Source: Dehalococcoidia bacterium
GTDB lineage: Bacteria > Chloroflexota > Dehalococcoidia > DSTF01 > JACRBR01
NCBI GenBank assembly: GCA_021731085.1
Contig: JAKFYB010000016.1
Location: 1 to 64,000 of the forward strand
Direction of reading: 5' to 3'
DNA length: 64,000 nucleotides
In this document: positions 1-64,000 of the stretch, one piece after another
Layout of the letters: every line of letters starts with the position of its first letter
How positions within the stretch are numbered: position 1 is the stretch's first letter
Translations under genes and position numbers: made by a program
The notes under the pieces: model-generated
Told to the model about the DNA's origin: nothing
The model's database searches: none
Seen by the model: the letters and a program-made list of their open reading frames with translations, nothing else

Positions 1-298
1 CCGCCTGGGCCGCCGCGAACGTCACCGTCCCCCCAAGCCGCCATCCCCGCGCCGCCTCCCGCTCCGCATTCAGAGCTCGCTCAGCATTGAGCGCATCGGC
101 CATCCCCTGGATCTCATCCGCCGTCGCATCCCCCGGCAGCAAGTGCAGCCTCAGCCGCCGGTCGCCTGGAGAAGCGCCGGTGGGCACCACATCCCGCACA
201 ACGTGCCCCACCGCCACAAACCCCGGCGCCGAATCCACCGACAACAATGCCGGCGCCCCAACAGCCGCCGGCCCAACAGAAGAACCTCGTTCACTCAT
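1..298 (-). CDS. PfkB-family sugar kinase, N-terminal part (cut by window edge)
   Basis: Starts ATG at 298 on the minus strand and runs off the left edge. Visible residues include FVAVGHVVRDVVP and, after an interruption, GWRLGGTVTFAAAQA. These two pieces fit the first strand and the substrate-side LGG motif of PfkB/ribokinase-type kinases, which phosphorylate sugars or nucleosides with ATP in the cytosol. Between them lie about 45 extra residues, including a short internal echo (ALNAER / ALNAERE). They are not expected in the family and look like an in-frame insertion. No strong ribosome site is seen; a CATACT hexamer just upstream might give a leaderless or short-leader transcript. Family call moderate, substrate unknown. 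Confidence 0.6.
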   Translation of the reverse strand, partial: MSERGSSVGPAAVGAPALLSVDSAPGFVAVGHVVRDVVPTGASPGDRRLRLHLLPGDATADEIQGMADALNAERALNAEREAARGWRLGGTVTFAAAQA

Positions 299-320
299 AG
301 CCGCCAGTATGCCCCGCCCA

Positions 321-336
321 TGTTCCACGTGAAACA
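321..336. promoter_or_regulatory. parS-like site 1
   Basis: TGTTCCACGTGAAACA, a near-perfect 16-bp palindrome matching the bacterial parS consensus (TGTTNCACGTGAAACA) bound by ParB for chromosome segregation. It lies 22 bases upstream of the PfkB-family start and is the only one of the four with CC in the left arm. Confidence 0.8.
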
Positions 337-537
337 TCACCATCAACCGTGCGACGCCGTAGAAGCCGACCTGCGTGTCGGCCCTCGCCACCCACCGCGG
401 CCACGCCATGCGACAGCGCCCGCGATCCTCGGGTCACGTCATTCTGAGCAAAGCGATGAATCTGGCCCCAGACTCGACCGGGCGCCCCTGCGCCAGCGCC
501 ACCGTGCGCAAGCCTAGGACGCCTCGCACCCGATGCA

Positions 538-553
538 TGTTTCACGTGAAACA
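538..553. promoter_or_regulatory. parS-like site 2
   Basis: TGTTTCACGTGAAACA, a perfect palindrome and exact parS match, followed by TCACCAT as at the other copies. It sits at a junction of the direct-repeat array. Confidence 0.88.
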
Positions 554-724
554 TCACCATCCGCCGACTGCGGCAGGGCGGAAGCACTGACACACTCCGA
601 ACGCGACCAGTGATCCCGTCAACGTCATTCTGAGCAAAGCGAAGAATTTGGCCCCAAACTCGACGGGCGCTCCTGCGCCAGCGCCACCGTGCGAACGCCG
701 GGACGACTCCTCGCACCCGATGCA

Positions 725-740
725 TGTTTCACGTGAAACA
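725..740. promoter_or_regulatory. parS-like site 3
   Basis: TGTTTCACGTGAAACA, identical to site 2 and 187 bases from it. The flanks are nearly identical too, so the site was multiplied together with its repeat unit. Confidence 0.88.
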
Positions 741-909
741 TCACCATCCGCCGACTGCGGCAGGGCGGAAGCACCGGCACACTCCGAACGCGACCAGTGA
801 TCCCGTCAACGTCATTCTGGGCAAAGCGAAGAATCTGGCCCCAGACTCGACCGGGCGCTCCTGCGCCAGCGCCACCGTGCGAACGCCGGGACTCTTCGCA
901 CCCGATGCA

Positions 910-925
910 TGTTTCACGTGAAACA
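910..925. promoter_or_regulatory. parS-like site 4
   Basis: TGTTTCACGTGAAACA, 185 bases from site 3. It is the last site of the cluster; the sequence diverges from the repeat unit about 10 bases further right. Confidence 0.88.
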
Positions 926-1155
926 TCACCATCTGCGCGTCGCGCGGCTGCAAAAAGGGTACCGAACATCTGTTCTTATCTACTCGCTCTTCGGCAACCC
1001 AAAGTGACAAACTCTGCGCCTCTCTGCGAATCTCCGCGCCTCTGCGTTGAACAGGAACCTTCACATCCAGCAGATCCAACATGCGACAGCGAAAAGGGGA
1101 CCTCATCCAGGTCCCCCAAATTCTGTGCCTTCTGTGTCCTCTGTGGATCGACTCC

Positions 1156-1274
1156 GTGCGACGGGCCTACCCGTGCGACGGGCCTACCCGTGCGACGGGC
1201 CTACCCGTGCGACGGGCCTACCCGTGCGACGGGCCTACCCGTGCGACGGGCCTACCCGTGCGACGGGCCTATTC
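1156..1274. repeat. 17-bp tandem repeat, seven copies
   Basis: GTGCGACGGGCCTACCC repeated head to tail starting at 1156, 1173, 1190, 1207, 1224, 1241 and 1258. The first six are identical and the last ends CCTATTC. The unit length is not a multiple of three and there are no spacers. The last copy contains the stop codon of jag on the minus strand (1269-1271), so the array begins at the end of that gene. Confidence 0.92.
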
Positions 1275-2063
1275 CCGCATCGCCGATCGCTTCGGCGAGA
1301 TCGACACCCGCCGCTCCTCACCTTCGCCAACGCTGTCCGTCTCAACGTAGCGATCCTCAGACAACGTCAGGTGGATGATCCGGCGCTCGTTCGGCGGCAT
1401 CGGCTCCAGCGTCGTCGGCCGCTTCGTGCGCTTCACCGTCTCCGCCGTCCGTGTCGCAAGCGTGGAAAGCTGCTGCTCACGGCGTCGCCTGTAACCCTCG
1501 ATGTCGACCGTGAAGTAGTTCCCGTCTCCGAGTTTCCGCGTCACCATCAGGTTCAACAAGTACTGCAACGAACCTAACGTCTCACCGCGACGCCCGATCA
1601 GCACACCCAGGTCGTCGCCCTCAACTTCAAGTACAGCCTTCGCCATGCCGAGTCCGTCGCCCGGCGTCTCCGCGTCGCGGATTGAAACGTCGCCTTCGAT
1701 CCCCATCAGCACAAGGAGTTGATCGAGCATCTGCGCCGCGACCTCGGCCTCATCCTCGATCGGATTGCCGTCGTCGTCGAGCTTCACTTCGCGCTCGACA
1801 TCTTCTTCGTCCTGGTCGTCATCGTCGTCGTCGTCATGCACGACAGGATCAGCGCGGTTGCCCGGCGCCGGTTCATCGTCGTCATCTTCATCGCCGATGA
1901 GGCGAACCTTCACGCGCGCGTCGTGACCGCCAATGCCGAGGCGGCCCTTCTTGGGCTCCTCCAGCACTTCGATCTCGACTTCATCCCGCTCCGCGCCCAA
2001 CTCATCAAGCGCATTCTCGATTGCTTCTTCGACGGTCTTACCGCTTGCCTCGACGCCGGCCAT
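1269..2063 (-). CDS. jag: Jag/KhpB family RNA-binding protein
   Basis: 264 residues from ATG 2063 (MAGVEASGKTVEEAIENAL); an upstream in-frame start exists but would lie deep in yidC. Order of parts: Jag-N domain (about 1-50), a very acidic linker with runs of Asp (about 70-110), a KH domain with the GXXG loop IGRRGETL, and a C-terminal R3H domain with NERRIIH. KhpB/Jag proteins bind RNA and act with the YidC insertase gene in cell-envelope biogenesis. The start overlaps the yidC end by 26 bases, so the two are probably coupled. The stop codon lies inside the last copy of a 17-bp tandem repeat. Confidence 0.92.
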   Translation of the reverse strand: MAGVEASGKTVEEAIENALDELGAERDEVEIEVLEEPKKGRLGIGGHDARVKVRLIGDEDDDDEPAPGNRADPVVHDDDDDDDQDEEDVEREVKLDDDGNPIEDEAEVAAQMLDQLLVLMGIEGDVSIRDAETPGDGLGMAKAVLEVEGDDLGVLIGRRGETLGSLQYLLNLMVTRKLGDGNYFTVDIEGYRRRREQQLSTLATRTAETVKRTKRPTTLEPMPPNERRIIHLTLSEDRYVETDSVGEGEERRVSISPKRSAMRE

Positions 2064-2994
2064 GTTTCGTCCTTCGTCCACTCTGCGGATCCGGCGCGGT
2101 CGCCTCTCCGCTCTCACTGACGGTGTAGTCCGCTTCTATCGCGGGCGATGCTTCTTCGACAACGGCTGCGGCCTTCGTTTCGGCCTTCGGCTTTGCGCTC
2201 TTCACGACGGCCGGTGCCGGCGCCTTCGCAGACCCCATGCCCGGCAGCAAGTTCCTCCACTCGACCCGGCGCCCCATGTAGAAGTACTGGAACACCACGC
2301 CCGACAGGTTCGAAACGGCCCAGTACAGCGCCAGACCCGCCGGCACCGTAAGGCTGAACCAGCCGAACATCAACGGCATCATCCACGTCATCATCTGCAT
2401 CGTCTGCGCTTGCTGCTGCTGCTGGGGCGTCGCGTTGGGATTCGGCGCCGGCGTGATCAGCTTCTGCTGCACGTACATCGTCAACGCCACCATGATCGGC
2501 AACATGTACGTTGGATCAGGCTGGCCAAGGTTCCAGATCAAAAAGTGGTTGTTCAGCGGGACCGCGGTGTGAATGAACGGAATCGGGTATAGCGTCTGCG
2601 ACAGACCAACGAAGCTCTCGGGCGTTTCGCCAAGCGTCCTGTTGATCACTTGGTACAGCGCAATCCAGATCGGAAACTGTACGAGCATCGGGAAGATGCA
2701 GCCCAAAGGGTTAACACCACCCTCTTTGTAGAGCGCCATCGTCTCCTGCTGGAGCTTCTTCGGATCCTTGCCCTTGTACTTCTTCTGCAGCTCCTGCAGC
2801 TTCGGCTGCATCTCCTGCATCTTCTTCGATTGCTTGTACTGGCTCGCCGTTAGCGGCCACGTGATCGCGCGCATCACCAGCGTGAAGATGATGATCGACA
2901 TGCCGAAGTTGCCGTTGAACACCTGCGCCACCGCCACAAGGACGTTGGTCATCGGCTCGATGAGCAGGAAATTGAACAGGTCGCCAAAGCCCAT
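2038..2994 (-). CDS. yidC: Membrane protein insertase YidC/Oxa1 family
   Basis: 318 residues. This is the short form without the large periplasmic domain of proteobacterial YidC. Hydrophobic segments lie near residues 5-45, 88-115, 155-180 and 205-240. The first conserved segment carries the Arg of the hydrophilic groove (VMRAITWPLTASQ), followed by the coiled-coil hairpin MQEMQPKLQELQKKYKGKD. The C-terminus is strongly basic (GRRTKHGRRRGKR), as in ribosome-binding tails. It inserts and folds inner-membrane proteins, alone or with Sec. It is downstream of the PQQ-repeat lipoprotein gene and overlaps jag, in the order usual near bacterial origins. Confidence 0.96.
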   Translation of the reverse strand: MGFGDLFNFLLIEPMTNVLVAVAQVFNGNFGMSIIIFTLVMRAITWPLTASQYKQSKKMQEMQPKLQELQKKYKGKDPKKLQQETMALYKEGGVNPLGCIFPMLVQFPIWIALYQVINRTLGETPESFVGLSQTLYPIPFIHTAVPLNNHFLIWNLGQPDPTYMLPIMVALTMYVQQKLITPAPNPNATPQQQQQAQTMQMMTWMMPLMFGWFSLTVPAGLALYWAVSNLSGVVFQYFYMGRRVEWRNLLPGMGSAKAPAPAVVKSAKPKAETKAAAVVEEASPAIEADYTVSESGEATAPDPQSGRRTKHGRRRGKR

Positions 2995-3009
2995 GGGGCG
3001 GGAACTCCG

Positions 3010-4404
3010 TTACGGCAATGGGAAATCGCCACGGGACCGCAGCCCGTCGGCGACTTCGAATATCCAGAGACTGGGATCGCGCGGCACCACGTACAACAAT
3101 TCGTTCTCGTCCAACGCCAGGTCTGCCTCGACCGTCGAACCGTCGCCAATCAAGGCCGGGCTGCCTTCGATCGCGTCACCGGACTCAAGATCCAGCTTGA
3201 AGAGCTTCCCGTCGCGCGACACCACCAGCAGCCCATCGCCACCGAACACCGGCGCGGAACGAATAGGCGCACCCGTATCGAATCCGGAAGGCCACGCTGG
3301 CGACCCGTCATTCGTATTCACAGCGTACATCTTCCCATCGAGGCTGGCAGCGTACACAACGCCGTCTCGCTCGATGGGCGTCGCCCAGAACCAGTTGTCC
3401 GCCTCGAACGACCACTTCATCGTGCCGTCCCTGTCATTGATGGCGTACAGCTTGTTGTCGAAGGCGCCGATGTAGACCGTCTCGTCGTCCTTGCCGATGC
3501 GCCCGGCGATTCCGGACTTCGCGCCCTCGAACCGCCAGATCTCGTCGCCCGTCTCTTTGTTCACCTTGTAGACGATGCCGTCAAGCGACGTGGCGTACAG
3601 ATTGTCGCCATCGACATACGGCGTAGCCCACGCTTCCCCTTCCAGATCGATCGCCCAGATGGTGTCGCCGTCCGCGGCCTCCGCGGCGACAAGCTGGCCA
3701 TCACGCGTTCCCGTGTAGATCGTGTCGCCATCGACGGCAACACCACTCACCAACTCGCTCTGCGCATCGCGCAACCAGCGCGTCGTACCCGTCTTCGTGT
3801 CGAGCGCATAGACGAATCCGCGGAAGCTCGCCACGTATGCCGTGTCGCCATCAGCCGACACGCCGATGTCACCGTAGATCGCCTCCAGATTGCGTACCGC
3901 GCCCGACTCGAACTCCGTGACCTGGTCGATCAGCGAGTTGATGCTGTCCTTCTGGTCGTCAGTCATCAGGCTTGCGTTGATCGCGTCCTGCAGCGCCTCC
4001 TTCGTCGGCCCCGACACGCGCAGGTCATCGACTCGCACCGCCAAATCTTCCTTCGCGCCGTCCTCGATGGTCGTCCCGTCGATCGCGTCCTTGATCTCGT
4101 CAGCGCTGAACGTGCTCACCGGGTACAGGTCGCGGTCGCGTGGCGGGAACGTCCACTGCGAAAAGCCGCTGCCATCAACGACACCGGTAGGGGCCAGTGC
4201 CGTGAGCTGGCCGTCGTTCGGCACCAGCACGATCTCCTGATCCTCAAGTACGACCGGCGAAGCGGCCGCCCAGCCGATCGGCGTTGGCGGACCACTGCAC
4301 GCGACTGCGACGAGCGCCAGGAGGGCCGCCACGCCACCAAGCAGGATGTACCTGCTGGGTCGCGAATGTGGAAGAACACTTGTACTAAATCGAAGCTGTT
4401 TCAC
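3010..4404 (-). CDS. PQQ-repeat beta-propeller lipoprotein (BamB-like)
   Basis: 464 residues from a GTG at 4404 that overlaps the yidD stop (GTGA), with AGAAGGG upstream. A longer frame upstream is not coding because it runs over yidD and rnpA. The N-terminus has a hydrophobic signal ending in the lipobox VAVAC. The rest is repeated blades of the type [45 protein letters not shown], giving a PQQ/WD-like propeller exposed outside the membrane. Its place between yidD and yidC suggests a helper in envelope protein assembly. That role is inference from position; BamB itself acts at an outer membrane that this cell may lack. Confidence 0.82.
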
Positions 4405-4646
4405 GCTCGCGACGACCCTTCTCCAGCCGCACGCCGCTCCGGCACGGGGTCGTAGCCACCGTCGTTCAAGGGATTGCAGCGCGCGATGCGCCAGGCGCCC
4501 ATCGCGATCCCGCGGAGCACGCCGTACTCCTCGATCGCGCCATACGCGTAGTGCGAGCACGTCGGCTGGAAGCGGCACGAAGGCGCCATGCCTGGCGAGA
4601 TTCGGCGCTGGTAGGTCTTGATGAGGTAGAGGGCTGCGCGCTTCAA
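4401..4646 (-). CDS. yidD: Membrane protein insertion efficiency factor YidD
   Basis: 81 residues starting at a TTG (4646) with AGGAG five bases upstream. The protein shows the small-family hallmarks: [31 protein letters not shown], and [14 protein letters not shown] with conserved cysteines. YidD is a peripheral membrane protein aiding YidC-dependent insertion. It follows rnpA by 15 bases and its stop overlaps the next start, so it belongs to the rpmH-rnpA-yidD-yidC-jag transcription unit. Confidence 0.93.
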
Positions 4647-4661
4647 TGCGGCTCCTGTGGA

Positions 4662-5006
4662 CTACGACCCCTGCGGCGGGGCCACGGCGCCAGCGCGCTT
4701 GAGCAGCGCTGCTAACATCCGCTGGAGATCTGCGAACGACGCGTCGGCTGCCGTCTTTCGCGCACTTATCACGATATCCCGTCCCGGGGCCAGTTCCAAC
4801 GACGTCACGATGGCCCGGAGCCGCCGCTTCACTCGATTCCTCACGACCGCCCCGCCCACAGCCTTCGTGCATACGAAGCCCACACGCGTCGGGGTTCCAT
4901 CGGTGGGCCTGCTCCGCACGACGAGCAGCCGGCCCCCTTCGACCTTACCCGCCTTGTAGACGGCATCGAAGTCGGCAGCGCGGCGCAGGCTCTGATCCTT
5001 CTTCAT
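4662..5006 (-). CDS. rnpA: Ribonuclease P protein component
   Basis: 114 residues, the normal size. The RNR motif region VVRNRVKRRLRAI (about residues 53-65) and the N-terminal LRRAADFDAVYKAGK match RnpA. The protein binds RNase P RNA and helps cleave the 5' leader from pre-tRNA. It is directly downstream of rpmH, as in most bacteria. Confidence 0.95.
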   Translation of the reverse strand: MKKDQSLRRAADFDAVYKAGKVEGGRLLVVRSRPTDGTPTRVGFVCTKAVGGAVVRNRVKRRLRAIVTSLELAPGRDIVISARKTAADASFADLQRMLAALLKRAGAVAPPQGS

Positions 5007-5044
5007 GGGGACCGCCTGTGCTGAACGAACCGAGGGCTTAACAG

Positions 5045-5188
5045 CTACTTGACAACGACGAGCCGCTTCCGGCCCTTGAGGCGCCGGCTCCGGATGACGT
5101 TGCGGCCACCGGGAGTCGACATGCGCTTCAGGAAGCCGTGCCGGCGTCGGCGCGGGATCACCTTTGGTTGGTACGTCCGCTTGGGCAC
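5045..5188 (-). CDS. rpmH: 50S ribosomal protein L34
   Basis: 47 residues, read directly from the minus strand: GTG start at 5188 and TAG at 5045-5047. The protein has [20 protein letters not shown] followed by [14 protein letters not shown], the L34 pattern, and is strongly basic. GAGGATT precedes the GTG. It is first in the L34-RnpA-YidD-YidC-Jag cluster that typically marks the neighbourhood of oriC. Confidence 0.96.
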
Positions 5189-5202
5189 GAGATTCAATCC
5201 TC

Positions 5203-5221
5203 GGGCACGGGTGGCGTGCCC
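5203..5221 (-). other. Hairpin in the rpmH leader
   Basis: GGGCACG and CGTGCCC form a 7-bp stem with a 5-base loop, 15 bases upstream of the rpmH GTG. It may be a control hairpin for L34 or simply one of the GTAGGGGCA-type dispersed palindromes; a related stem occurs at 16818. Confidence 0.45.
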
Positions 5222-5259
5222 CTACAACAACGTGATGCGCCCCGATCGAGGCGCGTCGC

Positions 5260-5265
5260 AGTATA
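5260..5265 (-). promoter_or_regulatory. Candidate -10 box for the rpmH operon
   Basis: TATACT on the minus strand, about 70 bases upstream of the rpmH start, giving a leader that contains the hairpin at 5203-5221. No convincing -35 box is seen at 16-18 bases, so support is weak. Confidence 0.35.
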
Positions 5266-5319
5266 CGGCAACATGGTCGTTAGTGGCTAGTGATTTGGTG
5301 TCACTGGTCGTGGACTGGC

Positions 5320-5538
5320 TCAGCCCGAAAGAGGGTCGTTGCCAGCGGCGAACTTACCCGGCGTATACCCACCAACCGGCCGGTTGCGCGGTGCCCGCCG
5401 TACCCGTGGACGTGGTGGGGGCGTGCTGCCGTCCTTCATCCACACGGGCAGATACTTGGCGTATTGGCCGTTGGCCGGCGCCTCGCTGGAATTGTTGACC
5501 TGCGGGCGTCGACGACCGCGGTTCGATTTCTGTGGCAT
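5320..5538 (-). CDS. Small hypothetical basic protein (72 aa)
   Basis: MPQKSNRGRRRPQVNNSSEA at the N-terminus, then a YAKYLPVWMKDG segment and a Pro/Arg-rich tail ending in GNDPLSG. No family is recognised. Support for a real gene: a good ribosome site (GAGGT, about five bases before ATG 5538), a plausible promoter at 5670-5698 and a leader with a perfect hairpin, all in the correct orientation. It lies alone between rpmH and the fucosidase gene, in a 650-base stretch otherwise without genes. It has its own stop before the rpmH promoter candidate. Could still be chance. Confidence 0.45.
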   Translation of the reverse strand: MPQKSNRGRRRPQVNNSSEAPANGQYAKYLPVWMKDGSTPPPRPRVRRAPRNRPVGGYTPGKFAAGNDPLSG

Positions 5539-5548
5539 TGGACCTCAA

Positions 5549-5579
5549 GTGTGCACACGTCTGTCTCCTGCGGAGACAG
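5549..5579 (-). other. Two palindromes in the leader of the 72-aa gene
   Basis: CTGTCTCC-TGC-GGAGACAG is a perfect 8-bp stem (5561-5579), directly followed toward the gene by the palindrome GTGTGCACAC (5549-5558). Together they sit 10-40 bases upstream of the start codon, where an operator or attenuating hairpin would act. No T-run follows, so a terminator is unlikely. Confidence 0.5.
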
Positions 5580-5669
5580 AACGGTGATCTCAGTATCGGT
5601 TGAAAGTGGCAGCGCGAGAGAGGGGAGAATCCCGCGAGGGCCGACAGTCGGCTTCCGTGCCCTGCGATC

Positions 5670-5698
5670 AATGTACGCGTAGATAGGGGCTTTGTCTA
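5670..5698 (-). promoter_or_regulatory. Candidate promoter for the 72-aa gene
   Basis: On the minus strand TAGACA (5698-5693), 17 bases, then TACATT (5675-5670). This is a reasonable sigma-70-type pair that would start RNA near 5663 and give a leader of about 125 bases with the hairpin at 5561-5579. Confidence 0.4.
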
Positions 5699-5839
5699 GG
5701 GGTTTCTTACGGATCTGGCCCAATTGATCACTGGATCATCACACAAACCGCAGTTATCGAGATGGATTCGCCGTCAAATAGCAATCGCGCGCCCTGGTAG
5801 CTGCGTAGCGTTAGCTGCGCCTGTCCGCCGAAGCAAGAC

Positions 5840-7087
5840 CTAGGGCACATCCGAGAATGTCAGCTTGAGCACGGTCGCGTATTCGTCGAGCGCGTCCTCG
5901 GGCACGGTGATGGTGATCTCGCCGAGCGGATCCTTGCTGAACATCGCATCGATGATGCTGACGCGCGGGAAGTGCTTCAGCTCCTGCCCGCTACCGACGA
6001 CCGTCACCGACTTCAAACGCTTCGTCCGCACGCCGCGGACGGTGACGCTCTCGTACGGCCGCATCACGAGGTGGATGTAGACATCATCTCCACGCTTCGT
6101 CGATGGCCCGTAGAACTGCCAGGGCTCTAGCGCGGGCTCGGTGCCGACGATGCTCTCGCCATGCTTCGCCATCCACGTCGCGAACGCGCCGAGGCGCTCG
6201 TCCTGCTCGGGCGGCAGTGAGCCATCGCCGCGCGGGCTGATGTTGAGGAGCAGATTGCCGCCGCGTCCCGCCGTCTCGCACAGCGTGTGGATGAGCTTGC
6301 GCGGCGACTTGTAGCGCGTGTCAGCGGGGTTGTAGCCCCAGCTCTCGTTCATCGTCATGCAGGTTTCCCACGGGCCTGGCAGCGGCTGCGGGGGCACGAA
6401 CTGCTCCGGCGTCACGTAGTCCGCCGCGCCGGGCAGGCGATCGTTGATCAGGATGCCTGGCTGTAGCTCGCGAATCATCGCCACGAGATCCTTCGCGCGC
6501 CATTGATCGGCGTTGCGCTCCCACTGGCCGTCGAACCAGATCACGCTGATCTCGCCGTAGTCCGTCAACAGCTCGCGCACCTGCGCGAACATCGTGTCGA
6601 CGAACCGCGGCCACGTTTCCGGATTCGGCGGCTTCGCGTTCGGAAAGACGTACGGCGCGTGTTCTTGCAGGAATGGCGGATAATCGGGGTTGTGCCAGTC
6701 GGCGAGCGAGAAGTAGAAGCCGATACGGATGCCCTCGGCGCGGAACGCATCGACGTACTCGCGCACGATGTCGCGGCCGTACGGTGCGTGCATGATCGAA
6801 AAGTCGCTCGTCTTCGTGTCCCACATCGCAAAGCCGTCGTGGTGCTTCGTCGTGAAGACGGCGTACTGCATGCCGGCGGATTTCGCGGCGCGCGCCCACG
6901 CCTTCGGATCGTACGCCTGAGGATCGAACGTCGCCGCCGACGAGTGGTATTTGTCGACGCTGACGTACGGCACTTCAGCTTCGGTGAATACGGCCCCCGT
7001 GAGCGGCCACGAAAGCTCGATCCCCTGCTGCGAGGAGTGCCCCCAGTGGATGAACATGCCGAATCGGGCGGTATCGAACCAGGTCAT
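5840..7087 (-). CDS. Alpha-L-fucosidase, GH29 family
   Basis: 415 residues if it starts at ATG 7087 (MTWFDTARFGMFIHWGHSSQ), the usual family beginning; a TTG ten codons upstream is possible. Family motifs are clear: FGMFIHWG, YAVFTTKHHDGFAMWDT, and ISVIWFDGQW, whose Asp is the expected nucleophile of GH29 retaining fucosidases. A C-terminal beta domain follows after about residue 330. No signal peptide is visible, so it probably acts in the cytosol or is a related GH29 with other specificity. The ribosome site is weak. It is transcribed toward the origin cluster and is separate from it. Confidence 0.88.
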   Translation of the reverse strand: MTWFDTARFGMFIHWGHSSQQGIELSWPLTGAVFTEAEVPYVSVDKYHSSAATFDPQAYDPKAWARAAKSAGMQYAVFTTKHHDGFAMWDTKTSDFSIMHAPYGRDIVREYVDAFRAEGIRIGFYFSLADWHNPDYPPFLQEHAPYVFPNAKPPNPETWPRFVDTMFAQVRELLTDYGEISVIWFDGQWERNADQWRAKDLVAMIRELQPGILINDRLPGAADYVTPEQFVPPQPLPGPWETCMTMNESWGYNPADTRYKSPRKLIHTLCETAGRGGNLLLNISPRGDGSLPPEQDERLGAFATWMAKHGESIVGTEPALEPWQFYGPSTKRGDDVYIHLVMRPYESVTVRGVRTKRLKSVTVVGSGQELKHFPRVSIIDAMFSKDPLGEITITVPEDALDEYATVLKLTFSDVP

Positions 7088-7129
7088 GGAGCCGATCTTA
7101 CGCGGTTGATCCACCAAGGGCCACGACGT

Positions 7130-7160
7130 CCGGAGCGCGGGCTTTCAGCCCGCGTCGTCG
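7130..7160. repeat. 31-bp palindromic repeat, left copy
   Basis: Contains the palindrome CGCGGGCTTTCAGCCCGCG (7136-7154). The whole 31 bases recur exactly, inverted, at 7618-7648. It resembles REP-type dispersed palindromes; a related copy is at 16023-16043. Confidence 0.85.
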
Positions 7161-7304
7161 CCGACCACCAAACGTCCAATGCGACAGCGCCGTCAATCTC
7201 CGCGTAGGGGCGCCGCCTGCCGCGCCCTCGTCGAATGTAGAACACGGCTTCAACACCAGAGTTCAATGGATGCGGCCGAATCTAAGAGCAGGGGGCCGCA
7301 CCAT

Positions 7305-8759
7305 ATGCGTCATCTGGTTGTCGTTGTCGTCATCGCGTCCATCGCGATTTTGAGTGCGTGTGGTGGCTCCGAACGTGAAGCGCCCGCCGATGATCCTCAC
7401 GGTGCACCCTCTGGCACCACGATCGAAGATGGCGGCGGAATGGCGGGTGAAGCCTCGGTCATCCAAAGCGCGGATCCTGTTTCCCGCGCGGACCACGCGG
7501 GTCAACCACCGCAGGCGTCCCTCGAACTGACAAGTGGAGACCACGGAGGCGCGTGGCCGGTGGCCGGATGGCTCGCCGTTGTGGATATTGGCGCAATGGA
7601 CGCTGCATCGTCCCGGCCGACGACGCGGGCTGAAAGCCCGCGCTCCGGCAGTGACGGTGCGCCCATCGGAGCCATTCCACGACCACCCCTGCAAGGCGCC
7701 GATGACGCGCCTGTCGCTGCCGACGAGAGCATCGGAATCGCGGCGCTCACGGTGACGGGCACGCCGGTGTACCGCGTGCCCGCGGGCGAGACCGTCGTTT
7801 CGATCAACACTGTGACTCACACACCGACACCGACGCGCACGTTCACACCGACGGCAACGCGCACACCATCGCCGACACCGACGCGTACGCCGACGACGGT
7901 GCCGGGATCGGCGCCGATGGTCGGGGGGTGCCAGGTGTTGCCGTCGAACAATCCGTGGAACACCGACATCTCGAATTATCCCGTGCACCCGAACTCAGCG
8001 AACTTCATCACGAGCATCAACGCGGGCGGACGGACGAAACTGCATCCGGACTGGGGCGGCGACGGCGAGTACGGCATTCCGTATATCGTCGTGCCGGCGA
8101 ACCAGCCGATGGTCAACGTGACGTGGACGGCGTACGGCGACGAGAGCGATCCCGGCCCGTACCCGATCCCGCTGAACGCGCCGATCGAGGGCGGCGCATC
8201 GTCGGACGGCGACCGGCACGTGCTTGCGGTGCGTCAGGGCGAGTGCGTGCTGTACGAGCTCTACCGCGCCTTCCCAGGGAGCAACGCATGGAACGCCGAC
8301 AGTGGCGCGCGCTGGCCACTCAACAGCAACGCGACGCGCCCGCTCGGATGGACATCCGCGGATGCCGCGGGCCTGCCCATCTTGCCGGGACTGGTGCGCT
8401 ACGACGAAGTCGCCGCTGGCCAGATCAACCACGCCCTGCGATTCACCGTCTGGCGCTCGCAGCGTGGTTACATCCTGCCGGCGACGCACTTCGCGAGCAG
8501 CTACACCGATCCCAACCTGCCGCCGATGGGGCTGCGCCTGCGCATCCGCGCCTCCTTCGACATCAGCACCTACACGGGCCAGACGCGCGTCGTGCTCGAA
8601 GCGCTGAAGAAGTACGGCATGATCAACGCCGACAACGGCTCGAGCTGGTTCATCACCGGCGCCGCCGACCCGCGGTGGGACGACGACGATCTCAATCAAC
8701 TCAAGAACGTCCCGAGTTCCGCCTTTGAAGTCGTCTATACGGGTGAGGTTCTTGATTAG
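7305..8759 (+). CDS. Secreted lipoprotein with Thr/Pro linker and unrecognised C-terminal domain
   Basis: 484 residues from ATG 7305. The start is chosen because MRHLVVVVVIASIAILSACG is a lipoprotein signal with lipobox LSAC. Residues about 30-150 are low-complexity and include read-through of an inserted palindromic repeat (7618-7648). A Thr-Pro linker (THTPTPTRTFTPTATRTPS) follows, then a folded domain of about 280 residues beginning GGCQVLPSNNPWNTDIS. It is rich in Trp, Asn and Gly, with segments such as ALRFTVWRSQRGYILPATHF. I do not recognise the domain with certainty; a surface enzyme or binding protein is likely. It stands alone, divergent from the fucosidase gene. Confidence 0.75.
   Translation: MRHLVVVVVIASIAILSACGGSEREAPADDPHGAPSGTTIEDGGGMAGEASVIQSADPVSRADHAGQPPQASLELTSGDHGGAWPVAGWLAVVDIGAMDAASSRPTTRAESPRSGSDGAPIGAIPRPPLQGADDAPVAADESIGIAALTVTGTPVYRVPAGETVVSINTVTHTPTPTRTFTPTATRTPSPTPTRTPTTVPGSAPMVGGCQVLPSNNPWNTDISNYPVHPNSANFITSINAGGRTKLHPDWGGDGEYGIPYIVVPANQPMVNVTWTAYGDESDPGPYPIPLNAPIEGGASSDGDRHVLAVRQGECVLYELYRAFPGSNAWNADSGARWPLNSNATRPLGWTSADAAGLPILPGLVRYDEVAAGQINHALRFTVWRSQRGYILPATHFASSYTDPNLPPMGLRLRIRASFDISTYTGQTRVVLEALKKYGMINADNGSSWFITGAADPRWDDDDLNQLKNVPSSAFEVVYTGEVLD
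7618..7648. repeat. 31-bp palindromic repeat, right (inverted) copy inside a gene
   Basis: Exact inverted copy of 7130-7160 with the core CGCGGGCTGAAAGCCCGCG at 7624-7642. It lies in frame within the lipoprotein gene and is translated as roughly TTRAESPRSG. The sequence beyond it toward 7590 is also loosely similar to the flank of the left copy. Confidence 0.85.
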
Positions 8760-8967
8760 TCCGTGCTGGGTAGTTCACAGACGGGTTGCGCTTGGTCATG
8801 CATCGACTTTCGCGCTATCGCATGAACCACTCGTCTGCCCGGCGTAGATTCCTCGCTTCGCTTCGGAATGACCGTTCACGGCTGCGGAATGACGCGGTTT
8901 GCAGCTTCGGAATGACAGACGGCAGAGGCACCTGCCGATACTTCTTTCGGGTTCGAGAGGGGTTTGG
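8760..8967. other. Intergenic stretch with dispersed GGAATGAC motifs
   Basis: No gene. Holds ATTCCTCGCTTCGCTTCGGA (about 8849-8868) followed by two further CGGAATGAC units. It is the inverted relative of the CATTCTGAGCAAAGCGA motif in the parS array, so it is a dispersed non-coding repeat. The ribosome site of the next gene (GAGAGGGG) is at its right end. Confidence 0.5.
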
Positions 8968-9735
8968 ATGAAGCTGTTTCGATCTGTTGTGCTGTCCTTT
9001 GCATCGTTCGCCGCCATCACGGTGGTGGCGGCGCTGACGCCGTTGCCCGTTGCCGATGACGGCGTCGTGCATGCGGCCGGCCCGTGCGGGATATCCGGCA
9101 TCGAGATCGATCAGGACGCGGAGGAGCAGGCCTTCCTCACCCTCATCAACAACTATCGCGCCCAGAACAGTCTCGGCCCGCTATCCGTGTCCTTCACGCT
9201 TTCGCGAGCGTCCGCATGGAAGTCGCGGCACCTGGGAGAGAACGCGTACTTCGGCCACGACGACACGCCGATCGGGCGGACGTGGAGCACCCGCGTGCGC
9301 GACTGCGGGTACAGCTACAACACCTACATCGGCGAGAACATCGCCGCCGGTTACGGCACCGCGGCGCAGGTGTTCGAGGGATGGCGCAACAGTCCGGGAC
9401 ACAACAGCAACATGCTGGGAAGCAACTACACGACGATCGGCATTGGTCGCGTCGTCGTATCCGGCAGCCCTTACGGCACGTACTGGACGACGGTGCTTGG
9501 CGGCCACAACGATGGATTCGCGGAGGCGTACAGCGGTGAGGTGATCACGCCGATCGCAGCGCCATCCGCTGACGGCACTACGGCAGTCGGTCAGCCAGCA
9601 ACTGCGCCTGCAACCGATTCGGGCAGTAGCGGTGGTGACGGCGCGGGTCGCCTGCGCCTGGATCTCATCGCTATGTGCGAACAACTGCAAGCAGCCGGCC
9701 ACCCGGCATACGATCGGATCTGCCGCAGACGATAG
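8968..9735 (+). CDS. Secreted CAP/SCP-domain protein (YkwD-like)
   Basis: 255 residues from ATG 8968 with GAGAGGGG upstream. An N-terminal signal peptide (about 1-35, ending near VVHAAG) precedes a CAP domain with AFLTLINNYRAQNSLGPL, the His of HLGENAYFGHDD, GENIAAGYGTAAQVFEGWRN and SPGHNSNMLGSNYTTIGIG. These are the usual CAP blocks with the putative His/Glu metal site. The tail has a Ser/Gly/Thr-rich spacer and a short conserved-looking end with two Cys (AMCEQLQAAGHPAYDRICRR). CAP proteins are extracellular; biochemical roles differ between members, so no activity is claimed. It is convergent with the sulfatase-like gene. Confidence 0.88.
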   Translation: MKLFRSVVLSFASFAAITVVAALTPLPVADDGVVHAAGPCGISGIEIDQDAEEQAFLTLINNYRAQNSLGPLSVSFTLSRASAWKSRHLGENAYFGHDDTPIGRTWSTRVRDCGYSYNTYIGENIAAGYGTAAQVFEGWRNSPGHNSNMLGSNYTTIGIGRVVVSGSPYGTYWTTVLGGHNDGFAEAYSGEVITPIAAPSADGTTAVGQPATAPATDSGSSGGDGAGRLRLDLIAMCEQLQAAGHPAYDRICRRR

Positions 9736-9754
9736 TCCATGCGTCGTCTTGTCG

Positions 9755-11287
9755 CTAAGGCGGCGGCGCGACGTTCTCCGCATCAATGCACGTCGGACCC
9801 GCACAAGACTTGAGCAAATCGACGAGCGATGCATACACCGCAGCCTGAGAAGGTGTTTCGTATCCGGCAGCATTTGTGAGCTGATACGGATCCTCGGAGT
9901 TGAAGTACAGTTCACGCTCTCCGGTTGCGTATTGGACGTAGGTGCTGAAGTCGCTCCGCAGCCCAACGTAAGGCGGCGGTATCACGGGGAACGGAGGCTC
10001 AGCAGACACGCCGTCGGGCGGCGAAGAGAACGAGAGCAGGACGGAGCGTCGCCACGCAGCGCCGTCGCCAGGTTTGCCGAGCAGCGGGAGCAGCGGCCGG
10101 CCATCTACGAAAGCAGGCGCGGTTGCATCCGCTAGCGCGGCGAAGGTTGGTGCGAGGTCCGTCGTCAAGGCGAGTCGCTGATCGACCACGCCTGCAGGAA
10201 CACCGGGGCCGCGCACGGCGAGCGACACGCGAATCGATTCCTCGTGCGGCAGCCCATTACCACGCGGAACCCGATGCTCGCCGAGCAAATAGCCGTTGTC
10301 CGACGTGAAGAAGATGTATGTGTTGTCGAGCGCACCGCTAGCAGTGAGCTCCTCCACGATCGAGCCAACCATGTCATCGACGGACTGCAGCGAACGCAAG
10401 CGGCGGGCGTAGATGCCGTCGATCTGCTGTCGCTGTTCCGCCGTAAGCACTGGCAGCGCGCTCAGGTATGCAGGCTTGTCGGCCAAACTAATCGCGGAGT
10501 GCGACGGTTTCTGCGGGACGGTGGCATCCGCGAACAGCTCGTCGTGCCGCGGCGCGGACGCAGCGGGGTAGCGCGGCGCAAGCGGCGCGACGTAGAGGAA
10601 GAATGGCTTCAGATCCGAACCGCCACCAGAAACAACGGCGGTGGCATGCCGAGCGAGCACATCGCCGCCGAAGTCCTCAGGTGCGTCGCCGTAACTGACA
10701 ATGGCGCCGTTCTCGTTGACTTCGTAGTTGTACTGATCATAGGCAGCGCTGCCGAGCGGCGCGTACCACTCATCCCAACCCGGCGCGATGTACGAAGGGT
10801 CCCCGGCAGTCCCGACGGCGTCGGTGTACGGGTAGCCATCGACGTACTTGCCAACGAGGGCCGTGCGATAGCCGGCGTCCTGCAACCACGTCGCGACCGT
10901 CGATTCCTCGAGACCCTTGCTGGTGAACCCCGCGAATCCACCCTCGGGCGCGGTGTTGGTGGTGATCCCGTGATTGTGTGGGTACTGGCCTCGCAGGATC
11001 GTCGCGCGCGAGGGGTCAGTCGCGATGAAGTTCGGGAGATACGTGCCCTGATCGACGAGCAGGCTCTGCACGTTGGGCATGAACTCCATGTCGGACGCAG
11101 CCATGTCGTCGGCGACGATGAGGATGATGTTCGGTTGGGTAGTCTCTTCGACGGTCGGGCTTGGACTCGCTGTACCTGCCGGCGAGTCATCGTCGCTGCA
11201 CGCCGTCGCCATGCCGACCATGACGGCGAGTACGACGGCAAGCGCCGCGCGCAGAACGCGGTGGTGGTTTCGGGAGAGCAATGTCAT
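9755..11287 (-). CDS. Sulfatase-fold lipoprotein with Thr at the formylglycine position
   Basis: 510 residues. The signal and lipobox GMATAC are followed by a Ser/Pro/Thr linker, then an alkaline-phosphatase-superfamily sulfatase domain: NIILIVADDMAASDMEFMPN (metal-binding Asp pair), TDPSRATILRGQYPHNHGI, and TSDNGYLLGEH (Asp/Asn metal ligands). In sulfatases the signature is C/S-X-P-S-R, with Cys or Ser converted to formylglycine. Here the position is Thr90, coded ACT on re-reading the minus strand. Thr cannot be converted by the known formylglycine systems but is the nucleophile in related phosphodiesterases and phosphoethanolamine transferases. It is therefore either inactive as a sulfatase or acts on phosphoesters; the latter is inference. 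Confidence 0.83.
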   Translation of the reverse strand: MTLLSRNHHRVLRAALAVVLAVMVGMATACSDDDSPAGTASPSPTVEETTQPNIILIVADDMAASDMEFMPNVQSLLVDQGTYLPNFIATDPSRATILRGQYPHNHGITTNTAPEGGFAGFTSKGLEESTVATWLQDAGYRTALVGKYVDGYPYTDAVGTAGDPSYIAPGWDEWYAPLGSAAYDQYNYEVNENGAIVSYGDAPEDFGGDVLARHATAVVSGGGSDLKPFFLYVAPLAPRYPAASAPRHDELFADATVPQKPSHSAISLADKPAYLSALPVLTAEQRQQIDGIYARRLRSLQSVDDMVGSIVEELTASGALDNTYIFFTSDNGYLLGEHRVPRGNGLPHEESIRVSLAVRGPGVPAGVVDQRLALTTDLAPTFAALADATAPAFVDGRPLLPLLGKPGDGAAWRRSVLLSFSSPPDGVSAEPPFPVIPPPYVGLRSDFSTYVQYATGERELYFNSEDPYQLTNAAGYETPSQAAVYASLVDLLKSCAGPTCIDAENVAPPP

Positions 11288-11347
11288 GCGAAAGCAAGAT
11301 ACGGGTTTTGTGGAAATGCGTCTCTACCGGTGATGTTGGGATGAACA

Positions 11348-11375
11348 GAACGGCCCCCGTCTCCGGAGGCCGTTC
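11348..11375 (-). terminator. Hairpin terminator candidate after glnII
   Basis: On the minus strand GAACGGCC pairs with GGCCGTTC, with an inner CCG/CGG extension and a GAGA loop. It lies 27 bases past the glnII stop and is followed by a short T-containing tail (TGTTCAT). A strong stem with a weak U-tract, placed correctly to end the amt-glnB-glnII unit. Confidence 0.6.
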
Positions 11376-11402
11376 GTATGTGTCGCGTGACCGTTCAGGC
11401 GG

Positions 11403-12491
11403 CTATCGCCGCTTTGCCGCTACCTTCTTCTTGGCCGGGATCTTGGCCTTGCTGGCGCCGTTGGTGGATGCCTTCGAGCCGCCCTTTGCAGACGCCGCGC
11501 TGCAGACGGTGTCCGTGATCAGGCGGGCGACGACGTACGGGTCCATGTTGGCGTTCGGCCGGCGGTCCTCGATGTAGCCCTTCTTGTCGCGGGCGACCTG
11601 CCACGGGATGCGCACGGACGCGCCGCGGTCGCTGACGCCGTAGCTGAAGGTCTTGTACGACGCGGTCTCGTGCTGACCCGTAAGGCGCCCCTCGATGCCG
11701 TGGCCGTAGTTCTCGATGTGGAGCTTGGCCTTCGTGCCGAGAGCCTTGGCGGCTTCGACGCACGGCTCGTAGCTCGCACGCATCTGCTTCGTCGAGAAGT
11801 TGGTGTGCGCGCCAGCGCCGTTCCAGTCGCCGCGGACGGGCTTGGGGTCGAGCGTCGCGTTCACGCCGAAGTCCTCGGCGATGCGGTAGAGCAGCCAGCG
11901 GGCCACCCACATGTGGTCGCCGATGGCCGGCGGACCGATGGGACCGATCTGGAACTCCCACTGTCCGGGCATCACTTCGCCGTTCGTGCCGGCAATCGCC
12001 AGGCCAGCGGCGAGGCAGGCGTCCGTGTGCGCCTCGACGATTTCGCGGCCGAAGACTTCGTCAGCGCCGACGCCGCAATAGTACGGACCCTGCGGCGCCG
12101 GGAAGCCATTGTCGGGCCAGCCGAGCGGCTTCGAGCCCTCGAAGAACGTGTACTCCTGCTCGATGCCGAACCACATGTCGAACGACGCGTACTTCTTCGC
12201 CGTCTCGGCGCAGGCGGCGCGCGTGTTGCTCTTGTGCGGTGTCATGTCCGTCAACAGCACCTCGTTCAGGACGAGTTTGTGCTTGCCGCCACGGATGGGG
12301 TCGGGGCAGACGAACACTGGCTGCAGCACACAGTCGGAGTTGCTGCCGGGCGCCTGGTTCGTGCTGGAGCCGTCGAAGCCCCAGATCGGCGGCGCCTGGC
12401 CTTCGGGAACGATCTTGGTCTTGCTGCGAAGTTTGGCCGTCGGCTCGGTGCCGTCGATCCAGATGTATTCAGCCTTATAGAAACCGGCCAC
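11403..12491 (-). CDS. glnII: Glutamine synthetase type II (eukaryotic-type) with basic tail
   Basis: 362 residues from GTG 12491 with AAGGAGAA upstream. GSII features: YIWIDGTEPTAKLRSKTKIV, WGFDGSSTNQA, FGIEQEYTFFE, GEVMPGQWEFQIGP, GAGAHTNFSTK and RRPNANMDPYVV. It makes glutamine from glutamate, ammonium and ATP. The core ends near residue 335, but about 25 more residues follow, rich in Lys, Ala and Ser (SKAKIPAKKKVAAKRR). This histone-H1-like tail is unusual for the family. It is the last gene of an amt-glnB-glnII run on the minus strand, which fits ammonium uptake, sensing and assimilation. Confidence 0.95.
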   Translation of the reverse strand: MAGFYKAEYIWIDGTEPTAKLRSKTKIVPEGQAPPIWGFDGSSTNQAPGSNSDCVLQPVFVCPDPIRGGKHKLVLNEVLLTDMTPHKSNTRAACAETAKKYASFDMWFGIEQEYTFFEGSKPLGWPDNGFPAPQGPYYCGVGADEVFGREIVEAHTDACLAAGLAIAGTNGEVMPGQWEFQIGPIGPPAIGDHMWVARWLLYRIAEDFGVNATLDPKPVRGDWNGAGAHTNFSTKQMRASYEPCVEAAKALGTKAKLHIENYGHGIEGRLTGQHETASYKTFSYGVSDRGASVRIPWQVARDKKGYIEDRRPNANMDPYVVARLITDTVCSAASAKGGSKASTNGASKAKIPAKKKVAAKRR

Positions 12492-12548
12492 TGCTGTTCT
12501 CCTTTTCTTCCCTCACCACAGCCGATGAGTCTCGCTCTTCGCGCGTTT

Positions 12549-12572
12549 GCCTCAACCCGAGTGGATTGAGGC
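12549..12572. other. Inverted repeat between glnB and glnII (a)
   Basis: GCCTCAA and TTGAGGC separated by 10 bases, 57-80 bases upstream of the glnII start. It may be a regulatory or mRNA-processing element in the operon. Confidence 0.45.
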
Positions 12573-12617
12573 AGGCGCTGTGGATTCTAGATCGTCGTGT
12601 GCATTTGCGCTGCCGCA

Positions 12618-12647
12618 ATTGGGCGAGGCTTCGGCGCCTCGCCCAAT
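12618..12647. other. Strong hairpin between glnB and glnII (b)
   Basis: ATTGGGCGAGGC and its exact complement form a 12-bp stem around a TTCGGC loop, 17 bases past the glnB stop. There is no T-run on either side, so it may be a partial terminator or an mRNA stabiliser setting the glnB to glnII ratio. Confidence 0.65.
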
Positions 12648-12663
12648 GCAGTCTCATTCGTGC

Positions 12664-13005
12664 CTAGACGGCGGCATCACCACGCTCGCCCGTGCGGACG
12701 CGGATGGCGTCCTCGACGGGGATGATGAATATCTTGCCATCGCCGATGTTGCCGGTCGATGCCGCCTGCTGGATGAGCGTCACGACTTCCTCGACGTTTG
12801 CGTCGATGACGACGGTCTCGAGCTTCACCTTCGGGAGCATGTCGACGGAGTACGCAGTGCCAGCACGACCAGCGTGGACGATGCCCTTCTGCACGCCGCG
12901 TCCCGTGACGCCGACGATGTTCAGGCCGATGTAACCCTTGTCCGCAAGCGCGACCTTCACGTCATCCAGCTTCTCTGGGCGGATGATGGCTTCGATTTTC
13001 TTCAT
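12664..13005 (-). CDS. glnB: PII nitrogen regulatory protein
   Basis: 113 residues: MKKIEAIIRPEKLDDVKVAL, LNIVGVTGRGVQKG, DMLPKVKLETVVID and the C-terminal GDGKIFIIPVEDAIRVRTGE, all typical PII blocks. PII trimers bind ATP/ADP and 2-oxoglutarate and control ammonium transporters and nitrogen enzymes. The T-loop reads GIVHAGRAGTAYSVD, so the Tyr that is uridylylated in proteobacteria (Tyr51) is missing and control is probably by ligand binding alone. The gene is 45 bases after amt, the common AmtB-GlnK arrangement. Confidence 0.95.
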   Translation of the reverse strand: MKKIEAIIRPEKLDDVKVALADKGYIGLNIVGVTGRGVQKGIVHAGRAGTAYSVDMLPKVKLETVVIDANVEEVVTLIQQAASTGNIGDGKIFIIPVEDAIRVRTGERGDAAV

Positions 13006-13050
13006 ATCACTTTCCCCTGGCTATGCTAGTGGGCTGTCCGTGCCCGGTCT

Positions 13051-14415
13051 TCATTGTGCCGGCGTTGCGGCGCGTTGCGGCGCGGGCCCTGGAACGTCGA
13101 TCGGAATGCCTTCCGGGATGCCCAGCACTGGTCCCGAACCGCCGAAGATGTAACCGCGCTCGCCGTGTTCGGAGACGTCCATGCCCGCTTCTTCCGCTTC
13201 CTCATCGATCTTGATGCCGATGGTGAGGTCGAGAGCCTTGAGGATGATGAACGTCACGATGAACGAGTACGGCGCGACAACGGCGACACCGACCGCCTGC
13301 CGACCGAGCTGCTCGAAGCCACCGCCATAGAGCAAGCCTTCGACGGGCGCACCGACTGCGTTCAGCCCATATGTGACCGCCGTGGCTGCCGCGAAGATAC
13401 CGACTGAGAGCGCGCCCCAGAGACCGCCAACACCGTGCACGGCAACGACGTCGAGGGAGTCATCGAGTTGCGACTTGGAGCGCCACTGGACGGCCAGGAA
13501 GCAGACGATGCCGGCAATCGCACCGATACCAATCGACTCCATAGGCTCAACGAAACCAGATGCGGGGGTGATTGCGACGAGACCGGCGACACATCCGGCC
13601 GCTGCGCCCACGACGCTTGGCTTGCCATTGATGAGCCAGCTCATTGCTGTCCACGACATCGCCGCGGCAGATGCTGCCGTCGTCGTCACGAGGAATGCGT
13701 TTACGGCGGCCGGGCTCGCTGCGCCGGCGGAACCGGCGTTAAAGCCGAACCAACCGAACCACAGGATGCCTGCGCCGAGCACGATGAATGGAATGTTGTG
13801 CGGCTCCATCGGCTCGTCGCCGTAGCCCTTGCGCTTGCCGTAGCAAATGGCGGCCGCTAACGCGGCCGCTCCCGCGTTCACGTGAATGGCCGTGCCGCCC
13901 GCGAAGTCAACGGCCTTGAGGTCCGCCGCAATCCAGCCTTCGAGGTCAAACACCCAGTGCGCGACAGGTGCGTACACCAGCAGCGACCAGAGGCCCATGA
14001 AAATGAGGAACGGCCCGAACTTTGCGCGCTCGGCAAAGGCGCCCGTGATGAGGGCCGGTGTGATGATGGCGAACATCAACTGGAAGGCCGCGAACAACTG
14101 GGCCGGAATCCCAGGTCCTGCCTGCGAGTCACCGATCGCGCCGACGCCCTTCAGGCCGACGTGGTCGAGATTGCCGATGAGGCCCCAGCCTTCCACGTCA
14201 GGCCCGAAGGCCAGCGAGTAGCCGACGGTAACCCAGAGCAACCCCACGAGCCCCATCACGATGAAGCTCTGCATGAGCGTGCCCAGGACGTTCTTGCTGC
14301 GGACAAATCCCGCGTAGAAGAACGCTAGCCCTGGCGTCATGAACAAAACGAGTGCGGAGGCGGCGAGCATCCACGCGATACTTCCGCTGTCCAAGTCCTC
14401 CAACGTTGGCGGCAT
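13051..14415 (-). CDS. amt: Ammonium transporter Amt
   Basis: 454 residues with about 11 hydrophobic segments. Family marks include ALVLFMTPGLAFFYAGFVR, FAIITPALITGAFAERAKF, FDLEGWIAADLKAVDFAGGT with IHVNAGAAALAA (first pore His), GAGILWFGWFGFNAGS and VVAVHGVGGLWGAL (second pore His). It moves ammonium/ammonia across the cytoplasmic membrane. A strong ribosome site (GGGGAGGA) precedes the ATG. The cytosolic tail ends in a Pro/Ala-rich extension. A phased pentamer array 50-90 bases upstream may be a nitrogen-regulator site. Confidence 0.95.
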   Translation of the reverse strand: MPPTLEDLDSGSIAWMLAASALVLFMTPGLAFFYAGFVRSKNVLGTLMQSFIVMGLVGLLWVTVGYSLAFGPDVEGWGLIGNLDHVGLKGVGAIGDSQAGPGIPAQLFAAFQLMFAIITPALITGAFAERAKFGPFLIFMGLWSLLVYAPVAHWVFDLEGWIAADLKAVDFAGGTAIHVNAGAAALAAAICYGKRKGYGDEPMEPHNIPFIVLGAGILWFGWFGFNAGSAGAASPAAVNAFLVTTTAASAAAMSWTAMSWLINGKPSVVGAAAGCVAGLVAITPASGFVEPMESIGIGAIAGIVCFLAVQWRSKSQLDDSLDVVAVHGVGGLWGALSVGIFAAATAVTYGLNAVGAPVEGLLYGGGFEQLGRQAVGVAVVAPYSFIVTFIILKALDLTIGIKIDEEAEEAGMDVSEHGERGYIFGGSGPVLGIPEGIPIDVPGPAPQRAATPAQ

Positions 14416-14465
14416 GATTTCCTCCCCTAGCTATTTGGTTGATGGGCAAAGAATAGGGGTGGCGT

Positions 14466-14503
14466 GTTACGACCGTGTTTCGTGAGAGAGATCACATGGT
14501 TAC
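14466..14503 (-). promoter_or_regulatory. Candidate GlnR-like binding site upstream of amt
   Basis: Reading the minus strand, pentamers GTAAC (14503-14499), GAAAC (14481-14477) and GTAAC (14470-14466) fall on an 11-base register. The fourth register position (14492-14488) reads ATCTC. Actinobacterial GlnR sites are GTnAC and GAAAC pentamers separated by six bases, so three of four boxes fit in spacing, though their order differs. Position 50-90 bases before the amt start suits regulation. Confidence 0.35.
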
Positions 14504-14581
14504 GGGGTTGACGACCAGGTCGCTGCTGCCGACAGGCGCTCGGAGATGAGGACTTAGGGTCGAGAGGCTGAAGGCTCAACG

Positions 14582-15832
14582 TTACGCGAGCTTGCTTACG
14601 TCGTCGCCGTATGTCGCCGCCTTCGTCGAGGCACCGGCATGGTTGTCGAGAGCTTCGCGGAGGTCGGAGAGGAACTCATCGACAATGGCGGCGTGCGTCG
14701 GGCTGGCCATCAGGTGGATCGATGCCGGGCCTTCCTGGCGGTCAAAATGCCAGCCCTTCGCGTTGAGCGCATCGCCGACGGCGAGGATGTCGTGAACGCG
14801 CGAGCCGATCGCGACGACGCTCATGTTCGGCTCGCCCCAGACGTGTACGTCCGGCATCGCATTGACGCCGGCGATCAGGCGTTGCACCGCTTCCATCGTC
14901 TGACCGGCGAGCTTCACGTAGCCCTCTTCGCCGAGCAGGTGCAGCACGGCCCACGCGGCCGCGATCGGCGGAGCAGGCTTGGTGCCCTGGAACGCCTGCG
15001 TGCCGTAGATGCCGCCGGGCCAGTCGCCGAACTGGAACACCTGGTACCGCATGTTCGTCTTCGGCTTGTGCATGACGACGGACGCGCCCTTGATGGCGAA
15101 CCCGTACTTGTGCAGGTCGGCCGAGATCGACGTGACGCCGGGCACGCGAAAGTCCCACAGCGGCAGTTCGATACCGAGACGCTCGACCCATGGCAGCATA
15201 AAGCCGCCGAGACAGGCGTCGACGTGAAAGGGGATGTTGCGCTCCATGGCAAGCGCCGCCATCTCCGTGATCGGATCGATCATGCCGAAGGGGTAGTTCG
15301 GCGCGCCACCGACCGCGAGCACGGTCTCGTCATCGAGCAGCGGCGCCATGTCCTCGGCGTACGTACGCAGATCCTCGCGCAGCGGCACATGCACCCAGTC
15401 GATGTCGAGCAGGTGCGCGGCCTTGATGAACGCCGGGTGCGACGTGCGCGGGATAACGAGCTTGCCGCGCTTCACGCCGCGTTCGGCGCGTGCTTTGTCG
15501 CGTGCCGTCTTTACGGCCATGAAGATCGATTCCGTGCCACCGGACGTCATCGCACCGCCGGCTTCCTCACCGCCATGGAAGAGATCGGCGGCGATGCTTA
15601 CGACGTCGCGCTGCATGTCCTTCAGCGACGGGAAGACGAACGGGTTGAGCGCGTTCTCCTTCAGCGTCAGGTCGGCCGCAGCATGAAGGACCGCGTCGAC
15701 TTCAGGGCCTGCGTTGTAGATAAGGCCCCACGTGCGAGACGCGCGATAGTTGCCGTCGCGCGTCTGCATCGCGCGCATGTCGTCCATGACGGCGTCGACT
15801 GTGGATGATGTCTTCGGGAGCGTGCGTGCCAT
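14582..15832 (-). CDS. PLP-dependent lyase/decarboxylase, sphingosine-1-phosphate-lyase-like
   Basis: 416 residues from ATG 15832; in-frame sequence further upstream is a GTCGTCGG microsatellite and not coding. Fold-type I group II PLP enzyme: MTSGGTESIFMAVKTARDKA, IPRTSHPAFIKAAHLLDIDW, FHVDACLGGFMLPW and SISADLHKYGFAIKGASVV with the Schiff-base Lys. The HVDACLGGF and TSISADxHKYG blocks are those of sphingosine-1-phosphate lyases and close bacterial relatives, which split phosphorylated long-chain bases to an aldehyde and phosphoethanolamine. No membrane anchor is present. A glutamate/aspartate-type decarboxylase role cannot be excluded. It stands alone between amt and greA. Confidence 0.82.
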   Translation of the reverse strand: MARTLPKTSSTVDAVMDDMRAMQTRDGNYRASRTWGLIYNAGPEVDAVLHAAADLTLKENALNPFVFPSLKDMQRDVVSIAADLFHGGEEAGGAMTSGGTESIFMAVKTARDKARAERGVKRGKLVIPRTSHPAFIKAAHLLDIDWVHVPLREDLRTYAEDMAPLLDDETVLAVGGAPNYPFGMIDPITEMAALAMERNIPFHVDACLGGFMLPWVERLGIELPLWDFRVPGVTSISADLHKYGFAIKGASVVMHKPKTNMRYQVFQFGDWPGGIYGTQAFQGTKPAPPIAAAWAVLHLLGEEGYVKLAGQTMEAVQRLIAGVNAMPDVHVWGEPNMSVVAIGSRVHDILAVGDALNAKGWHFDRQEGPASIHLMASPTHAAIVDEFLSDLREALDNHAGASTKAATYGDDVSKLA

Positions 15833-15841
15833 GGTTGTCTC

Positions 15842-15915
15842 CGGTCGTCGTTCGTCGGTCGTCGGTCGTCGGTCGGTCGGTCGTCGGTCGTCGATCGTCG
15901 ATCGTCGATCATACG
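15842..15915. repeat. CGGTCGT/CGATCGT microsatellite
   Basis: Short-period repeat of CGGTCGT, GGTCGTC and GATCGTC units directly upstream of the lyase start. A similar GTCGTCGG run lies at 30706-30736, also next to a GCGGAGCT palindrome. Confidence 0.75.
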
Positions 15916-15964
15916 CCGTGATGCGTGCTGGCGCATCCAAAGTCGCTGCAGCCCGGCGGCAGCG

Positions 15965-15982
15965 GCGGAGCTGAAGCTCCGC
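15965..15982. repeat. GCGGAGCTGAAGCTCCGC palindrome
   Basis: 18-bp perfect palindrome. A close relative (GCGGAGCTTTAGCTCCGC) is at 30752-30769, likewise beside a GTCGTCGG run, so the pair looks like a dispersed composite element. Confidence 0.7.
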
Positions 15983-16022
15983 TAGTACGCGCAACGACAT
16001 GTTGTGGCCGCCTGCGAACACC

Positions 16023-16043
16023 GCGCGGGCTTTCAGCCCGCGC
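16023..16043. repeat. GCGCGGGCTTTCAGCCCGCGC palindrome (REP-like)
   Basis: Third copy of the GCGGGC-TTTCA-GCCCGC element also present at 7136 and 7624. It lies between greA and the lyase gene, where both genes are on the minus strand. Confidence 0.7.
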
Positions 16044-16080
16044 TCCGTCCTGACCGGCTGACTAGCTGACGGCTCAGCGC

Positions 16081-16551
16081 CTAGCTGACCTTCGTGATCT
16101 TGTACATCGTGATGCCGCGAGGGGCGTTGACCTCGACTTCGTCGTGGAGCTTCTTGCCCATGAGCGCGCGGCCGACGGGTGATTCGTTGCTGATCTTGCC
16201 TTCGCGGGGGTCGGCTTCGGCTGGGCCGACGATGGTGTACTCGACGGACTTGCCCTCGCCGTTCTTCATCTTGACGTTGCTGCCGAGCATGACGTTCTTC
16301 GACTTGTGGGCGGTGTCCGTGTCGATGATCGTCGCGTGCTGGAGAAGGCTCTGGAGGGCGATGATTCGGCCTTCGACCATGGCCTGCTCGTTCTTGGCGT
16401 CCTCGTACTCGGCGTTGTTCTGCGTGTTGGAGAGCTCCTTGGCGGCGTGAATCTTCTCGGAAACCTCGCGTCGGCGCACGGTTTCGAGATGTTCGAGTTC
16501 CTTCTCGATCTTGGCGAGACCCGCCTTCGTGACGGGCTGAGACTTGTCCAT
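16081..16551 (-). CDS. greA: Transcription elongation factor GreA-like, catalytic tip residues replaced
   Basis: 156 residues, normal length. N-terminal antiparallel coiled coil (about 1-75) and C-terminal FKBP-like domain with SPVGRALMGKKLHDEVEV. GreA enters the RNA polymerase secondary channel and uses two acidic residues at the coil tip (Asp41 and Glu44 in E. coli) to promote cleavage of backtracked RNA. Here the tip reads SNTQNNAEYEDAKNEQ, so both positions are Asn (N42 and N45), as confirmed on the DNA. The protein may bind polymerase without stimulating cleavage. SD GAGGTC precedes the ATG, and a good promoter lies at 16669-16698. Confidence 0.9.
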   Translation of the reverse strand: MDKSQPVTKAGLAKIEKELEHLETVRRREVSEKIHAAKELSNTQNNAEYEDAKNEQAMVEGRIIALQSLLQHATIIDTDTAHKSKNVMLGSNVKMKNGEGKSVEYTIVGPAEADPREGKISNESPVGRALMGKKLHDEVEVNAPRGITMYKITKVS

Positions 16552-16668
16552 GACGACCTCTCAGTAGATGCTGGCGCCCAGCCGCTTCATGCGGCCGATT
16601 CGAGTGCGCACGGTGGGAGATGTGAGATGGCGGGCCGAAGCTGGAAGCTCCGGTGCCGAAGCGAGGCG

Positions 16669-16698
16669 AGTATACCCATAGCCAAAGTAGGCTGTAAA
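16669..16698 (-). promoter_or_regulatory. Sigma-70-type promoter of greA
   Basis: Minus strand TTTACA (16698-16693), 18 bases, TATACT (16674-16669). Predicted start near 16662, giving a leader of about 110 bases before greA. Confidence 0.65.
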
Positions 16699-16983
16699 GC
16701 TGAGTTTGCTTGCGATTGGTTGCAATCTCGTTGCGGTCATCTCGTCAATTCCCTTGAACCTGAAGGTCGGCGCGATGGGTCGCGTCTGAAGTCGGGAAGC
16801 TCCCTAGTGATGCTGCACGTAGGGACAGCCGCCCCGGCCCTTCACTTCGCGCCTCGGCTGTCCTACGCGCTGGTCGGCGGTCACAAGAACGCCCGTTGTG
16901 AAGCGCACGGTTGATCTTCGGAGGGTGCGCGGCAACACTTTGGCGGTATATTCGACGCGGGCGTACGAGGTCTGCCCCCCACT
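16699..16983. other. Intergenic region between greA and a divergent gene, with one inverted repeat
   Basis: No credible gene. The main structure is an inverted repeat, CGTAGGGACAGCCG (16818-16831) against CGGCTGTCCTACG (16855-16867), a 13-bp stem with one bulge around a 23-base GC-rich loop. It resembles GTAGGGAC-type dispersed hairpins. No clear promoter for the plus-strand gene at 16984 was found. Confidence 0.5.
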
Positions 16984-18765
16984 ATGGAACAAGAAGACGG
17001 TCGCACGGGCGACAGCCCCGGCAGCGCTCGCGTGCGCCCGCCCTCCTCAACCGAACGCCCGAAAACGGGCGCGGCCACGGGCGTGAGCCGTGGGCCGTTC
17101 GACCGCATCCTGCGGACAACGGACTCTGGCGGTGGCGGCGACCACGAGGGCCCGGACCGGGCGGCAATCTACGTCGCCGGCACGATCATCGGGCTGGCCA
17201 TCCTCCTGCTCATCCTGCTCCTGCCGCCGATCTCGATCCTGTCGGGCGGCGGAGGCGGAGACGGCGACTTCCAGTCGGAGCCGGGCGTCGCGGACCAGTA
17301 CACCTCGACGATTCGTAGCGGCATGCCGGGCCTCCCGGACGGTCTCGAAGCGGCGTCAGCCATGTTCGACCTGGCAGCGCCGGAAGACCAACAGGGGGCC
17401 TCCCGGATCACGGTGCCGCTGAAGGAACCGCAGACCGATGCGCGGAACCTCGGCATGTACACATACCTCGACAACGGTTGGGTGCGCCTCTCGGACGTCG
17501 CGCTGATCGCCGGCGGCGAGGCGGCGCGCGGCGATGTGCAGGCGCTCCCCGGCAACGTGGCGGTGCTCAAGCGCAGCCAGTCGACGCTGGCCGTTGGCGG
17601 CGTCCTACCCGCGGGCGCGATCGTCGATCCGCGCGCCGAGTCCTCACTGACGGTGCTATATCCGCTGGTGTTCCTCACGGCGCCTGATGGCGGCCTCGCC
17701 GGGACGCCACCCGCTGTGCCGCCGGCCGGATACGAAGTTGTGCCCGGCGTCGTCACGCTCAACCCAGAGGTGATCAACGACATCCTGCGATCTCCTGAGC
17801 TGCAGGGCGCACATGCTGCGGCGGTCGCCGATACCGTGCGCGCCGGCAACTACCAGGGCATCAACATCGACTATCGATCCGTCGCGACGAACCTCCGCGA
17901 TTCGTTCACGGCGTTCGTCGAAGTGCTGGACCAGGCGCTCGAGGCGGACAGCCGGTCGCTGACACTGACGCTTCCGATGCCGCTCGCCACAGACGGCACG
18001 ATCGAAGAGGGCGCGTACGACTGGGCGGCCCTCGGCCAGAGCGCGGACGTGCTCATCGTCGCGCCGCCGGACCTCAACCAATCCGTGTACTTCCAGCGCG
18101 CCGAGACCGCGCTCGACTACCTCGTCGACCAGGTCGATCCGGCAAAGCTGCAGTTGAGCATCGACTCGCTGAGCATCGAGACGGGCTCCGAAGGCCTGCG
18201 CCAGATGCCCTTCGACGAGGCGATGGCCATTTCCGCTGCTGTGGACGTGAAGTCGACGGACGGCATCACGACCAACGAGCAGGTGCAGATCGTCGCGCGC
18301 AACCAGGCGCCGTCCGAAGGCGCGAGCGGCATGGCCTGGGACGACACATCGCTCACGGTGTCGTTCTCGTACAGCGGCGGTGGTGGTGAGCGCACAGTGT
18401 GGATCGCGAACGCGTTCAGCGTGTCGTTCCGGCTCGAACTGGCGCAGCGCTACGAGCTAGGCGGCGTGGCGATCTCCGATGTGTCAGCCGCAGCGGCCGA
18501 CGTCTGGGATCCCGTGCAGCAACTCGCGGACACCGGAAAGCTGACGCTGACGAAGCCAAACGGCGAGCTGCTTGTGCCATCGTGGCAGACGGCTGAAGGC
18601 GCCGGCACGATCGCGCCACTCGTCGGTGCAAGCGTCGCCTGGACAGCGCCGGCGGAAGCGGGGACGTTCGAGATCACGATCATCGTCAGCGATGGCATCG
18701 AGCGCCTCGGCCAGACGGTGCCGCTGACGGTGGATGTCGCCGCCGCACCGCCAGCCGCTGAGTAG
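16984..18765 (+). CDS. Membrane-anchored protein with degenerate GH18-like domain
   Basis: 593 residues. A cytosolic Pro/Ser-rich N-terminus of about 55 residues is followed by one strong membrane segment (AAIYVAGTIIGLAILLLILL, about 58-85). The rest is extracellular. It has a domain with YQGINIDYRSVATNLRDSF and SLTLTLPMP, which align in style with the DGIDIDYE and surface blocks of GH18 spore-hydrolase-like proteins (YaaH type). The catalytic Glu position after IDY is Arg, so chitinase-type catalysis is not expected. A C-terminal Ig-like region (from about residue 510) follows. It probably binds glycan or peptidoglycan at the cell surface. Nothing links it to the next gene, which is on the other strand. 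Confidence 0.7.
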   Translation: MEQEDGRTGDSPGSARVRPPSSTERPKTGAATGVSRGPFDRILRTTDSGGGGDHEGPDRAAIYVAGTIIGLAILLLILLLPPISILSGGGGGDGDFQSEPGVADQYTSTIRSGMPGLPDGLEAASAMFDLAAPEDQQGASRITVPLKEPQTDARNLGMYTYLDNGWVRLSDVALIAGGEAARGDVQALPGNVAVLKRSQSTLAVGGVLPAGAIVDPRAESSLTVLYPLVFLTAPDGGLAGTPPAVPPAGYEVVPGVVTLNPEVINDILRSPELQGAHAAAVADTVRAGNYQGINIDYRSVATNLRDSFTAFVEVLDQALEADSRSLTLTLPMPLATDGTIEEGAYDWAALGQSADVLIVAPPDLNQSVYFQRAETALDYLVDQVDPAKLQLSIDSLSIETGSEGLRQMPFDEAMAISAAVDVKSTDGITTNEQVQIVARNQAPSEGASGMAWDDTSLTVSFSYSGGGGERTVWIANAFSVSFRLELAQRYELGGVAISDVSAAAADVWDPVQQLADTGKLTLTKPNGELLVPSWQTAEGAGTIAPLVGASVAWTAPAEAGTFEITIIVSDGIERLGQTVPLTVDVAAAPPAAE

Positions 18766-18774
18766 CCACCACTC

Positions 18775-19599
18775 TTACTCGCTCAACAACTCCGCGATCG
18801 TTTCGAATGTGTAGCCATCAGCACGCAGCGCGTCGATCACTCGCCCGAGGGCGGCGGCGTCCTGTGATGTGCTCCCGACGTGCATGATGTAGATCGCGCC
18901 GGGCTCGGCGGCCTCGACGCTACGCGCGACGATCTCGTTAGCCGTTGCACCATTCCAGCCGAGCGTGTCGAGCGTCCACATGACGACCGTGTCGTAGCCG
19001 TTCGCCGCGACGTCGCCCAGCACGCTGTCGTCGTAGTCACCATACGGCGGCCGAAAGTAGGGCTTCGTGCTCTGCGACGTGTATCGATACACCGTGACTT
19101 CCGTGCGCGAGAGTTCGAGCGCCCGCTCCTCCGTAGTCAGCGGCAGCTCGCCGGTAGAGCGCCCGGTGAAGGATGTGTGACTGTACGTGTGATTGATGAT
19201 CTGGTGTCCGTCCGCCGCGATCGCGAAGAGCAGGTCACGGTTGCGCTCCGCCCACACGCCCGTCACCCCGAACGTCGCGCGGATGTTGCGCTCGCGCAGG
19301 ATGCGGAGAATGTCGGCCGTGTAGCCGGCGTCGCTACCCGCGTCGAAGGTGAGAGCGACCGCAAGTCGCGAGGTGACACCGCGTGAGACGGCGCGCGCCG
19401 CACCCAAAGCGGGCGTTTCCTCCGCGGGTGATCTCGCATCCGGATCTGCCGTCGGACGCGGTACAAAAGTCGCCAGTGGCGTGAGGGTTGCTAGTGGCGT
19501 GGCGGACGGCGGAGGCAGATTGGGAGCATCTGCGCTGTTGCATGCCGCGACAACAAGGCAGAGTGCGAGCACAGAGGCCAATGCCGCGTACATCCTCAT
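18775..19599 (-). CDS. Polysaccharide deacetylase (NodB/CE4) lipoprotein
   Basis: 274 residues from ATG 19599, chosen because it begins the signal MRMYAALASVLALCLVVAAC with its lipobox. A Thr/Pro linker precedes the NodB domain: LAVALTFDAGSDAGYT (motif 1, TFDAG instead of the usual TFDDG), HQIINHTYSHTSFTG (metal His pair), FRPPYGDYD, and DTLGW near the end. CE4 enzymes remove N-acetyl groups from peptidoglycan or chitin-like glycans using a metal ion. The metal-binding Asp position carries Ala in motif 1 if aligned strictly (D-A-G), so activity should not be assumed. Convergent with the plus-strand gene before it. Confidence 0.85.
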   Translation of the reverse strand: MRMYAALASVLALCLVVAACNSADAPNLPPPSATPLATLTPLATFVPRPTADPDARSPAEETPALGAARAVSRGVTSRLAVALTFDAGSDAGYTADILRILRERNIRATFGVTGVWAERNRDLLFAIAADGHQIINHTYSHTSFTGRSTGELPLTTEERALELSRTEVTVYRYTSQSTKPYFRPPYGDYDDSVLGDVAANGYDTVVMWTLDTLGWNGATANEIVARSVEAAEPGAIYIMHVGSTSQDAAALGRVIDALRADGYTFETIAELLSE

Positions 19600-19681
19600 T
19601 CCGTCACGATAACGCGCCGTTCCCCGGTGCGCGCTAGGCTTGTGCCGGCGCAGCAGTGCCACAGTCTGCAACGGAGGACGC

Positions 19682-20668
19682 ATGGTCGCAGAGATTCCGC
19701 AACTGGAGGAACTGACGTATGAGACTGCCGGGAGCCTGCTTACCCGCAGCGTTCCAGTAGCTCGCCCTGAGGACGATGTGGCAACCGTACAGCGGATGCT
19801 GGACGGACACAGGTACGACGTCGCCAGCCACATCGCCGTCTGCAATCAGGCCAATATCCTGTGCGGCGTGGCCAAGATCGAGGACGTGATCGCTGCGAAT
19901 GGAAACACCTCGATCTCCAACGTGATGGACGCAGATCCTCCGTCGGTCGCGCCGGGTATCGACCAGGAGGTCGCCGCCTGGAAGGCCGTACAGCACGGCG
20001 AGAGCGCGCTCGCCGTCGTCGACCACGAAGGGACGTTTCACGGCATGCTGGCGCCGGCACAGCTCTTGCGGGTGCTGCTCAATGAGCACGACGAAGACAT
20101 GGCACGTATGGGCGGTGTGCTTCGCCAAAGCACGCAAGCACGCGATGCGAGCGAGGAATCGCTCGGACGTCGCCTGTGGCACCGGCTGCCGTGGTTGCTG
20201 ATTGGACTGGTCGGAGCGGTCTTTGCGGCGAGCATTGTCGGCCTGTTTGAAGCGGATCTGAACGAGCATGTGTTGATCGCGTTCTTCATGCCCGGCATCG
20301 TCTATCTCGCCGATGCGGTCGGCACGCAAACGGAGACGCTCGTCATACGTGGTCTCTCCGTTGGCGTAGGTATCAGGCGCATTGCCGTACGCGAACTGAT
20401 GACAGGCATTCTCGCGGGACTCATGCTCGGTGGGGTCTTCTTCCCGATCGCGTTCGTGATCTGGGGCGAGGCAGACGTCGCGCTTTCGGTGTCACTCGCC
20501 CTTGTCGCAGCATGCTCGATGGCAACGGCCGTCGCGATGGCACTACCGTGGGCTTTTGAGAGAGCAGGCTGGGATCCGGCGTTTGGGAGCGGGCCGCTCG
20601 CGACAGTGTTCCAGGATCTGCTGTCCATTCTCGTGTACCTGGGCATCGCAAGCGTGCTCGTGACATGA
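19682..20668 (+). CDS. MgtE-like divalent cation transporter (CBS + MgtE membrane domain)
   Basis: 328 residues from ATG 19682 with GGAGG upstream. Two CBS motifs (about 1-130) are followed by a membrane domain with five hydrophobic segments (from about 170): LPWLLIGLVGAVFAASIVGL, MPGIVYLADAVGTQTETLVI and PLATVFQDLLSILVYLGIA. In MgtE Mg channels the corresponding blocks are PxxxxMGGNxGTQ and PxATxxxDxxxxxxY. Here the GGN part is ADAV, and the usual N-terminal helical regulatory domain is absent. A divergent or shortened MgtE; the ion is uncertain. Confidence 0.78.
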   Translation: MVAEIPQLEELTYETAGSLLTRSVPVARPEDDVATVQRMLDGHRYDVASHIAVCNQANILCGVAKIEDVIAANGNTSISNVMDADPPSVAPGIDQEVAAWKAVQHGESALAVVDHEGTFHGMLAPAQLLRVLLNEHDEDMARMGGVLRQSTQARDASEESLGRRLWHRLPWLLIGLVGAVFAASIVGLFEADLNEHVLIAFFMPGIVYLADAVGTQTETLVIRGLSVGVGIRRIAVRELMTGILAGLMLGGVFFPIAFVIWGEADVALSVSLALVAACSMATAVAMALPWAFERAGWDPAFGSGPLATVFQDLLSILVYLGIASVLVT

Positions 20669-20699
20669 ACACTCCGTCCGGCATGGGATACTGCGTCTT

Positions 20700-21953
20700 G
20701 TGAGAGTGACATTCGTGCTCGCCCTCAGCGTGCTCGCCTCTGCGGCGCTGTTTGGTGTGGCGTGCGGCGGTGGCGATGCGGAGACAACACCAACGTCGCC
20801 GCCGAGCGCGACAGCTACACCCGCGCCTGATCCTACTCCCACCGTCGAGCCTTCACCAACTGCCATTGCCGCCGACGCGACGGTCGAACAGATGGTCGGC
20901 CAGCTCATCATGGGGGCGTTCTCAGGCACGACGGTGGAAGGCGCGGCGACGCTGGTGCGCGACTATCACGTCGGCAACGTGACACTGCTCGCAGCCAACG
21001 CCGACACGCCGGAGCAGGTGCTGGCGATGACCGAGGGCCTGCAGGCGATGGCCGTCGAGGCGAACCGGATCGGCATGCTGATCTCCGCTGACCAGGAGGG
21101 TGGGCGCGTCATCCGGCTGGGCCCACCGTTCACGCAGATGCCCGCAGCCGCCGTCCTCGGATGCATCGGCGAGACGGAGTTCGCGCGGCAGGCGGGTTTG
21201 GTGACAGGCACGGAGATGGCCGCCGCCGGTGTGAACATGAACCTCGCGCCAGACGCCGACGTCCTCACGAACCCAGCGAACACCGTCATCGGCGACCGCG
21301 CGTTCGGTGCGACGGCTGACGTCGTGACGCCGATGGTACTCGCGACAATCGAGGGCCTGCACCAGGCCGGGATCGTAACCACCATCAAGCACTTCGCGGG
21401 CCACGGCATGACGAGCGATGACTCGCACGACGAGCGCATCATCGTCGATACGGCGGTGGCGGAGCTGGAGGCGCAGCATCTCGCGCCGTTTCGCGCGGCG
21501 GCTTCGGCGAGCGATGTGCTGATGACGTCGAACATCGACTATACGGCGATTGATCCTGCGGGCGTGCCGGCGTCTCTTTCGCGGCCGGTGATGGACTTCA
21601 TCCGCAACGACATCGGCTTCGACGGCGTGATCATCACGGACGCGCTGGAGATGCAGGCGGTGTCCGACCGCTGGGGCGCGGGCGAGGCGGCCGTGATGGC
21701 GATCGAGGCGGGCGCGGACATCGCGCTGTACAGCGGCGAGAGCGGCGCGATCGAGACCGCGGTGGCGCTTGCGGAGGCCGTGCGGTCCGGACGGCTCAGC
21801 GAGGAGCGTATCGCGGAGTCGTACGATCGCGTGATGCGGCTCAAGGGGCGGACACTCGGCCACGAAGCGCCACCGCTGTCCGTCGTCGGCAGCGACGAGC
21901 ACGCGGCGTTCGTAAATCTCCTCTCGGAGGCTGCGGTGCAACGCGGGTGCTGA
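20700..21953 (+). CDS. GH3 beta-N-acetylhexosaminidase-type lipoprotein (NagZ-like)
   Basis: 417 residues from GTG 20700. Signal and lipobox (LFGVACGGG), a long Thr/Pro linker, then a GH3 domain: VGQLIMGAFSG, ISADQEGGRVIRLGPPFTQM, GVNMNLAPDADVLTNP, TIKHFAGHGMTSDDSHDE (NagZ KHFxGHG catalytic loop with Ala for Pro) and GFDGVIITDALEMQA, whose Asp is the nucleophile. It likely removes N-acetylglucosamine from peptidoglycan fragments outside the membrane, unlike the cytosolic NagZ of E. coli. A strong terminator follows. Confidence 0.88.
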   Translation: MRVTFVLALSVLASAALFGVACGGGDAETTPTSPPSATATPAPDPTPTVEPSPTAIAADATVEQMVGQLIMGAFSGTTVEGAATLVRDYHVGNVTLLAANADTPEQVLAMTEGLQAMAVEANRIGMLISADQEGGRVIRLGPPFTQMPAAAVLGCIGETEFARQAGLVTGTEMAAAGVNMNLAPDADVLTNPANTVIGDRAFGATADVVTPMVLATIEGLHQAGIVTTIKHFAGHGMTSDDSHDERIIVDTAVAELEAQHLAPFRAAASASDVLMTSNIDYTAIDPAGVPASLSRPVMDFIRNDIGFDGVIITDALEMQAVSDRWGAGEAAVMAIEAGADIALYSGESGAIETAVALAEAVRSGRLSEERIAESYDRVMRLKGRTLGHEAPPLSVVGSDEHAAFVNLLSEAAVQRGC

Positions 21954-21986
21954 GTCCGCCCTATTCGGGCCAACAGCCAAAACTAG

Positions 21987-22020
21987 AACACGCACCCGGT
22001 GTGGGTGCGTGTTTGTGTTT
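21987..22020. terminator. Bidirectional terminator between GH3 gene and tRNA-Thr
   Basis: AACACGCACCC and GGGTGCGTGTT form an 11-bp stem (21987-22013), followed on the plus strand by TGTGTTT and on the minus strand by CTAGTTTTGG. It can end the GH3 transcript and the tRNA transcript. Confidence 0.8.
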
Positions 22021-22025
22021 CTGAG

Positions 22026-22100
22026 TGGAGCCGGCGATGGGATTCGAACCCGTGACCTGCTGTTTACGAAACAGCTGCTCTACCACTGAGCTACGCCGGC
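22026..22100 (-). tRNA. tRNA-Thr (anticodon CGT)
   Basis: 75 bases including encoded CCA. Cloverleaf: acceptor GCCGGCG/CGCCGGC, D arm GCTCAGTGGTAGAGC, anticodon stem GCTGT/ACAGC with loop TTCGTAA (anticodon CGT, reading ACG), variable AGGTC, and T arm with TTCGAAT carrying one C-A mismatch. A TATACT -10 box lies 13 bases upstream (22118-22113). A truncated copy of its 5' half is at 22952-22988. Confidence 0.93.
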
Positions 22101-22203
22101 GCGTGAGAGGGAAGTATAGCGAACCGTGCGGCGAGGCGATCAGCCGGGTGCGTGTATCGGTTCTGCGTGCGGTAGTGGACCGATTCCGCTTGCCATGCAC
22201 GTT

Positions 22204-22719
22204 CTAATGACCGAAGACAAGACCATCGACGCCCTGGACGCCCTTCAAAGCGGAGATCTCTCCCTGATGGGTGGCGGCGTGCCACGCGAGGATATTCGCG
22301 AAGAACGAGGACGTGGGCATGGCGGGAGCAAAGCCGGCATCGACGACCTTAGCAAGATCGGCGTCGCTAGCCGAGGCGAGATACTCGTCGGTGGACTGAT
22401 AGACAGCGGCGGCGTATTGGCGGAATAGGCTGAGGTCGAACGACACGGTCCAATCGGGCTCCATGCCGCCCTGCGGCATGTCAACGCCGACTTTGGGCGC
22501 CCAGCCACCGGCCAAGTAGACGGGCGTCCCGCCGCGGATCAGGCCGTTTACCAGTCCGTCTTCGCTGAAGATCGTGTGTGCGTAGACAGCGCCTATGGAA
22601 TTGATGGTGGCGCCAGGGTGTTTCTTCGAAACTGCGTCCCCACTGCAATCGCCGATCGCTGCTTCCATCGTCCCGTGCAGGCTTTGCATCTGTTCGCGCA
22701 GTAAAGTCTTCACGTCCAT
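22204..22719 (-). CDS. DinB/YfiT-like metalloprotein
   Basis: 171 residues from ATG 22719, with GGGAGGAG nine bases upstream; a longer upstream start is less likely. The four-helix-bundle family pattern is visible: MDVKTLLREQMQSLHGTM in helix 1, GAVYAHTIFSEDG with the first His, and LAWHAATHQGEI with two further His. DinB-like proteins bind a divalent metal through three His; many act as thiol-dependent transferases or have unknown roles. It lies between the intact tRNA-Thr and its half copy, all on the minus strand. Confidence 0.75.
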   Translation of the reverse strand: MDVKTLLREQMQSLHGTMEAAIGDCSGDAVSKKHPGATINSIGAVYAHTIFSEDGLVNGLIRGGTPVYLAGGWAPKVGVDMPQGGMEPDWTVSFDLSLFRQYAAAVYQSTDEYLASASDADLAKVVDAGFAPAMPTSSFFANILAWHAATHQGEISALKGVQGVDGLVFGH

Positions 22720-22951
22720 CGGCTGTGCTCCTCCCGAAAATCTCGACTCGCCGATGACGGACATCGGCATCGGGCTGCTGTCAGCCGCAGCCACTTTTTG
22801 GTGAGCGCATGCTAGCAGAGGCTTTTCTCGCCTGCCACCGTGGGTCGCGCTAACGCGACGTCACTCATCGGCGGCGAATCGGACAACAGATAACTGTGCG
22901 GTGTGTGGTCGGGGGTTCACGTCTGTAGCACAGCGCTTAGCATGATGAGGC

Positions 22952-22988
22952 TTACGAAACAGCTGCTCTACCACTGAGCTACGCCGGC
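22952..22988 (-). pseudogene. Isolated copy of the 5' half of tRNA-Thr
   Basis: 37 bases identical to tRNA-Thr nucleotides 1-37 (22100-22064). It starts exactly at the tRNA 5' end and stops exactly at the last base of the anticodon loop. The 3' anticodon stem, T arm and acceptor strand are missing, and the TATACT upstream of the real gene is not copied. It cannot fold as a tRNA. It may be a tRNA-half retrocopy or the scar of an element that used this tRNA. Confidence 0.8.
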
Positions 22989-23124
22989 CAGCGTAAAAGC
23001 GCGCAGCGCCCGTCAGTCCACTGATATTGACGCGTCTCGTTGACGCCGAATCCCGCCCGATCGTAGGCTTTGCATCTAGGTGCAGCGGCACCCCTGAGCC
23101 GCCCATCCCCGACGGAGGTTCGCG

Positions 23125-23943
23125 ATGACTTGGTCCTGGTCTCGACTCAACACCGTCCTTCTGCTCGCGGTACTGCTCGTGCTGATCGCGATGTTCGCGA
23201 CGCGGGCGTACGGTGGCCCGCTGGATCCGCCGGGCCCACCAGGATCGACGGACGGCGTGCGACAGCCGGGAACGCCGATCTCGTCGCTGCCCATCACGAT
23301 CACGCAGCCGGGCTACTACTACGTGACCCGTGACCTGACGGGCGCGCCGGGCCAGCCAGGCATCACGATCTCGACGAGCAACGTCACGATCGACCTCGGA
23401 GGGTTCCGATTGTTGGGCGGCTCGTCGCCGGGTGACGGAATTTCGTTGAGCGGAGGATTCCGGAACATCGCGATTCGCAATGGATCCGTGCGCGGATGGA
23501 ATGACGGAGTGGACGTTTCGATCGCTCTTCAAAGCAGCGTGCATGACGTGCAGGCATCCAGCAACCTGAACTACGGATTCAGAATTGGAGCACGCTCGTC
23601 TCTGAGGGATTGCAACGCCAGCCTCAACGCGATAGGGATAGAAGTGAACTTTGGTGTTGTCCGGAACTGCGTCGTGACGGAGAACGCGATATTGGGAATG
23701 GCCGTGTTGAACTTCTCGCTCGTAGAAGGAAACTTCGTTTCGTTCAATGGCGGTAAGGGCACCGAAATTGGCGACAACAATACCCTGCGCGGCAATGAAC
23801 ACTCAGGCAACGGCGGCGTGAATGACTTGAATGTCGTTGGCGCCGGAAACGTCGTCGACGGGGACGTTGTTTGCAGGTTTGATACGTCGCCGGGTCCGAA
23901 TGACTTTGTGCAGATCACTAGCCACCCGGGCCTGTGCAACTAG
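23125..23943 (+). CDS. Secreted right-handed beta-helix protein
   Basis: 272 residues, ATG with GGAGGTTCGCG upstream. Signal peptide about 1-30 (NTVLLLAVLLVLIAMFATRA). A Pro/Gly-rich start is followed by TQPGYYYVTRDLTG and then repeating coils such as NVTIDLGGFRLLG, NIAIRNGSVRGW, SVHDVQASSNLNYGF, LRDCNASLNAIGIEV and VVRNCVVTENAILGM, the NosD/pectate-lyase-like parallel beta helix. No catalytic pattern is recognisable. Extracellular binding or structural role likely. Its stop codon overlaps that of the convergent FG-GAP gene in a CTAG. Confidence 0.75.
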   Translation: MTWSWSRLNTVLLLAVLLVLIAMFATRAYGGPLDPPGPPGSTDGVRQPGTPISSLPITITQPGYYYVTRDLTGAPGQPGITISTSNVTIDLGGFRLLGGSSPGDGISLSGGFRNIAIRNGSVRGWNDGVDVSIALQSSVHDVQASSNLNYGFRIGARSSLRDCNASLNAIGIEVNFGVVRNCVVTENAILGMAVLNFSLVEGNFVSFNGGKGTEIGDNNTLRGNEHSGNGGVNDLNVVGAGNVVDGDVVCRFDTSPGPNDFVQITSHPGLCN

Positions 23944-26057
23944 GGCAACGTATTCAACCGAACCGTGACGCCCGCATCCCACCAGTTCGCTGTCGCAATA
24001 TCCGGCTTCGTGTCGCCGTTGAGGTTGCCGACGGCGACGGCGAATGAGCCCTGACCGACGGCGTATGGCACGGGTGGCTGGAACACGCCAAGACCGTTGC
24101 CCAGCAGCACGCTGATCGTGTCGCCGCCCGGGTTCACGAGGTTCGGGTAGTTGTCGTTGATATTCGCCGTCAGGATGTCGAGTTTCCCGTCCATGTTGAT
24201 GTCGGCGATCGCGATCCCCTTCGGCGTGTTGCCGACCGTGATGTTCTGCACAGCCTGGAACGTCCCGACGCCCGCGCCCGGGTTCCCATAGAAGATCCCG
24301 ATGTTGTCGCTCTGGTTGTTCGCCGTAACGAGATCGAGATCACCGTCGCCGTTGAGGTCGGCGGTGCGGATCGAGTGCGGTCCGTTGCCACCCGCCGCGT
24401 ACGTGACTTGCGTTGCGAACACGCCGCTCCCGGCAGCGTTGCCGATGAAGACGCTGATCGTGGCCGACGCGCCGGAGCCGTGGTTCGCCGTCGCGAGATC
24501 CTGCCTGCCGTCGCTGTTGAAGTCGCCCGCGGTGATCGAGTGTGGCGCCGTACCTGCCGTGTACGTGACAGCCGCCGCGAACGTGCCGGTGCCCGTGCCC
24601 AGCAGCACCTTCATCTGCGAAGCGCCCCAGCCCGCACAGGCGATGTCGAGTGCGGTACCGGTGTTGAGCTGCGCCAGCACGACTTCGTGGGCGCCGGAGC
24701 AGGCCGCGATGTCCGACTTTGCACCGAATGTGCCACCGGCTGCGCCGAGCAGCACGCTGACGTTGTTCGTGCCCTGGTTTGCCGTGACGGCGTCGATGAA
24801 CGCGTCGCCGTTCAGGTTGCCCAGCATGACGGCCTTCGGCTGGTCGCCCGTGCCATAGGGGACCGGCGGGTCGAACGTGCCGTCGCCGTTGCCCATGAGG
24901 ACGGTGATCGTGTCGCTGGCAGCGTTCGCCGTGACGAGATCATTGAACGTGTCGCCGTTGAGGTCGGCGATCGCGATCCCATGGGCTTCGTTGCCTGCCG
25001 CGAAGGGCGCCGGCGGTCCGAAGAGCGAAGCCGCGGCGGTCGTGAAGGTCTGGTCCGTGCCCGTCGCGAGATTGCCTGCAGCGTCGCGCGACAGCACGCG
25101 GTAGTGGTACTGAGTGTTCGGTGTCAGGCCGGTGATCTGCGCGCTGTGCGAAGCGACGAGCAGCGAGTCGAGCGCCGTCATCGAGCCGTAACTGGCGTTC
25201 GGCCCGTACTCGATCCGGGAGTTCGCGAGTTCGTTGGTGTTCCAGGTGATTGTCGCGCGATCGGCCAGGGGCGCGTCGTCGACGTTGGAGATGATGGGCG
25301 CGGTGAAGTCACCGCCATCGCAGACGAGTACTGCGTTTGCCCAGTCGCCATGGTCGAAGACATCCGATGGGCCCGGGACGGCGCGAAGGCGCAACGTCGT
25401 GACACCGCTGATGTCGACGCTAATGGCCGTGCCAGGATCGGCAGCCCTGTGCAGGGGCGACTCATACAGGCGGGTGATCGTGCTGTTCCACACTTCAAAC
25501 CGGATGTTGGCCTCTTCGCTCGTGATCTCGTCGTCGACGCCGACGACCGCCGTGAACTCCGTGCAGCCCGCGGGAACGGTGAAGCTCAGGTCGCTGAGCG
25601 CGTGCACGCCGAGGCCCTTTGCGTACGTGAGTCCGTTGAGGGTAATCGGTAGACCGTCACCGGTGCCGGCATCGCCATTCGACATGTCACGCTCGAACGG
25701 GCCGAAGCCGTTCGTCGGCGTGCCCGTCGTCTGAAGATTGGAGACGGGGATGACATAGTCGCAGTGACCGTACGAGAGGGCGACGATCAGCAGGTCGATG
25801 GAGTTGACGCTGCCGTTGCTGTTGATGTCGTAGGCGGCGTCGTATCCGGGATCGCCCGGAAGTCCGTAGTGGAGGGCGACGGCGAGCAGGTCGCCGGAGT
25901 TCACCGTGCGGTTGTTCGTGACGTCGGTCGGGCAGACATTCGGCGGCGGGATCGGTTCGCCTGCGTACGAGGCCGGGGCTCCGTACGAGCCAATCGCGAG
26001 CACAATCGCCGTGACGGCGACTAGCAGCGCGGCTGCGCGAATCATGGATCTTGTCAC
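23940..26057 (-). CDS. Secreted FG-GAP/VCBS repeat protein with dockerin-like, NPCBM-like and Fn3 domains
   Basis: 705 residues from GTG 26057, with GAGGG five bases upstream; an ATG four codons later is also possible. Signal peptide about 5-35. Residues about 40-100 hold two dockerin-like Ca loops (TVNSGDLLAVALHYG and DINSNGSVNSIDLLIVALSY). An NPCBM-like carbohydrate-binding region with GLTYAKGLGVHALSDLSF follows. A fibronectin III domain (ITGLTPNTQYHYRVLSRDAA) leads to about seven FG-GAP/VCBS repeats (AIADLNGDTFNDLVTANA, DFNSDGRQDLATANHG, ADLNGDGDLDLVTANNQ) forming an integrin-type propeller. It probably binds glycans or attaches to surfaces. No catalytic domain is seen. Confidence 0.83.
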   Translation of the reverse strand: MTRSMIRAAALLVAVTAIVLAIGSYGAPASYAGEPIPPPNVCPTDVTNNRTVNSGDLLAVALHYGLPGDPGYDAAYDINSNGSVNSIDLLIVALSYGHCDYVIPVSNLQTTGTPTNGFGPFERDMSNGDAGTGDGLPITLNGLTYAKGLGVHALSDLSFTVPAGCTEFTAVVGVDDEITSEEANIRFEVWNSTITRLYESPLHRAADPGTAISVDISGVTTLRLRAVPGPSDVFDHGDWANAVLVCDGGDFTAPIISNVDDAPLADRATITWNTNELANSRIEYGPNASYGSMTALDSLLVASHSAQITGLTPNTQYHYRVLSRDAAGNLATGTDQTFTTAAASLFGPPAPFAAGNEAHGIAIADLNGDTFNDLVTANAASDTITVLMGNGDGTFDPPVPYGTGDQPKAVMLGNLNGDAFIDAVTANQGTNNVSVLLGAAGGTFGAKSDIAACSGAHEVVLAQLNTGTALDIACAGWGASQMKVLLGTGTGTFAAAVTYTAGTAPHSITAGDFNSDGRQDLATANHGSGASATISVFIGNAAGSGVFATQVTYAAGGNGPHSIRTADLNGDGDLDLVTANNQSDNIGIFYGNPGAGVGTFQAVQNITVGNTPKGIAIADINMDGKLDILTANINDNYPNLVNPGGDTISVLLGNGLGVFQPPVPYAVGQGSFAVAVGNLNGDTKPDIATANWWDAGVTVRLNTLP

Positions 26058-26327
26058 GAATTCCCTCTGCCCTGCGTCTCGTCTGACGCTGCCACCCTCG
26101 TGATGGTTCACGGTAGGGCACGGGGCGAACGGGCGTCAACAACTGCGGGCGTCCTTGACGAACGTTCTCACGGGATCGAACGCTGTTGGCCCCAGTCTCG
26201 CTACACCTGCGCAGTCAAGAACCGGTGCTGGTGGCCGGGACACCTCACCCCCAAACCCCCTCACGCTATGGAGAGGGGAGCTTAGGCCGCGATTGGCATA
26301 GGATTCCGGGCAGAGGAGGTGACTGAC
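26058..26327. other. Intergenic region with a CTCACCCCCAA-type motif
   Basis: No gene. Bases about 26238-26281 read CACCTCACCCCCAAACCCCC followed by an inverted GAGAGGGGAGC. This dispersed intergenic motif could form a weak hairpin. The ribosome site of the next gene is at the right end. Confidence 0.4.
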
Positions 26328-27212
26328 ATGGCAGTAATTCTTATCACGGGTGCCAGCACGGGGCTGGGGCAAGCGGCGGCGTTGCATCTGGGGCGGAAGG
26401 GGCATCGCGTCTTCGCGACGATGCGCTCACCGGAGACGGGCGGCGAACCGCTGCTTGAAGCGGCGAAAAGCGAAGGCCTGCAGATCACGGTCTTGAAGAT
26501 GGATGTCTGCGATGACGCATCCGTACAGGCGGGCGTGGCGGCGGCCCTCGCGGATGCGGGCCAGATCGACGCCGTCGTCAACAATGCCGGCATCGGCGAT
26601 CTGGGCGCGATGGAACTCGCCACCGACGAGCAGATGCAGGCGATGTTCGATACGAACGTCTTCGGCTGCGTACGCGTGGCGCGTGCGGCACTGCCCTCGA
26701 TGCGCGAGCGCGGATCCGGCGCCATCATCAACATCAGCTCTGTCGCGGGGCTCATCGTCGGCGCGGGCAACGGATTGTACGCGGGGACGAAGCATGCGCT
26801 GGAGGCGATCAGCGAGGCGATGGCGATCGAGGTGATGCAGTTCGGCGTCCGCGTCGCGATCGTCGAGCCGGGGTTCTTCGCGACGCCCATTATCGACAAG
26901 GCAGTCGTCTCCGTTGCGGACGGCGCTGCGGGCGAGGGCCCGTACGCGAACGTCGAGCGGCGCATGGCGGGCATCTACATGGGCGGCAAGGCGGCGGCGC
27001 AGGACCCGCAACTCGTCGCCGAAATGATCGAGCACGCAATCACGACCGCCGCACCGAAACTGCGCTATCGCGTCGGCGTCGATGCGGAGGTGTTCGCGAC
27101 GCGTCGGCCGGCGATGTCCGACGAGGAGTACGTCGAGACGTTCGGGCGGGTGCAGACGGACGACGAGTTCTTCGCGTCGTTCGTCCGCGTGTTTCCGATG
27201 CCTGTGAGCTAG
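26328..27212 (+). CDS. Short-chain dehydrogenase/reductase
   Basis: 294 residues from ATG 26328, with AGGAGGT seven bases upstream; a GTG at 26319 overlaps that site and is rejected. Classical SDR: cofactor loop TGASTGLGQ, VNNAGIGDLGAM, and active-site INISSVAGL with YAGTKHALE (Ser, Tyr, Lys). It uses NAD(P)H on an unknown alcohol or ketone. The C-terminal part is longer than in the simplest members. A TetR-type regulator and a second SDR follow, so a catabolic role is possible. Confidence 0.87.
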   Translation: MAVILITGASTGLGQAAALHLGRKGHRVFATMRSPETGGEPLLEAAKSEGLQITVLKMDVCDDASVQAGVAAALADAGQIDAVVNNAGIGDLGAMELATDEQMQAMFDTNVFGCVRVARAALPSMRERGSGAIINISSVAGLIVGAGNGLYAGTKHALEAISEAMAIEVMQFGVRVAIVEPGFFATPIIDKAVVSVADGAAGEGPYANVERRMAGIYMGGKAAAQDPQLVAEMIEHAITTAAPKLRYRVGVDAEVFATRRPAMSDEEYVETFGRVQTDDEFFASFVRVFPMPVS

Positions 27213-27262
27213 TCAGCGTGTCAGCTTGTCAGCCCATCAGTTCGGGAGCGGCCGTCCAACCC

Positions 27263-27306
27263 TTGACTTTGCTGACCGCCGTCACTAATATCTGACCGTG
27301 CGGTCA
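27263..27306 (+). promoter_or_regulatory. Promoter and overlapping operator of the TetR-SDR unit
   Basis: TTGACT (27263-27268), 17 bases, TAATAT (27286-27291), a strong sigma-70-type pair. The palindrome TGACCG-TG-CGGTCA (27293-27306) covers the expected start site, and a related imperfect palindrome TGACCGCCGTCA (27273-27284) sits in the spacer. This is the layout of TetR autorepression. The GTG of the regulator begins at 27298, about where RNA should start, so the message may be leaderless. Confidence 0.7.
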
Positions 27307-27969
27307 ACATCTCCAACGGGTGTTCAGGCATCATCGTCCTCCCACGACGAGCCCTCCTTCATCGAGGCGGCCCGGCGTGCGCAGATCATCGAGTGCGCGA
27401 TCGAGGCCATCGCCGACGTGGGGTTCGCGAGGGCCACGCTGGCGGAGATCGCGAAGCGTGCGAGGGTGAGCAAGGGCGTCATCCTCTACTACTTCGATGG
27501 CAAGGACGACCTCATCCGCAAGGTCGTCGAGTCCGTCTACCTGATCGCTGCCGAGTTCATGCTGCCGCGGCTGGAACAGCAGCCGACCGTACGCGACACA
27601 CTGCACGCCTACATCGAGTCCAACATCGCCTACATGGCTGAACGCCGCATCTACATCATCGCCCTCGTCGAGATCTTCGGCGGCTTCCGCGATCGTGACG
27701 GCGTATCGAAGTTCAGGCCTGGTGGACACGACTACATGAATTCGCACCTGGTCGAGCTGCTGCAGTCGGGGCAACAGTCAGGTGAGTTCCGCGATTTCAA
27801 TGCGGGTGCAATGGCTTTCGCGATTAGAGCATCGATCGACATGTTGCCGCCGGCGCTGGCGAATGATGCAGATTTCGATATCAAAGGCTATGCGAAGGAG
27901 TTGGTGACGGTCTTCGATCTCGCCACAAGGAACCAGGCCGGAGCAAAAAGAAAGAAGGTGTCATCGTGA
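27298..27969 (+). CDS. TetR-family transcriptional regulator
   Basis: 223 residues from GTG 27298. N-terminal helix-turn-helix: RRAQIIECAIEAIADVGFAR then ATLAEIAKRARVSKGVILYY and FDGKDDLIRKV, the standard TetR DNA-binding domain. The ligand domain is not identifiable. The start coincides with the predicted transcription start and lies within a palindromic operator, suggesting a leaderless, self-repressed gene. Its stop overlaps the next SDR start (GTGA), so both are co-transcribed and the SDR substrate or product may be the inducer. Confidence 0.88.
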   Translation: MRSTSPTGVQASSSSHDEPSFIEAARRAQIIECAIEAIADVGFARATLAEIAKRARVSKGVILYYFDGKDDLIRKVVESVYLIAAEFMLPRLEQQPTVRDTLHAYIESNIAYMAERRIYIIALVEIFGGFRDRDGVSKFRPGGHDYMNSHLVELLQSGQQSGEFRDFNAGAMAFAIRASIDMLPPALANDADFDIKGYAKELVTVFDLATRNQAGAKRKKVSS

Positions 27970-28817
27970 AAGACTTCAAGGGACGGACCGCGGTTGTAAC
28001 CGGCGGCGCAAGCGGCATCGGGCGCGGGCTCGCGGACCGGTTCGCGGCAGAGGGGATGAATGTCGTCATCGCCGATGTCGAGCAGGGCGCGCTGGATGGG
28101 GCTGAGGCAGAGATGAAGGCGGCGGGCGCGACGGTGCTCGCGGTGCGCACGGACGTGTCGAAGATGGCCGACGTGCAGGCGCTCGCTGACAAGACGATCG
28201 AGCGCTTCGGTGGCGTGCACATCGTCTGCAACAACGCGGGCGTCGGTGGTGGCGGCCCGGTCGCCTCGTGGGACGCGCCGATGACCGACTGGGAGTGGGT
28301 GCTCGGCGTCAATCTCTGGGGCGTCGTGCATGGCGTGCGCGCCTTCGTGCCACTGATGATCAAGGGTGGCGACGAGGGGCACATCGTCAACACAGCTTCG
28401 GTGGCCGGCCTGATCGCCGGTGCAGGGGGACCGCAGTACACGATGAGCAAGTTCGGCGTCGTCGGCTACAGCGAGTCGCTGTACCACGAGTTGAAGATGG
28501 CGGGTGGCAAGGTGAACGTGTCCGTGCTGTGCCCCGCGCTAACAAACACTAGAATCATCGAGTCCGGACGCAACTATCCGGGCGGGCCGCCGCCGGAACC
28601 AGCCGAGGGCTCACCGGAGAAGATGATGCTCGACATGATCAAGGGCATCTTCGCCGAAGGCATGCCGCCATCTGAGACGGCGAGCATCGTGCTGGACGGC
28701 ATTATCAACGAACGCTTCTACATCCTCACGCACCCTGAGCACAACGACGTCATCGAGGGGCGAGTGAAGGCGGTGGTTAGTGGCGGCAGTCCGCCGACGC
28801 TGATGCCTAGGCCGTAG
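27966..28817 (+). CDS. Short-chain dehydrogenase/reductase (second copy)
   Basis: 283 residues from GTG 27966 overlapping the TetR stop; GAAGG lies upstream. Blocks: AVVTGGASGIGRGLADRF, CNNAGVGGGGPV, VNTASVAGLIAGAGGPQYTM and SKFGVVGYSESLYHEL (Ser, Tyr, Lys). The C-terminal part (ESGRNYPGGPPPEPAEGSPE onward) resembles SDRs acting on bulky or lipid-like substrates, but the substrate is not known. It is probably controlled by the adjacent TetR protein. Confidence 0.87.
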   Translation: MKDFKGRTAVVTGGASGIGRGLADRFAAEGMNVVIADVEQGALDGAEAEMKAAGATVLAVRTDVSKMADVQALADKTIERFGGVHIVCNNAGVGGGGPVASWDAPMTDWEWVLGVNLWGVVHGVRAFVPLMIKGGDEGHIVNTASVAGLIAGAGGPQYTMSKFGVVGYSESLYHELKMAGGKVNVSVLCPALTNTRIIESGRNYPGGPPPEPAEGSPEKMMLDMIKGIFAEGMPPSETASIVLDGIINERFYILTHPEHNDVIEGRVKAVVSGGSPPTLMPRP

Positions 28818-28972
28818 TAGCTCGGAGGAAGAACACAGAGATATCGAGGATCGAATGGGCTGCGGCTGAGGTTCCGCTGGCGCTGTCGCACTACGCGCCG
28901 GAGCCGGAAAAAGGCTAGCTTCATCGCTTCGCTCTTAATGGCAGATTCTTGCGTGTAGCTCCTGCGCGAAAG

Positions 28973-29749
28973 CTACGGCTTCAGCGCTTTTGTCGCGAAG
29001 TAACCCGGCATGTACTTCGCCGTGATGCCGCTGTGGTGCGGCGCCTCCGCAAAGCCCGTGATCGTGAAGCCAGCAGCGAGCTGCCCGCCGATCTGGTCGG
29101 CCAGTGTGTGGCTGTACTCGACCGGGCCCTCGCCGATGAACCGCGCGCGCTCCTCCTCCGTCATGTGCGTGAGATCGGAGTACGGCAAGCTGTGGCGGAC
29201 GATGAGTTCGCCGCGGTCATCCTCCGCCTCGCGATCGAAGATATAGAGATCGGGATTCAGGAACCCCGCAAGCAGCGACCCTCCCGGACGCAAGATGCGG
29301 AAGCACTCGCGCCAGAGAGGCAGGATCTCCGGACAGAACAGGTTGGACACCGGATGAAAGATCATGTCGAACGACGCATCGGCGAACACGCTGAGGTCGC
29401 GCATGTCTCCCTGCTCCGTGCGGATCGTCAGCCCTTCGCGGTCGGCGACCATCTGATCCTGCGCGAGCTGCTTCGGAGAGTTGTCAAAGATCATGACGTT
29501 CGCGCCTGCGGCGGCGAGCACCGGGCCCTGCTGCCCGCCGCCTGATGCGAGGCCGAGGACGTCAACGCCGCCGAGGTCGTCCGGGAACCAGTCGCGGCTC
29601 GCGGGCTCGTAGCCGATGAGGACGATCGACCAATCGCCTTTGCGTGCGCGCGCGATCACATCTGGCGTGACGGGCCGCGTCCATTCGTCGCCGGCTTCGA
29701 CCTGCCTGTCCCAGGCGTCGCGGTTGTAAGCGATCGGGTCGATGGTCAT
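28973..29749 (-). CDS. Class I SAM-dependent methyltransferase
   Basis: 258 residues. Methyltransferase core: VLGLASGGGQQGPVLAAAG (SAM loop), MIFDNSPKQLAQDQ, MRDLSVFADASFDMIFHPVS and LRPGGSLLAGFLNP. The AYNRDAWDRQVEAGDEWTRP beginning is common in small-molecule methyltransferases of this group. Substrate unknown. It stands alone, divergent from the next plus-strand gene. Confidence 0.83.
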   Translation of the reverse strand: MTIDPIAYNRDAWDRQVEAGDEWTRPVTPDVIARARKGDWSIVLIGYEPASRDWFPDDLGGVDVLGLASGGGQQGPVLAAAGANVMIFDNSPKQLAQDQMVADREGLTIRTEQGDMRDLSVFADASFDMIFHPVSNLFCPEILPLWRECFRILRPGGSLLAGFLNPDLYIFDREAEDDRGELIVRHSLPYSDLTHMTEEERARFIGEGPVEYSHTLADQIGGQLAAGFTITGFAEAPHHSGITAKYMPGYFATKALKP

Positions 29750-29848
29750 GGTGCTGTGCTCCTGTGTCGCTGTCCGCGTGCAGCGTACAATCTCGGCAGC
29801 AAGCCGCAGACGCTCGCCGTCTGGCGCAGTCGCAGGGAGGCGGTTCTG

Positions 29849-30706
29849 ATGTCACGAACAACGCTCACATGGCTGATGGGAATCGCCCTGGCCGTCACAA
29901 TCGCCGGGACGGCGGCGCTCGCAGGACAGCCGCACCTCGCATTTGCCGGCGAGGATCCGACGGAAGTGCCGGCCGACACGCCCGTGCCCGCCGACACGCC
30001 TGTGCCCGCGACTGACACACCGGTGCCACCAACGGATACGCCGCAACCAACAAGCACGACGGCACCTACGGACACACCCGAACCAACTGAAACACCTGCG
30101 CCAACCGAGACTGAAGAGGAAGGCACGGAGACGCCCGACGCTGCCGCGATCGCCACCCAGACCGCACAGGCGGGAGGCGATGACGAAGCCGACGGGGGCG
30201 ACTCAGACAGCAACTTGATGCTCTGGGTGCTGCTCGCGATCGGTGCGATCGCTGTCGTTGGTGCGATCGCCGGCTTTATCATCTCGCGCAACCGCAGCTC
30301 GGACGCTGCTGCTGCCGTGGCTGCTGCGGATGAGCGCGAGCTGTGGGCGCAAGACGCGCGCCTGACGTACGGCAAGGCGAGCTCACTCCACGGCGACCTC
30401 CGCGCAGGCATTTCGCCCGCAGCGGGTGCGGCGGCGATGAGCGACGACCTTGAGTGGCTCAACCGGCAGAACTCGCGCCTCGACGAGGTTGGATTCGAGC
30501 TGGGTCGGCTGGCGACCAGTGCAACGAGCATGCGCGATCGCACGGCCGCGGAGTCGCTCGCAAAGGCCGTCGGTGAAATGCGCGGCGTGATCCAGCAGCG
30601 TTTGTCGCCGACGGGGTTCGCAACGCCGGCGGATTACCAAGCGTCGCTACAGCGCGAGCTGTTCGAACTGGATGCGGCAGTGCGTGCGTTCGAGACGACG
30701 CTGTAG
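29849..30706 (+). CDS. Single-pass membrane protein with Thr/Pro mucin-like ectodomain
   Basis: 285 residues from ATG 29849 (GGGAGG nine bases upstream). A signal peptide (about 1-35) leads to an extracellular repeat region of about 60 residues with units such as PADTPVPADTPVPATDTP, an acidic patch, and a membrane segment near 130-155 (LMLWVLLAIGAIAVVGAIAG). A cytosolic helical domain of about 125 residues (LTYGKASSLHGDLRAGIS to ELFELDAAVRAFETTL) follows, with regular heptad-like spacing. No family is recognised. Surface-exposed linker plus helical inner part suggests a sensor or anchor; that is inference. Confidence 0.72.
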   Translation: MSRTTLTWLMGIALAVTIAGTAALAGQPHLAFAGEDPTEVPADTPVPADTPVPATDTPVPPTDTPQPTSTTAPTDTPEPTETPAPTETEEEGTETPDAAAIATQTAQAGGDDEADGGDSDSNLMLWVLLAIGAIAVVGAIAGFIISRNRSSDAAAAVAAADERELWAQDARLTYGKASSLHGDLRAGISPAAGAAAMSDDLEWLNRQNSRLDEVGFELGRLATSATSMRDRTAAESLAKAVGEMRGVIQQRLSPTGFATPADYQASLQRELFELDAAVRAFETTL

Positions 30707-30769
30707 GCGTCGGTCGTTGGGTCGTCGGTCGTCGGGGTAATGACTGTACCCGCGGAGCTTTAGCTCCGC
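30706..30769. repeat. GTCGTCGG run followed by GCGGAGCT palindrome
   Basis: Short-period GTCGTCGG/GTCGTTGG repeat (about 30708-30736), then the palindrome GCGGAGCTTTAGCTCCGC (30752-30769). Same pairing as at 15842-15982. Confidence 0.6.
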
Positions 30770-30849
30770 CGCAGTCGCCGAACGAGACCAAGCGTCGTCC
30801 GTGAGGTACCGGACCGACCTCAGATGCGCCAGCCCGTCGTTGGCGGAGC

Positions 30850-32139
30850 TTAGCGTTGCCCGACAGGCACGTACGTCTGTTCGCGCGCCCCGGTGTAGAT
30901 CTGACGCGGCCGCGCGATCTTCTGCTCCGGATCCGTGATCATCTCCCGCCACTGCGCGACCCAGCCCGCTGTGCGGGGGATTGCGAAGAGCACGGGGAAC
31001 ATCTCAAGCGGGAAGCCGAGCGCCTGATAGATGAGGCCACTGTAGAAGTCGACGTTCGGGTAGAGCTTGCGTGACACGAAGTACTCGTCCTCAAGGGCGA
31101 TCTTCTCCAGCTCCAACGCAATGTCGAGCAGCGGGTTGCGACCGACGACATCGAACACCTCGTACGCGGTCTTCTTGATGATCTTCGCGCGTGGGTCGTA
31201 GTTCTTGTAGACGCGGTGGCCAAAGCCCATCAGACGACCTTCGCCGGCTTTCACCCTCTTGATGAAGTCCGGGATGTTCTTGATGTCGCCGATCTCGTTG
31301 AGCATGTGCAGGACTTCTTCGTTCGCGCCGCCATGCAACGGGCCATAGAGCGCTGCGCACGCGGCCGCAGTGGCGCTGAACGGATCGGGTCTGGAGCTGC
31401 CTACGGCGCGCATCGCGTTGGCGCTGCAATTCTGCTCGTGATCGGCGTGGAGGATGAAGAGCACGTCTATCGCTTTTTCGAGCACCGGATCCGGCCGGTA
31501 GTCCTTCTCGGATACATGGCGCCAGAGCATGCTGCAGAAGTTCGCCGGGAACGACATAGCGTTGTCGGGATAGATGATCGGAAGGCCGCGCGTGCGGCGG
31601 TACGCGTAGGCGGCGATTGTCGGCATCTTGGCGATGAGCCGCCACGTTTGCAGTTCACGCGCCTGCGCATCGTCGACATCCTTGCCGTCGGGGTAGTACG
31701 TCGAAAGGGCGCCGACCGTTCCAATGAGCATGCCCATCGGGTGCGAGTCGTAGTTGAAGCCGTCGACGAACCTTTTGATGTTCTCGTGCACCATCGTGTG
31801 ATAAGTGATGTTGTGCACCCACTCCTTCAGCTCCTTCTCGTTCGGGAGCTTGTCGTTCAGGAGCAAGTACGCCGTCTCGAGGTATGTGCTGTGCTCGGCG
31901 AGCTGCTCGATGGGATATCCGCGATATTCGAGGATGCCCTTGTCGCCGTCGATGTACGTGATGGCGCTGCGGCATGACGCCGTATTGGTGAAGGCCGGGT
32001 CGTACGTCATCAAGCCGAAGTCGTCGTCCTCGACGCGGATCTGGCGGAAGTCCATCGCGCGAACGGTGCCGTCCTCGATCGGAATCTCGTACTGCTTGCC
32101 CGTGCGGTTATCGGTGACTGACAGCGTTTCCTTGGCCAA
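30850..32139 (-). CDS. gltA: Citrate synthase
   Basis: 429 residues from TTG 32139, selected because GGAGGAA lies about six bases upstream and the protein then begins AKETLSVTDNRTGKQYEIPI as type II synthases do. A GTG further upstream is less likely. Catalytic blocks: FILHADHEQNCSANAMRAVG, YGPLHGGANEEVL (His), GFGHRVYKNYDPRAKI (His) and NVDFYSGLIYQALGFP (Asp). It condenses acetyl-CoA and oxaloacetate at the entry of the TCA cycle. Neighbouring genes are unrelated. Confidence 0.95.
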   Translation of the reverse strand: MAKETLSVTDNRTGKQYEIPIEDGTVRAMDFRQIRVEDDDFGLMTYDPAFTNTASCRSAITYIDGDKGILEYRGYPIEQLAEHSTYLETAYLLLNDKLPNEKELKEWVHNITYHTMVHENIKRFVDGFNYDSHPMGMLIGTVGALSTYYPDGKDVDDAQARELQTWRLIAKMPTIAAYAYRRTRGLPIIYPDNAMSFPANFCSMLWRHVSEKDYRPDPVLEKAIDVLFILHADHEQNCSANAMRAVGSSRPDPFSATAAACAALYGPLHGGANEEVLHMLNEIGDIKNIPDFIKRVKAGEGRLMGFGHRVYKNYDPRAKIIKKTAYEVFDVVGRNPLLDIALELEKIALEDEYFVSRKLYPNVDFYSGLIYQALGFPLEMFPVLFAIPRTAGWVAQWREMITDPEQKIARPRQIYTGAREQTYVPVGQR

Positions 32140-32381
32140 GGGGTTCCTCCAGCGACGGATGGGCTTTGTTGCGACGCGCGTGCCGGGTGCTGGCACCTAC
32201 GAGATCCGGGCGGCGACACCGCTCCGTTTGATCCGAGCATACCAAGAACTCGACGCATGCTCCCGCCTGCTCTGCATGACTGCCATCACGCGCCCACTCC
32301 CGATTCAGCGCACGTACCCAGCATCCGATACTCAAAAGCCAGCAAGGGCTGTGGGCGACGAACCGACGCTACGAGGGCGGC

Positions 32382-35300
32382 ATGAGCAACGATTTGGCTG
32401 GGCAGGACGCGCCGGCAAACGCGAGCGGCGCGGTTTCGGGCGGCGCCGACTCCGGTCGCACGGACGCAGCGCTACGTGCAATCACAGGCGGCATTGCGCA
32501 CACCGCCGGTGCGGAGTTCTATCGCGCACTCGCGCAGGAATGCGCGCGCGCGTTCGGCGCCTGCGACGTGGCGATTTGCGAGCTGACGCCTGACGGCACG
32601 CGCACGGTGCTGCTTGGCTCCTGGACGCGGTCCGGGCTTCCTCCGGCCAGCGAACGGGTGTTGCCCGACAGCGCCGCGGAGCTTGTCATGCAGGCTGGCG
32701 TCATACACCACGCGGCAGGTGCTCGCGCCGAGCACCCGCAGGACGACAGGCTCGCCCGGCTTTACGCCGAGAGCTACCTCGGCGTGCCCATCGTCGACGG
32801 ACGGGGCGATGTCGTGGGTGTGGTCGAGCTGACGAGCGACGCGCCCGGCATCGAAATAGAGCCAGCCGCTACGATTGTTTCTGCGCTGGCGTCGCGCGTC
32901 GTCGCGGAACTCGAACGGTCGCAGGCGGAGGCAGCCCTTCGCGACAGCGAATTGCGCTACCGCACCCTTATCGAGGACTCCTTTCACCTTGTGGCAGAGA
33001 TCGTCGACGAACGCTTCGTGTTCACGAGCGCGGGCTATGGCGATGCCCTCGGTTACGCGCCCGAGGACGTGCTGGGCGGCAGCCTATACGACCTGATCCA
33101 CCCTGATGACCGCCGCAGCGTCGCGGCCGACCTCCAGGCGATGGTCGCACAGCGGCGTTCAGCGCGGTTCACCGTGCGTATGCAGCACCAGGACGGATCA
33201 TGGCGCTGGATCGAGAGTACGGCGCGCGCGTTCCGCGCGTCCACGGGCGAGTACAGGACGACGCTTTTCTCGCGCGACATCACAGCGCAACAGGAAACGG
33301 AGCAGGATCTTCGCGAGAAGGAGCGCCGTTTTCGAACGCTAGTGAACGACCTTCAGGTCGGCGTGCTGTTGCATGGACCCAATGGCGAGATCCTGCATGC
33401 AAACGACACGTGCCTGCAGCTGCTCGGCCTGACGCACGACCAGATGCTCGGCAGCACGCCGCATGATGTGCCGTGGGAACTTGTGCGCGACGACGGTTCG
33501 CCGTTGCCGCTCGACGAACAACCAGAAGTGGTGGTGTTGCGCACCGGAAAACCCGTTCGCGATGCCGTCGTCGGCATAAGGCGAGGTGACGATGCTGCCA
33601 TCCTCTGGCTGCTCGTTTCGGCGGAGCCACGCATGGGCCCCGATGGCGAGCGCCAAGTGGTCGTCACATTCACAGATATCTCGCTGCGTTTGGCTGCGGA
33701 GGAACGGCTACGCGATAGCGAAGAGCGCTTCCGCTTGCTCGCGGAAAACGCAAGCGACGTGATTCTACGCTATTCACCGTCCGGCGCCTGCACGTGGGTG
33801 TCGCCCTCGGTGGAGACCGTAACGGGTTACGCGCCCGAGGAGTTTATCGCCCTCCGGCCCGAGCAGACTGTTCTGCCCGAAGACTACGCGCGCGGCCAAA
33901 AGGTCTGGACGCGCGCTGCCGAAGGCTGGAGTGGCACCGTCGAGTACAGGTTTCCGCACAAGGATGGCCGAACAATCTGGCTCGAACTCACAAGCAAAGC
34001 CGTTCGCGATGGCGAAACGGGCGCCATTACCGAGATACACATGTCCGGCCGCGACATCACTGCCAGAAAGAAGGCCGTGTCGGAACTTCGCGAGAGTGAA
34101 GAACGCTTCCGACTTCTCGCGGAGAACGCGAGCGACATCATCGTGACATTCGCCCCCGACGGCGAATGCACGTGGGTCTCGCCTTCGATCACAACGATGG
34201 CTGGATACCTGCCTGAAGAGCTGATCGGCACGTACCCACGCTTTCTCGTGCATGCGGAAGACCTGGAGGAAGCCGCGGCCAAGCGCGCGGAGGTGCTCGC
34301 TTCCGACGGAATCACGACCTCCGTGTTTCGCTTTCCTCACAAGGATGGGCATTTCCTCTGGATGGAGAGCAAGAGCAAATCTATCCGCGATCCTCAGACT
34401 GGCGACGTCATACAAATACAACTCACTGCCCGGGACGTTACTGCGCGCAAACAGGCCGAGGATGACGTCCGCGAGAGTGAAGAGCGCTTCCGCCTTCTTG
34501 CCGAAAACGCGACCGACATCATCGCGCGCTTCGATCCATCCGGCGTATGCACGTGGATTTCGCCGTCCATCGAAGTCGTGAGCGGCTACGCGCCGCAAGA
34601 CATCATCGGACAGTTCCCCCGCGTGTTCATTCACCCGGACGATGTGGAGAAAGCGCTCGCAGCGAAGCAGCAGGCACTAGACGCGACGAGCAGCGTTACG
34701 GCGGAGTACCGCTTTCCGCGCAAATGCGGCGGCTATTTGTGGATCGAGAGCAAGAACCAGGCCGTGCGCGCGGAGGATGGCACTGTCATCGAGATCCAGA
34801 TGTCTGCGCGTGACATTACGGCGAGGAAACAGGCCGAGGATGACGTGCGCGAGAGCGAGGTGCGCTTTCGTACACTGATCCAGAATCTCGGCGCCGGGAT
34901 CCTGCTTCTTGACGCCGAAGCCAAAATCCTCGTAGCGAACGAAGCCGCGCCGCGCTTGCTTGGCGTGAATCTGGATCAGCTTGTTGGGCATACGCCTTAC
35001 GACCCGACATGGCGCACGGTTCACGAGGACGGCACGGACTTCCAGGACGAGGAACGGCCCGTGCTCCGCGCGATCGCAACGCGGCAAGCCGTACAGGACG
35101 TCGTGATGGGCGTCGACAGCCCCGAACATGACCGGCGTATCTGGCTCTTGGTGAGCGCACAACCCCTGCTCACCGCGGACGGAGACGTACACCAGGTCAT
35201 TTGCTCGTTCAGCGACATCACAGCGCGCCTGGCAGCCGAGAGTGAACTGCGGGAACGCGAAGAGCAGTTCCGCTTGTTGGCCGAGCACTCGACCGACCTC

Positions 35301-38300
35301 ATCGGGCGCTATGCCTTCGATGGCACATGCCTCTGGATTTCGCCATCCTCGCTCGCGATCACCGGATACGCGCCGGACGAACTAATCGGCAAGGACGCGG
35401 CACCCAACTTGCATCCGGACGACGTGACTGCCGTGCTCGAGATCATGCAGCAGATGGCCGATGGCCGCATGAACACGACCTCGAGCTTCCGGTTCCTCCA
35501 CAAGGACGGCCACTACATATGGCTCGAGGCGAAGAGCCGGGCGATCTGCGACGAGAACGGCGCGATCGTCGAAGTGCAATCGACGACGCGCGATGTCACT
35601 GCACGCATCCAGCGCGAAGAGGAGTTGCAAGAGAGCGAAGCGCGATTCCGCCTGCTGGCGGAGAACGCGACCGACATCATCGCGCGCTACGACGATGAAG
35701 GAACCTGCCTTTGGATCTCGCCTTCGGTGACGACCGTGACGGGCTTCCTACCGGAAGAGATCGTCGGCATGCAGCTTCCACAGCTCGTCCACCGCAAGGA
35801 CACCGCGATGTTGGACGACGCATCGCGCCTGATGAGCGACGGCACAACAGCGTTCAGCACAACCTTCCGCGTGCCACACAACAACGGCGGCACCATCTGG
35901 CTCGAAGCGACAAACCGCATGATCCGCGACCCGCAAACAGGCCGCGTGATCGAGATTCACACATCATCGCGCGACATCACCGCGCGCAAGGAAGCGGAGG
36001 ATGCATTGCGACACAGCGAGGAGCTATTCCGCGCGACCCTTGAGTCCACGGCCGACGGCATCCTCGTGACCAAGCCGGGTGGCACGCTGCTCTACTGGAA
36101 CAGCCGCGCCGCCCAGATGCTCCGTGTTCCCCAGCAAGTTCTGGATAGCCACGACTCGATCGCGTTTGTCCAGCACATTGTCGAGCAAGCGACCGACCCG
36201 CAGGGACTCGTGCTGGCGATCAGTTCGCTGCCACTGGACGAGCCTGCGAATGCGGGCGCCTGGGAGGGTTTCGGTGGCAAGCGGTTCGAGATCTATGCGC
36301 ACCCGCTCGAAGCCGAGAACGGCGAACGTCTGCGCGTTTGGAGCATCCGCGACGTGACCGCGGAGCATGAGGGAGAGATCGCACTTCGTGAGAGCGAGGA
36401 ACGCTTCCGCTCACTGGCCGAGCATACAACGGATCTTGTGCTCGGCATTGGCGGCCCCGGGATCATCGAGTACGTAAGCCCCAACAGCGCGAACATCATC
36501 GGCTACAAGCCGGCATCTCTCGTCGGCATCAACGCGATGGATCTAGTCGTGGAAGACGACCTCGTAAGCTTCCTCGAAGAGTTCAGCCGCGCGGCCGATG
36601 CACGAACGTCCGCGGTGTCACTGCTGCGCGTGAAGCACGGCGACGGTACGATTCGGTGGTTCGATCTCACCGTGAACTTCTACGCGACGGACGATGGCGA
36701 CCTGAAGGCCGTGGTCACTGCGCGTGACGTCACGGAGCAGAAGATCGCGCGAGATGCGTTGCGCGAGAGCGAAGAGCGCCTGCGCGCCGTCGTCAACAGT
36801 GCACCTCTCGCACTGGTCGCCGTGAACGCCGAGCGAACGTTCATCCTCGCTGAGGGCGAAGCGCTGCGTGCCGTCGGCCTAACATCTCAGGATCTCCTCG
36901 GCACCACTATCGATGAGTTCTACAAACCCTTCCCTGCCGTAATCGCAAGCTTTGAGCGCACGCTCGCCGGCGAATCGTTCACGGCCCTCGAAATGCTGGG
37001 TGGCATTACCTTCGAGGCGCATTACGAGCCGACAGTCGATGCAGACGGACGAACCACGGGCGTAATCTGCATCGCCTACGACGTGAGCAGCCGCGTAAGC
37101 GCCGAGGAGGCGCTCCGCGACAGCGAGGAGACCGCGCGCGCGCTGCTCAACGCGCCTACGGATGGCGCCGTGCTCGTCGACCGTGAAGGCATCATCCTGG
37201 CGATGAACGCCACAGCGGAAAAGCGTTTCAACGACCACGCCGCTAAGCAGGGCCGAAGCGAGCGCAGCTTCATTGGCACGTGCGTATTCGACCTGTTTCC
37301 GCCCGACCTCCGCGATCAGCGCAGGTCGCGAAACGACGACGTATTTGAGACGGGCGAACGGAACCATTACGAGGACGAGCGCGACGGCATCTGGACTGAC
37401 GTGACGATTGACCCGATCCACGACGCCGACGGCGCTGTCGTCCGCCTCGCGATCTTCTCGCGCGACATTACGGATCGCAAGCGCGACGAGGCGGCACTCA
37501 AGAAGCGCTCCCGGGAGCTTGAAGCGCTTAACGACTACCTCGAGAAGACGCACACCGAGCTGGAGCGCTCACAGGATGAACTGCGCGACGCGAGCGAGCA
37601 GCTCGCGCAGTTGCTCGACGCGGAACAGGCGCGCTCCAAAACCGATCCGCTGACCGGCGTGCTCAACCACGGCGCCATCTCCGAAGTGATTACGGAGGCG
37701 ATCGCCGCCGAGATCAACTTCGCTGTCGCAATGGTGGATGTGGACGGCATGAAGGCGGTTAACGACACCTACGGCCACCAGGCCGGCGACGACGTACTGC
37801 TGGCAGTCACGAAAGCGATCGGCCGGGGTGGCGCGATTGTTGGTCGATACGGCGGTGATGAGTTTCTCGTTGCGCTGCTCAACGCCGATGGCAACGAAGC
37901 ATCGGCGTATAAGGCTGCCGTGGATGCCGCACTCGTGGACGCGCACGTCATCGATCCGGAGTCCGGAGCGCGCGTGCCGGTGGTGGCCAGCGTCGGCATC
38001 GCCTCCTACCCCGCTGATGCGGCGGCGCTGCCCGAACTCATCGAGCGGGCTGACGAAGAGATGTACGTCGAGAAGCGGGCGCGACAGGGCGTCGGCACCG
38101 GCTTGTCGTCTTCGCGCATCCTTGGTTCCGAGCGGGCGGCGCGCATGGTGGGAGAACTGGTGCCCCTGCTGACCTCGGAGGAGTCGCTGGCCGACAAGCT
38201 GCGGCTCGTCGCGCACCGTGTGTCCGTGGGCGGTGGCTATGCCGGTGTGAACTTCGATGTCTTCGTTGAGGAGGAAGCTGGCAACCAGCCATCGACGGCG

Positions 38301-39320
38301 AGCCAGAATGCGTTTACCAAAGCGCCTGATGAGCTGATCGAAGAGTGGAACCGCCAGCAGCGCGCGGGCACGAACGACACCGGTGTCGGCGATCTCTTAC
38401 GCGAGACGAGACGCCCGCTGATCATCGAGAGCATCGCTGAGAGCCAGTACGTCACGGACGACCAGCGCAAACTGCTGCTGTCAATCGGGATCCTCTCGGC
38501 GATCGTCGTACCGCTGTTCGCCGATGACGCGATGGTCGCGACGATGTCCGTCGGTAGTAAGGAGCCCGAGGCGTTCGGACACAACGACGAGCAGTTCCTG
38601 ACGGCCGTCGCCGGCCAGGTCGCCGCCATCATCCGCATGGCACGGCTCGTCGAGCACCTGCAGCAGGCCAGCGACAGGCTCGAGGCTTCGCGCGACGAGA
38701 CGGTGATGCTCCTTGCCGCAGCCGCAGAAGCGCACTCGCAAGCAGCGAGCCTCCACTACGAGAACGTGCGCGTCGTCTCGGAAGCAATCGCCGTTGAGAT
38801 GGGGATGGATGCGGAACACGTACGCGAGCTTGGCATGGCCGCCGCGCTGCACGATATCGGCAAGATCCGCGTGCCTGACTCCCTCCTTTCGAGCCCTGAG
38901 CGTGTGTCACCAACCACAGGTGCCGCGCCCGGACACGAAGAGTGGGAGTTGCTCAAAGAACACTGCATCCACGGGCGCGACTTTCTGGAACGCACCGCCG
39001 GATTCGAGCTGGCGGCGCGAATCGCATACAGCCACCATGAACGCTGGGACGGAGGCGGCTACCCGGAAGGCATCGCCGGAGAGGCCATCCCGCTGGAGTC
39101 GGCCATCATCGCCGTCGCCGACAGCCTCGACGCCATCATGTCGGAGCGCGCGTACCAGGCGGGCCGCCCCCTCGACATCGCGATGGCAGAGATCATCACA
39201 AACCGCGGGACGCAGTTCCGCCCGGACGTCGTCGACGCGCTGGTTGTGATCTACGAACGCGGTGGACTCGCCGGGGTGTGGGACGGTGGAGAGGCTGAGG
39301 AAGAGGCGACGGCAGCCTAG
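32382..39320 (+). CDS. Giant cyclic-di-GMP sensor enzyme: GAF, 12 PAS, GGDEF, GAF, HD-GYP
   Basis: 2312 residues, no membrane segment, ATG after GAGGG. Order: GAF (about 35-180), 12 PAS/PAC modules beginning near 186, 311, 444, 571, 697, 823, 956, 1083, 1210, 1336, 1461 and 1579, a coiled coil (1700-1750), GGDEF (1753-1903), GAF (1912-2095) and HD-GYP (2106-2302). GGDEF has intact GRYGGDEF but no RxxD inhibitory site. HD-GYP has ALHDIGKIRVPDSLL, HHERWDGGGYPEG and VADSLDAIMSERAY, so both synthesis and breakdown of c-di-GMP look possible. PAS 3, 4, 5, 7 and 8 are close copies (ERFRLLAENATDIIARF type); PAS 2 and 6 form a second type. It ends five bases before the convergent glycosyltransferase gene of the polysaccharide locus. 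Confidence 0.93.
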   Translation: MSNDLAGQDAPANASGAVSGGADSGRTDAALRAITGGIAHTAGAEFYRALAQECARAFGACDVAICELTPDGTRTVLLGSWTRSGLPPASERVLPDSAAELVMQAGVIHHAAGARAEHPQDDRLARLYAESYLGVPIVDGRGDVVGVVELTSDAPGIEIEPAATIVSALASRVVAELERSQAEAALRDSELRYRTLIEDSFHLVAEIVDERFVFTSAGYGDALGYAPEDVLGGSLYDLIHPDDRRSVAADLQAMVAQRRSARFTVRMQHQDGSWRWIESTARAFRASTGEYRTTLFSRDITAQQETEQDLREKERRFRTLVNDLQVGVLLHGPNGEILHANDTCLQLLGLTHDQMLGSTPHDVPWELVRDDGSPLPLDEQPEVVVLRTGKPVRDAVVGIRRGDDAAILWLLVSAEPRMGPDGERQVVVTFTDISLRLAAEERLRDSEERFRLLAENASDVILRYSPSGACTWVSPSVETVTGYAPEEFIALRPEQTVLPEDYARGQKVWTRAAEGWSGTVEYRFPHKDGRTIWLELTSKAVRDGETGAITEIHMSGRDITARKKAVSELRESEERFRLLAENASDIIVTFAPDGECTWVSPSITTMAGYLPEELIGTYPRFLVHAEDLEEAAAKRAEVLASDGITTSVFRFPHKDGHFLWMESKSKSIRDPQTGDVIQIQLTARDVTARKQAEDDVRESEERFRLLAENATDIIARFDPSGVCTWISPSIEVVSGYAPQDIIGQFPRVFIHPDDVEKALAAKQQALDATSSVTAEYRFPRKCGGYLWIESKNQAVRAEDGTVIEIQMSARDITARKQAEDDVRESEVRFRTLIQNLGAGILLLDAEAKILVANEAAPRLLGVNLDQLVGHTPYDPTWRTVHEDGTDFQDEERPVLRAIATRQAVQDVVMGVDSPEHDRRIWLLVSAQPLLTADGDVHQVICSFSDITARLAAESELREREEQFRLLAEHSTDLIGRYAFDGTCLWISPSSLAITGYAPDELIGKDAAPNLHPDDVTAVLEIMQQMADGRMNTTSSFRFLHKDGHYIWLEAKSRAICDENGAIVEVQSTTRDVTARIQREEELQESEARFRLLAENATDIIARYDDEGTCLWISPSVTTVTGFLPEEIVGMQLPQLVHRKDTAMLDDASRLMSDGTTAFSTTFRVPHNNGGTIWLEATNRMIRDPQTGRVIEIHTSSRDITARKEAEDALRHSEELFRATLESTADGILVTKPGGTLLYWNSRAAQMLRVPQQVLDSHDSIAFVQHIVEQATDPQGLVLAISSLPLDEPANAGAWEGFGGKRFEIYAHPLEAENGERLRVWSIRDVTAEHEGEIALRESEERFRSLAEHTTDLVLGIGGPGIIEYVSPNSANIIGYKPASLVGINAMDLVVEDDLVSFLEEFSRAADARTSAVSLLRVKHGDGTIRWFDLTVNFYATDDGDLKAVVTARDVTEQKIARDALRESEERLRAVVNSAPLALVAVNAERTFILAEGEALRAVGLTSQDLLGTTIDEFYKPFPAVIASFERTLAGESFTALEMLGGITFEAHYEPTVDADGRTTGVICIAYDVSSRVSAEEALRDSEETARALLNAPTDGAVLVDREGIILAMNATAEKRFNDHAAKQGRSERSFIGTCVFDLFPPDLRDQRRSRNDDVFETGERNHYEDERDGIWTDVTIDPIHDADGAVVRLAIFSRDITDRKRDEAALKKRSRELEALNDYLEKTHTELERSQDELRDASEQLAQLLDAEQARSKTDPLTGVLNHGAISEVITEAIAAEINFAVAMVDVDGMKAVNDTYGHQAGDDVLLAVTKAIGRGGAIVGRYGGDEFLVALLNADGNEASAYKAAVDAALVDAHVIDPESGARVPVVASVGIASYPADAAALPELIERADEEMYVEKRARQGVGTGLSSSRILGSERAARMVGELVPLLTSEESLADKLRLVAHRVSVGGGYAGVNFDVFVEEEAGNQPSTASQNAFTKAPDELIEEWNRQQRAGTNDTGVGDLLRETRRPLIIESIAESQYVTDDQRKLLLSIGILSAIVVPLFADDAMVATMSVGSKEPEAFGHNDEQFLTAVAGQVAAIIRMARLVEHLQQASDRLEASRDETVMLLAAAAEAHSQAASLHYENVRVVSEAIAVEMGMDAEHVRELGMAAALHDIGKIRVPDSLLSSPERVSPTTGAAPGHEEWELLKEHCIHGRDFLERTAGFELAARIAYSHHERWDGGGYPEGIAGEAIPLESAIIAVADSLDAIMSERAYQAGRPLDIAMAEIITNRGTQFRPDVVDALVVIYERGGLAGVWDGGEAEEEATAA

Positions 39321-39325
39321 GCGAC

Positions 39326-40720
39326 TTAGCTCATCGTGTCGTCTTTGAAAATGTACTTCGCCATCAAATCCTTGCGTATCGTGGCGACCTTGCGTTTCAG
39401 CCCGAAGCGCGCCTCGTAGTACACGCGCGACGCGAACCAGTCCGCCGTTCGCGTTGCGACGGGAAGGCGCTGCTCCGTGCGACTGACAACGCTCGTCGAG
39501 GGGTCGCGGCAGAACTCGATGAGCGGCGCCATCGTCTGCTCCCACGTGAACTCGTCGCGGATGGTCTCCATGTTCTTCTTGCAGCGCGCGTAGAACTCAC
39601 GGTCGCTGACGAGACGGTCAATGGCGCCCGTAAGCGCGTCCAGATCGCCTTCCGCGATGCGTACGCCGAGCGTACGTTCGTGCACCCAGTCGGCTACGAT
39701 ATCGCCCTCCGTGCAAACGAGCGGCAGGCCTGCCCACATGACGTCGGTGTAGCGGACGCGCCAGGAGTAGCGGGTCTCGAGGCTATCGAAGTACGTGCAG
39801 ACCGACATGTCGGACTCGAGCAGATACTGCTGCGTGTCGTCGTTTTTCGCCCAGGTGAAGTTGAAGATGACGTGGTTGTCCAGGATGCCCAGCTCCTCGC
39901 ACAGCGCGATCGCGCGTTTCGTCACGCCACCGCCGAGTCCTTCGAGCGTCTTCGTTCCGTAGCTGTCTGGATGCTCCGTCCCCATGAAGAACAGCCGCAG
40001 GTTCGGGTGCTTGTCCTTCAAGCGATGCACGGCGCGCAGCAGCAGGTCGATGTCGTACCAGTCGACGATGATGCCGTTCCAGATGATCACGAAGTCGTCG
40101 GGTCCGATGCCGGGAATGACGCCGCGGAGGCGCGGCGGGCCGGGGATCGGCGTCGCCGGACGAATACCGATCGGCGCGATCTTGAACAGGCGCTCGAGGC
40201 CGGGGTCCGTCTCGAACATACGCGGCGTGATCATGCCCATCGTCCCCATGACGCCGAGGATCATGTCGCGCTGCCGTTCGTTCGAGACGAGGATGGTGTC
40301 GGCTATCGACATCTGCACCATCAGGTCGCGACGCTTGAAGTCGATCCAGGCTCGGCGATGCTGGCGGCCGGGGTCGCGTTTCGTCAGCTCGACCCACTCC
40401 GTGATGAGCGGCGTGAAGAGATCGAGCACGAGCTTCGACTTGCGTGCCGCAGGGATCATCTTGATCGGGAAGCGCGTACTGACAATGACATCGTTCTCGC
40501 GAGCGAGCTGTCCCAGGTTGTTGCCGTCAAAGCGCTCGAATGCAAAGGGCACCGTCGCCGGATCGAGGTCGCTTGGCGTCGTGCGAGATATCGCGAGCGT
40601 CACCTGCGCTTCGGGCATCTGCTCCTGCAGGACGCGCGCCATGTGATACGCGCGGATGCCGCCGGACGCCATCGTGCTGCCGACGGTCGTGTGCGACATG
40701 ACGAGAATCTTCTTCGCCAT
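39326..40720 (-). CDS. Glycosyltransferase, GT4-like (paralogue 1 of 3)
   Basis: 464 residues from ATG 40720 with GGAG five bases upstream. GT-B fold: N-terminal SGGIRAYHMARVLQEQMPEA, C-terminal nucleotide-sugar half with VIIWNGIIVDWYDIDLLLRA, RLFFMGTEHPD and CTYFDSLETRYSWRVRYTDV. It shares block order with the next two genes: a GIR..MA.VL..Q.P start, a central IRP segment, WNG..V.WYD, and a late STYYDNLETHFSFRVRYLD-type block. It likely adds one sugar to a lipid-linked or nascent surface glycan. Last gene of a minus-strand operon. Confidence 0.85.
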   Translation of the reverse strand: MAKKILVMSHTTVGSTMASGGIRAYHMARVLQEQMPEAQVTLAISRTTPSDLDPATVPFAFERFDGNNLGQLARENDVIVSTRFPIKMIPAARKSKLVLDLFTPLITEWVELTKRDPGRQHRRAWIDFKRRDLMVQMSIADTILVSNERQRDMILGVMGTMGMITPRMFETDPGLERLFKIAPIGIRPATPIPGPPRLRGVIPGIGPDDFVIIWNGIIVDWYDIDLLLRAVHRLKDKHPNLRLFFMGTEHPDSYGTKTLEGLGGGVTKRAIALCEELGILDNHVIFNFTWAKNDDTQQYLLESDMSVCTYFDSLETRYSWRVRYTDVMWAGLPLVCTEGDIVADWVHERTLGVRIAEGDLDALTGAIDRLVSDREFYARCKKNMETIRDEFTWEQTMAPLIEFCRDPSTSVVSRTEQRLPVATRTADWFASRVYYEARFGLKRKVATIRKDLMAKYIFKDDTMS

Positions 40721-40722
40721 CG

Positions 40723-42078
40723 TCACTCCATCCCGCTGTAGCCGCTGCGCAGGAACTTCTTGCGGTAAGCGAAGCGCAATTTCTCATGCGCCTCCGAGAT
40801 CGCCCAATCGAGGCTGCGGTAGGCGAGTGGGAAGTAACGGTCGCGCTTTTCCGGCCCGCGCGGCGGCGGCGAGGTGCAGAAGTCGATGACGGGCGCGAGC
40901 GTGCGCTCCCAGCGGTATTCCTCGCGCATCACATCGAGGTTGCGGCGGCAAACGTCGCGTGCCGACGGATCACCGAGGCGCAGGATGGCTGCCGCAAGTG
41001 CGTCGACATCGCTTGCGGGGACTGATGCGCCGAGGTTGCGCGAAGCGACCATCTCCGAGACGACATCGCCCTGCGTGCAGATGATGGGCAACGCCGCCCA
41101 GAACAGATCGAGATACCGCACGCGGAACGAGAAGTGCGTTTCGAGGTTGTCGTAGTACGTCGAGACGCCGATGTCGGACTCAAGCAAGTGCTGTTCAGTC
41201 GTCTCGGGATCCGCCCAGCCGTGGTTGAAGAAGACGTGCTTGTCGAGAATGCCAAGCTCTTCAGCCAGTTCCATCGCCACGGTCACCCAGCCCGTGCCCA
41301 TGCTCTTGTCCTCGAATCCACTCTTCGCCTGCGGGTATGACGTGCCAAGAAACACCAACTTCACGTCAGGGCGCGTTTGGCTGACGACAGCTATCGCGCG
41401 GAGCAGCGTCTCGACGTCGTACCACTCGATGATGGTGCCGTTCCAGAGCAGGATGAGGTCGTCTTCGCCGAAACCCGGTCGCACGCCGCGCATGACGTTG
41501 GCGCGCTGCACAGGCTCGTGTGGCCGGATGCCGAGCGGCGCGATGGCGATGCGGCTTCGCAACGACGGGTCGCCTTCAAACTGTCGCGGCGTCACCATCC
41601 CCATCGTCCCCATGATGCCGGCTACGAAGTCACGTTGCCGTTCGTTCGCGCAGAGCACAAGGTCGGCGACGGTCAGCTCCAACATCAGATGCTTGCGCTT
41701 CGCTTCGAGCAATGCGCGCCGGTGCCGCTTACCCACCCAGCGCGACATGCTCGCCCACTCCGTCACCAGCGGCGAGTACATGTCGAGCACGAAGCGCCCG
41801 CGCATAGCGGCCGGCAGCAGGCCCGTCGGGATCTGGCCGCTGACAATGACGTCGCTCCGCATCGCGAGCCGCACCAGCTCGGCGCCCGTCGCCTGCGTGA
41901 TCGCGAACGGCAGCGATACGGGGTCGATGTCGGAGACGTCGCCGGGCGGCATGGCGAGCGTGACGCGCGCGCCGGGAACCTGCTGCTGAAGGACGCGCGC
42001 CATGTTGAAGGCGCGAATGCCCGGCGCCGCCATGCGCGTGCCAACGGGACCAAGGCTGATGCAGAGAATGTCCGTCAT
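40723..42078 (-). CDS. Glycosyltransferase, GT4-like (paralogue 2 of 3)
   Basis: 451 residues from ATG 42078, which overlaps the previous stop (ATGA). Blocks parallel to its neighbours: ILCISLGPVGTRMAAPGIRA, NMARVLQQQVPGARVTLAMP, ILLWNGTIIEWYDVETLLRA and STYYDNLETHFSFRVRYLDL. Same cytosolic GT-B role as the flanking paralogues, presumably with different donor or acceptor. Confidence 0.85.
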   Translation of the reverse strand: MTDILCISLGPVGTRMAAPGIRAFNMARVLQQQVPGARVTLAMPPGDVSDIDPVSLPFAITQATGAELVRLAMRSDVIVSGQIPTGLLPAAMRGRFVLDMYSPLVTEWASMSRWVGKRHRRALLEAKRKHLMLELTVADLVLCANERQRDFVAGIMGTMGMVTPRQFEGDPSLRSRIAIAPLGIRPHEPVQRANVMRGVRPGFGEDDLILLWNGTIIEWYDVETLLRAIAVVSQTRPDVKLVFLGTSYPQAKSGFEDKSMGTGWVTVAMELAEELGILDKHVFFNHGWADPETTEQHLLESDIGVSTYYDNLETHFSFRVRYLDLFWAALPIICTQGDVVSEMVASRNLGASVPASDVDALAAAILRLGDPSARDVCRRNLDVMREEYRWERTLAPVIDFCTSPPPRGPEKRDRYFPLAYRSLDWAISEAHEKLRFAYRKKFLRSGYSGME

Positions 42079-43409
42079 CGGATCCAGATCGTCGCGGCGC
42101 GATGTGTCACCCACTGCGCCCAGGCGCCGCCCAGCATCGCCGTGCGCCGCCACTTCGAGAGCGCGCTGCTCTTTGGGTCTTTGAGATAGCGGATGAGGTG
42201 CTCGAACGACCTCGTCCAACCCATCGTCTTGTTGTTCTCGCGGATGTTCGCCTTTACGCGCGCAAACAGCGCCGGGTCGTCGAGCAGCTTCTCGATCGCA
42301 GCGGCGAGCGCGTCCGGATCCTTCTCCGGCACCGCGAACCCCAACTCGCGGTCACGGACCATATCGGCGAGGACATCGCCTTCCGTGCAAATCAACGGTA
42401 GTTCGGCCCAGAAGACGTCCACGAAGCGCGTACGGAATGAGAAGTGCGTTTCGAGATTGTTGAAGTACGTGCACACCGCGAGGTCCGCTTCAAGCATGTA
42501 GTCCTTCATGCGCTCGTACGGCACCCACGCCATCTCGAAGAAGACGCTGCTGTTGTACAGACCGAGCTCGCGCGAGACGCGGATCGCCTCGTGGAAGCGG
42601 GCGCCGAGGCCCACGGGCCCCATGCCCGGGTATGCGCCGCCGACGAACACGAGCTTCACGTCGTCGCGATGCTCGCAGATCTTCGCCATCGCCTGCAGCA
42701 ACGTCGCAGGGTCGTACCACTGGACGATGCCGCCATTCCAGATCAGCAGCTTGTCCGTCTCCTTGATGCCGGCGAAGACGCCTTTGACCGCGGGCTTGCC
42801 GTGTTCCGGCAGCGGGTCAGGCCGGATGCCGTGCGGCGCAGGCTCGATCAGGTTGTGCATGCCAGGGTCGTAGTCGTACACCAGCGGGTCGATCAGACCG
42901 AGTCCGATCATCGCGCCGATGTAGTAGTCCTTTTGCCGGTCGTTCGCCGTCAGCAGGAAGTCGCTGTACAGCAGCTCAGCGCCGATTCGGCGGCGCTTGT
43001 GGCCGATCCAAACATCACGCTTGAGGTCACTGCCGATGGCGACATCCTTCGCGAGGTCGAGCCACTCGATGAAGTAGATGGTGTAGTAGTCCAGCACGAA
43101 CTTCCGAAACGGGAACGCGAACATCGCCAGCACAGGAAAGTCCGTCGCGATGATGATGTCGTGCCGCATGAACAGCTTGGGGATCGAGAACGTCGAGTAG
43201 ATCTCCACGTCGTAGCCGATCTGCGCGGCTTCGGGCGGGATGCGGCTGCCGCGCGGCAGGGCGAGCGTGATCTGCGCCTCCGGCATCTGCTCGCAGAGGA
43301 CCTCCGCCATGTGGCGCGTGCGGATCCCCGGACTCGACATCACGGGACCGAACGGCGAGTTACAGAAGAGGAGGATGCGCTTGCGGCGATGGCCGTTCTG
43401 GTTCGTCAA
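42075..43409 (-). CDS. Glycosyltransferase, GT4-like (paralogue 3 of 3)
   Basis: 444 residues. The start is taken as TTG 43409, overlapping the previous stop (TTGA). No ATG lies near, and upstream frame belongs to the preceding gene. Blocks: ILLFCNSPFGPVMSSPGIRT, RHMAEVLCEQMPEAQITLAL, LLIWNGGIVQWYDPATLLQA and CTYFNNLETHFSFRTRFVDV. Part of the coupled operon 46922 to 39326. Confidence 0.84.
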   Translation of the reverse strand: MTNQNGHRRKRILLFCNSPFGPVMSSPGIRTRHMAEVLCEQMPEAQITLALPRGSRIPPEAAQIGYDVEIYSTFSIPKLFMRHDIIIATDFPVLAMFAFPFRKFVLDYYTIYFIEWLDLAKDVAIGSDLKRDVWIGHKRRRIGAELLYSDFLLTANDRQKDYYIGAMIGLGLIDPLVYDYDPGMHNLIEPAPHGIRPDPLPEHGKPAVKGVFAGIKETDKLLIWNGGIVQWYDPATLLQAMAKICEHRDDVKLVFVGGAYPGMGPVGLGARFHEAIRVSRELGLYNSSVFFEMAWVPYERMKDYMLEADLAVCTYFNNLETHFSFRTRFVDVFWAELPLICTEGDVLADMVRDRELGFAVPEKDPDALAAAIEKLLDDPALFARVKANIRENNKTMGWTRSFEHLIRYLKDPKSSALSKWRRTAMLGGAWAQWVTHRAATIWIR

Positions 43410-44524
43410 CGTGTGCCGTTCCCGCCGGGCTTCGCAGCCGGCCACTTGATGCGCTTGACGATGTTCGCCCAACTATACATATCGAGAAACGGCGCGGGTA
43501 CGTTACCCGCATTCGCGCCTAGCGGACGCAACAACGCATTCGCGAAGCCGTCCCAGCCGTCAACGACCGTCAAGAACTCTCCGCAGGCTGCCCGGTCGAT
43601 GCCCTCCGCTCCGACCGTGGTCGACACGAGAGGGCGCGCGCAGGCGATGCTTTCCAGCACCTTGAGACGTGTGCCGCCGCCGCTCGCGACGGGCACGGCG
43701 ACGGCATCAGCTGCGTTGATGTACGGCGCGATCGACGGGACAGGGCCCGTGAACCGCATGCGCGGGTGCGTGTAGAACGACCGCAACTGCTCACCGTTCT
43801 TGCCCGCGATGACGAACACATAGTCCTGCGTGATCGCGTCGAGCCGTGGGATGAGTTCGTTGGCGATGAGGTCGACGGCCTCGCGGTTGGGCGCGTACGA
43901 AAGCTGCCCGAAGAACAGCATGATGTTCGTGGCGGGCGCGATGCCAAGCTCTGCACGAATGCGCGCGCCTGCCCTTGCATCGGGATGCAACAAACCAGGA
44001 TCGATGCCATTCGGGACGATCTGCAACTTGCGGTCAGGCACGCCGCGCTGCCTGAACCGCGCGTGATCCTCGGCCGACACTGTGAGGACGCCAGAGGCGA
44101 GCCGCGTCACAACACGCTCGAATTCGGACACCGCGGGCCACGCGCGTGAGCCGGTGCTGCGGAATCGGTCAGCCTCCACGTTCGGCGCGTCGTACACGAA
44201 CGGCACGCCGAGCCTACGCGCGAGGTACGCCGCGTGCAGGCCCGGCCACGGATACTCGGCGACGATCACGTCCGGTCGCTCGCGCTTCGCGATGTCGTGC
44301 GCGCGGCGCAGAAAGCCGGCATCGATGATCTGGTGGCGGCGGCCTTCGGGCGTCGTTTCGAAGATCCTCGTTGACAGATCGCTCGTCGCGTTGCCCGCAG
44401 AGCGTGGCGTGAACAACAGCGTCGCGTGTTCAGGCGCGAGGTACTTGAGGATGTTGTACGCGCGGACACGGCCGCCTTCGTCCGGCGGAAAGATCGGGTA
44501 GGGGACGATCATCGCGACCTTCAC
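43406..44524 (-). CDS. Glycosyltransferase family 4
   Basis: 372 residues from GTG 44524 overlapping the previous stop (GTGA), with GAGGTGG upstream. Typical GT4: VAMIVPYPIFPPDEGGRVRA, IVAEYPWPGLHAAYLARRLG, QIVPNGIDPGLLHPDA, IMLFFGQLSYAPNREAVDL and the donor site VASGGGTRLKVLESIACARP. Clearly a different subfamily from the three paralogues downstream. It transfers a sugar from a nucleotide donor in the cytosol. Confidence 0.9.
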   Translation of the reverse strand: MKVAMIVPYPIFPPDEGGRVRAYNILKYLAPEHATLLFTPRSAGNATSDLSTRIFETTPEGRRHQIIDAGFLRRAHDIAKRERPDVIVAEYPWPGLHAAYLARRLGVPFVYDAPNVEADRFRSTGSRAWPAVSEFERVVTRLASGVLTVSAEDHARFRQRGVPDRKLQIVPNGIDPGLLHPDARAGARIRAELGIAPATNIMLFFGQLSYAPNREAVDLIANELIPRLDAITQDYVFVIAGKNGEQLRSFYTHPRMRFTGPVPSIAPYINAADAVAVPVASGGGTRLKVLESIACARPLVSTTVGAEGIDRAACGEFLTVVDGWDGFANALLRPLGANAGNVPAPFLDMYSWANIVKRIKWPAAKPGGNGTR

Positions 44525-45435
44525 CAACCACCTCGACGCTGTCCGGAACGGCCGAGATAGCCGTCGATTAGGCCGTCGATTCGGCCGCGCGCCTCCTCGC
44601 GATCACTGCGTCGGAGCGCCTTGAACGCCTCGATCGTCACTAGCAGTTTCTGCGCGAGCAGCGACGTCACGCGCCGCCAGCCCGTTGTGCGGCGCGCGAA
44701 GAAACGCACGCGGTTGCGCGTGAAGTAGTACGCCTGTGCTCGATTGAAACGCGCCGAACCACGGTTGCCCGTGCTGGCCGAAACCTTATGCCGGACGACG
44801 GGACCGGGCGCGACGAACGACACGTAGCCAGCTTTCCGTGCGCGTTCGCAGAGATCGACTTCGTCCCAGAAGTGGAAGTACGTCTCGTCCCAGCCGCCGA
44901 TTCGTTCGAGCACGTCGCGGCGGACGGCGATCGCGCTGCCATTCACGTAGTCAACGGTGCGGCCCGTCATCGGCCCGCGTCCGCGGTTGAACCCGGCGTG
45001 GCGCGTGTAGCCGAGCGTGCGGTTGATCGTCCCGCCGACGGCCCAGATCTTCGCTGGATTGTCGTAGTAAACGACGGGCGTTCCCGCGACGCCAACCGTC
45101 GGGTGGTCATTGAACGCGGCAGCAAGCGCTTCGAGCAAGCCCGCAGGCACGACGACGTCATTGTTGAGGAACAACACGGCATCAATGCCTTCGCCCAACG
45201 CGCGCGCACCTAGGTTGCATGCGGCCGCATATCCGCCGTTGTTCGCCGACGTGACAACCCGGACGCCAGCGCACGCCGCGTTCGCGCGCGCTTCGTCGAA
45301 ATCACCGCCGCCGTTGACGGCGAGAACGACGGGCGCGCCACCAGCCGCCACGGGCGCCAGCGACGCAAGGCACTCAAGCAGGTCGTCCATACCACGCCAG
45401 TGCACCACGACGACGCCGACCGTTGTTGTGCTCAC
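44521..45435 (-). CDS. Glycosyltransferase family 2 (rhamnosyltransferase-like)
   Basis: 304 residues from GTG 45435 overlapping the stop of the upstream gene. GT-A fold: VGVVVVHWRGMDDLLECLAS, TSANNGGYAAACNLGARA, AVLFLNNDVVVPAGLLEAL (DxD-like NND), NGSAIAVRRDVLERIGGWDE and FHFWDEVDLCERARKAGY, the usual rhamnosyltransferase/WcaA-type set. Cytosolic, assembling the repeat unit of a surface glycan. Confidence 0.9.
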   Translation of the reverse strand: MSTTTVGVVVVHWRGMDDLLECLASLAPVAAGGAPVVLAVNGGGDFDEARANAACAGVRVVTSANNGGYAAACNLGARALGEGIDAVLFLNNDVVVPAGLLEALAAAFNDHPTVGVAGTPVVYYDNPAKIWAVGGTINRTLGYTRHAGFNRGRGPMTGRTVDYVNGSAIAVRRDVLERIGGWDETYFHFWDEVDLCERARKAGYVSFVAPGPVVRHKVSASTGNRGSARFNRAQAYYFTRNRVRFFARRTTGWRRVTSLLAQKLLVTIEAFKALRRSDREEARGRIDGLIDGYLGRSGQRRGGW

Positions 45436-46922
45436 GGCGTGTACGTGAACACGGCGTCACCGGACTGCAGCACAGGGGCTGTCTGCCCACTCTGCACGAC
45501 GACAACATTCACGTCGCCGTAGTACAACTGCGCCAGCGTGATCAGATGCGAGTCCGGCGAGAGGCCACCGCGCGCCGGGCTGCCAACGAGATATAGCGTG
45601 CCGCCGTCGCCGATCTCCGGACCATCGTTCTGCAGCGTGATGGCGTAGCGCTCGAATGGCCGCGTATTGTGGCGCAGGTTGCTCGCGCGCTCAGCCGTGT
45701 AGAGCGCAACCGGAACGATCGCCGCCACCACGATCCATGGCGCGATGGGCGCGATCCGCGCGCGCAGCTCCAGCGGCAGAAGATCGCGCACGAAGAGCAC
45801 AGCTGTGACCAACAATAGTGCGCCGGCGAATCCGGCGATGTACAGCAAGCGGCCCTGCTGGCCAAGAACGAACGTCGCGTCAGGCAGCAGCGCGAGCAGA
45901 AACCATGACACCGCGAAGACGCCGAGGCCCCAGAACGGGCGGCGGTACGCGATCCCGCACGCAACAACGATCAGCACGAGAGCTGCGATAAGTTGGATGC
46001 GCTCGGCAAACGACTGCAGCGCATCGCGCGATGTCAGCGTCTCGACGGGGACGACCATCATGCCGAAATACCAGCCGTAGTTGGCAAACATGTGGAAGCC
46101 AAAGTGGAACCCTTCGACAGCGATGTGGTCGCGCACGTAGAACTGCACGAGCATCGCGCTGGCGGCAGGCACCACGAACGGCACAAGCGGCCACCACGCT
46201 CGCAACCGCAGCGCGTCCTTCGGCTGGCCGTCAACGCAGAAGACGTACACGACCAAAACGCCCACGAGCGTCACGGTCGAGGAGTGCATCAGCAAGGCTG
46301 TTACGAACATCAGGACCGACCCTGCGTAGCAGAGGCGGCTGGTGGTTTGTGACTGCTGACTTGTGTTTGATGGCGACTGATCGCGGGACTTCATGAAGAG
46401 CAACAGCGCGGCGATGTACGGCAACGCGGCAAACACGCGGTTGCCGGCGGAGACCCACCCTACGGCGTCGACGTACGCCGGATGAAGCGCGAAGATCGCC
46501 GTCGCCAGGTTCGCGAAACCGCCTTCGCCAAGAAGACGTCGAAAGACGAACCAGGCGAGCACGACGCAGGCGAGGTGCAGGGCGACGACGACGGCGTGGT
46601 ACGGCAGCGCGTTCAGGCCGAAGACTTCGTACTGGAGCTTCCAGGCAATGGGATACAGCGGCCGGTAGCGATTAAACTCGTAGTCCAGTTGGGTCTCCCG
46701 CGGGTCGAACGACGTCAGTGTGTAGTCCGCGAGAGTGTTCGACTGGGCGCCGCGGAGGAACCAGAAGTCGTCGGTCGCGAACCAGTCGTCCAGCGCCGGG
46801 ACGTAGACAGCGAACGCCAGAAACAGGATGACGGCGAGCATCCACGGGGACGACAGAACGCTCGCCCAGTCTCGGGACGGGGCTTCGGATACGGATGCAG
46901 AATCGCGCGTGATGACGGCCAT
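45432..46922 (-). CDS. Polytopic membrane glycosyltransferase (GT-C like)
   Basis: 496 residues with about 10 hydrophobic segments. The first luminal loop carries ALDDWFATDDFWFLRGAQSN with an acidic pair after the first membrane helix, as in GT39/GT83-type enzymes that use polyprenyl-phosphate sugars. FALHPAYVDAVGWVSAGNRV is also typical of these TPR-less O-mannosyltransferase relatives. The C-terminal 90 residues are extracytoplasmic. It heads the coupled minus-strand operon and is divergent from the sulfotransferase genes. Confidence 0.75.
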   Translation of the reverse strand: MAVITRDSASVSEAPSRDWASVLSSPWMLAVILFLAFAVYVPALDDWFATDDFWFLRGAQSNTLADYTLTSFDPRETQLDYEFNRYRPLYPIAWKLQYEVFGLNALPYHAVVVALHLACVVLAWFVFRRLLGEGGFANLATAIFALHPAYVDAVGWVSAGNRVFAALPYIAALLLFMKSRDQSPSNTSQQSQTTSRLCYAGSVLMFVTALLMHSSTVTLVGVLVVYVFCVDGQPKDALRLRAWWPLVPFVVPAASAMLVQFYVRDHIAVEGFHFGFHMFANYGWYFGMMVVPVETLTSRDALQSFAERIQLIAALVLIVVACGIAYRRPFWGLGVFAVSWFLLALLPDATFVLGQQGRLLYIAGFAGALLLVTAVLFVRDLLPLELRARIAPIAPWIVVAAIVPVALYTAERASNLRHNTRPFERYAITLQNDGPEIGDGGTLYLVGSPARGGLSPDSHLITLAQLYYGDVNVVVVQSGQTAPVLQSGDAVFTYTP

Positions 46923-47050
46923 TGCGAATCCAAACGCCGCTCCCCAGCAGGTGGTGCAGTATACGGCGGGCGAGAAGCGTGCCCCGTTGACAGCGGTGGC
47001 ATCACCTTGACGCGAAGTGACTCACTCACCCGCTATCCTCTTGAAACGCG

Positions 47051-47887
47051 ATGCAAACGCTCTACACACGCTTCATCATCACCGGCGACGCCCGCACCGG
47101 CTCGAACATGCTGGCCCAGGCGCTGAACACGAACCCCGCGATCCGTTGCTTTCGTGAGATCTTCAACGGTCAGCAAGACTACGTCGACTACTTCGTCGAA
47201 GGCTACGATCAGGCGGACCGAGCTGACCTCGACCTCCGCAACAGCGACCCCGTACGGTTTCTACGGACGCGCATCTTCAACGAGCACCCGGAGCAGTACC
47301 GCGCGGTGGGCTTCAAGTACCTCTACGGGCACTTCTGGGGCTTCGACGCGCTGACCGAGCACTTGCAGGCTGACCCAGACCTGCGCGTCATCCACCTCAA
47401 GCGCCGGAACATGCTGCGCTCGCTTGTCTCGGTGCAGCTTGCGGAAGCAACGAACAAGTGGATCGAGGATTGGGGCCCGACGCGGCCGCGTCCGCTTCCG
47501 GTACGCGCTGCTTCGGCCGCCACTCACCCGATCCGCACCATCCAGCGGCTGCGAAAGAAGTTCGCCCCGCCTGTCGAAACCAAGCCCGAAGTCATCCTGA
47601 CGCAAGAGCAGTGCGAGCGTTGGTTCTTTCGCACGAATCACGAAGTCACCCGCACCGAGGAGATATTCGCCTCGCACGCGGGACTCGAGCTGTACTACGA
47701 GGACATAATCGCTGACCGTGACGCCGCCTTCGCCCGCGTGCAGGAGTTCGTCGGCGTCGAGCCGCAGAAGCTGGTGGTCACCCTGCGCCGCCAGAACCCG
47801 GAGCCGCTGCGCGACCTCATCTCGAACTACGACGAACTGCGGGCGGCGTTCGCTGGCACGACGGAAGAGGCTTTCTTCGATGCCTGA
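47051..47887 (+). CDS. Sulfotransferase, Stf0/LPS-sulfotransferase-like (copy 1)
   Basis: 278 residues. The N-terminal PAPS 5'-phosphosulfate loop FIITGDARTGSNMLAQALN, then FREIFNGQQDYVDYF, FKYLYGHFWGFDALTEHL, RVIHLKRRNMLRSLVSVQLA (3'-phosphate-binding Arg/Ser region) and the end QNPEPLRDLISNYDELRAAF. It transfers sulfate from PAPS to a hydroxyl, here probably of a glycan sugar. It overlaps the next gene, a paralogue, by eight bases. Confidence 0.87.
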   Translation: MQTLYTRFIITGDARTGSNMLAQALNTNPAIRCFREIFNGQQDYVDYFVEGYDQADRADLDLRNSDPVRFLRTRIFNEHPEQYRAVGFKYLYGHFWGFDALTEHLQADPDLRVIHLKRRNMLRSLVSVQLAEATNKWIEDWGPTRPRPLPVRAASAATHPIRTIQRLRKKFAPPVETKPEVILTQEQCERWFFRTNHEVTRTEEIFASHAGLELYYEDIIADRDAAFARVQEFVGVEPQKLVVTLRRQNPEPLRDLISNYDELRAAFAGTTEEAFFDA

Positions 47888-48767
47888 CCCGTCTACGCAC
47901 GCGCACTCGCGCGCGTACACGCGCTTCATCATCCTGGGCCAGGGCCGCACGGGCTCGACGCTGCTGGTGCAGGCGCTGAACTCCCACCCGGCGATCGTCG
48001 GCTTCGGCGAGATCTTCAACTTCAGCGAATTCCTCAACGCCGACGCAGAACCCGTGCAGTTCAACATCGACGGCTGGTCGCCGGATCAGGCTACGGACCG
48101 AGCGCTGCGAACATCGGACTACGCACGTTTCCTGCGCGAGCGCGTGTTCTGCAAGCATGCGCCCGAGATTCGTGCCGTCGGATTCAAGTTCCACTACGAG
48201 CACGTCTGGGGGAACGACCCGTCGCTGGCCGGCTACCTGGCCGCCGACACCGGCCTGCGCGTCATCCACCTCACGCGCCGCAACCGCCTGCGCACGCTAG
48301 TCTCGAAGAACCTCGCGCTGAAAACGGGACGCTGGTTGGAGTACGAGAAGCCGGTCGCGCCCAGCGTGCCATCGTCGCCGTTACGACGGCTGCGCAAACG
48401 TGTGCGGGCGGCGCTGACTTCGCTGGCGTCGAAGCTGCGCCCGGCGAAGACGCGCGGCCCCGAGCGGAAGCTCGAGATCTCGCCGGAGGAGCTTCGCGAG
48501 TTCTGCGCGATGTCGGACACGCAGGAACGGGAGTGGGCCGAGCGGATGTCAGGCCATCCGATGCTCACGTTCGCGTACGAAGACCTTGCGGCCGACATGG
48601 ATACGTGGTTCGGCAACGCGCAGCGCTTCCTCGGCGTCGAACCGCTGCCGCTGACCACGCGCATGCGCCGGCAGAATCCGGAGCCACTGCGCGAACTCAT
48701 CACGAACTACGATGCACTTCGCGTCGCATTCGCCGGGAGTGTCGAAGAGGCGTTCTTCGACGACTGA
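47880..48767 (+). CDS. Sulfotransferase, Stf0/LPS-sulfotransferase-like (copy 2)
   Basis: 295 residues from ATG 47880, inside the end of copy 1, with GGAAGAGG upstream. A longer frame upstream is the shadow of copy 1. Same blocks: FIILGQGRTGSTLLVQALNS, FKFHYEHVWGNDPSLAGYLA, RVIHLTRRNRLRTLVSKNLA and QNPEPLRELITNYDALRVAF. The pair arose by tandem duplication and diverged, so it may sulfate two positions of one polymer. No PAPS-synthesis genes are in the window. Confidence 0.87.
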   Translation: MPDPSTHAHSRAYTRFIILGQGRTGSTLLVQALNSHPAIVGFGEIFNFSEFLNADAEPVQFNIDGWSPDQATDRALRTSDYARFLRERVFCKHAPEIRAVGFKFHYEHVWGNDPSLAGYLAADTGLRVIHLTRRNRLRTLVSKNLALKTGRWLEYEKPVAPSVPSSPLRRLRKRVRAALTSLASKLRPAKTRGPERKLEISPEELREFCAMSDTQEREWAERMSGHPMLTFAYEDLAADMDTWFGNAQRFLGVEPLPLTTRMRRQNPEPLRELITNYDALRVAFAGSVEEAFFDD

Positions 48768-48919
48768 CTTGGCCGGCTGACGCGCTGACAAGCTGACCCG
48801 CCACCCTCCTTGACTACTTGACGGGCCGCATGATGTTATGCAGGTTCATTCGACTGGTGCGCGCCCGGGCACAGATGTGGCAACACATTTGAGGCCGCGC
48901 ACCAACTGGGGGAGATCCT

Positions 48920-50671
48920 ATGCCAGCACCGCTGGCGACTTCGACACACGACAGCACGATCGCCGTTGCGAGCGACGTTCCTGTTGCCGCGTCCGATCAG
49001 GTCGGTGGCACGGATCTCCGCGCGCGTGTTTCGGCGTTCGTCTCGAACTGGTGGCCACTTGCGCTGATCGGGCTCATCGCGATCGCGGCGCGCTGGAGGT
49101 ACATCACCGGCTACCACGACAGTTACGGCTCCGGCGATGCGCACTTGATGCTGACGCGCGCGCTGTTCGTCAGCCGCTGGGATCTGGAGCCGAGCGGTGG
49201 CGTCGGTGCGGCGGGCGGGATCTTCGCCAACCCGCCGCTGATCCCCTTCATGCTCGCCGGATTCTCGAAGGCGACGACGATTCCGCTGACTGACACGCCC
49301 GTCATCCTTGGCCCGCTGATCGCGTTGCTGGGGCTCTTCGCCCTGTACGGCGTGCTCTGCCGCGCCTTCGACCGCACGATCGCAGTCATCAGCGTCGTGC
49401 TCGTGGCGATGCTTCCGCGCTTCGCGTTCGACTCGACGGAGCCGGACAAGGTGATCTACGTCGTCAGCTTTTTCGTCATCGCGCTGTTTTTCCTGTACGA
49501 AGGCCAGCAGCATCCGAAGCGCTTTCTTGCGGCGGGCCTGTTCATGGGACTGGCGCTGTTCTCGTATACGACGGCGCTCTTGTTTCTTCCCGTGTACGCA
49601 CTATCCCACGTGGCGCTGTCGCGCGGCGATCGAAGGAAGACGTTCGATCCCTGGTTCGTGGGATCGTGCGCGATCGTGCTGGCGTTTTTCGCCGCCTACA
49701 CGGCGTTGGACGCGAGCTTCACGTCGTCGCCGGGCCCGATTCCGGCGGCGGTGCCAATCGCGGCGGGACAGCTCGCACCGATCGAGGCAATCGATGGCGC
49801 GGCCGACCTGCCAACGCCACTCGCGCCACCGGACGATGACTCACTCTTCTCCAGCCAGTTCGAGCGCTACTGGGAGAATTTCACGGGGCTTGCGGGCGAC
49901 GGCTTCCGTGGCAGCGCCTGGGATGTGTATCTCGACGGCATCCGCGCGCAGCTCCTCGACCCGGTGTACATCGCGGCGATTGCCGGCTTCGTGCTGGCGC
50001 TATGGCACATCATCGCCCGCCGTAAGCTCGAGATGGCGCCGCTGGCATTGTGGATGGCCATCGTCACTGTTGCGTTCGCCGTCCAGCTGCCGGCGCCGTC
50101 ACATCCGACGCGATACCCCTCGTACGTGACGCCCGTCTTCGTCGTCATGGCCGTCTTCGCGCTCGTCTGGACGGCGCGCCAGGTCGCTGCGCGACTCAAG
50201 CTCGAACCGGTGTACGGCCTAGCGATCGCGGCGCCGTTCCTCGCGTGGATCGCGTTCTCGTACGCGACGGCGCCGCAGCAGGGCATCCGGCCCTTGTACG
50301 CGCAGCACATCACGGCAGCGGACTACGTCAACGACAACGACTTGCTCGCCGATGACGCGCGGCTCCTTTATCTGGGCTGGCCGTCGTACACGTACGGATT
50401 GCTGGACGGCGGCGCAGATCCGGAGCACTTACGTACGTTTGGGTGGCAGCGCGTGAACTTCGGGGCGTACCAGTTCGATCCCGCCGTGCGCTACTACCTC
50501 TACGACGACTTCAACGACGACTACTTCGGCGCGGGCAAGCGCATGCTGCAACAGCTCGACTTCGGCTTCACAAAGGAAGAGATCTCCACCTTCTGCACTG
50601 CGCCGACCGCGCCGAATGGGATCGAGACCTGCGCCGGCCACGTGACGCTCTACCGCATCACACCCAAGTAG
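48920..50671 (+). CDS. Polytopic membrane glycosyltransferase (GT-C/ArnT-STT3-like)
   Basis: 583 residues, ATG after GGGGAGA. About 11 membrane segments starting near residue 45. The first extracytoplasmic loop has YHDSYGSGDAHLMLTRALFV, with the D-x-H/D-type acidic motif of GT-C enzymes. STEPDKVIYVVSFFVIALFF and PSHPTRYPSYVTPVFVVMAV are typical inner segments. A C-terminal outer domain of about 130 residues includes QHITAADYVNDNDLLADDAR. It probably transfers sugar from a polyprenyl carrier on the outer face. Same strand and region as the sulfotransferases. Confidence 0.78.
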   Translation: MPAPLATSTHDSTIAVASDVPVAASDQVGGTDLRARVSAFVSNWWPLALIGLIAIAARWRYITGYHDSYGSGDAHLMLTRALFVSRWDLEPSGGVGAAGGIFANPPLIPFMLAGFSKATTIPLTDTPVILGPLIALLGLFALYGVLCRAFDRTIAVISVVLVAMLPRFAFDSTEPDKVIYVVSFFVIALFFLYEGQQHPKRFLAAGLFMGLALFSYTTALLFLPVYALSHVALSRGDRRKTFDPWFVGSCAIVLAFFAAYTALDASFTSSPGPIPAAVPIAAGQLAPIEAIDGAADLPTPLAPPDDDSLFSSQFERYWENFTGLAGDGFRGSAWDVYLDGIRAQLLDPVYIAAIAGFVLALWHIIARRKLEMAPLALWMAIVTVAFAVQLPAPSHPTRYPSYVTPVFVVMAVFALVWTARQVAARLKLEPVYGLAIAAPFLAWIAFSYATAPQQGIRPLYAQHITAADYVNDNDLLADDARLLYLGWPSYTYGLLDGGADPEHLRTFGWQRVNFGAYQFDPAVRYYLYDDFNDDYFGAGKRMLQQLDFGFTKEEISTFCTAPTAPNGIETCAGHVTLYRITPK

Positions 50672-50703
50672 GCCCCCAACCCCTAACGACCACCGACCAC
50701 CAA

Positions 50704-51495
50704 CTACACGCGCGCGTGGATGACACCGTGCGGCCAGCCGCGGCGCCCGTCACGGCGGTTCAGGTCGAACGTCGTGTGCAACTTCACATCGCGGAAGCCG
50801 CTGCGTTCCACCATCTCGATGAAGCCTGCCTTTGTCGGCAGCCAGAACGTGTCGTCCATCTCCGTATGCACGAGTGCCGCGAACTTCACGCCCGTCTGCT
50901 TCTTGCGCAGGCGCATCGCGGTGCCGAGCAGGCGCTCGTACAGCGACAGCAGCGGCTCGTGATAGTACGCCGTCGCGATGATCACGCGATCGCCGGCGAC
51001 GCGGCGCAGGCCCTGCAGCGCGAGCAAAGGGTCGGTGAGGTGCAACAGCAGGCTGCCGCAAAAGACGAAGTCGTACGTGCCAAATTCTTCCGGCGTCAGC
51101 TCGTAAATGCTGCCGTCGCGATGCTCCACCTTCGAGCCGAGCATCTTCTTTGCGGCCTCGAAGCGCGTGACGCCGCGCGTGACACCCTGCCCGAACCGCT
51201 CGACCTCGTGCCACGGCACGTCGGGATACGCAGGCACGTCGACGGCAGTGACGGACGCCGCACCCCGGCGCTCGAACTCGAACGAAAAGAAGCCATCGGC
51301 CGGCCCGACGTCGATCACCGACTTGCCGTCGAGCCTCGCCGGAAAGCCATACCTCGCGACGTACGGCCGGTGGTCGTACTCGCCGGGCGTGACGATGCGG
51401 CCACCGCCCTCTTTCGGCAAGTCGATCGTGTGATACCAGTAGCGCCCTTCGATGAGGCGCGACACGTCGTCCGCCTTCGTCGCGTCGTCGCTCAT
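50704..51495 (-). CDS. SAM-dependent methyltransferase (CmoB/DUF1698-like)
   Basis: 263 residues from ATG 51495 overlapping the previous stop (ATGA). GRYWYHTIDLPKEGG and KSVIDVGPADGFFSFEFERR (SAM loop) recall CmoB-type methyltransferases, followed by YDFVFCGSLLLHLTDPLLAL and a C-terminal TKAGFIEMVERSGF. In a polysaccharide locus it may methylate a sugar or terminate a chain; direct evidence is absent. It is the last gene of the minus-strand operon from 56044. Confidence 0.82.
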   Translation of the reverse strand: MSDDATKADDVSRLIEGRYWYHTIDLPKEGGGRIVTPGEYDHRPYVARYGFPARLDGKSVIDVGPADGFFSFEFERRGAASVTAVDVPAYPDVPWHEVERFGQGVTRGVTRFEAAKKMLGSKVEHRDGSIYELTPEEFGTYDFVFCGSLLLHLTDPLLALQGLRRVAGDRVIIATAYYHEPLLSLYERLLGTAMRLRKKQTGVKFAALVHTEMDDTFWLPTKAGFIEMVERSGFRDVKLHTTFDLNRRDGRRGWPHGVIHARV

Positions 51496-52094
51496 TTCGC
51501 TGCGCCTGCCGGCTGCTTGATCGCCCGCAAGGTCAGCACAGCTTCCTCGATCCCGACGATCGGGCCCCAGAAGCGCTCGCACGCGTACTGGTAGCTGCGG
51601 TTCTTGTTGGCGAGCGCGTCAAAGACCATGTTCAGGATGCGGCGCGGCCGTTTGTAGGAGTTGGGATCGGTCTGGCGGTCGGTCAGCGTGAAGTTGAGTT
51701 TCGCCTTCTCGATCCGGAAACGTGCTGGCGAGTAGTAGGAGAACACGAGGCCATCGAAGTAGGTGTCGTCGAAGTACGCGAACGTCGCGATCGAGAGTCC
51801 GCGTTTGTGCGTCGGGTCCTTCCACACCATGAAGGGCGAACTTGCGTGCGGCACCTTCACGTAGGCCTTGCCGCCGTGCTTGAGCACACGCCACATCTCG
51901 CCCATTGCCGCCGGAAAGTCATCCAGGTGTTCGAGTACGTGGTAGGCGTACAGGCCATCGAGGCTGTCGTCCTGGAACGGCAGCCCGCGCGACATATCGG
52001 CGACGACATCGACGCCGGGTATCGGCACGATGTCCATACCGTACGTACCCTTCATCTTGCGCCCGCCGCACCCCAGGTCCACCACAAAGCTCAT
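51492..52094 (-). CDS. SAM-dependent methyltransferase (methyltransf_11 type)
   Basis: 200 residues; GAGGGG before the ATG. Core blocks VVDLGCGGRKMKGTYGMDIV, GLPFQDDSLDGLYAYHVLEH, VLKHGGKAYVKVPHASSPFM. Small cytosolic methyltransferase, linked by a four-base overlap to the next gene. Probably modifies the glycan or its precursor. Confidence 0.85.
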   Translation of the reverse strand: MSFVVDLGCGGRKMKGTYGMDIVPIPGVDVVADMSRGLPFQDDSLDGLYAYHVLEHLDDFPAAMGEMWRVLKHGGKAYVKVPHASSPFMVWKDPTHKRGLSIATFAYFDDTYFDGLVFSYYSPARFRIEKAKLNFTLTDRQTDPNSYKRPRRILNMVFDALANKNRSYQYACERFWGPIVGIEEAVLTLRAIKQPAGAAK

Positions 52095-52191
52095 GCAACC
52101 CCTCTGCCCAGTACAACGCCCGTAAGCGCGCCAGTATATTCCAGCCGTCCGTCAAGTACCGCCAACGCAGCCTGCACAAGTAACACGCGGA

Positions 52192-53178
52192 TCAGCGCTT
52201 GCCGTACACCACGAAGGCGTCGAACGGCAGAAAGACCCCAGCGTCTGAGAACACTTCGTCCGCAAATCGCAATTCGTCGAGGTATTGCTCGCTGAAGAAG
52301 CTGGCTTGCGTCGATGGCCGCAGGGCCGGAATCATCCGCCGTGCACGGTTGATGATGCGCTGTCGCAGAACGGCAGTCTTGCCGGGCGTCCTGCGGTCGG
52401 CGGGCTGCGCGAACAGCATCATGCCGATAATCGTGCTAGCCGTCCGCCGCTCGATCTCGCGCAGCTCGCCCGCCATCACGTCGAGGATGTCGCCGGACCG
52501 GATACCGCAGAACGGGCTGCGCTCGGCGTCATCCTCATTCGTCCAGATGAGGCCGGGCTGGCGGCCAGGCTGGCGGGCGATATCGCGGTTGTACAAATCC
52601 TCGAAGATGCGCTTCTTCGCGCCACTGAACCGGTACTGGGTCTCGCCGACGTAGTCCTGCAGGAAGAAGCGGCCATCTGGCGTCAGGGCGCGGTTGATCT
52701 GCGCGCCGGCGTGTTCGAGGTTGATAACGTGATGCAACGTGCTCGAACTGACGATGAGGTCGTACGCGTTCTCCTCCAACTCCGCAAAGTTGAGGTCGGC
52801 GGCGAGCGTGTCGATTCGACCCGGGAACTTCGCGCCGAGCACCTGCTGCCAGCGTTCGAGGCTGCCCGCCGAGATATCGCAGATCGTCACGTGAATTTCC
52901 GGCATGTTGGCGAGCAGATACGCGTCCTGCGCCATACCGCTGGTGCCGAGAAAGAGCGCGCGCTTGTACGCGCCGGTGCGTGCGATGGTCGCATACCACG
53001 GTGTCGCGGCATCTCCCGTAAAGCGCTCGTTCGTGTACTGCTCGATGACGCTGTCGCCGCCCTGCTCCTCCACACGCTCGAGGAAGCCGACGTCGCGGCC
53101 CTGCCAGAACTTCGCCTCCGCGCGCGAAAGTTCGAGATATGTCGGATCGTCCGGCGTCACATGTGTCAGCGCGTCCAT
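52192..53178 (-). CDS. SAM-dependent methyltransferase, larger type
   Basis: 328 residues from ATG 53178, overlapping the preceding acyltransferase gene by 13 bases. N-terminal helical part (YLELSRAEAKFWQGRDVGFL), then AYKRALFLGTSGMAQDAYLL (SAM loop), VTICDISAGSLERWQQVLG, AYDLIVSSSTLHHVINLEHA and LTPDGRFFLQDYVGETQYRF. The C-terminal extension of about 100 residues may recognise the acceptor. Third methyltransferase of the cluster. Confidence 0.83.
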   Translation of the reverse strand: MDALTHVTPDDPTYLELSRAEAKFWQGRDVGFLERVEEQGGDSVIEQYTNERFTGDAATPWYATIARTGAYKRALFLGTSGMAQDAYLLANMPEIHVTICDISAGSLERWQQVLGAKFPGRIDTLAADLNFAELEENAYDLIVSSSTLHHVINLEHAGAQINRALTPDGRFFLQDYVGETQYRFSGAKKRIFEDLYNRDIARQPGRQPGLIWTNEDDAERSPFCGIRSGDILDVMAGELREIERRTASTIIGMMLFAQPADRRTPGKTAVLRQRIINRARRMIPALRPSTQASFFSEQYLDELRFADEVFSDAGVFLPFDAFVVYGKR

Positions 53179-53840
53179 CGCTGCTCCGGACCAGGCGACG
53201 CCGCGTCGGTAGGCGCGACGATAGGCGTTACATTCGCGTCGTTTGCGCCCAGCAGAAAGCGGCTCGGCATGCCCGTCGCGATGATCCGCGCCGGTACGCC
53301 GGCCGCGACAGAGCCAGCAGGCACGTCCGTTTCGACAACAGCTCCCGCGCCGATCTGCGTGTCCTTTCCGATGGTCACACGCCCAATGATGGTCGAATGC
53401 GAACCGATGAACACTGCAGGCTCGATTGTCGGCCCGTGCGCCTCGCGGTCGCGCGGCCGGATCGTCACCCACGGTGTGATCACACAACCCGCGCCGATCG
53501 ATGCCTCTCCTTCGATCGTGATCGCGCCATGCGGCACGTACACGCCTGGCTCGATCACGACGAGATCGCCGATACGCGCCTTGAACATCCACGCGCAAAG
53601 TTCGCGCAGTGCGGTCGGCAGGATCGGAACGCCAGCATTGTGAATGGCGCCCCGAAGACGGTAGAGCGCCATCGCAATGAAGTCGCCGGACTGCACGAGC
53701 AGACGCGCGACATTCAACCACTCCTGGCGGCGCGAGGTGAACCGGAAGCGCTCGCCGCGATTCGCCGCGAAGGCGATGCCATCCGCGCGCAGCGACCGGC
53801 CCAGCGGCGGATGACGGCGGCGCACATCGCGATCGTTCAT
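53166..53840 (-). CDS. Left-handed beta-helix acyltransferase (serine-acetyltransferase-like) 1
   Basis: 224 residues from ATG 53840 (overlap ATGA). An N-terminal helical region (ADGIAFAANRGERFRFTSRR, then LYRLRGAIHNAGVP) precedes hexapeptide repeats: IGDLVVIEPGVYVPHGAITI, IGAGCVITPWVTI, VFIGSHSTIIGRVTIGKDTQ, IGAGAVVETDVPAGSVAAGV. Likely O-acetylates a sugar with acetyl-CoA. Catalytic His candidates are YVPHG and SHSTI. Confidence 0.84.
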   Translation of the reverse strand: MNDRDVRRRHPPLGRSLRADGIAFAANRGERFRFTSRRQEWLNVARLLVQSGDFIAMALYRLRGAIHNAGVPILPTALRELCAWMFKARIGDLVVIEPGVYVPHGAITIEGEASIGAGCVITPWVTIRPRDREAHGPTIEPAVFIGSHSTIIGRVTIGKDTQIGAGAVVETDVPAGSVAAGVPARIIATGMPSRFLLGANDANVTPIVAPTDAASPGPEQRWTR

Positions 53841-54304
53841 GTTCCGACAATCCGCAACGAAGGCGCACCGGCGGCGGACACTGGACGCGCCGGAATGCCG
53901 GCGACGGTAGTGCCGTCTGGGACGTCGTGCGTGACGACGGAGCCCGCTTCGATCACAGCGCCATCGCCGACGTGCCACGCGCCGAGGATCGTCGTGTTCG
54001 CGCCGATCGTCACATCGTCACCAATCGTGGGGCCGTGGTAGCTGCCGGCGCGCGTGCCGATCGCCACATAGGCCCCGATCGTGGCGCGCTTGCCAATCGT
54101 CGTAAAGCCGCCGATAACAACGTTGCCGCCCGGCAGTCGCAAGCCATCGCCTAGCACAACATGGTCGTCGATGTTGACGCCAAAGAACGCGACGGATGCG
54201 CGATTCAGGAACTGCGGAATGAGCGGGATGTTGTACTTCCGCAGCCTCATCCGAACCCTGTACACGACAACCGAAGTTGATGCGCCACGCATTCCTTCCG
54301 TCAT
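53837..54304 (-). CDS. Left-handed beta-helix acyltransferase (serine-acetyltransferase-like) 2
   Basis: 155 residues from ATG 54304 (overlap ATGA with the exporter ATPase). MRLRKYNIPLIPQFLNRASV is followed by hexapeptide coils: NIDDHVVLGDGLRLPGGNVV, IGKRATIGAYVAIGTRAGSY, HGPTIGDDVTIGANTTILGA and VVTHDVPDGTTVAGIPARPV. The shape is that of SAT/WcaF-type sugar O-acetyltransferases. Paralogous in fold to the next gene, with low similarity. Confidence 0.84.
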   Translation of the reverse strand: MTEGMRGASTSVVVYRVRMRLRKYNIPLIPQFLNRASVAFFGVNIDDHVVLGDGLRLPGGNVVIGGFTTIGKRATIGAYVAIGTRAGSYHGPTIGDDVTIGANTTILGAWHVGDGAVIEAGSVVTHDVPDGTTVAGIPARPVSAAGAPSLRIVGT

Positions 54305-55248
54305 CGCCCTGACTCCGCCAGTTCCTGCGCCTGAGCACCCGCACGGAGAGGCTCCAACAGTTCGCTCAGTTCTTCGGCGCTGAGATTCTCCCGCAGCGCG
54401 CGCTCGACGAGGTTGCCGGCCATGCCCCGCCGAAGCGCCTTCTGCATGATCGGATTGTCGTTCGACAGCACCTTCATGTATTCGCCGATGACTTCAACGG
54501 GATCGCCATCGAACTTGATCTCGCCGCGCTGCAGCATGATCACGCGGTCGGCGAAGTCGACAAGCGAATCGATGTTGTGCGTGACGAGGATCACCGTCGT
54601 GTTCTGCTGGCGCAGTGACTTGAAGTGGTTAAAGCACTTCTCCTGGAACGCCGCGTCGCCCACCGCCAGCACTTCATCGACGAGGAGAATATCCGGCAAC
54701 ACGTGTATCGCCACCGAGAATCCCAGCCGCAAGAACATGCCACTCGAGTACGTGCGCATCGGCTGGTCGATGAAGTCGCCGAGGCCGGAGAAGTCGATGA
54801 TGCTCGGGAGCGCGTTGATCGCGTCTTCCTTCGACATGCCCATGAACAACGCGTTGATGTACGCATTCTGGCGCCCCGAAACAGCGGGGTGGAAGCCCGC
54901 CCCAAGCTCAAGCAGCGCCCCGTAGGTGCCGTCGATCATGACCGTGCCCGTCGTTGGTGGCGATATACCCGCAAGCACGCGGAGCAGCGAACTCTTGCCG
55001 GATCCGTTTGGGCCGATGATGCCGAGGATCTGGCCATGCGGCACCTGCAGGTTGATGTCATTGAGGGCAGTGAACGGACGTTTGCCCGTGACCTGTCGAA
55101 AGAAGCGCCGCGGCTTCATCATGTCCCGCACCGTCAACGGCTTCGTCGCGTCCAGCGTGTACTGCTTCGACACGTGTTCGAGCTGAACCGCGAACGGAGA
55201 AGTGACGCCATGCGGCGTGCCGCTAGATGGCGTGCGACTAAAGCGCAT
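54301..55248 (-). CDS. ABC-2 polysaccharide exporter ATPase (Wzt/TagH-like)
   Basis: 315 residues from ATG 55248, overlapping the permease end by 11 bases; GGAAGGAA upstream. Walker A GIIGPNGSGKSSLLR, signature region RTYSSGMFLRLGFSVA (YSSGM, typical of the polysaccharide/teichoic-acid exporter class), Walker B ILLVDEVLAVGD, H-loop VTHNI. A short tail of about 60 residues follows the NBD, so the large carbohydrate-binding domain of some Wzt proteins is absent. It powers export of the glycan made by this cluster. Confidence 0.92.
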   Translation of the reverse strand: MRFSRTPSSGTPHGVTSPFAVQLEHVSKQYTLDATKPLTVRDMMKPRRFFRQVTGKRPFTALNDINLQVPHGQILGIIGPNGSGKSSLLRVLAGISPPTTGTVMIDGTYGALLELGAGFHPAVSGRQNAYINALFMGMSKEDAINALPSIIDFSGLGDFIDQPMRTYSSGMFLRLGFSVAIHVLPDILLVDEVLAVGDAAFQEKCFNHFKSLRQQNTTVILVTHNIDSLVDFADRVIMLQRGEIKFDGDPVEVIGEYMKVLSNDNPIMQKALRRGMAGNLVERALRENLSAEELSELLEPLRAGAQAQELAESGR

Positions 55249-56044
55249 CGGCCATGTTCCTTCCCAGTGCACGAAGGGCGTAGATGCCGATCGCAAGGGA
55301 CGCGATTGTGAAGAGAACCGATGGCCACATGTCGACGTTCGGCGCCTCACCAAACATCAACAATTGGCGCCAGGCTTCGATCAACGGCGCGATCGGGTTG
55401 AGCTTGAGGATCCACTGGTATTCATCCGGAACACGTGACATCGGGTAGATGATCGGCGTCAGGTAGAACAGCAGCGTCAACAGCGAGTTCAATGCTGGCG
55501 TGAGGTCGCGCACGTACACGGTCAGCGTCGCGATGCCGATCGCCAAACCGCAGAGCAGCGCGAACTGCAGCGCGACGAGGATGGGAATGCCAATCAGCCA
55601 CTCCCAGTGTGGGTTGACGCCCGTGAAGAGGAGGATGCCGATGAGGATGGGGAGCGTTACGAAGAACTCGATCGTGCCGCCAACCACCACAGACAGCGGC
55701 AGGATGATCCGCGGGAACTGGACCTTCTTGATCAGGCCTGCGTTGCCGAGAAACGCCCCGGAGCTGCTGAAGACCGTTCCCTGAAACCAGAACCACGGAA
55801 ACAGCGCCGACAGCAGGAAGGCGCCGTGATTGTCGATCCCGACGTCGAGCACCTGGCCCATCGCAAAGTACAGAACAATGCCGAGCAGCAGCGGCCGTGC
55901 GATCCACCAGAAATAGCTGAGGAATGCGCCGCTGTACTTGACGCGCACATCGCGCATTGTGATCGCGACAAGCAGGTCCCAGGCCGAGGATGAAGGGGCC
56001 GCCGTCGCCGCGAACCGGCCCGGCGCTGCCGTCGTCGTTGCCAT
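55238..56044 (-). CDS. ABC-2 polysaccharide exporter permease (Wzm/TagG-like)
   Basis: 268 residues, six hydrophobic segments. VAITMRDVRVKYSGAFLSYF WWIARP is the usual N-terminal amphipathic block of ABC-2 exporters; later blocks include LFPWFWFQGTVFSSSGAFLG, IKKVQFPRIILPLSVVVGG and YLTPIIYPMSRVPDEYQWIL. With the ATPase it exports a complete lipid-linked polysaccharide across the cytoplasmic membrane. First gene of the minus-strand export/modification operon; a 196-base gene-free stretch with no clear promoter lies upstream. Confidence 0.92.
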   Translation of the reverse strand: MATTTAAPGRFAATAAPSSSAWDLLVAITMRDVRVKYSGAFLSYFWWIARPLLLGIVLYFAMGQVLDVGIDNHGAFLLSALFPWFWFQGTVFSSSGAFLGNAGLIKKVQFPRIILPLSVVVGGTIEFFVTLPILIGILLFTGVNPHWEWLIGIPILVALQFALLCGLAIGIATLTVYVRDLTPALNSLLTLLFYLTPIIYPMSRVPDEYQWILKLNPIAPLIEAWRQLLMFGEAPNVDMWPSVLFTIASLAIGIYALRALGRNMADAL

Positions 56045-56240
56045 ACGTCTTCTCGCGGCCGCGCGTGCCTGACGCAGACATCGCTACGTACCGAATCGGG
56101 CGGGTACATACCCGTCAACAGCTTCGAGTGTCCACGATCATAACACGGTCTAGTTGACACGCATTACACGCTGTGCACGCGGTGCACGCGATAAAGGAAG
56201 GCCATAACACGTCTGCGAATCAGGCTTGTCGCTATGCGGG

Positions 56241-57359
56241 TCAGGCCGCCTGTGCGAGCGAGGGAGACAACAGCACACGCGCCTTGCCGTCGCGCTTCGC
56301 CTGACCGAGCGCCTGGTCGGCACAGTTGACCGCGTCGTCGAGCGATTCGGTCGTGATGGGGTACACGGCGACGCCGGCGCTGAGGCTGATGCCCGTGGCC
56401 GTGCGTACCTGGTCGAGGCTGCGTTGGCCCATCATCATCGCATCTGCCGTCGAGTCGACATGCGCAAGCACGATCAGTTCGTCGCCGCCATATCGGGCCA
56501 CGGCATCCGCATCACGGAAGCACTTACGCAGCTCTTCACCGATGGCAATGAGCACCGTATCGGCGTGGACGTGTCCTCTTGTTTCGTTGATCTGCTTGAA
56601 GTTATCGACGTCGTACATGATGACGGCGAGCGGACGCGTCGGCGTGTTGTGCGCGTCGAGGATTTCGCGGAAGCGGCGCCGATTCTGCAGGCCGGTCAGC
56701 GGGTCGGTCATCGACGCCTCCAACACCATCTCGCGCAGCTTGCGCGTGCTGGTCGAGATCACGTCACAGTTCATCGCCGTGAAGATCGCCATGATCGAAG
56801 CGACGACGGACAACTGCACGTTCATCTCACCGCGCCCAAGGCTGTCGGCGATCGCAATACCAGCCCACATGTTGGCGACGGCGAACACGGCGAACGCGAC
56901 GACGTACTTGGTGGAGTGAAACGTTGAGAGCGACATGATGATCAGGTAGTAGCCGACGAAGATCGGAAAGTCCGGCTGCGCGACCGCAATGATCGCCAGC
57001 GTGACGACGAACACATCGCTGAACGGGCTGACATCGCGATGAATCCAGGTCTTGTCAGGCCAGCGGATGCAGATGCCGAACATCGCGCAGGCGTACACCA
57101 GCAGCCCGACGCTGCTCACCAGCCACCACGCAAACTCCATAGGCAGGACGCCAAGCAGGATCAGCGCACAGTACGTGAGCGCAATAACGACGCGCAGGGC
57201 GACAGCTCGCGGCCAGTAGTCCGGGTCGACGACATCCACCAGCGGCACGTGCGACGCGTGCGAAACGAGCGCGCTTTCCGTGGCCGCCCCATTCGGTTCG
57301 GTTGTCTGCTGTCGACGCTCGTGCTTCATCGTCGCCTCGGGTTTCCTGCCCATGCGCAT
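56241..57359 (-). CDS. Membrane-bound diguanylate cyclase (GGDEF)
   Basis: 372 residues from ATG 57359 with GGAGCGC upstream. About six membrane segments between residues 55 and 200, then a GGDEF domain: TDPLTGLQNRRRFREIL, YDVDNFKQINETRGHVHADT and ARYGGDELIVL. The inhibitory I-site is present as RDAD five residues before GGDEL. It should make c-di-GMP with product feedback. The membrane part is a sensor of unknown type. It closes the right side of the polysaccharide locus, mirroring the giant c-di-GMP protein on the left. Confidence 0.9.
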   Translation of the reverse strand: MRMGRKPEATMKHERRQQTTEPNGAATESALVSHASHVPLVDVVDPDYWPRAVALRVVIALTYCALILLGVLPMEFAWWLVSSVGLLVYACAMFGICIRWPDKTWIHRDVSPFSDVFVVTLAIIAVAQPDFPIFVGYYLIIMSLSTFHSTKYVVAFAVFAVANMWAGIAIADSLGRGEMNVQLSVVASIMAIFTAMNCDVISTSTRKLREMVLEASMTDPLTGLQNRRRFREILDAHNTPTRPLAVIMYDVDNFKQINETRGHVHADTVLIAIGEELRKCFRDADAVARYGGDELIVLAHVDSTADAMMMGQRSLDQVRTATGISLSAGVAVYPITTESLDDAVNCADQALGQAKRDGKARVLLSPSLAQAA

Positions 57360-57501
57360 TGCGCTCCGCGCTCCTTTGTAATTGTCGGCATTGAGGCTGC
57401 GTCCCGATAAGACACGGTGTATGCCAGACGCCCTCCGGCTCATGTTTGTCCGTGGGTGCCTACACCCAAAGTGCATCGCCCAGGCGCGCGCGACATGCCG
57501 A

Positions 57502-57507
57502 TATACT
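57502..57507 (+). promoter_or_regulatory. Candidate -10 box for the M16 peptidase gene
   Basis: TATACT 33 bases before the chosen TTG start. RNA starting near 57514 would exclude an upstream ATG at 57495 and keep the AGGGGAG ribosome site, so it supports the TTG. No good -35 box. Confidence 0.45.
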
Positions 57508-57539
57508 CGAGCGAAAACACGCAGCCAGGGGAGAACACA

Positions 57540-58817
57540 TTGCCTATCGAACCGCACGTATCCACGCTCGCCAATGGCCTGCGCGTCGTCACCAGCGAAG
57601 TGCCGACGGCGCAGTCGGTGAGCGTTAACCTCTTCGTCGGGATCGGCTCGCGCGGTGAGACGCCGAAAACAAACGGCGCATCTCACTTCATGGAGCACCT
57701 GCTCTTCAAAGGCACCACGGGCCGGCCCGATCCGATCGTCATCGCCGAGGCGATTGAAGGCGCGGGCGGCGTCCTCAACGCGTACACATCGAAAGAGCTG
57801 ACCTGCTACTGGAACCAGGTGCCCTTCGACCGTCTCGAGACGGCGATGGACATCCTCGCCGACATGTATCAGAACTCATTGATGGCCGAGGAAGAGATCG
57901 CCCGCGAGCGCACAGTCGTCCAACAGGAGATCCGCCGCGCCTTCGACCAGCCCGGCGCCTGGGCCAGCGAACTGCTCTCGCGTGCTACGTTCGGCGACCA
58001 ACCCATCGGCTGGCCGATCGCAGGCACGCTCGAGACCATCGAAGCGATGGGCCGCACTGATTTCGTCGACCACGTCGCGACCTACTACGTACCCTCGAAC
58101 ACCGTGCTCAGCATCTCCGGCAACACGACGCACGAAGAAGTGATGACGCTCGCCGAGCGTTACTACGGCGGCGCCGACGATCACGGCTACCCGCCCATTC
58201 CGCCCGCCGTCGCACAGTTTCCGGAGGAACGCATCGTCGTCGAAACGCGCGAGATCGCGCAGTGCAACATGGGCATCGCCCTCTACGCCATCCAGCGCGA
58301 CGATCCAGACCGCTATCCGTTGATGATCCTAAACACGATCCTCGGCCGTGGCATGAGCTCGCGCCTGTTCAAGGAGGTGCGCGAGAAGCGCGGCCTCGCG
58401 TACTCCGTCGGATCCGGCGTCTCCCGCTACAGCGACATCGGCACGATGGGCATCAGCGCCGGCGTCACGATGGAGAATCTGTACGAAGCGACGCAGGTCA
58501 TCTGCGATGAGCTCTTCAAGTTGCGCGACACACCCGTAAGCAACGACGAGATCACGAAGGCGCGCGACTTCGCGACCGGCAACTTCCGCCTCGGCCTGGA
58601 GTCGACGATGGCGCTCGCGCAACGCGCCGGTGAGTCACTGCTGATGACCGGCGAGATCGAGCCAGTCGAGGACGTCGTCGCCGCGCTCGCTGCCGTGACA
58701 GTCGCGGATGTGCAGCGTGTAGCACAGCGCCTGTTCCATCCCGGCGCCTTCAGCATGTCCGTCGTAGGCCCCGGCGGTGATGTCGACCGCCTGCGCTCGA
58801 TCCTGGACGCGGCGTAG
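57540..58817 (+). CDS. M16-family zinc peptidase (processing-peptidase-like)
   Basis: 425 residues from TTG 57540 with AGGGGAG upstream and a TATACT box at 57502; ATG 57495 is the alternative. Inverted zinc motif HFMEH in NGASHFMEHLLFKGTTGRPD with the distal Glu in ERTVVQQEIRRAF; the C-terminal half has LGRGMSSRLFKEVREKRGLA YSV. Homologues of mitochondrial processing peptidase and PqqL/YmxG cleave short peptides or signal fragments. Single-chain form, no signal peptide. The gene is divergent from the GGDEF gene. Confidence 0.92.
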   Translation: MPIEPHVSTLANGLRVVTSEVPTAQSVSVNLFVGIGSRGETPKTNGASHFMEHLLFKGTTGRPDPIVIAEAIEGAGGVLNAYTSKELTCYWNQVPFDRLETAMDILADMYQNSLMAEEEIARERTVVQQEIRRAFDQPGAWASELLSRATFGDQPIGWPIAGTLETIEAMGRTDFVDHVATYYVPSNTVLSISGNTTHEEVMTLAERYYGGADDHGYPPIPPAVAQFPEERIVVETREIAQCNMGIALYAIQRDDPDRYPLMILNTILGRGMSSRLFKEVREKRGLAYSVGSGVSRYSDIGTMGISAGVTMENLYEATQVICDELFKLRDTPVSNDEITKARDFATGNFRLGLESTMALAQRAGESLLMTGEIEPVEDVVAALAAVTVADVQRVAQRLFHPGAFSMSVVGPGGDVDRLRSILDAA

Positions 58818-58875
58818 GGGCTTGTCGGCTGTGATGCGATCCGCGCGGTGTCACCATGCCGCGAGAGGTGCCGCA

Positions 58876-59049
58876 ATGACAGATTCTCGTCCGGATCCAC
58901 CGACCCATCTGACCATGGAAGAAAGACGGGCACGCCTACGGCGATGGGCGCAAGACGCTGCCAAGGATCCGTCCGTCGAGGAAGCGTTGCAGAAAATCCT
59001 TGCAGAGCGACCTTACCTTCGAACGCGAAAGCCGACCGTCAGCGGTTGA
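58876..59049 (+). CDS. Small protein, possible antitoxin (57 aa)
   Basis: 57 residues from ATG 58876 with AGAGGTG upstream: hydrophilic and helical in character (MEERRARLRRWAQDAAKDPS, EEALQKILAERPYLRTRKPT). No family is recognised with certainty. Its stop overlaps the start of the next frame (TTGA), the spacing usual for antitoxin-toxin pairs. Antitoxin role is inference from size, order and coupling. Confidence 0.5.
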   Translation: MTDSRPDPPTHLTMEERRARLRRWAQDAAKDPSVEEALQKILAERPYLRTRKPTVSG

Positions 59050-59372
59050 GCTTCACGCTGAATACGAGGGCTGTTCACGAAGAGGTCGCACGCTTCTCCG
59101 AAACCACTCGAAAGGAGTGGGAGGCGTGAGTCGCGGTCATCCTGGAAGATCCAAGACCCAGTTTCGGGACCTTCACGACGAAGGAAGTTCCGATTCGCGA
59201 ATACCCGTCAAGAACCTGGGTGTATGAAATTGGCCCCGAGATCAGTATCTCTGGCGAGTTACTGCACGTGTTTACAAGTGAAACCTTGCCGGATTTCCTC
59301 ATCGTACACGTCATCGACGAACCTAATTCTGAGATCGTTGTGGTGAGCCTGCGCGAGAATCGCCGGGCATGA
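59046..59372 (+). pseudogene. Small protein interrupted by an in-frame TGA, possible toxin
   Basis: From TTG 59046 the frame codes SFTLNTRAVHEEVARFSETT RKEWEA, meets TGA at 59127-59129 (codon 28), then continues without shift for 80 codons of protein-like sequence to TGA at 59370-59372. The continuation includes VAVILEDPRPSFGTF, TWVYEIGPEISISGEL and VIDEPNSEIVVVSLREN. The second part has no start codon and ribosome site of its own, so both parts are one gene with a nonsense codon, most simply TGG to TGA. RelE/ParE-like size and position after a 57-residue protein suggest a disabled toxin. Codons such as ATT, AAT, TTA are richer in A/T than nearby genes, compatible with transfer. Confidence 0.6.
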
Positions 59373-59485
59373 GCTGGGGCACGTATACCGGCCCTCTTAT
59401 CTGAGCCAAACCGGCTACTCTGAGAGCAAGATCCGGATAGCGACGTTGCGCGCATCAAGCGTACGCTGGCCTCCGGAGGTACATC

Positions 59486-60553
59486 ATGGCTCTCGCAACG
59501 CTGACACGACCAAACACCCTCAACGAAGACGCCTGCTGGGAGGCCGTCGAACAACGGCGCAAGACCTCCGACGGCCTGTTCTTCGTGGCCGTCACGTCCA
59601 CAAGGATCTATTGCCGCCCGTCGTGCCCATCGCGGACACCGATGCGCAAGAACATCCGCTTCTTCCGCACGCCGGACGAGTGCGAAGCTGCCGGCTTCCG
59701 CTCCTGCAAGCGCTGCAAGCCGCGCGACCCCGTTCGCTCCGATGTCGCCCTCGTGAAGGCGATCTCACGGCGGCTCGATGCGGCCGACGAGAAGCTGACG
59801 CTGGGCGATCTGTCTGCCGAGTTCGGCGTCAGTCAGTTCCATCTGCAGCGGACGTTCAAGCGCATCACCGGCGTCTCGCCGCGACAGTACGCTGCCGCCC
59901 GACGTGGCGAGCGCCTCAAGGACGAACTGCGAAACGGCAATGGCGTCGCGTCGGCGGCGTACGGCGCTGGCTTCGGTTCCAGCAGCCGGGTGTACGAAAC
60001 GGCGCCGTCGCTGCTCGGCATGACGCCCGCGCGCTACGGACGCGGTGGTGTCGGTATGAACATCTCGTACACGATTACAACCTGCCTCTATGGGCGCATG
60101 ATCGTCGGCGCAACAGAGCACGGGATCTCGACCCTCGGCTTCGGCGATCGCGAGGAGCCGATGATCAAGGCGCTGCACCTTGAATATCCGCAGGCAGCGA
60201 TTCAGCGAGATGACGCCGGCATGCGCCGCTGGGTCGACGACGTCCTGCGCGCGGTAGAGGACGGCACCGGCCAGCACCAGCTTCCACTCGACATCCGCGC
60301 GACGGCCTTCAAGCTGCGCGTTTGGGAAGCGCTACGCAAGATTCCGCGCGGCGAAACCCGCTCGTATTCCGACATCGCACGCAGCATCGGCGCACCGCGA
60401 GCCGCCCGCGCCGTCGGCAACGCCTGCGCGACGAACCCTGTCGCCGTTCTCATCCCCTGCCACCGCGTCATCAAGGAAGACGGGAGCCTGGGTAACTACG
60501 GTTACGGGGTCGAACGCAAGACAAAGCTGCTCGAACGCGAGGGCGCACTGTGA
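59486..60553 (+). CDS. ada: Ada: DNA repair methyltransferase and activator
   Basis: 355 residues, ATG after GGAGGTAC. Domain order: zinc/methylphosphotriester domain with FVAVTSTRIYCRPSCPSR and FRSCKRCKP (four Cys), AraC-type helix-turn-helix (LTLGDLSAEFGVSQFHLQRT and YAAARRGERLKDELR), then O6-alkylguanine transferase with VGNACATNPVAVLIPCHRVI, whose PCHRV Cys takes the alkyl group. It repairs alkylated DNA and, once methylated, activates the adaptive response. Overlap GTGA with the next gene makes them an operon. Confidence 0.95.
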   Translation: MALATLTRPNTLNEDACWEAVEQRRKTSDGLFFVAVTSTRIYCRPSCPSRTPMRKNIRFFRTPDECEAAGFRSCKRCKPRDPVRSDVALVKAISRRLDAADEKLTLGDLSAEFGVSQFHLQRTFKRITGVSPRQYAAARRGERLKDELRNGNGVASAAYGAGFGSSSRVYETAPSLLGMTPARYGRGGVGMNISYTITTCLYGRMIVGATEHGISTLGFGDREEPMIKALHLEYPQAAIQRDDAGMRRWVDDVLRAVEDGTGQHQLPLDIRATAFKLRVWEALRKIPRGETRSYSDIARSIGAPRAARAVGNACATNPVAVLIPCHRVIKEDGSLGNYGYGVERKTKLLEREGAL

Positions 60554-61170
60554 CCGGCCGCGCACAGCTCGCCACAATTTCGCTCGCGGCTTATGCCGCC
60601 TTCATCGCGACCGTCGTCATCATGCCGTTCCTCAAGGACGCGTACAGCCCGATCGACGAGACGATCAGCGAAGGCGCGATCGGTGAACATGCGTGGGTGC
60701 AGACGGCCGGATTCTTCGCGCTCGCTGCAGCCAGCCTCGGCATCTCGTGGCTGCTCTACGGCGAGCGTGAATCGCGGCCGCCGATCGCTGTCACGGCCGC
60801 CGTCCTCGCGTTCTCGACCGTCTTCACGGTTGCGCTCGCGGTCGTACCGACGGATGCGCCGGGCGAAGACACGTCCGGCGGAGCCGTGCACGTCGCCGCT
60901 GCAGCGTTCGCCTTCCTCGTCGCCATCGCCGGCATTCTTTCGGCAACCGTGACGTTCCGTGGCCACGAAGTACTCGCCCGGCTCACGACGTGGTCGCTGA
61001 TTGCGGGGCTGGCGGCTTTAGCGTTGCTCGCCGTGACGGGGTTGGGTGTCGAACCCTCAGGCGTGTGGCAACGCGCCACCGTTGCGGTTGAAGTTCTGTG
61101 GTTCGTCTCTGTCGGAGTGGTGTTTCTCGCCGCCGAGCGCAGCCCGCGTGAACAGCTGATCGCAACCTAA
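60550..61170 (+). CDS. DUF998-like membrane protein
   Basis: 206 residues from GTG 60550 overlapping the ada stop. Six hydrophobic segments; the first loop has PFLKDAYSPIDETISEGAIG, similar to the DPISxxxS block of DUF998 proteins. VALAVVPTDAPGEDTSGGAV and a HVAAAAFAF helix also fit the family. Function unknown; co-expression with ada suggests induction by alkylation damage. Confidence 0.72.
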   Translation: MTGRAQLATISLAAYAAFIATVVIMPFLKDAYSPIDETISEGAIGEHAWVQTAGFFALAAASLGISWLLYGERESRPPIAVTAAVLAFSTVFTVALAVVPTDAPGEDTSGGAVHVAAAAFAFLVAIAGILSATVTFRGHEVLARLTTWSLIAGLAALALLAVTGLGVEPSGVWQRATVAVEVLWFVSVGVVFLAAERSPREQLIAT

Positions 61171-61249
61171 CATACACGAGGTGTGCCGACTGCCTGAAGC
61201 GTAGCGTCGCTTTGTACTTTTGCTGTCTGCTGTTTGCTCTCTGCCGTCG

Positions 61250-61266
61250 CCGCGATACCATCGCGG
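61250..61266 (+). other. Hairpin immediately before the Nudix start
   Basis: CCGCGAT-ACC-ATCGCGG, a 7-bp perfect stem ending two bases before the GTG at 61268. It occupies the place of a ribosome site, which is otherwise missing, so translation may be leaderless or controlled by this stem. Confidence 0.5.
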
Positions 61267-61267
61267 C

Positions 61268-61759
61268 GTGGAACGACACTTTACCGTCTCCGGTTTCGTC
61301 TGCGATGGCGATGCGACGCTGTTGCACTGGCACCAGAAGCTCCAGATCTGGCTGCCACCCGGCGGCCACATCGACGCCAACGAAGACCCCATCCAGGCCG
61401 TCGTGCGCGAAGCCCTCGAAGAGACGGGCTACACCTGCGATGTGATCCCCCACGAAGCACCGCTGCAGTTCTCGAACATCACGCAGCTCCCCGGGCCGTT
61501 GAAGATCATCGTTGCCGATGTCGGCGCGTCGCCGAAGGAGCCGGCACACCAACACATCGACTTCAGCTACGCACTCCGTCCGGTGGCAGGCATCGAACGC
61601 CGCACGCCTGAAGAAGACTTCATCTGGGTGACGGCAGACCAACTCCGCAGCGACGAGCCGCTGAAGCTCGCCTCATGTGGCGTCGAAGTGCCAGCGCCGG
61701 AAGACGTGCGTGTCATCGGGCTGCGGGCGATCGACCTCGTGCGCCGCGCGGCCGTCTAA
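61268..61759 (+). CDS. Nudix hydrolase
   Basis: 163 residues from GTG 61268; no ribosome site, hairpin upstream. Nudix box is complete: G-HIDAN-E-DPIQAVV-REALEETGY. Preceding strands ERHFTVSGFVCDGDATLLHW and the LPPGGHI motif fit. Hydrolyses a nucleoside-diphosphate-linked compound; substrate not predictable. Convergent with the ABC ATPase gene, stops overlapping. Confidence 0.88.
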   Translation: MERHFTVSGFVCDGDATLLHWHQKLQIWLPPGGHIDANEDPIQAVVREALEETGYTCDVIPHEAPLQFSNITQLPGPLKIIVADVGASPKEPAHQHIDFSYALRPVAGIERRTPEEDFIWVTADQLRSDEPLKLASCGVEVPAPEDVRVIGLRAIDLVRRAAV

Positions 61760-62445
61760 ACCTCGGTCACAACACCATCTTCGATGCGCAGCGTGCGCGA
61801 CGCATATTCCGCCATGCGCAGGTCGTGCGTCACCATAAGCGCCGTCTTGTTGCGCTGCTTCACCTCGCTCTGCAGCATCTCCACGACCTGCCGTCCGCGT
61901 GTGGTATCGAGATTCGCGGTCGGCTCGTCAAGCAGGATCAGCGCCGGATCATTCATCAGCGCCCGCGCAATCGCCACGCGCTGACGCTCCCCGCCCGACA
62001 TCTCGGATGGATACGCCTTCGCACGCTCCATGAGCCCCATCTCGTCGAGCAAGCGATCAGCGACCTCCTTTGGATCGCCGTTGGTGCGTCCGCCGATCTC
62101 GGCGACGGCCAGCAGATTTCGCCGCGCCGTCAGGTACGGCAGCAGGTTCGAACCCTGGAACACAAAACCAACCCTCTCGCGCCGGAATTGTGCGAGCTTG
62201 CTGTTTCCTTCCGCTGTCAGCGCAACGCCGCCGACTGTCAGAGAACCCTCGCTCGGAGTCAGCAGGCCGCCGAGCATCGCGAGCAACGTGGTCTTGCCGC
62301 TGCCACTCGGCCCCACTAGCGCGATCAGTTCGCCTGCATTTGCGGTGAACGTCGTCGAGCGCACGGCCTGCACGGCATTTTCACCGTCTCCGTACGTCTT
62401 CGAGATGCCCCGCGCATCAACCGTGACAATCATGTTCGGCGTCAT
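61756..62445 (-). CDS. ABC transporter ATPase (LolD/MacB/FtsE type)
   Basis: 229 residues. Walker A LVGPSGSGKTTLLAMLGG, Q-loop VGFVFQGSNLLPYLTA, signature PSEMSGGERQRVAIARALMN, Walker B LILLDEPTANLDTTRGR, H-loop VTHDL. Four-base overlap with the permease gene. The type works in mechanotransmission or lipoprotein/peptide export rather than nutrient uptake. Confidence 0.92.
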   Translation of the reverse strand: MTPNMIVTVDARGISKTYGDGENAVQAVRSTTFTANAGELIALVGPSGSGKTTLLAMLGGLLTPSEGSLTVGGVALTAEGNSKLAQFRRERVGFVFQGSNLLPYLTARRNLLAVAEIGGRTNGDPKEVADRLLDEMGLMERAKAYPSEMSGGERQRVAIARALMNDPALILLDEPTANLDTTRGRQVVEMLQSEVKQRNKTALMVTHDLRMAEYASRTLRIEDGVVTEV

Positions 62446-63542
62446 TGCTGCTGTCCCAGCGCGATCAGCGGATCGACGGTCGCAATACGCCGTCCGGAGA
62501 ACAACACACCGATGACGGCCGTCCCGAGCAACAGGATCGCCGCCATCAAGATCTTGTCACGCTCGACCAGCAGCGGCACGTTGGACGGCAACAGGTTCAC
62601 CGTCACAATCGTCAGCGGCAGCGCGATCACAATGCCGATTATCGAGATGATGAACACCTGCAGTAGAAGCTGCCGGAAGACGAACCACGACGAAGCGCCG
62701 ATCGCTTTCAAGACGCCAATCTGCCCCACCTTCTGCAACGTGAGCACATAAAAGAAGACGCCGATTACCATCGCACCGATCGCGAGCCCGAAGCCCTGGA
62801 TCGCGTTCGCCGTGCCTTGCTGCGCGCTGACGCCCGGGATGCTGTTGAACGTCTGCCCGGGTGTCGCAGCTTCCGTACCCGGGACATCCGCTGGCACACT
62901 CTCGACGAGGTCGGCCGCGCCGGACACCATCACCAGCGTCGCCACAGGCGCGTCCGGGTCGTCGCCGTACTTCAACAGGCGAAAGTCTTCGATCGCGCCC
63001 CAGATCGGCGTCTGGAAGAAGAACGGCCCTTCGTCGACGGTGCCGACGATCTCGAACGTGTACAGCTGCAGGCGGCTGCTTACCTCGATCGTGTCGCCGA
63101 TGCCCAGGCCGCGCTCCTCCACGAAGCGCTTGTCCGCCAGCACAGCACCTGTCTCGCCCGCCTCCAGCTCCCGGCCTTCGCGCAATGCGGGCGCAGAGAT
63201 CGTCCCAGCCTCGAAGCCCAGGAACGCGACCGGGCCCTTCTCCGGCTGTTCGGACGGTTGCACCGACACGTAGCCCAGCGCGGACGATTGCTCCACGCCC
63301 GGGGCGGCCTTGATCTCGGCCACCGTCTCTGCAGCCAATTCGCTCTGCTGAAGGCTCAGGTTCGCGTTGTCGGCGAACACGAGCGCATCGGCGTTCAACC
63401 CCTTAACAGCGCTGCCGGCCTGGTCGAGAAGCCCGGCGCCGAGCGCGTTGATCATGAACACGAGATACGCAACGAGCGTCACGATCAGTCCGATCAGGGC
63501 GAACTGCCCCCGCCGGTACCAAAGCTCATCGATAGCGATCAT
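62442..63542 (-). CDS. ABC transporter permease (FtsX/MacB type)
   Basis: 366 residues: N-terminal membrane segment (FALIGLIVTLVAYLVFMINA), an extracytoplasmic domain of about 200 residues, and three C-terminal segments with GVFFYVLTLQKVGQIGVLKA IGAS, the FtsX signature. Ends in ALGQQQ. Pairs with the ATPase encoded next, probably exporting or extracting a substrate at the membrane surface. Confidence 0.9.
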   Translation of the reverse strand: MIAIDELWYRRGQFALIGLIVTLVAYLVFMINALGAGLLDQAGSAVKGLNADALVFADNANLSLQQSELAAETVAEIKAAPGVEQSSALGYVSVQPSEQPEKGPVAFLGFEAGTISAPALREGRELEAGETGAVLADKRFVEERGLGIGDTIEVSSRLQLYTFEIVGTVDEGPFFFQTPIWGAIEDFRLLKYGDDPDAPVATLVMVSGAADLVESVPADVPGTEAATPGQTFNSIPGVSAQQGTANAIQGFGLAIGAMVIGVFFYVLTLQKVGQIGVLKAIGASSWFVFRQLLLQVFIISIIGIVIALPLTIVTVNLLPSNVPLLVERDKILMAAILLLGTAVIGVLFSGRRIATVDPLIALGQQQ

Positions 63543-63614
63543 ACTGACATCCTACGAGAGAGTGATAGCATCCCGATCATTCGGGCGGCAGGACTCTCGA
63601 AACTGGAGGAATCC

Positions 63615-64000
63615 ATGGTTACGGCGATTCAGACCACGAAGTTGGCGAAGGAGCAGTATCGGGACGCGGGGGCCGTGCTTGCGCGCGCCTTCTACGACGA
63701 CCCCCTGATGTCGTACGTGATCCCGGATGACGCGACCCGCCTCTCGAAGCTCACGTGGTTCATGTCTCTCGCTGCCAAGTACGGCACCACTTATGGCGAA
63801 GTCGAAACGACCGCTGGCACGATCGAAGGCAACGCCATCTGGCTTCCGCCCGGCGACACCGACGTGCCCGCGATGCGCATGATGAAGATGGGTATGTGGA
63901 TGGCGCCGTACAAGCTCGGCATGGGGCCGCTGATGAGGTTTCTGAAGGCGATGGATTTCGTTGAGAAGTTGCATCACGAGATAGCGCCGGAGCCGCACAA
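63615..64000 (+). CDS. GNAT-family N-acetyltransferase, N-terminal part (cut by window edge)
   Basis: At least 128 residues from ATG 63615, SD CTGGAGG. VTAIQTTKLAKEQYRDAGAV, then LARAFYDDPLMSYVIPDD and IEGNAIWLPPGDTDVPAMR match the start of small GNAT proteins seen in many bacteria. The acetyl-CoA motif lies beyond the window. Divergent from the FtsX-type permease. Confidence 0.8.
   Translation, partial: MVTAIQTTKLAKEQYRDAGAVLARAFYDDPLMSYVIPDDATRLSKLTWFMSLAAKYGTTYGEVETTAGTIEGNAIWLPPGDTDVPAMRMMKMGMWMAPYKLGMGPLMRFLKAMDFVEKLHHEIAPEPH

Follow-up and report, generated by a model that had tools for sequence, protein, structure and literature searches.

A gene of this Dehalococcoidia bacterium, at positions 32382-39320 (+ strand) of the window (the whole 64,000-nucleotide stretch of DNA that was analysed), encodes a long multi-PAS c-di-GMP signalling protein; its layout is real, and its kind is already known. 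To judge from the sequence, the PAS array grew through duplication within the gene. As a whole, the protein is best explained as a one-component sensor in which repeated type A PAS modules are coupled to a cyclase that lacks RxxD product inhibition and a probably weakened HD-GYP domain, a reading to which we give an even chance.

The ATG-started frame is intact, contains no internal stops, and specifies 2312 residues. The host genome assembly (3.58 Mb, 52 contigs) holds a single full-length copy. Together, Pfam and a locally built PAS profile give the domain order GAF, 12 PAS, GGDEF, GAF, and HD-GYP. Pfam detects PAS families across the entire array, GGDEF at residues 1753-1901, GAF at 1996-2084, and HD_5 at 2113-2282, and the local profile finds exactly 12 PAS modules within residues 186-1703. 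Single-module Pfam scans gave a PAS-clan match above the cut-off in 9 of 9 cases (modules 1, 2, 5, 6, 8, and 9-12); modules 3, 4, and 7 are assigned to PAS by the whole-protein Pfam scan and the local profile. The 2312-residue c-di-GMP protein with 12 PAS domains described in an earlier note is thus borne out by the frame, by Pfam, and by the PAS profile. The strongest hydrophobic stretch lies inside the second GAF, so that no membrane anchor is indicated, and the protein is probably soluble and cytoplasmic. Its parts are as follows.

32382..39320, + strand: whole gene, 2312 aa
32514..32915, + strand: N-terminal GAF-like domain, residues 45-178 (GAF_3, 29.8 bits, barely above the cut-off of 27)
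32937..33308, + strand: PAS 1, 74% identical to the orthologue and the best conserved of the sensor modules compared
33309..33707, + strand: PAS 2, type B
33708..34085, + strand: PAS 3, type A
34086..34466, + strand: PAS 4, type A, paired with PAS 5 in the tree
34467..34844, + strand: PAS 5, type A, modelled with a canonical PAS fold (pLDDT 84.8)
34845..35246, + strand: PAS 6, type B, with the one B module observed in the orthologue as its nearest relative
35247..35624, + strand: PAS 7, type A
35625..36005, + strand: PAS 8, type A, paired in the tree with the first A module of the orthologue
36006..36383, + strand: PAS 9, of an unrelated type
36384..36758, + strand: PAS 10
36759..37112, + strand: PAS 11, placed among PAS modules from related cassette proteins
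37113..37505, + strand: PAS 12
37638..38084, + strand: GGDEF domain with preserved active-site motifs, residues 1753-1901
37824..37835, + strand: I-site position, residues 1815-1818, RGGA in place of RxxD
38367..38633, + strand: second GAF, residues 1996-2084 (best Pfam stretch)
38718..39227, + strand: HD-GYP domain (HD_5)
38736..38738, + strand: Ser2119, aligned with PmGH Asp183
38910..38933, + strand: 8-residue insertion, residues 2177-2184, located after the HD pair and before the next metal-binding His

Upstream of the gene lies a divergent citrate synthase, and downstream a convergent run of glycosyltransferases; no evident partner gene is found in this neighbourhood. The glycosyltransferase run stops a few bases short of the PAS gene. 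Three adjacent glycosyltransferase-group-1 genes (window 39326-43472, - strand) are paralogues, the first sharing 45% identity with the second and 37% with the third, and a 496-residue frame within the run (45435-46922, - strand) has no Pfam match at 1e-5. Another GGDEF-like stretch at about 56289-56723 (- strand) is 35% identical to residues 1749-1900 of the PAS protein. Wider relatives of the gene in named genomes amount to 5 loci, all distant, and phage matches to 35 partial records, none of which reaches a coverage of 80%.

The GGDEF-GAF-HD-GYP output cassette is common in this bacterium's order, being carried by at least 20 other proteins. In a search of 60 related genomes, long matches to the cassette fell in the same order only, among the matches listed. 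The alignment comprised 20 cassette relatives plus this protein (21 in total) and left out partial matches such as G015:C145 and G016:C72; two of the 20 (L097 and L098) run off their contigs, and L085 is cut at its N-terminus. These same-order proteins, such as L079 (G000:C11) and L082 (G006:C127), share the order of the output domains and are about 40-51% identical to the present protein. They differ from it in the number of PAS modules, which is 0-4 in the 20 relatives and 12 here. Nevertheless, 12 is no record, since a 2208-aa histidine kinase (L101 4496-11119, - strand; genome contig G055:C12), found in a different family within the class, contains 13 PAS modules together with a receiver and a GAF; its output consists of the receiver and histidine kinase rather than c-di-GMP domains. 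L047, from a further locus in another family, has very similar PAS modules 2 and 3 (end branches of 0.15 each in the 73-module tree described below), reflecting a duplication more recent than any in this gene. A limited literature search on tandem PAS duplication and on GGDEF/HD-GYP hybrids returned nothing on this cassette, which does not prove that no such work exists.

By sequence, the GGDEF domain has what is expected of an active cyclase: VDVDGMK, ND, and GGDEF are all present. The RxxD I-site lies five residues before GGDEF, and here that position reads RGGA. The earlier claim of a GGDEF domain without an I-site is therefore correct, and the residues expected for product inhibition are lacking. 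This feature is general, as the Asp of RxxD is found in 0 of the 21 cassettes; 20 of the 21 have the GGDEF motif and one has GGDEL. Mean identity to the other cassettes is 49.6% (versus 52.8%) for the GGDEF domain, third lowest of 21, and 38.0% (versus 42.3%) for the GAF, fourth lowest of 21.

The HD-GYP domain retains the HD pair, the later His residues, HHE, GYP, and the Asp ligand, and thus the core metal ligands. It shares the domain itself, the GYP motif, and the His/Asp metal ligands with PmGH (4MCW), an HD-GYP phosphodiesterase of solved structure. However, Asp183 and Glu185 of PmGH are replaced here by Ser (Ser2119) and Ala, respectively, and the position of K317 is Gln. At the Glu185 position the cassette relatives mostly have Thr; the Ala places this protein outside the trinuclear E/D-T-G subgroup, which is defined by Glu or Asp at PmGH 185 followed by T-G (PMC4159591). 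Mutational work on PmGH found no activity left in D183A and K225A, lowered activity in E185A and D305A, and little effect of K317A and R314A (PMC4159591). Given that K317A and R314A are nearly harmless, just the Asp change weighs much. All 19 cassette relatives that cover this region have Asp at the position, as do 40 of the 44 distinct HD-GYP sequences that are not gapped at it (3 of the 47 distinct sequences have a gap). V-cGAP3 (5z7c), whose PDB name is 3'3'-cGAMP phosphodiesterase, likewise has Ser at the Asp183 position, so an enzyme with Ser there may still be active. Of 18 relatives that cover the region, 17 do not have the 8-residue insertion between HD and the next His, and the other, L091, has 6 residues there. 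Mean identity to other cassettes in this domain is 51.4%, versus 61.4% among the others, the lowest of 19. Thus, the HD-GYP domain, described earlier as complete, is so in its core metal-binding residues; the Asp183 equivalent is not kept, and the domain is the most divergent of the 19.

These features bear on whether the protein is a bifunctional switch, in which GGDEF would make and HD-GYP would break c-di-GMP, with the PAS and GAF inputs deciding the winner. Such a switch is a serious, if somewhat improbable, alternative. It agrees with the metal and base residues kept in GGDEF, with the HD, HHE, GYP, and metal ligands kept in HD-GYP (except at the PmGH Glu185 position), and with the pairing of the two domains, whose conservation in 21 proteins of the order suggests that both halves matter. 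It is opposed by Ser at the Asp183 position, Gln at that of K317, the 8-residue insertion, and a divergence that is concentrated in HD-GYP. Because the Asp183 equivalent is Ser and the HD-GYP drift is the strongest of those compared, make-and-break activity is doubtful, and the breakdown activity of HD-GYP is probably reduced or changed.

The PAS array contains two recurring module types. Pairwise identity is 42.1-54.8% among the type A modules (3, 4, 5, 7, and 8; 10 pairs) and 41.4% between the type B modules (2 and 6), whereas A-B identity is 20.3-29.8% (10 pairs) and all 55 pairs not of the same type among the 12 modules span 19.5-37.9%. In a label test that distributed five 'A' and two 'B' labels over the 12 modules, only the real labelling out of 16632 reached the within-type mean of 48.0%. 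The proposed grouping of modules 2 and 6 as B and modules 3-5 and 7-8 as A is thus upheld, and comparison of the gene with itself finds similarity within types exceeding that between types. The description of the A modules as near-identical is wrong, given identities of 42-55% (and 41.4% for B-B). DNA repeats inside the gene occur in five copies at spacings of 381, 378, 402, and 378 nt, which is the module period. In the five module pairs of this gene that were compared, the four-fold degenerate sites that differ range from 12 of 25 to 26 of 31, which indicates that the module copies are old.

The A modules are marked by an unusual Cys-x-Trp. Cys28 and Trp30 occur in all nine A modules of the gene and its orthologue, while among outside PAS modules Cys28 is found in 0 of 97 and Trp30 in 1 of 93. 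Position 28 of the outside modules is usually occupied by Ile, Phe, Leu, or Val, suggesting that Cys28 probably faces the core. A DNA pattern for Cys-x-Trp-Val/Ile-Ser-Pro-Ser gave 41 matches in the order's 18 genomes, nine of which correspond to the A modules of the gene and its orthologue; of the other 32, 26 were read in frame by eye, and 0 of these 26 are PAS-like. The structure model of an A module (PAS 5) places Cys28 and Trp30 on the second strand. A fold search with this model retrieved ordinary PAS domains, mostly ARNT/HIF PAS-B and also bacterial PAS, and gave no clue to a ligand. The model of a B module was poor (pLDDT 51.7) and was left out of the analysis. The presence of Cys-x-Trp throughout the A modules may reflect inheritance instead of function.

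The history of the array can be followed with an orthologue (L053) in G001, the one same-genus genome compared, where it adjoins the same divergent citrate synthase (84% identical). Both genes begin GAF-PAS1-B-A. The N-terminal GAF is 44% identical between them (173 columns), and PAS1 74%. Unlike the present gene, the orthologue continues after its B with at least four A modules (B-A-A-A-A), the contig breaking off within the fourth A, and a second B is absent up to the contig end. The C-terminal half of the orthologue was not found in G001, an assembly that is 72% complete.

The main tree was built from 73 PAS modules, 18 from the gene and orthologue and 55 picked by BLAST score from 97 outside modules. 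The nine A modules group in a single clade (support 100/98), apart from the 55 outside modules. Within the tree, modules 4 and 5 of the gene pair with each other (99/94), module 8 pairs with orthologue module 3 (99/96), and the B modules, gene module 6 and orthologue module 2, also pair (99/58). The trees rest on just 127-131 columns, and many forks are weakly supported; in a 16-row tree the A clade is not recovered, an outside long branch falling inside it, the position of module 3 is unresolved, and a single A clade is not rejected (AU p 0.387). The single A clade apart from other PAS modules, together with the common Cys-x-Trp, indicates that duplication within the gene enlarged the array. 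When the orthologue is included, the best trees keep modules 3-4-5 together and place modules 7 and 8 among the orthologue's modules; gene modules 6-8 look like the array of the orthologue, in which at least four A follow a B. All five A modules of this gene as one group are not rejected (AU p 0.089), and AU p values of 0.43-0.65 speak neither for nor against modules 2 and 6 being closest mutual relatives. Orthology of the A modules position by position (3-3, 4-4, 5-5; AU p 0.0254) and in a shifted register (7-3, 8-4; AU p 0.0258) was rejected.

The order B-A-A-A-B-A-A had suggested that one B-A-A-A block was duplicated, with one A later lost from the second copy. We consider this unlikely. 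The identity of modules 4 and 8 (53.6%) is among the highest, and with the gene's modules and three outgroup modules alone the joint pairings 3-7/4-8, 3-7/5-8, and 4-7/5-8 are not rejected (AU p 0.125, 0.34, and 0.125). Once the orthologue's modules are included, however, all three are rejected, with AU p values of 0.0018, 0.0245, and 0.0096 for the nine A modules, 0.0012, 0.0143, and 0.0108 for 8 rows, and 0.0064, 0.0363, and 0.0423 for 14 rows. Taken singly, the pair 3-7 is never rejected (AU p 0.185-0.244), and the pair 4-8 is rejected in one set (p 0.0408) and not in three others (0.389, 0.104, and 0.124). Moreover, identity at a shift of four modules (44.8 and 53.6%) is no higher than at a shift of one (51.2, 54.8, and 42.1%), and the sequenced part of the orthologue shows B then four A, without another B. 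Since the pairings tested were strict sister pairs, block duplication is excluded only after the species split, not before. Thus, of the proposed block duplication, duplication within the gene stands, a recent block event is rejected by the AU tests, and an older one is compatible with the data. The simplest history is probably that a B-A unit doubled and that A was then amplified separately in each part. Overall, what the earlier note had observed is confirmed, and its interpretation holds for internal duplication and the absent I-site, not for a recent B-A-A-A block.

In the sensor favored here, the N-terminal GAF and twelve PAS modules, carried on helical linkers, would feed the GGDEF-GAF-HD-GYP output. 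Because the A modules all keep the unusual Cys-x-Trp at a probable core position, the A copies are unlikely to act as five different inputs; most likely they still respond to one kind of cue or work as repeated spacers or dimer contacts. The notion of many inputs is thereby weakened for the A modules. Changes in the array would re-align the GGDEF dimer and so set c-di-GMP synthesis free of RxxD product inhibition, while HD-GYP, with its core metal site kept and the Asp needed by PmGH lost, would probably have lowered or altered breakdown. That the output domains are instead mainly a receptor or scaffold, with GGDEF or the divergent HD-GYP binding nucleotide and signalling to partners, fits the HD-GYP drift and the non-enzymatic roles known for other c-di-GMP domain proteins, yet it is improbable given the intact GGDEF catalytic residues and the lack of an evident partner gene among the neighbours.

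RmcA of Pseudomonas aeruginosa, which carries EAL where this protein has HD-GYP, is the nearest studied parallel found. As described in PMC8846402, it too has several PAS modules in one protein governing c-di-GMP synthesis and breakdown; unlike the present protein, it has four, which are predicted to bind different cofactors (PMC8846402). In the cassette lineage, the cyclase domains linked to HD-GYP all lack RxxD, and breakdown by the same protein may take the place of feedback. A long PAS array is commonly taken to mean many inputs. It is conceivable, though we think it improbable, that the A modules are a repeated Cys-containing sensor whose copy number and order vary between close species, and that the sensitivity or cooperativity of the c-di-GMP output is tuned by how many of them stand in series. 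If true, this would be a dose-like use of PAS repeats in place of many separate inputs, and the gene and its syntenic orthologue, with the same module types in another order, can be used to test repeated PAS modules as one strengthened sensor.
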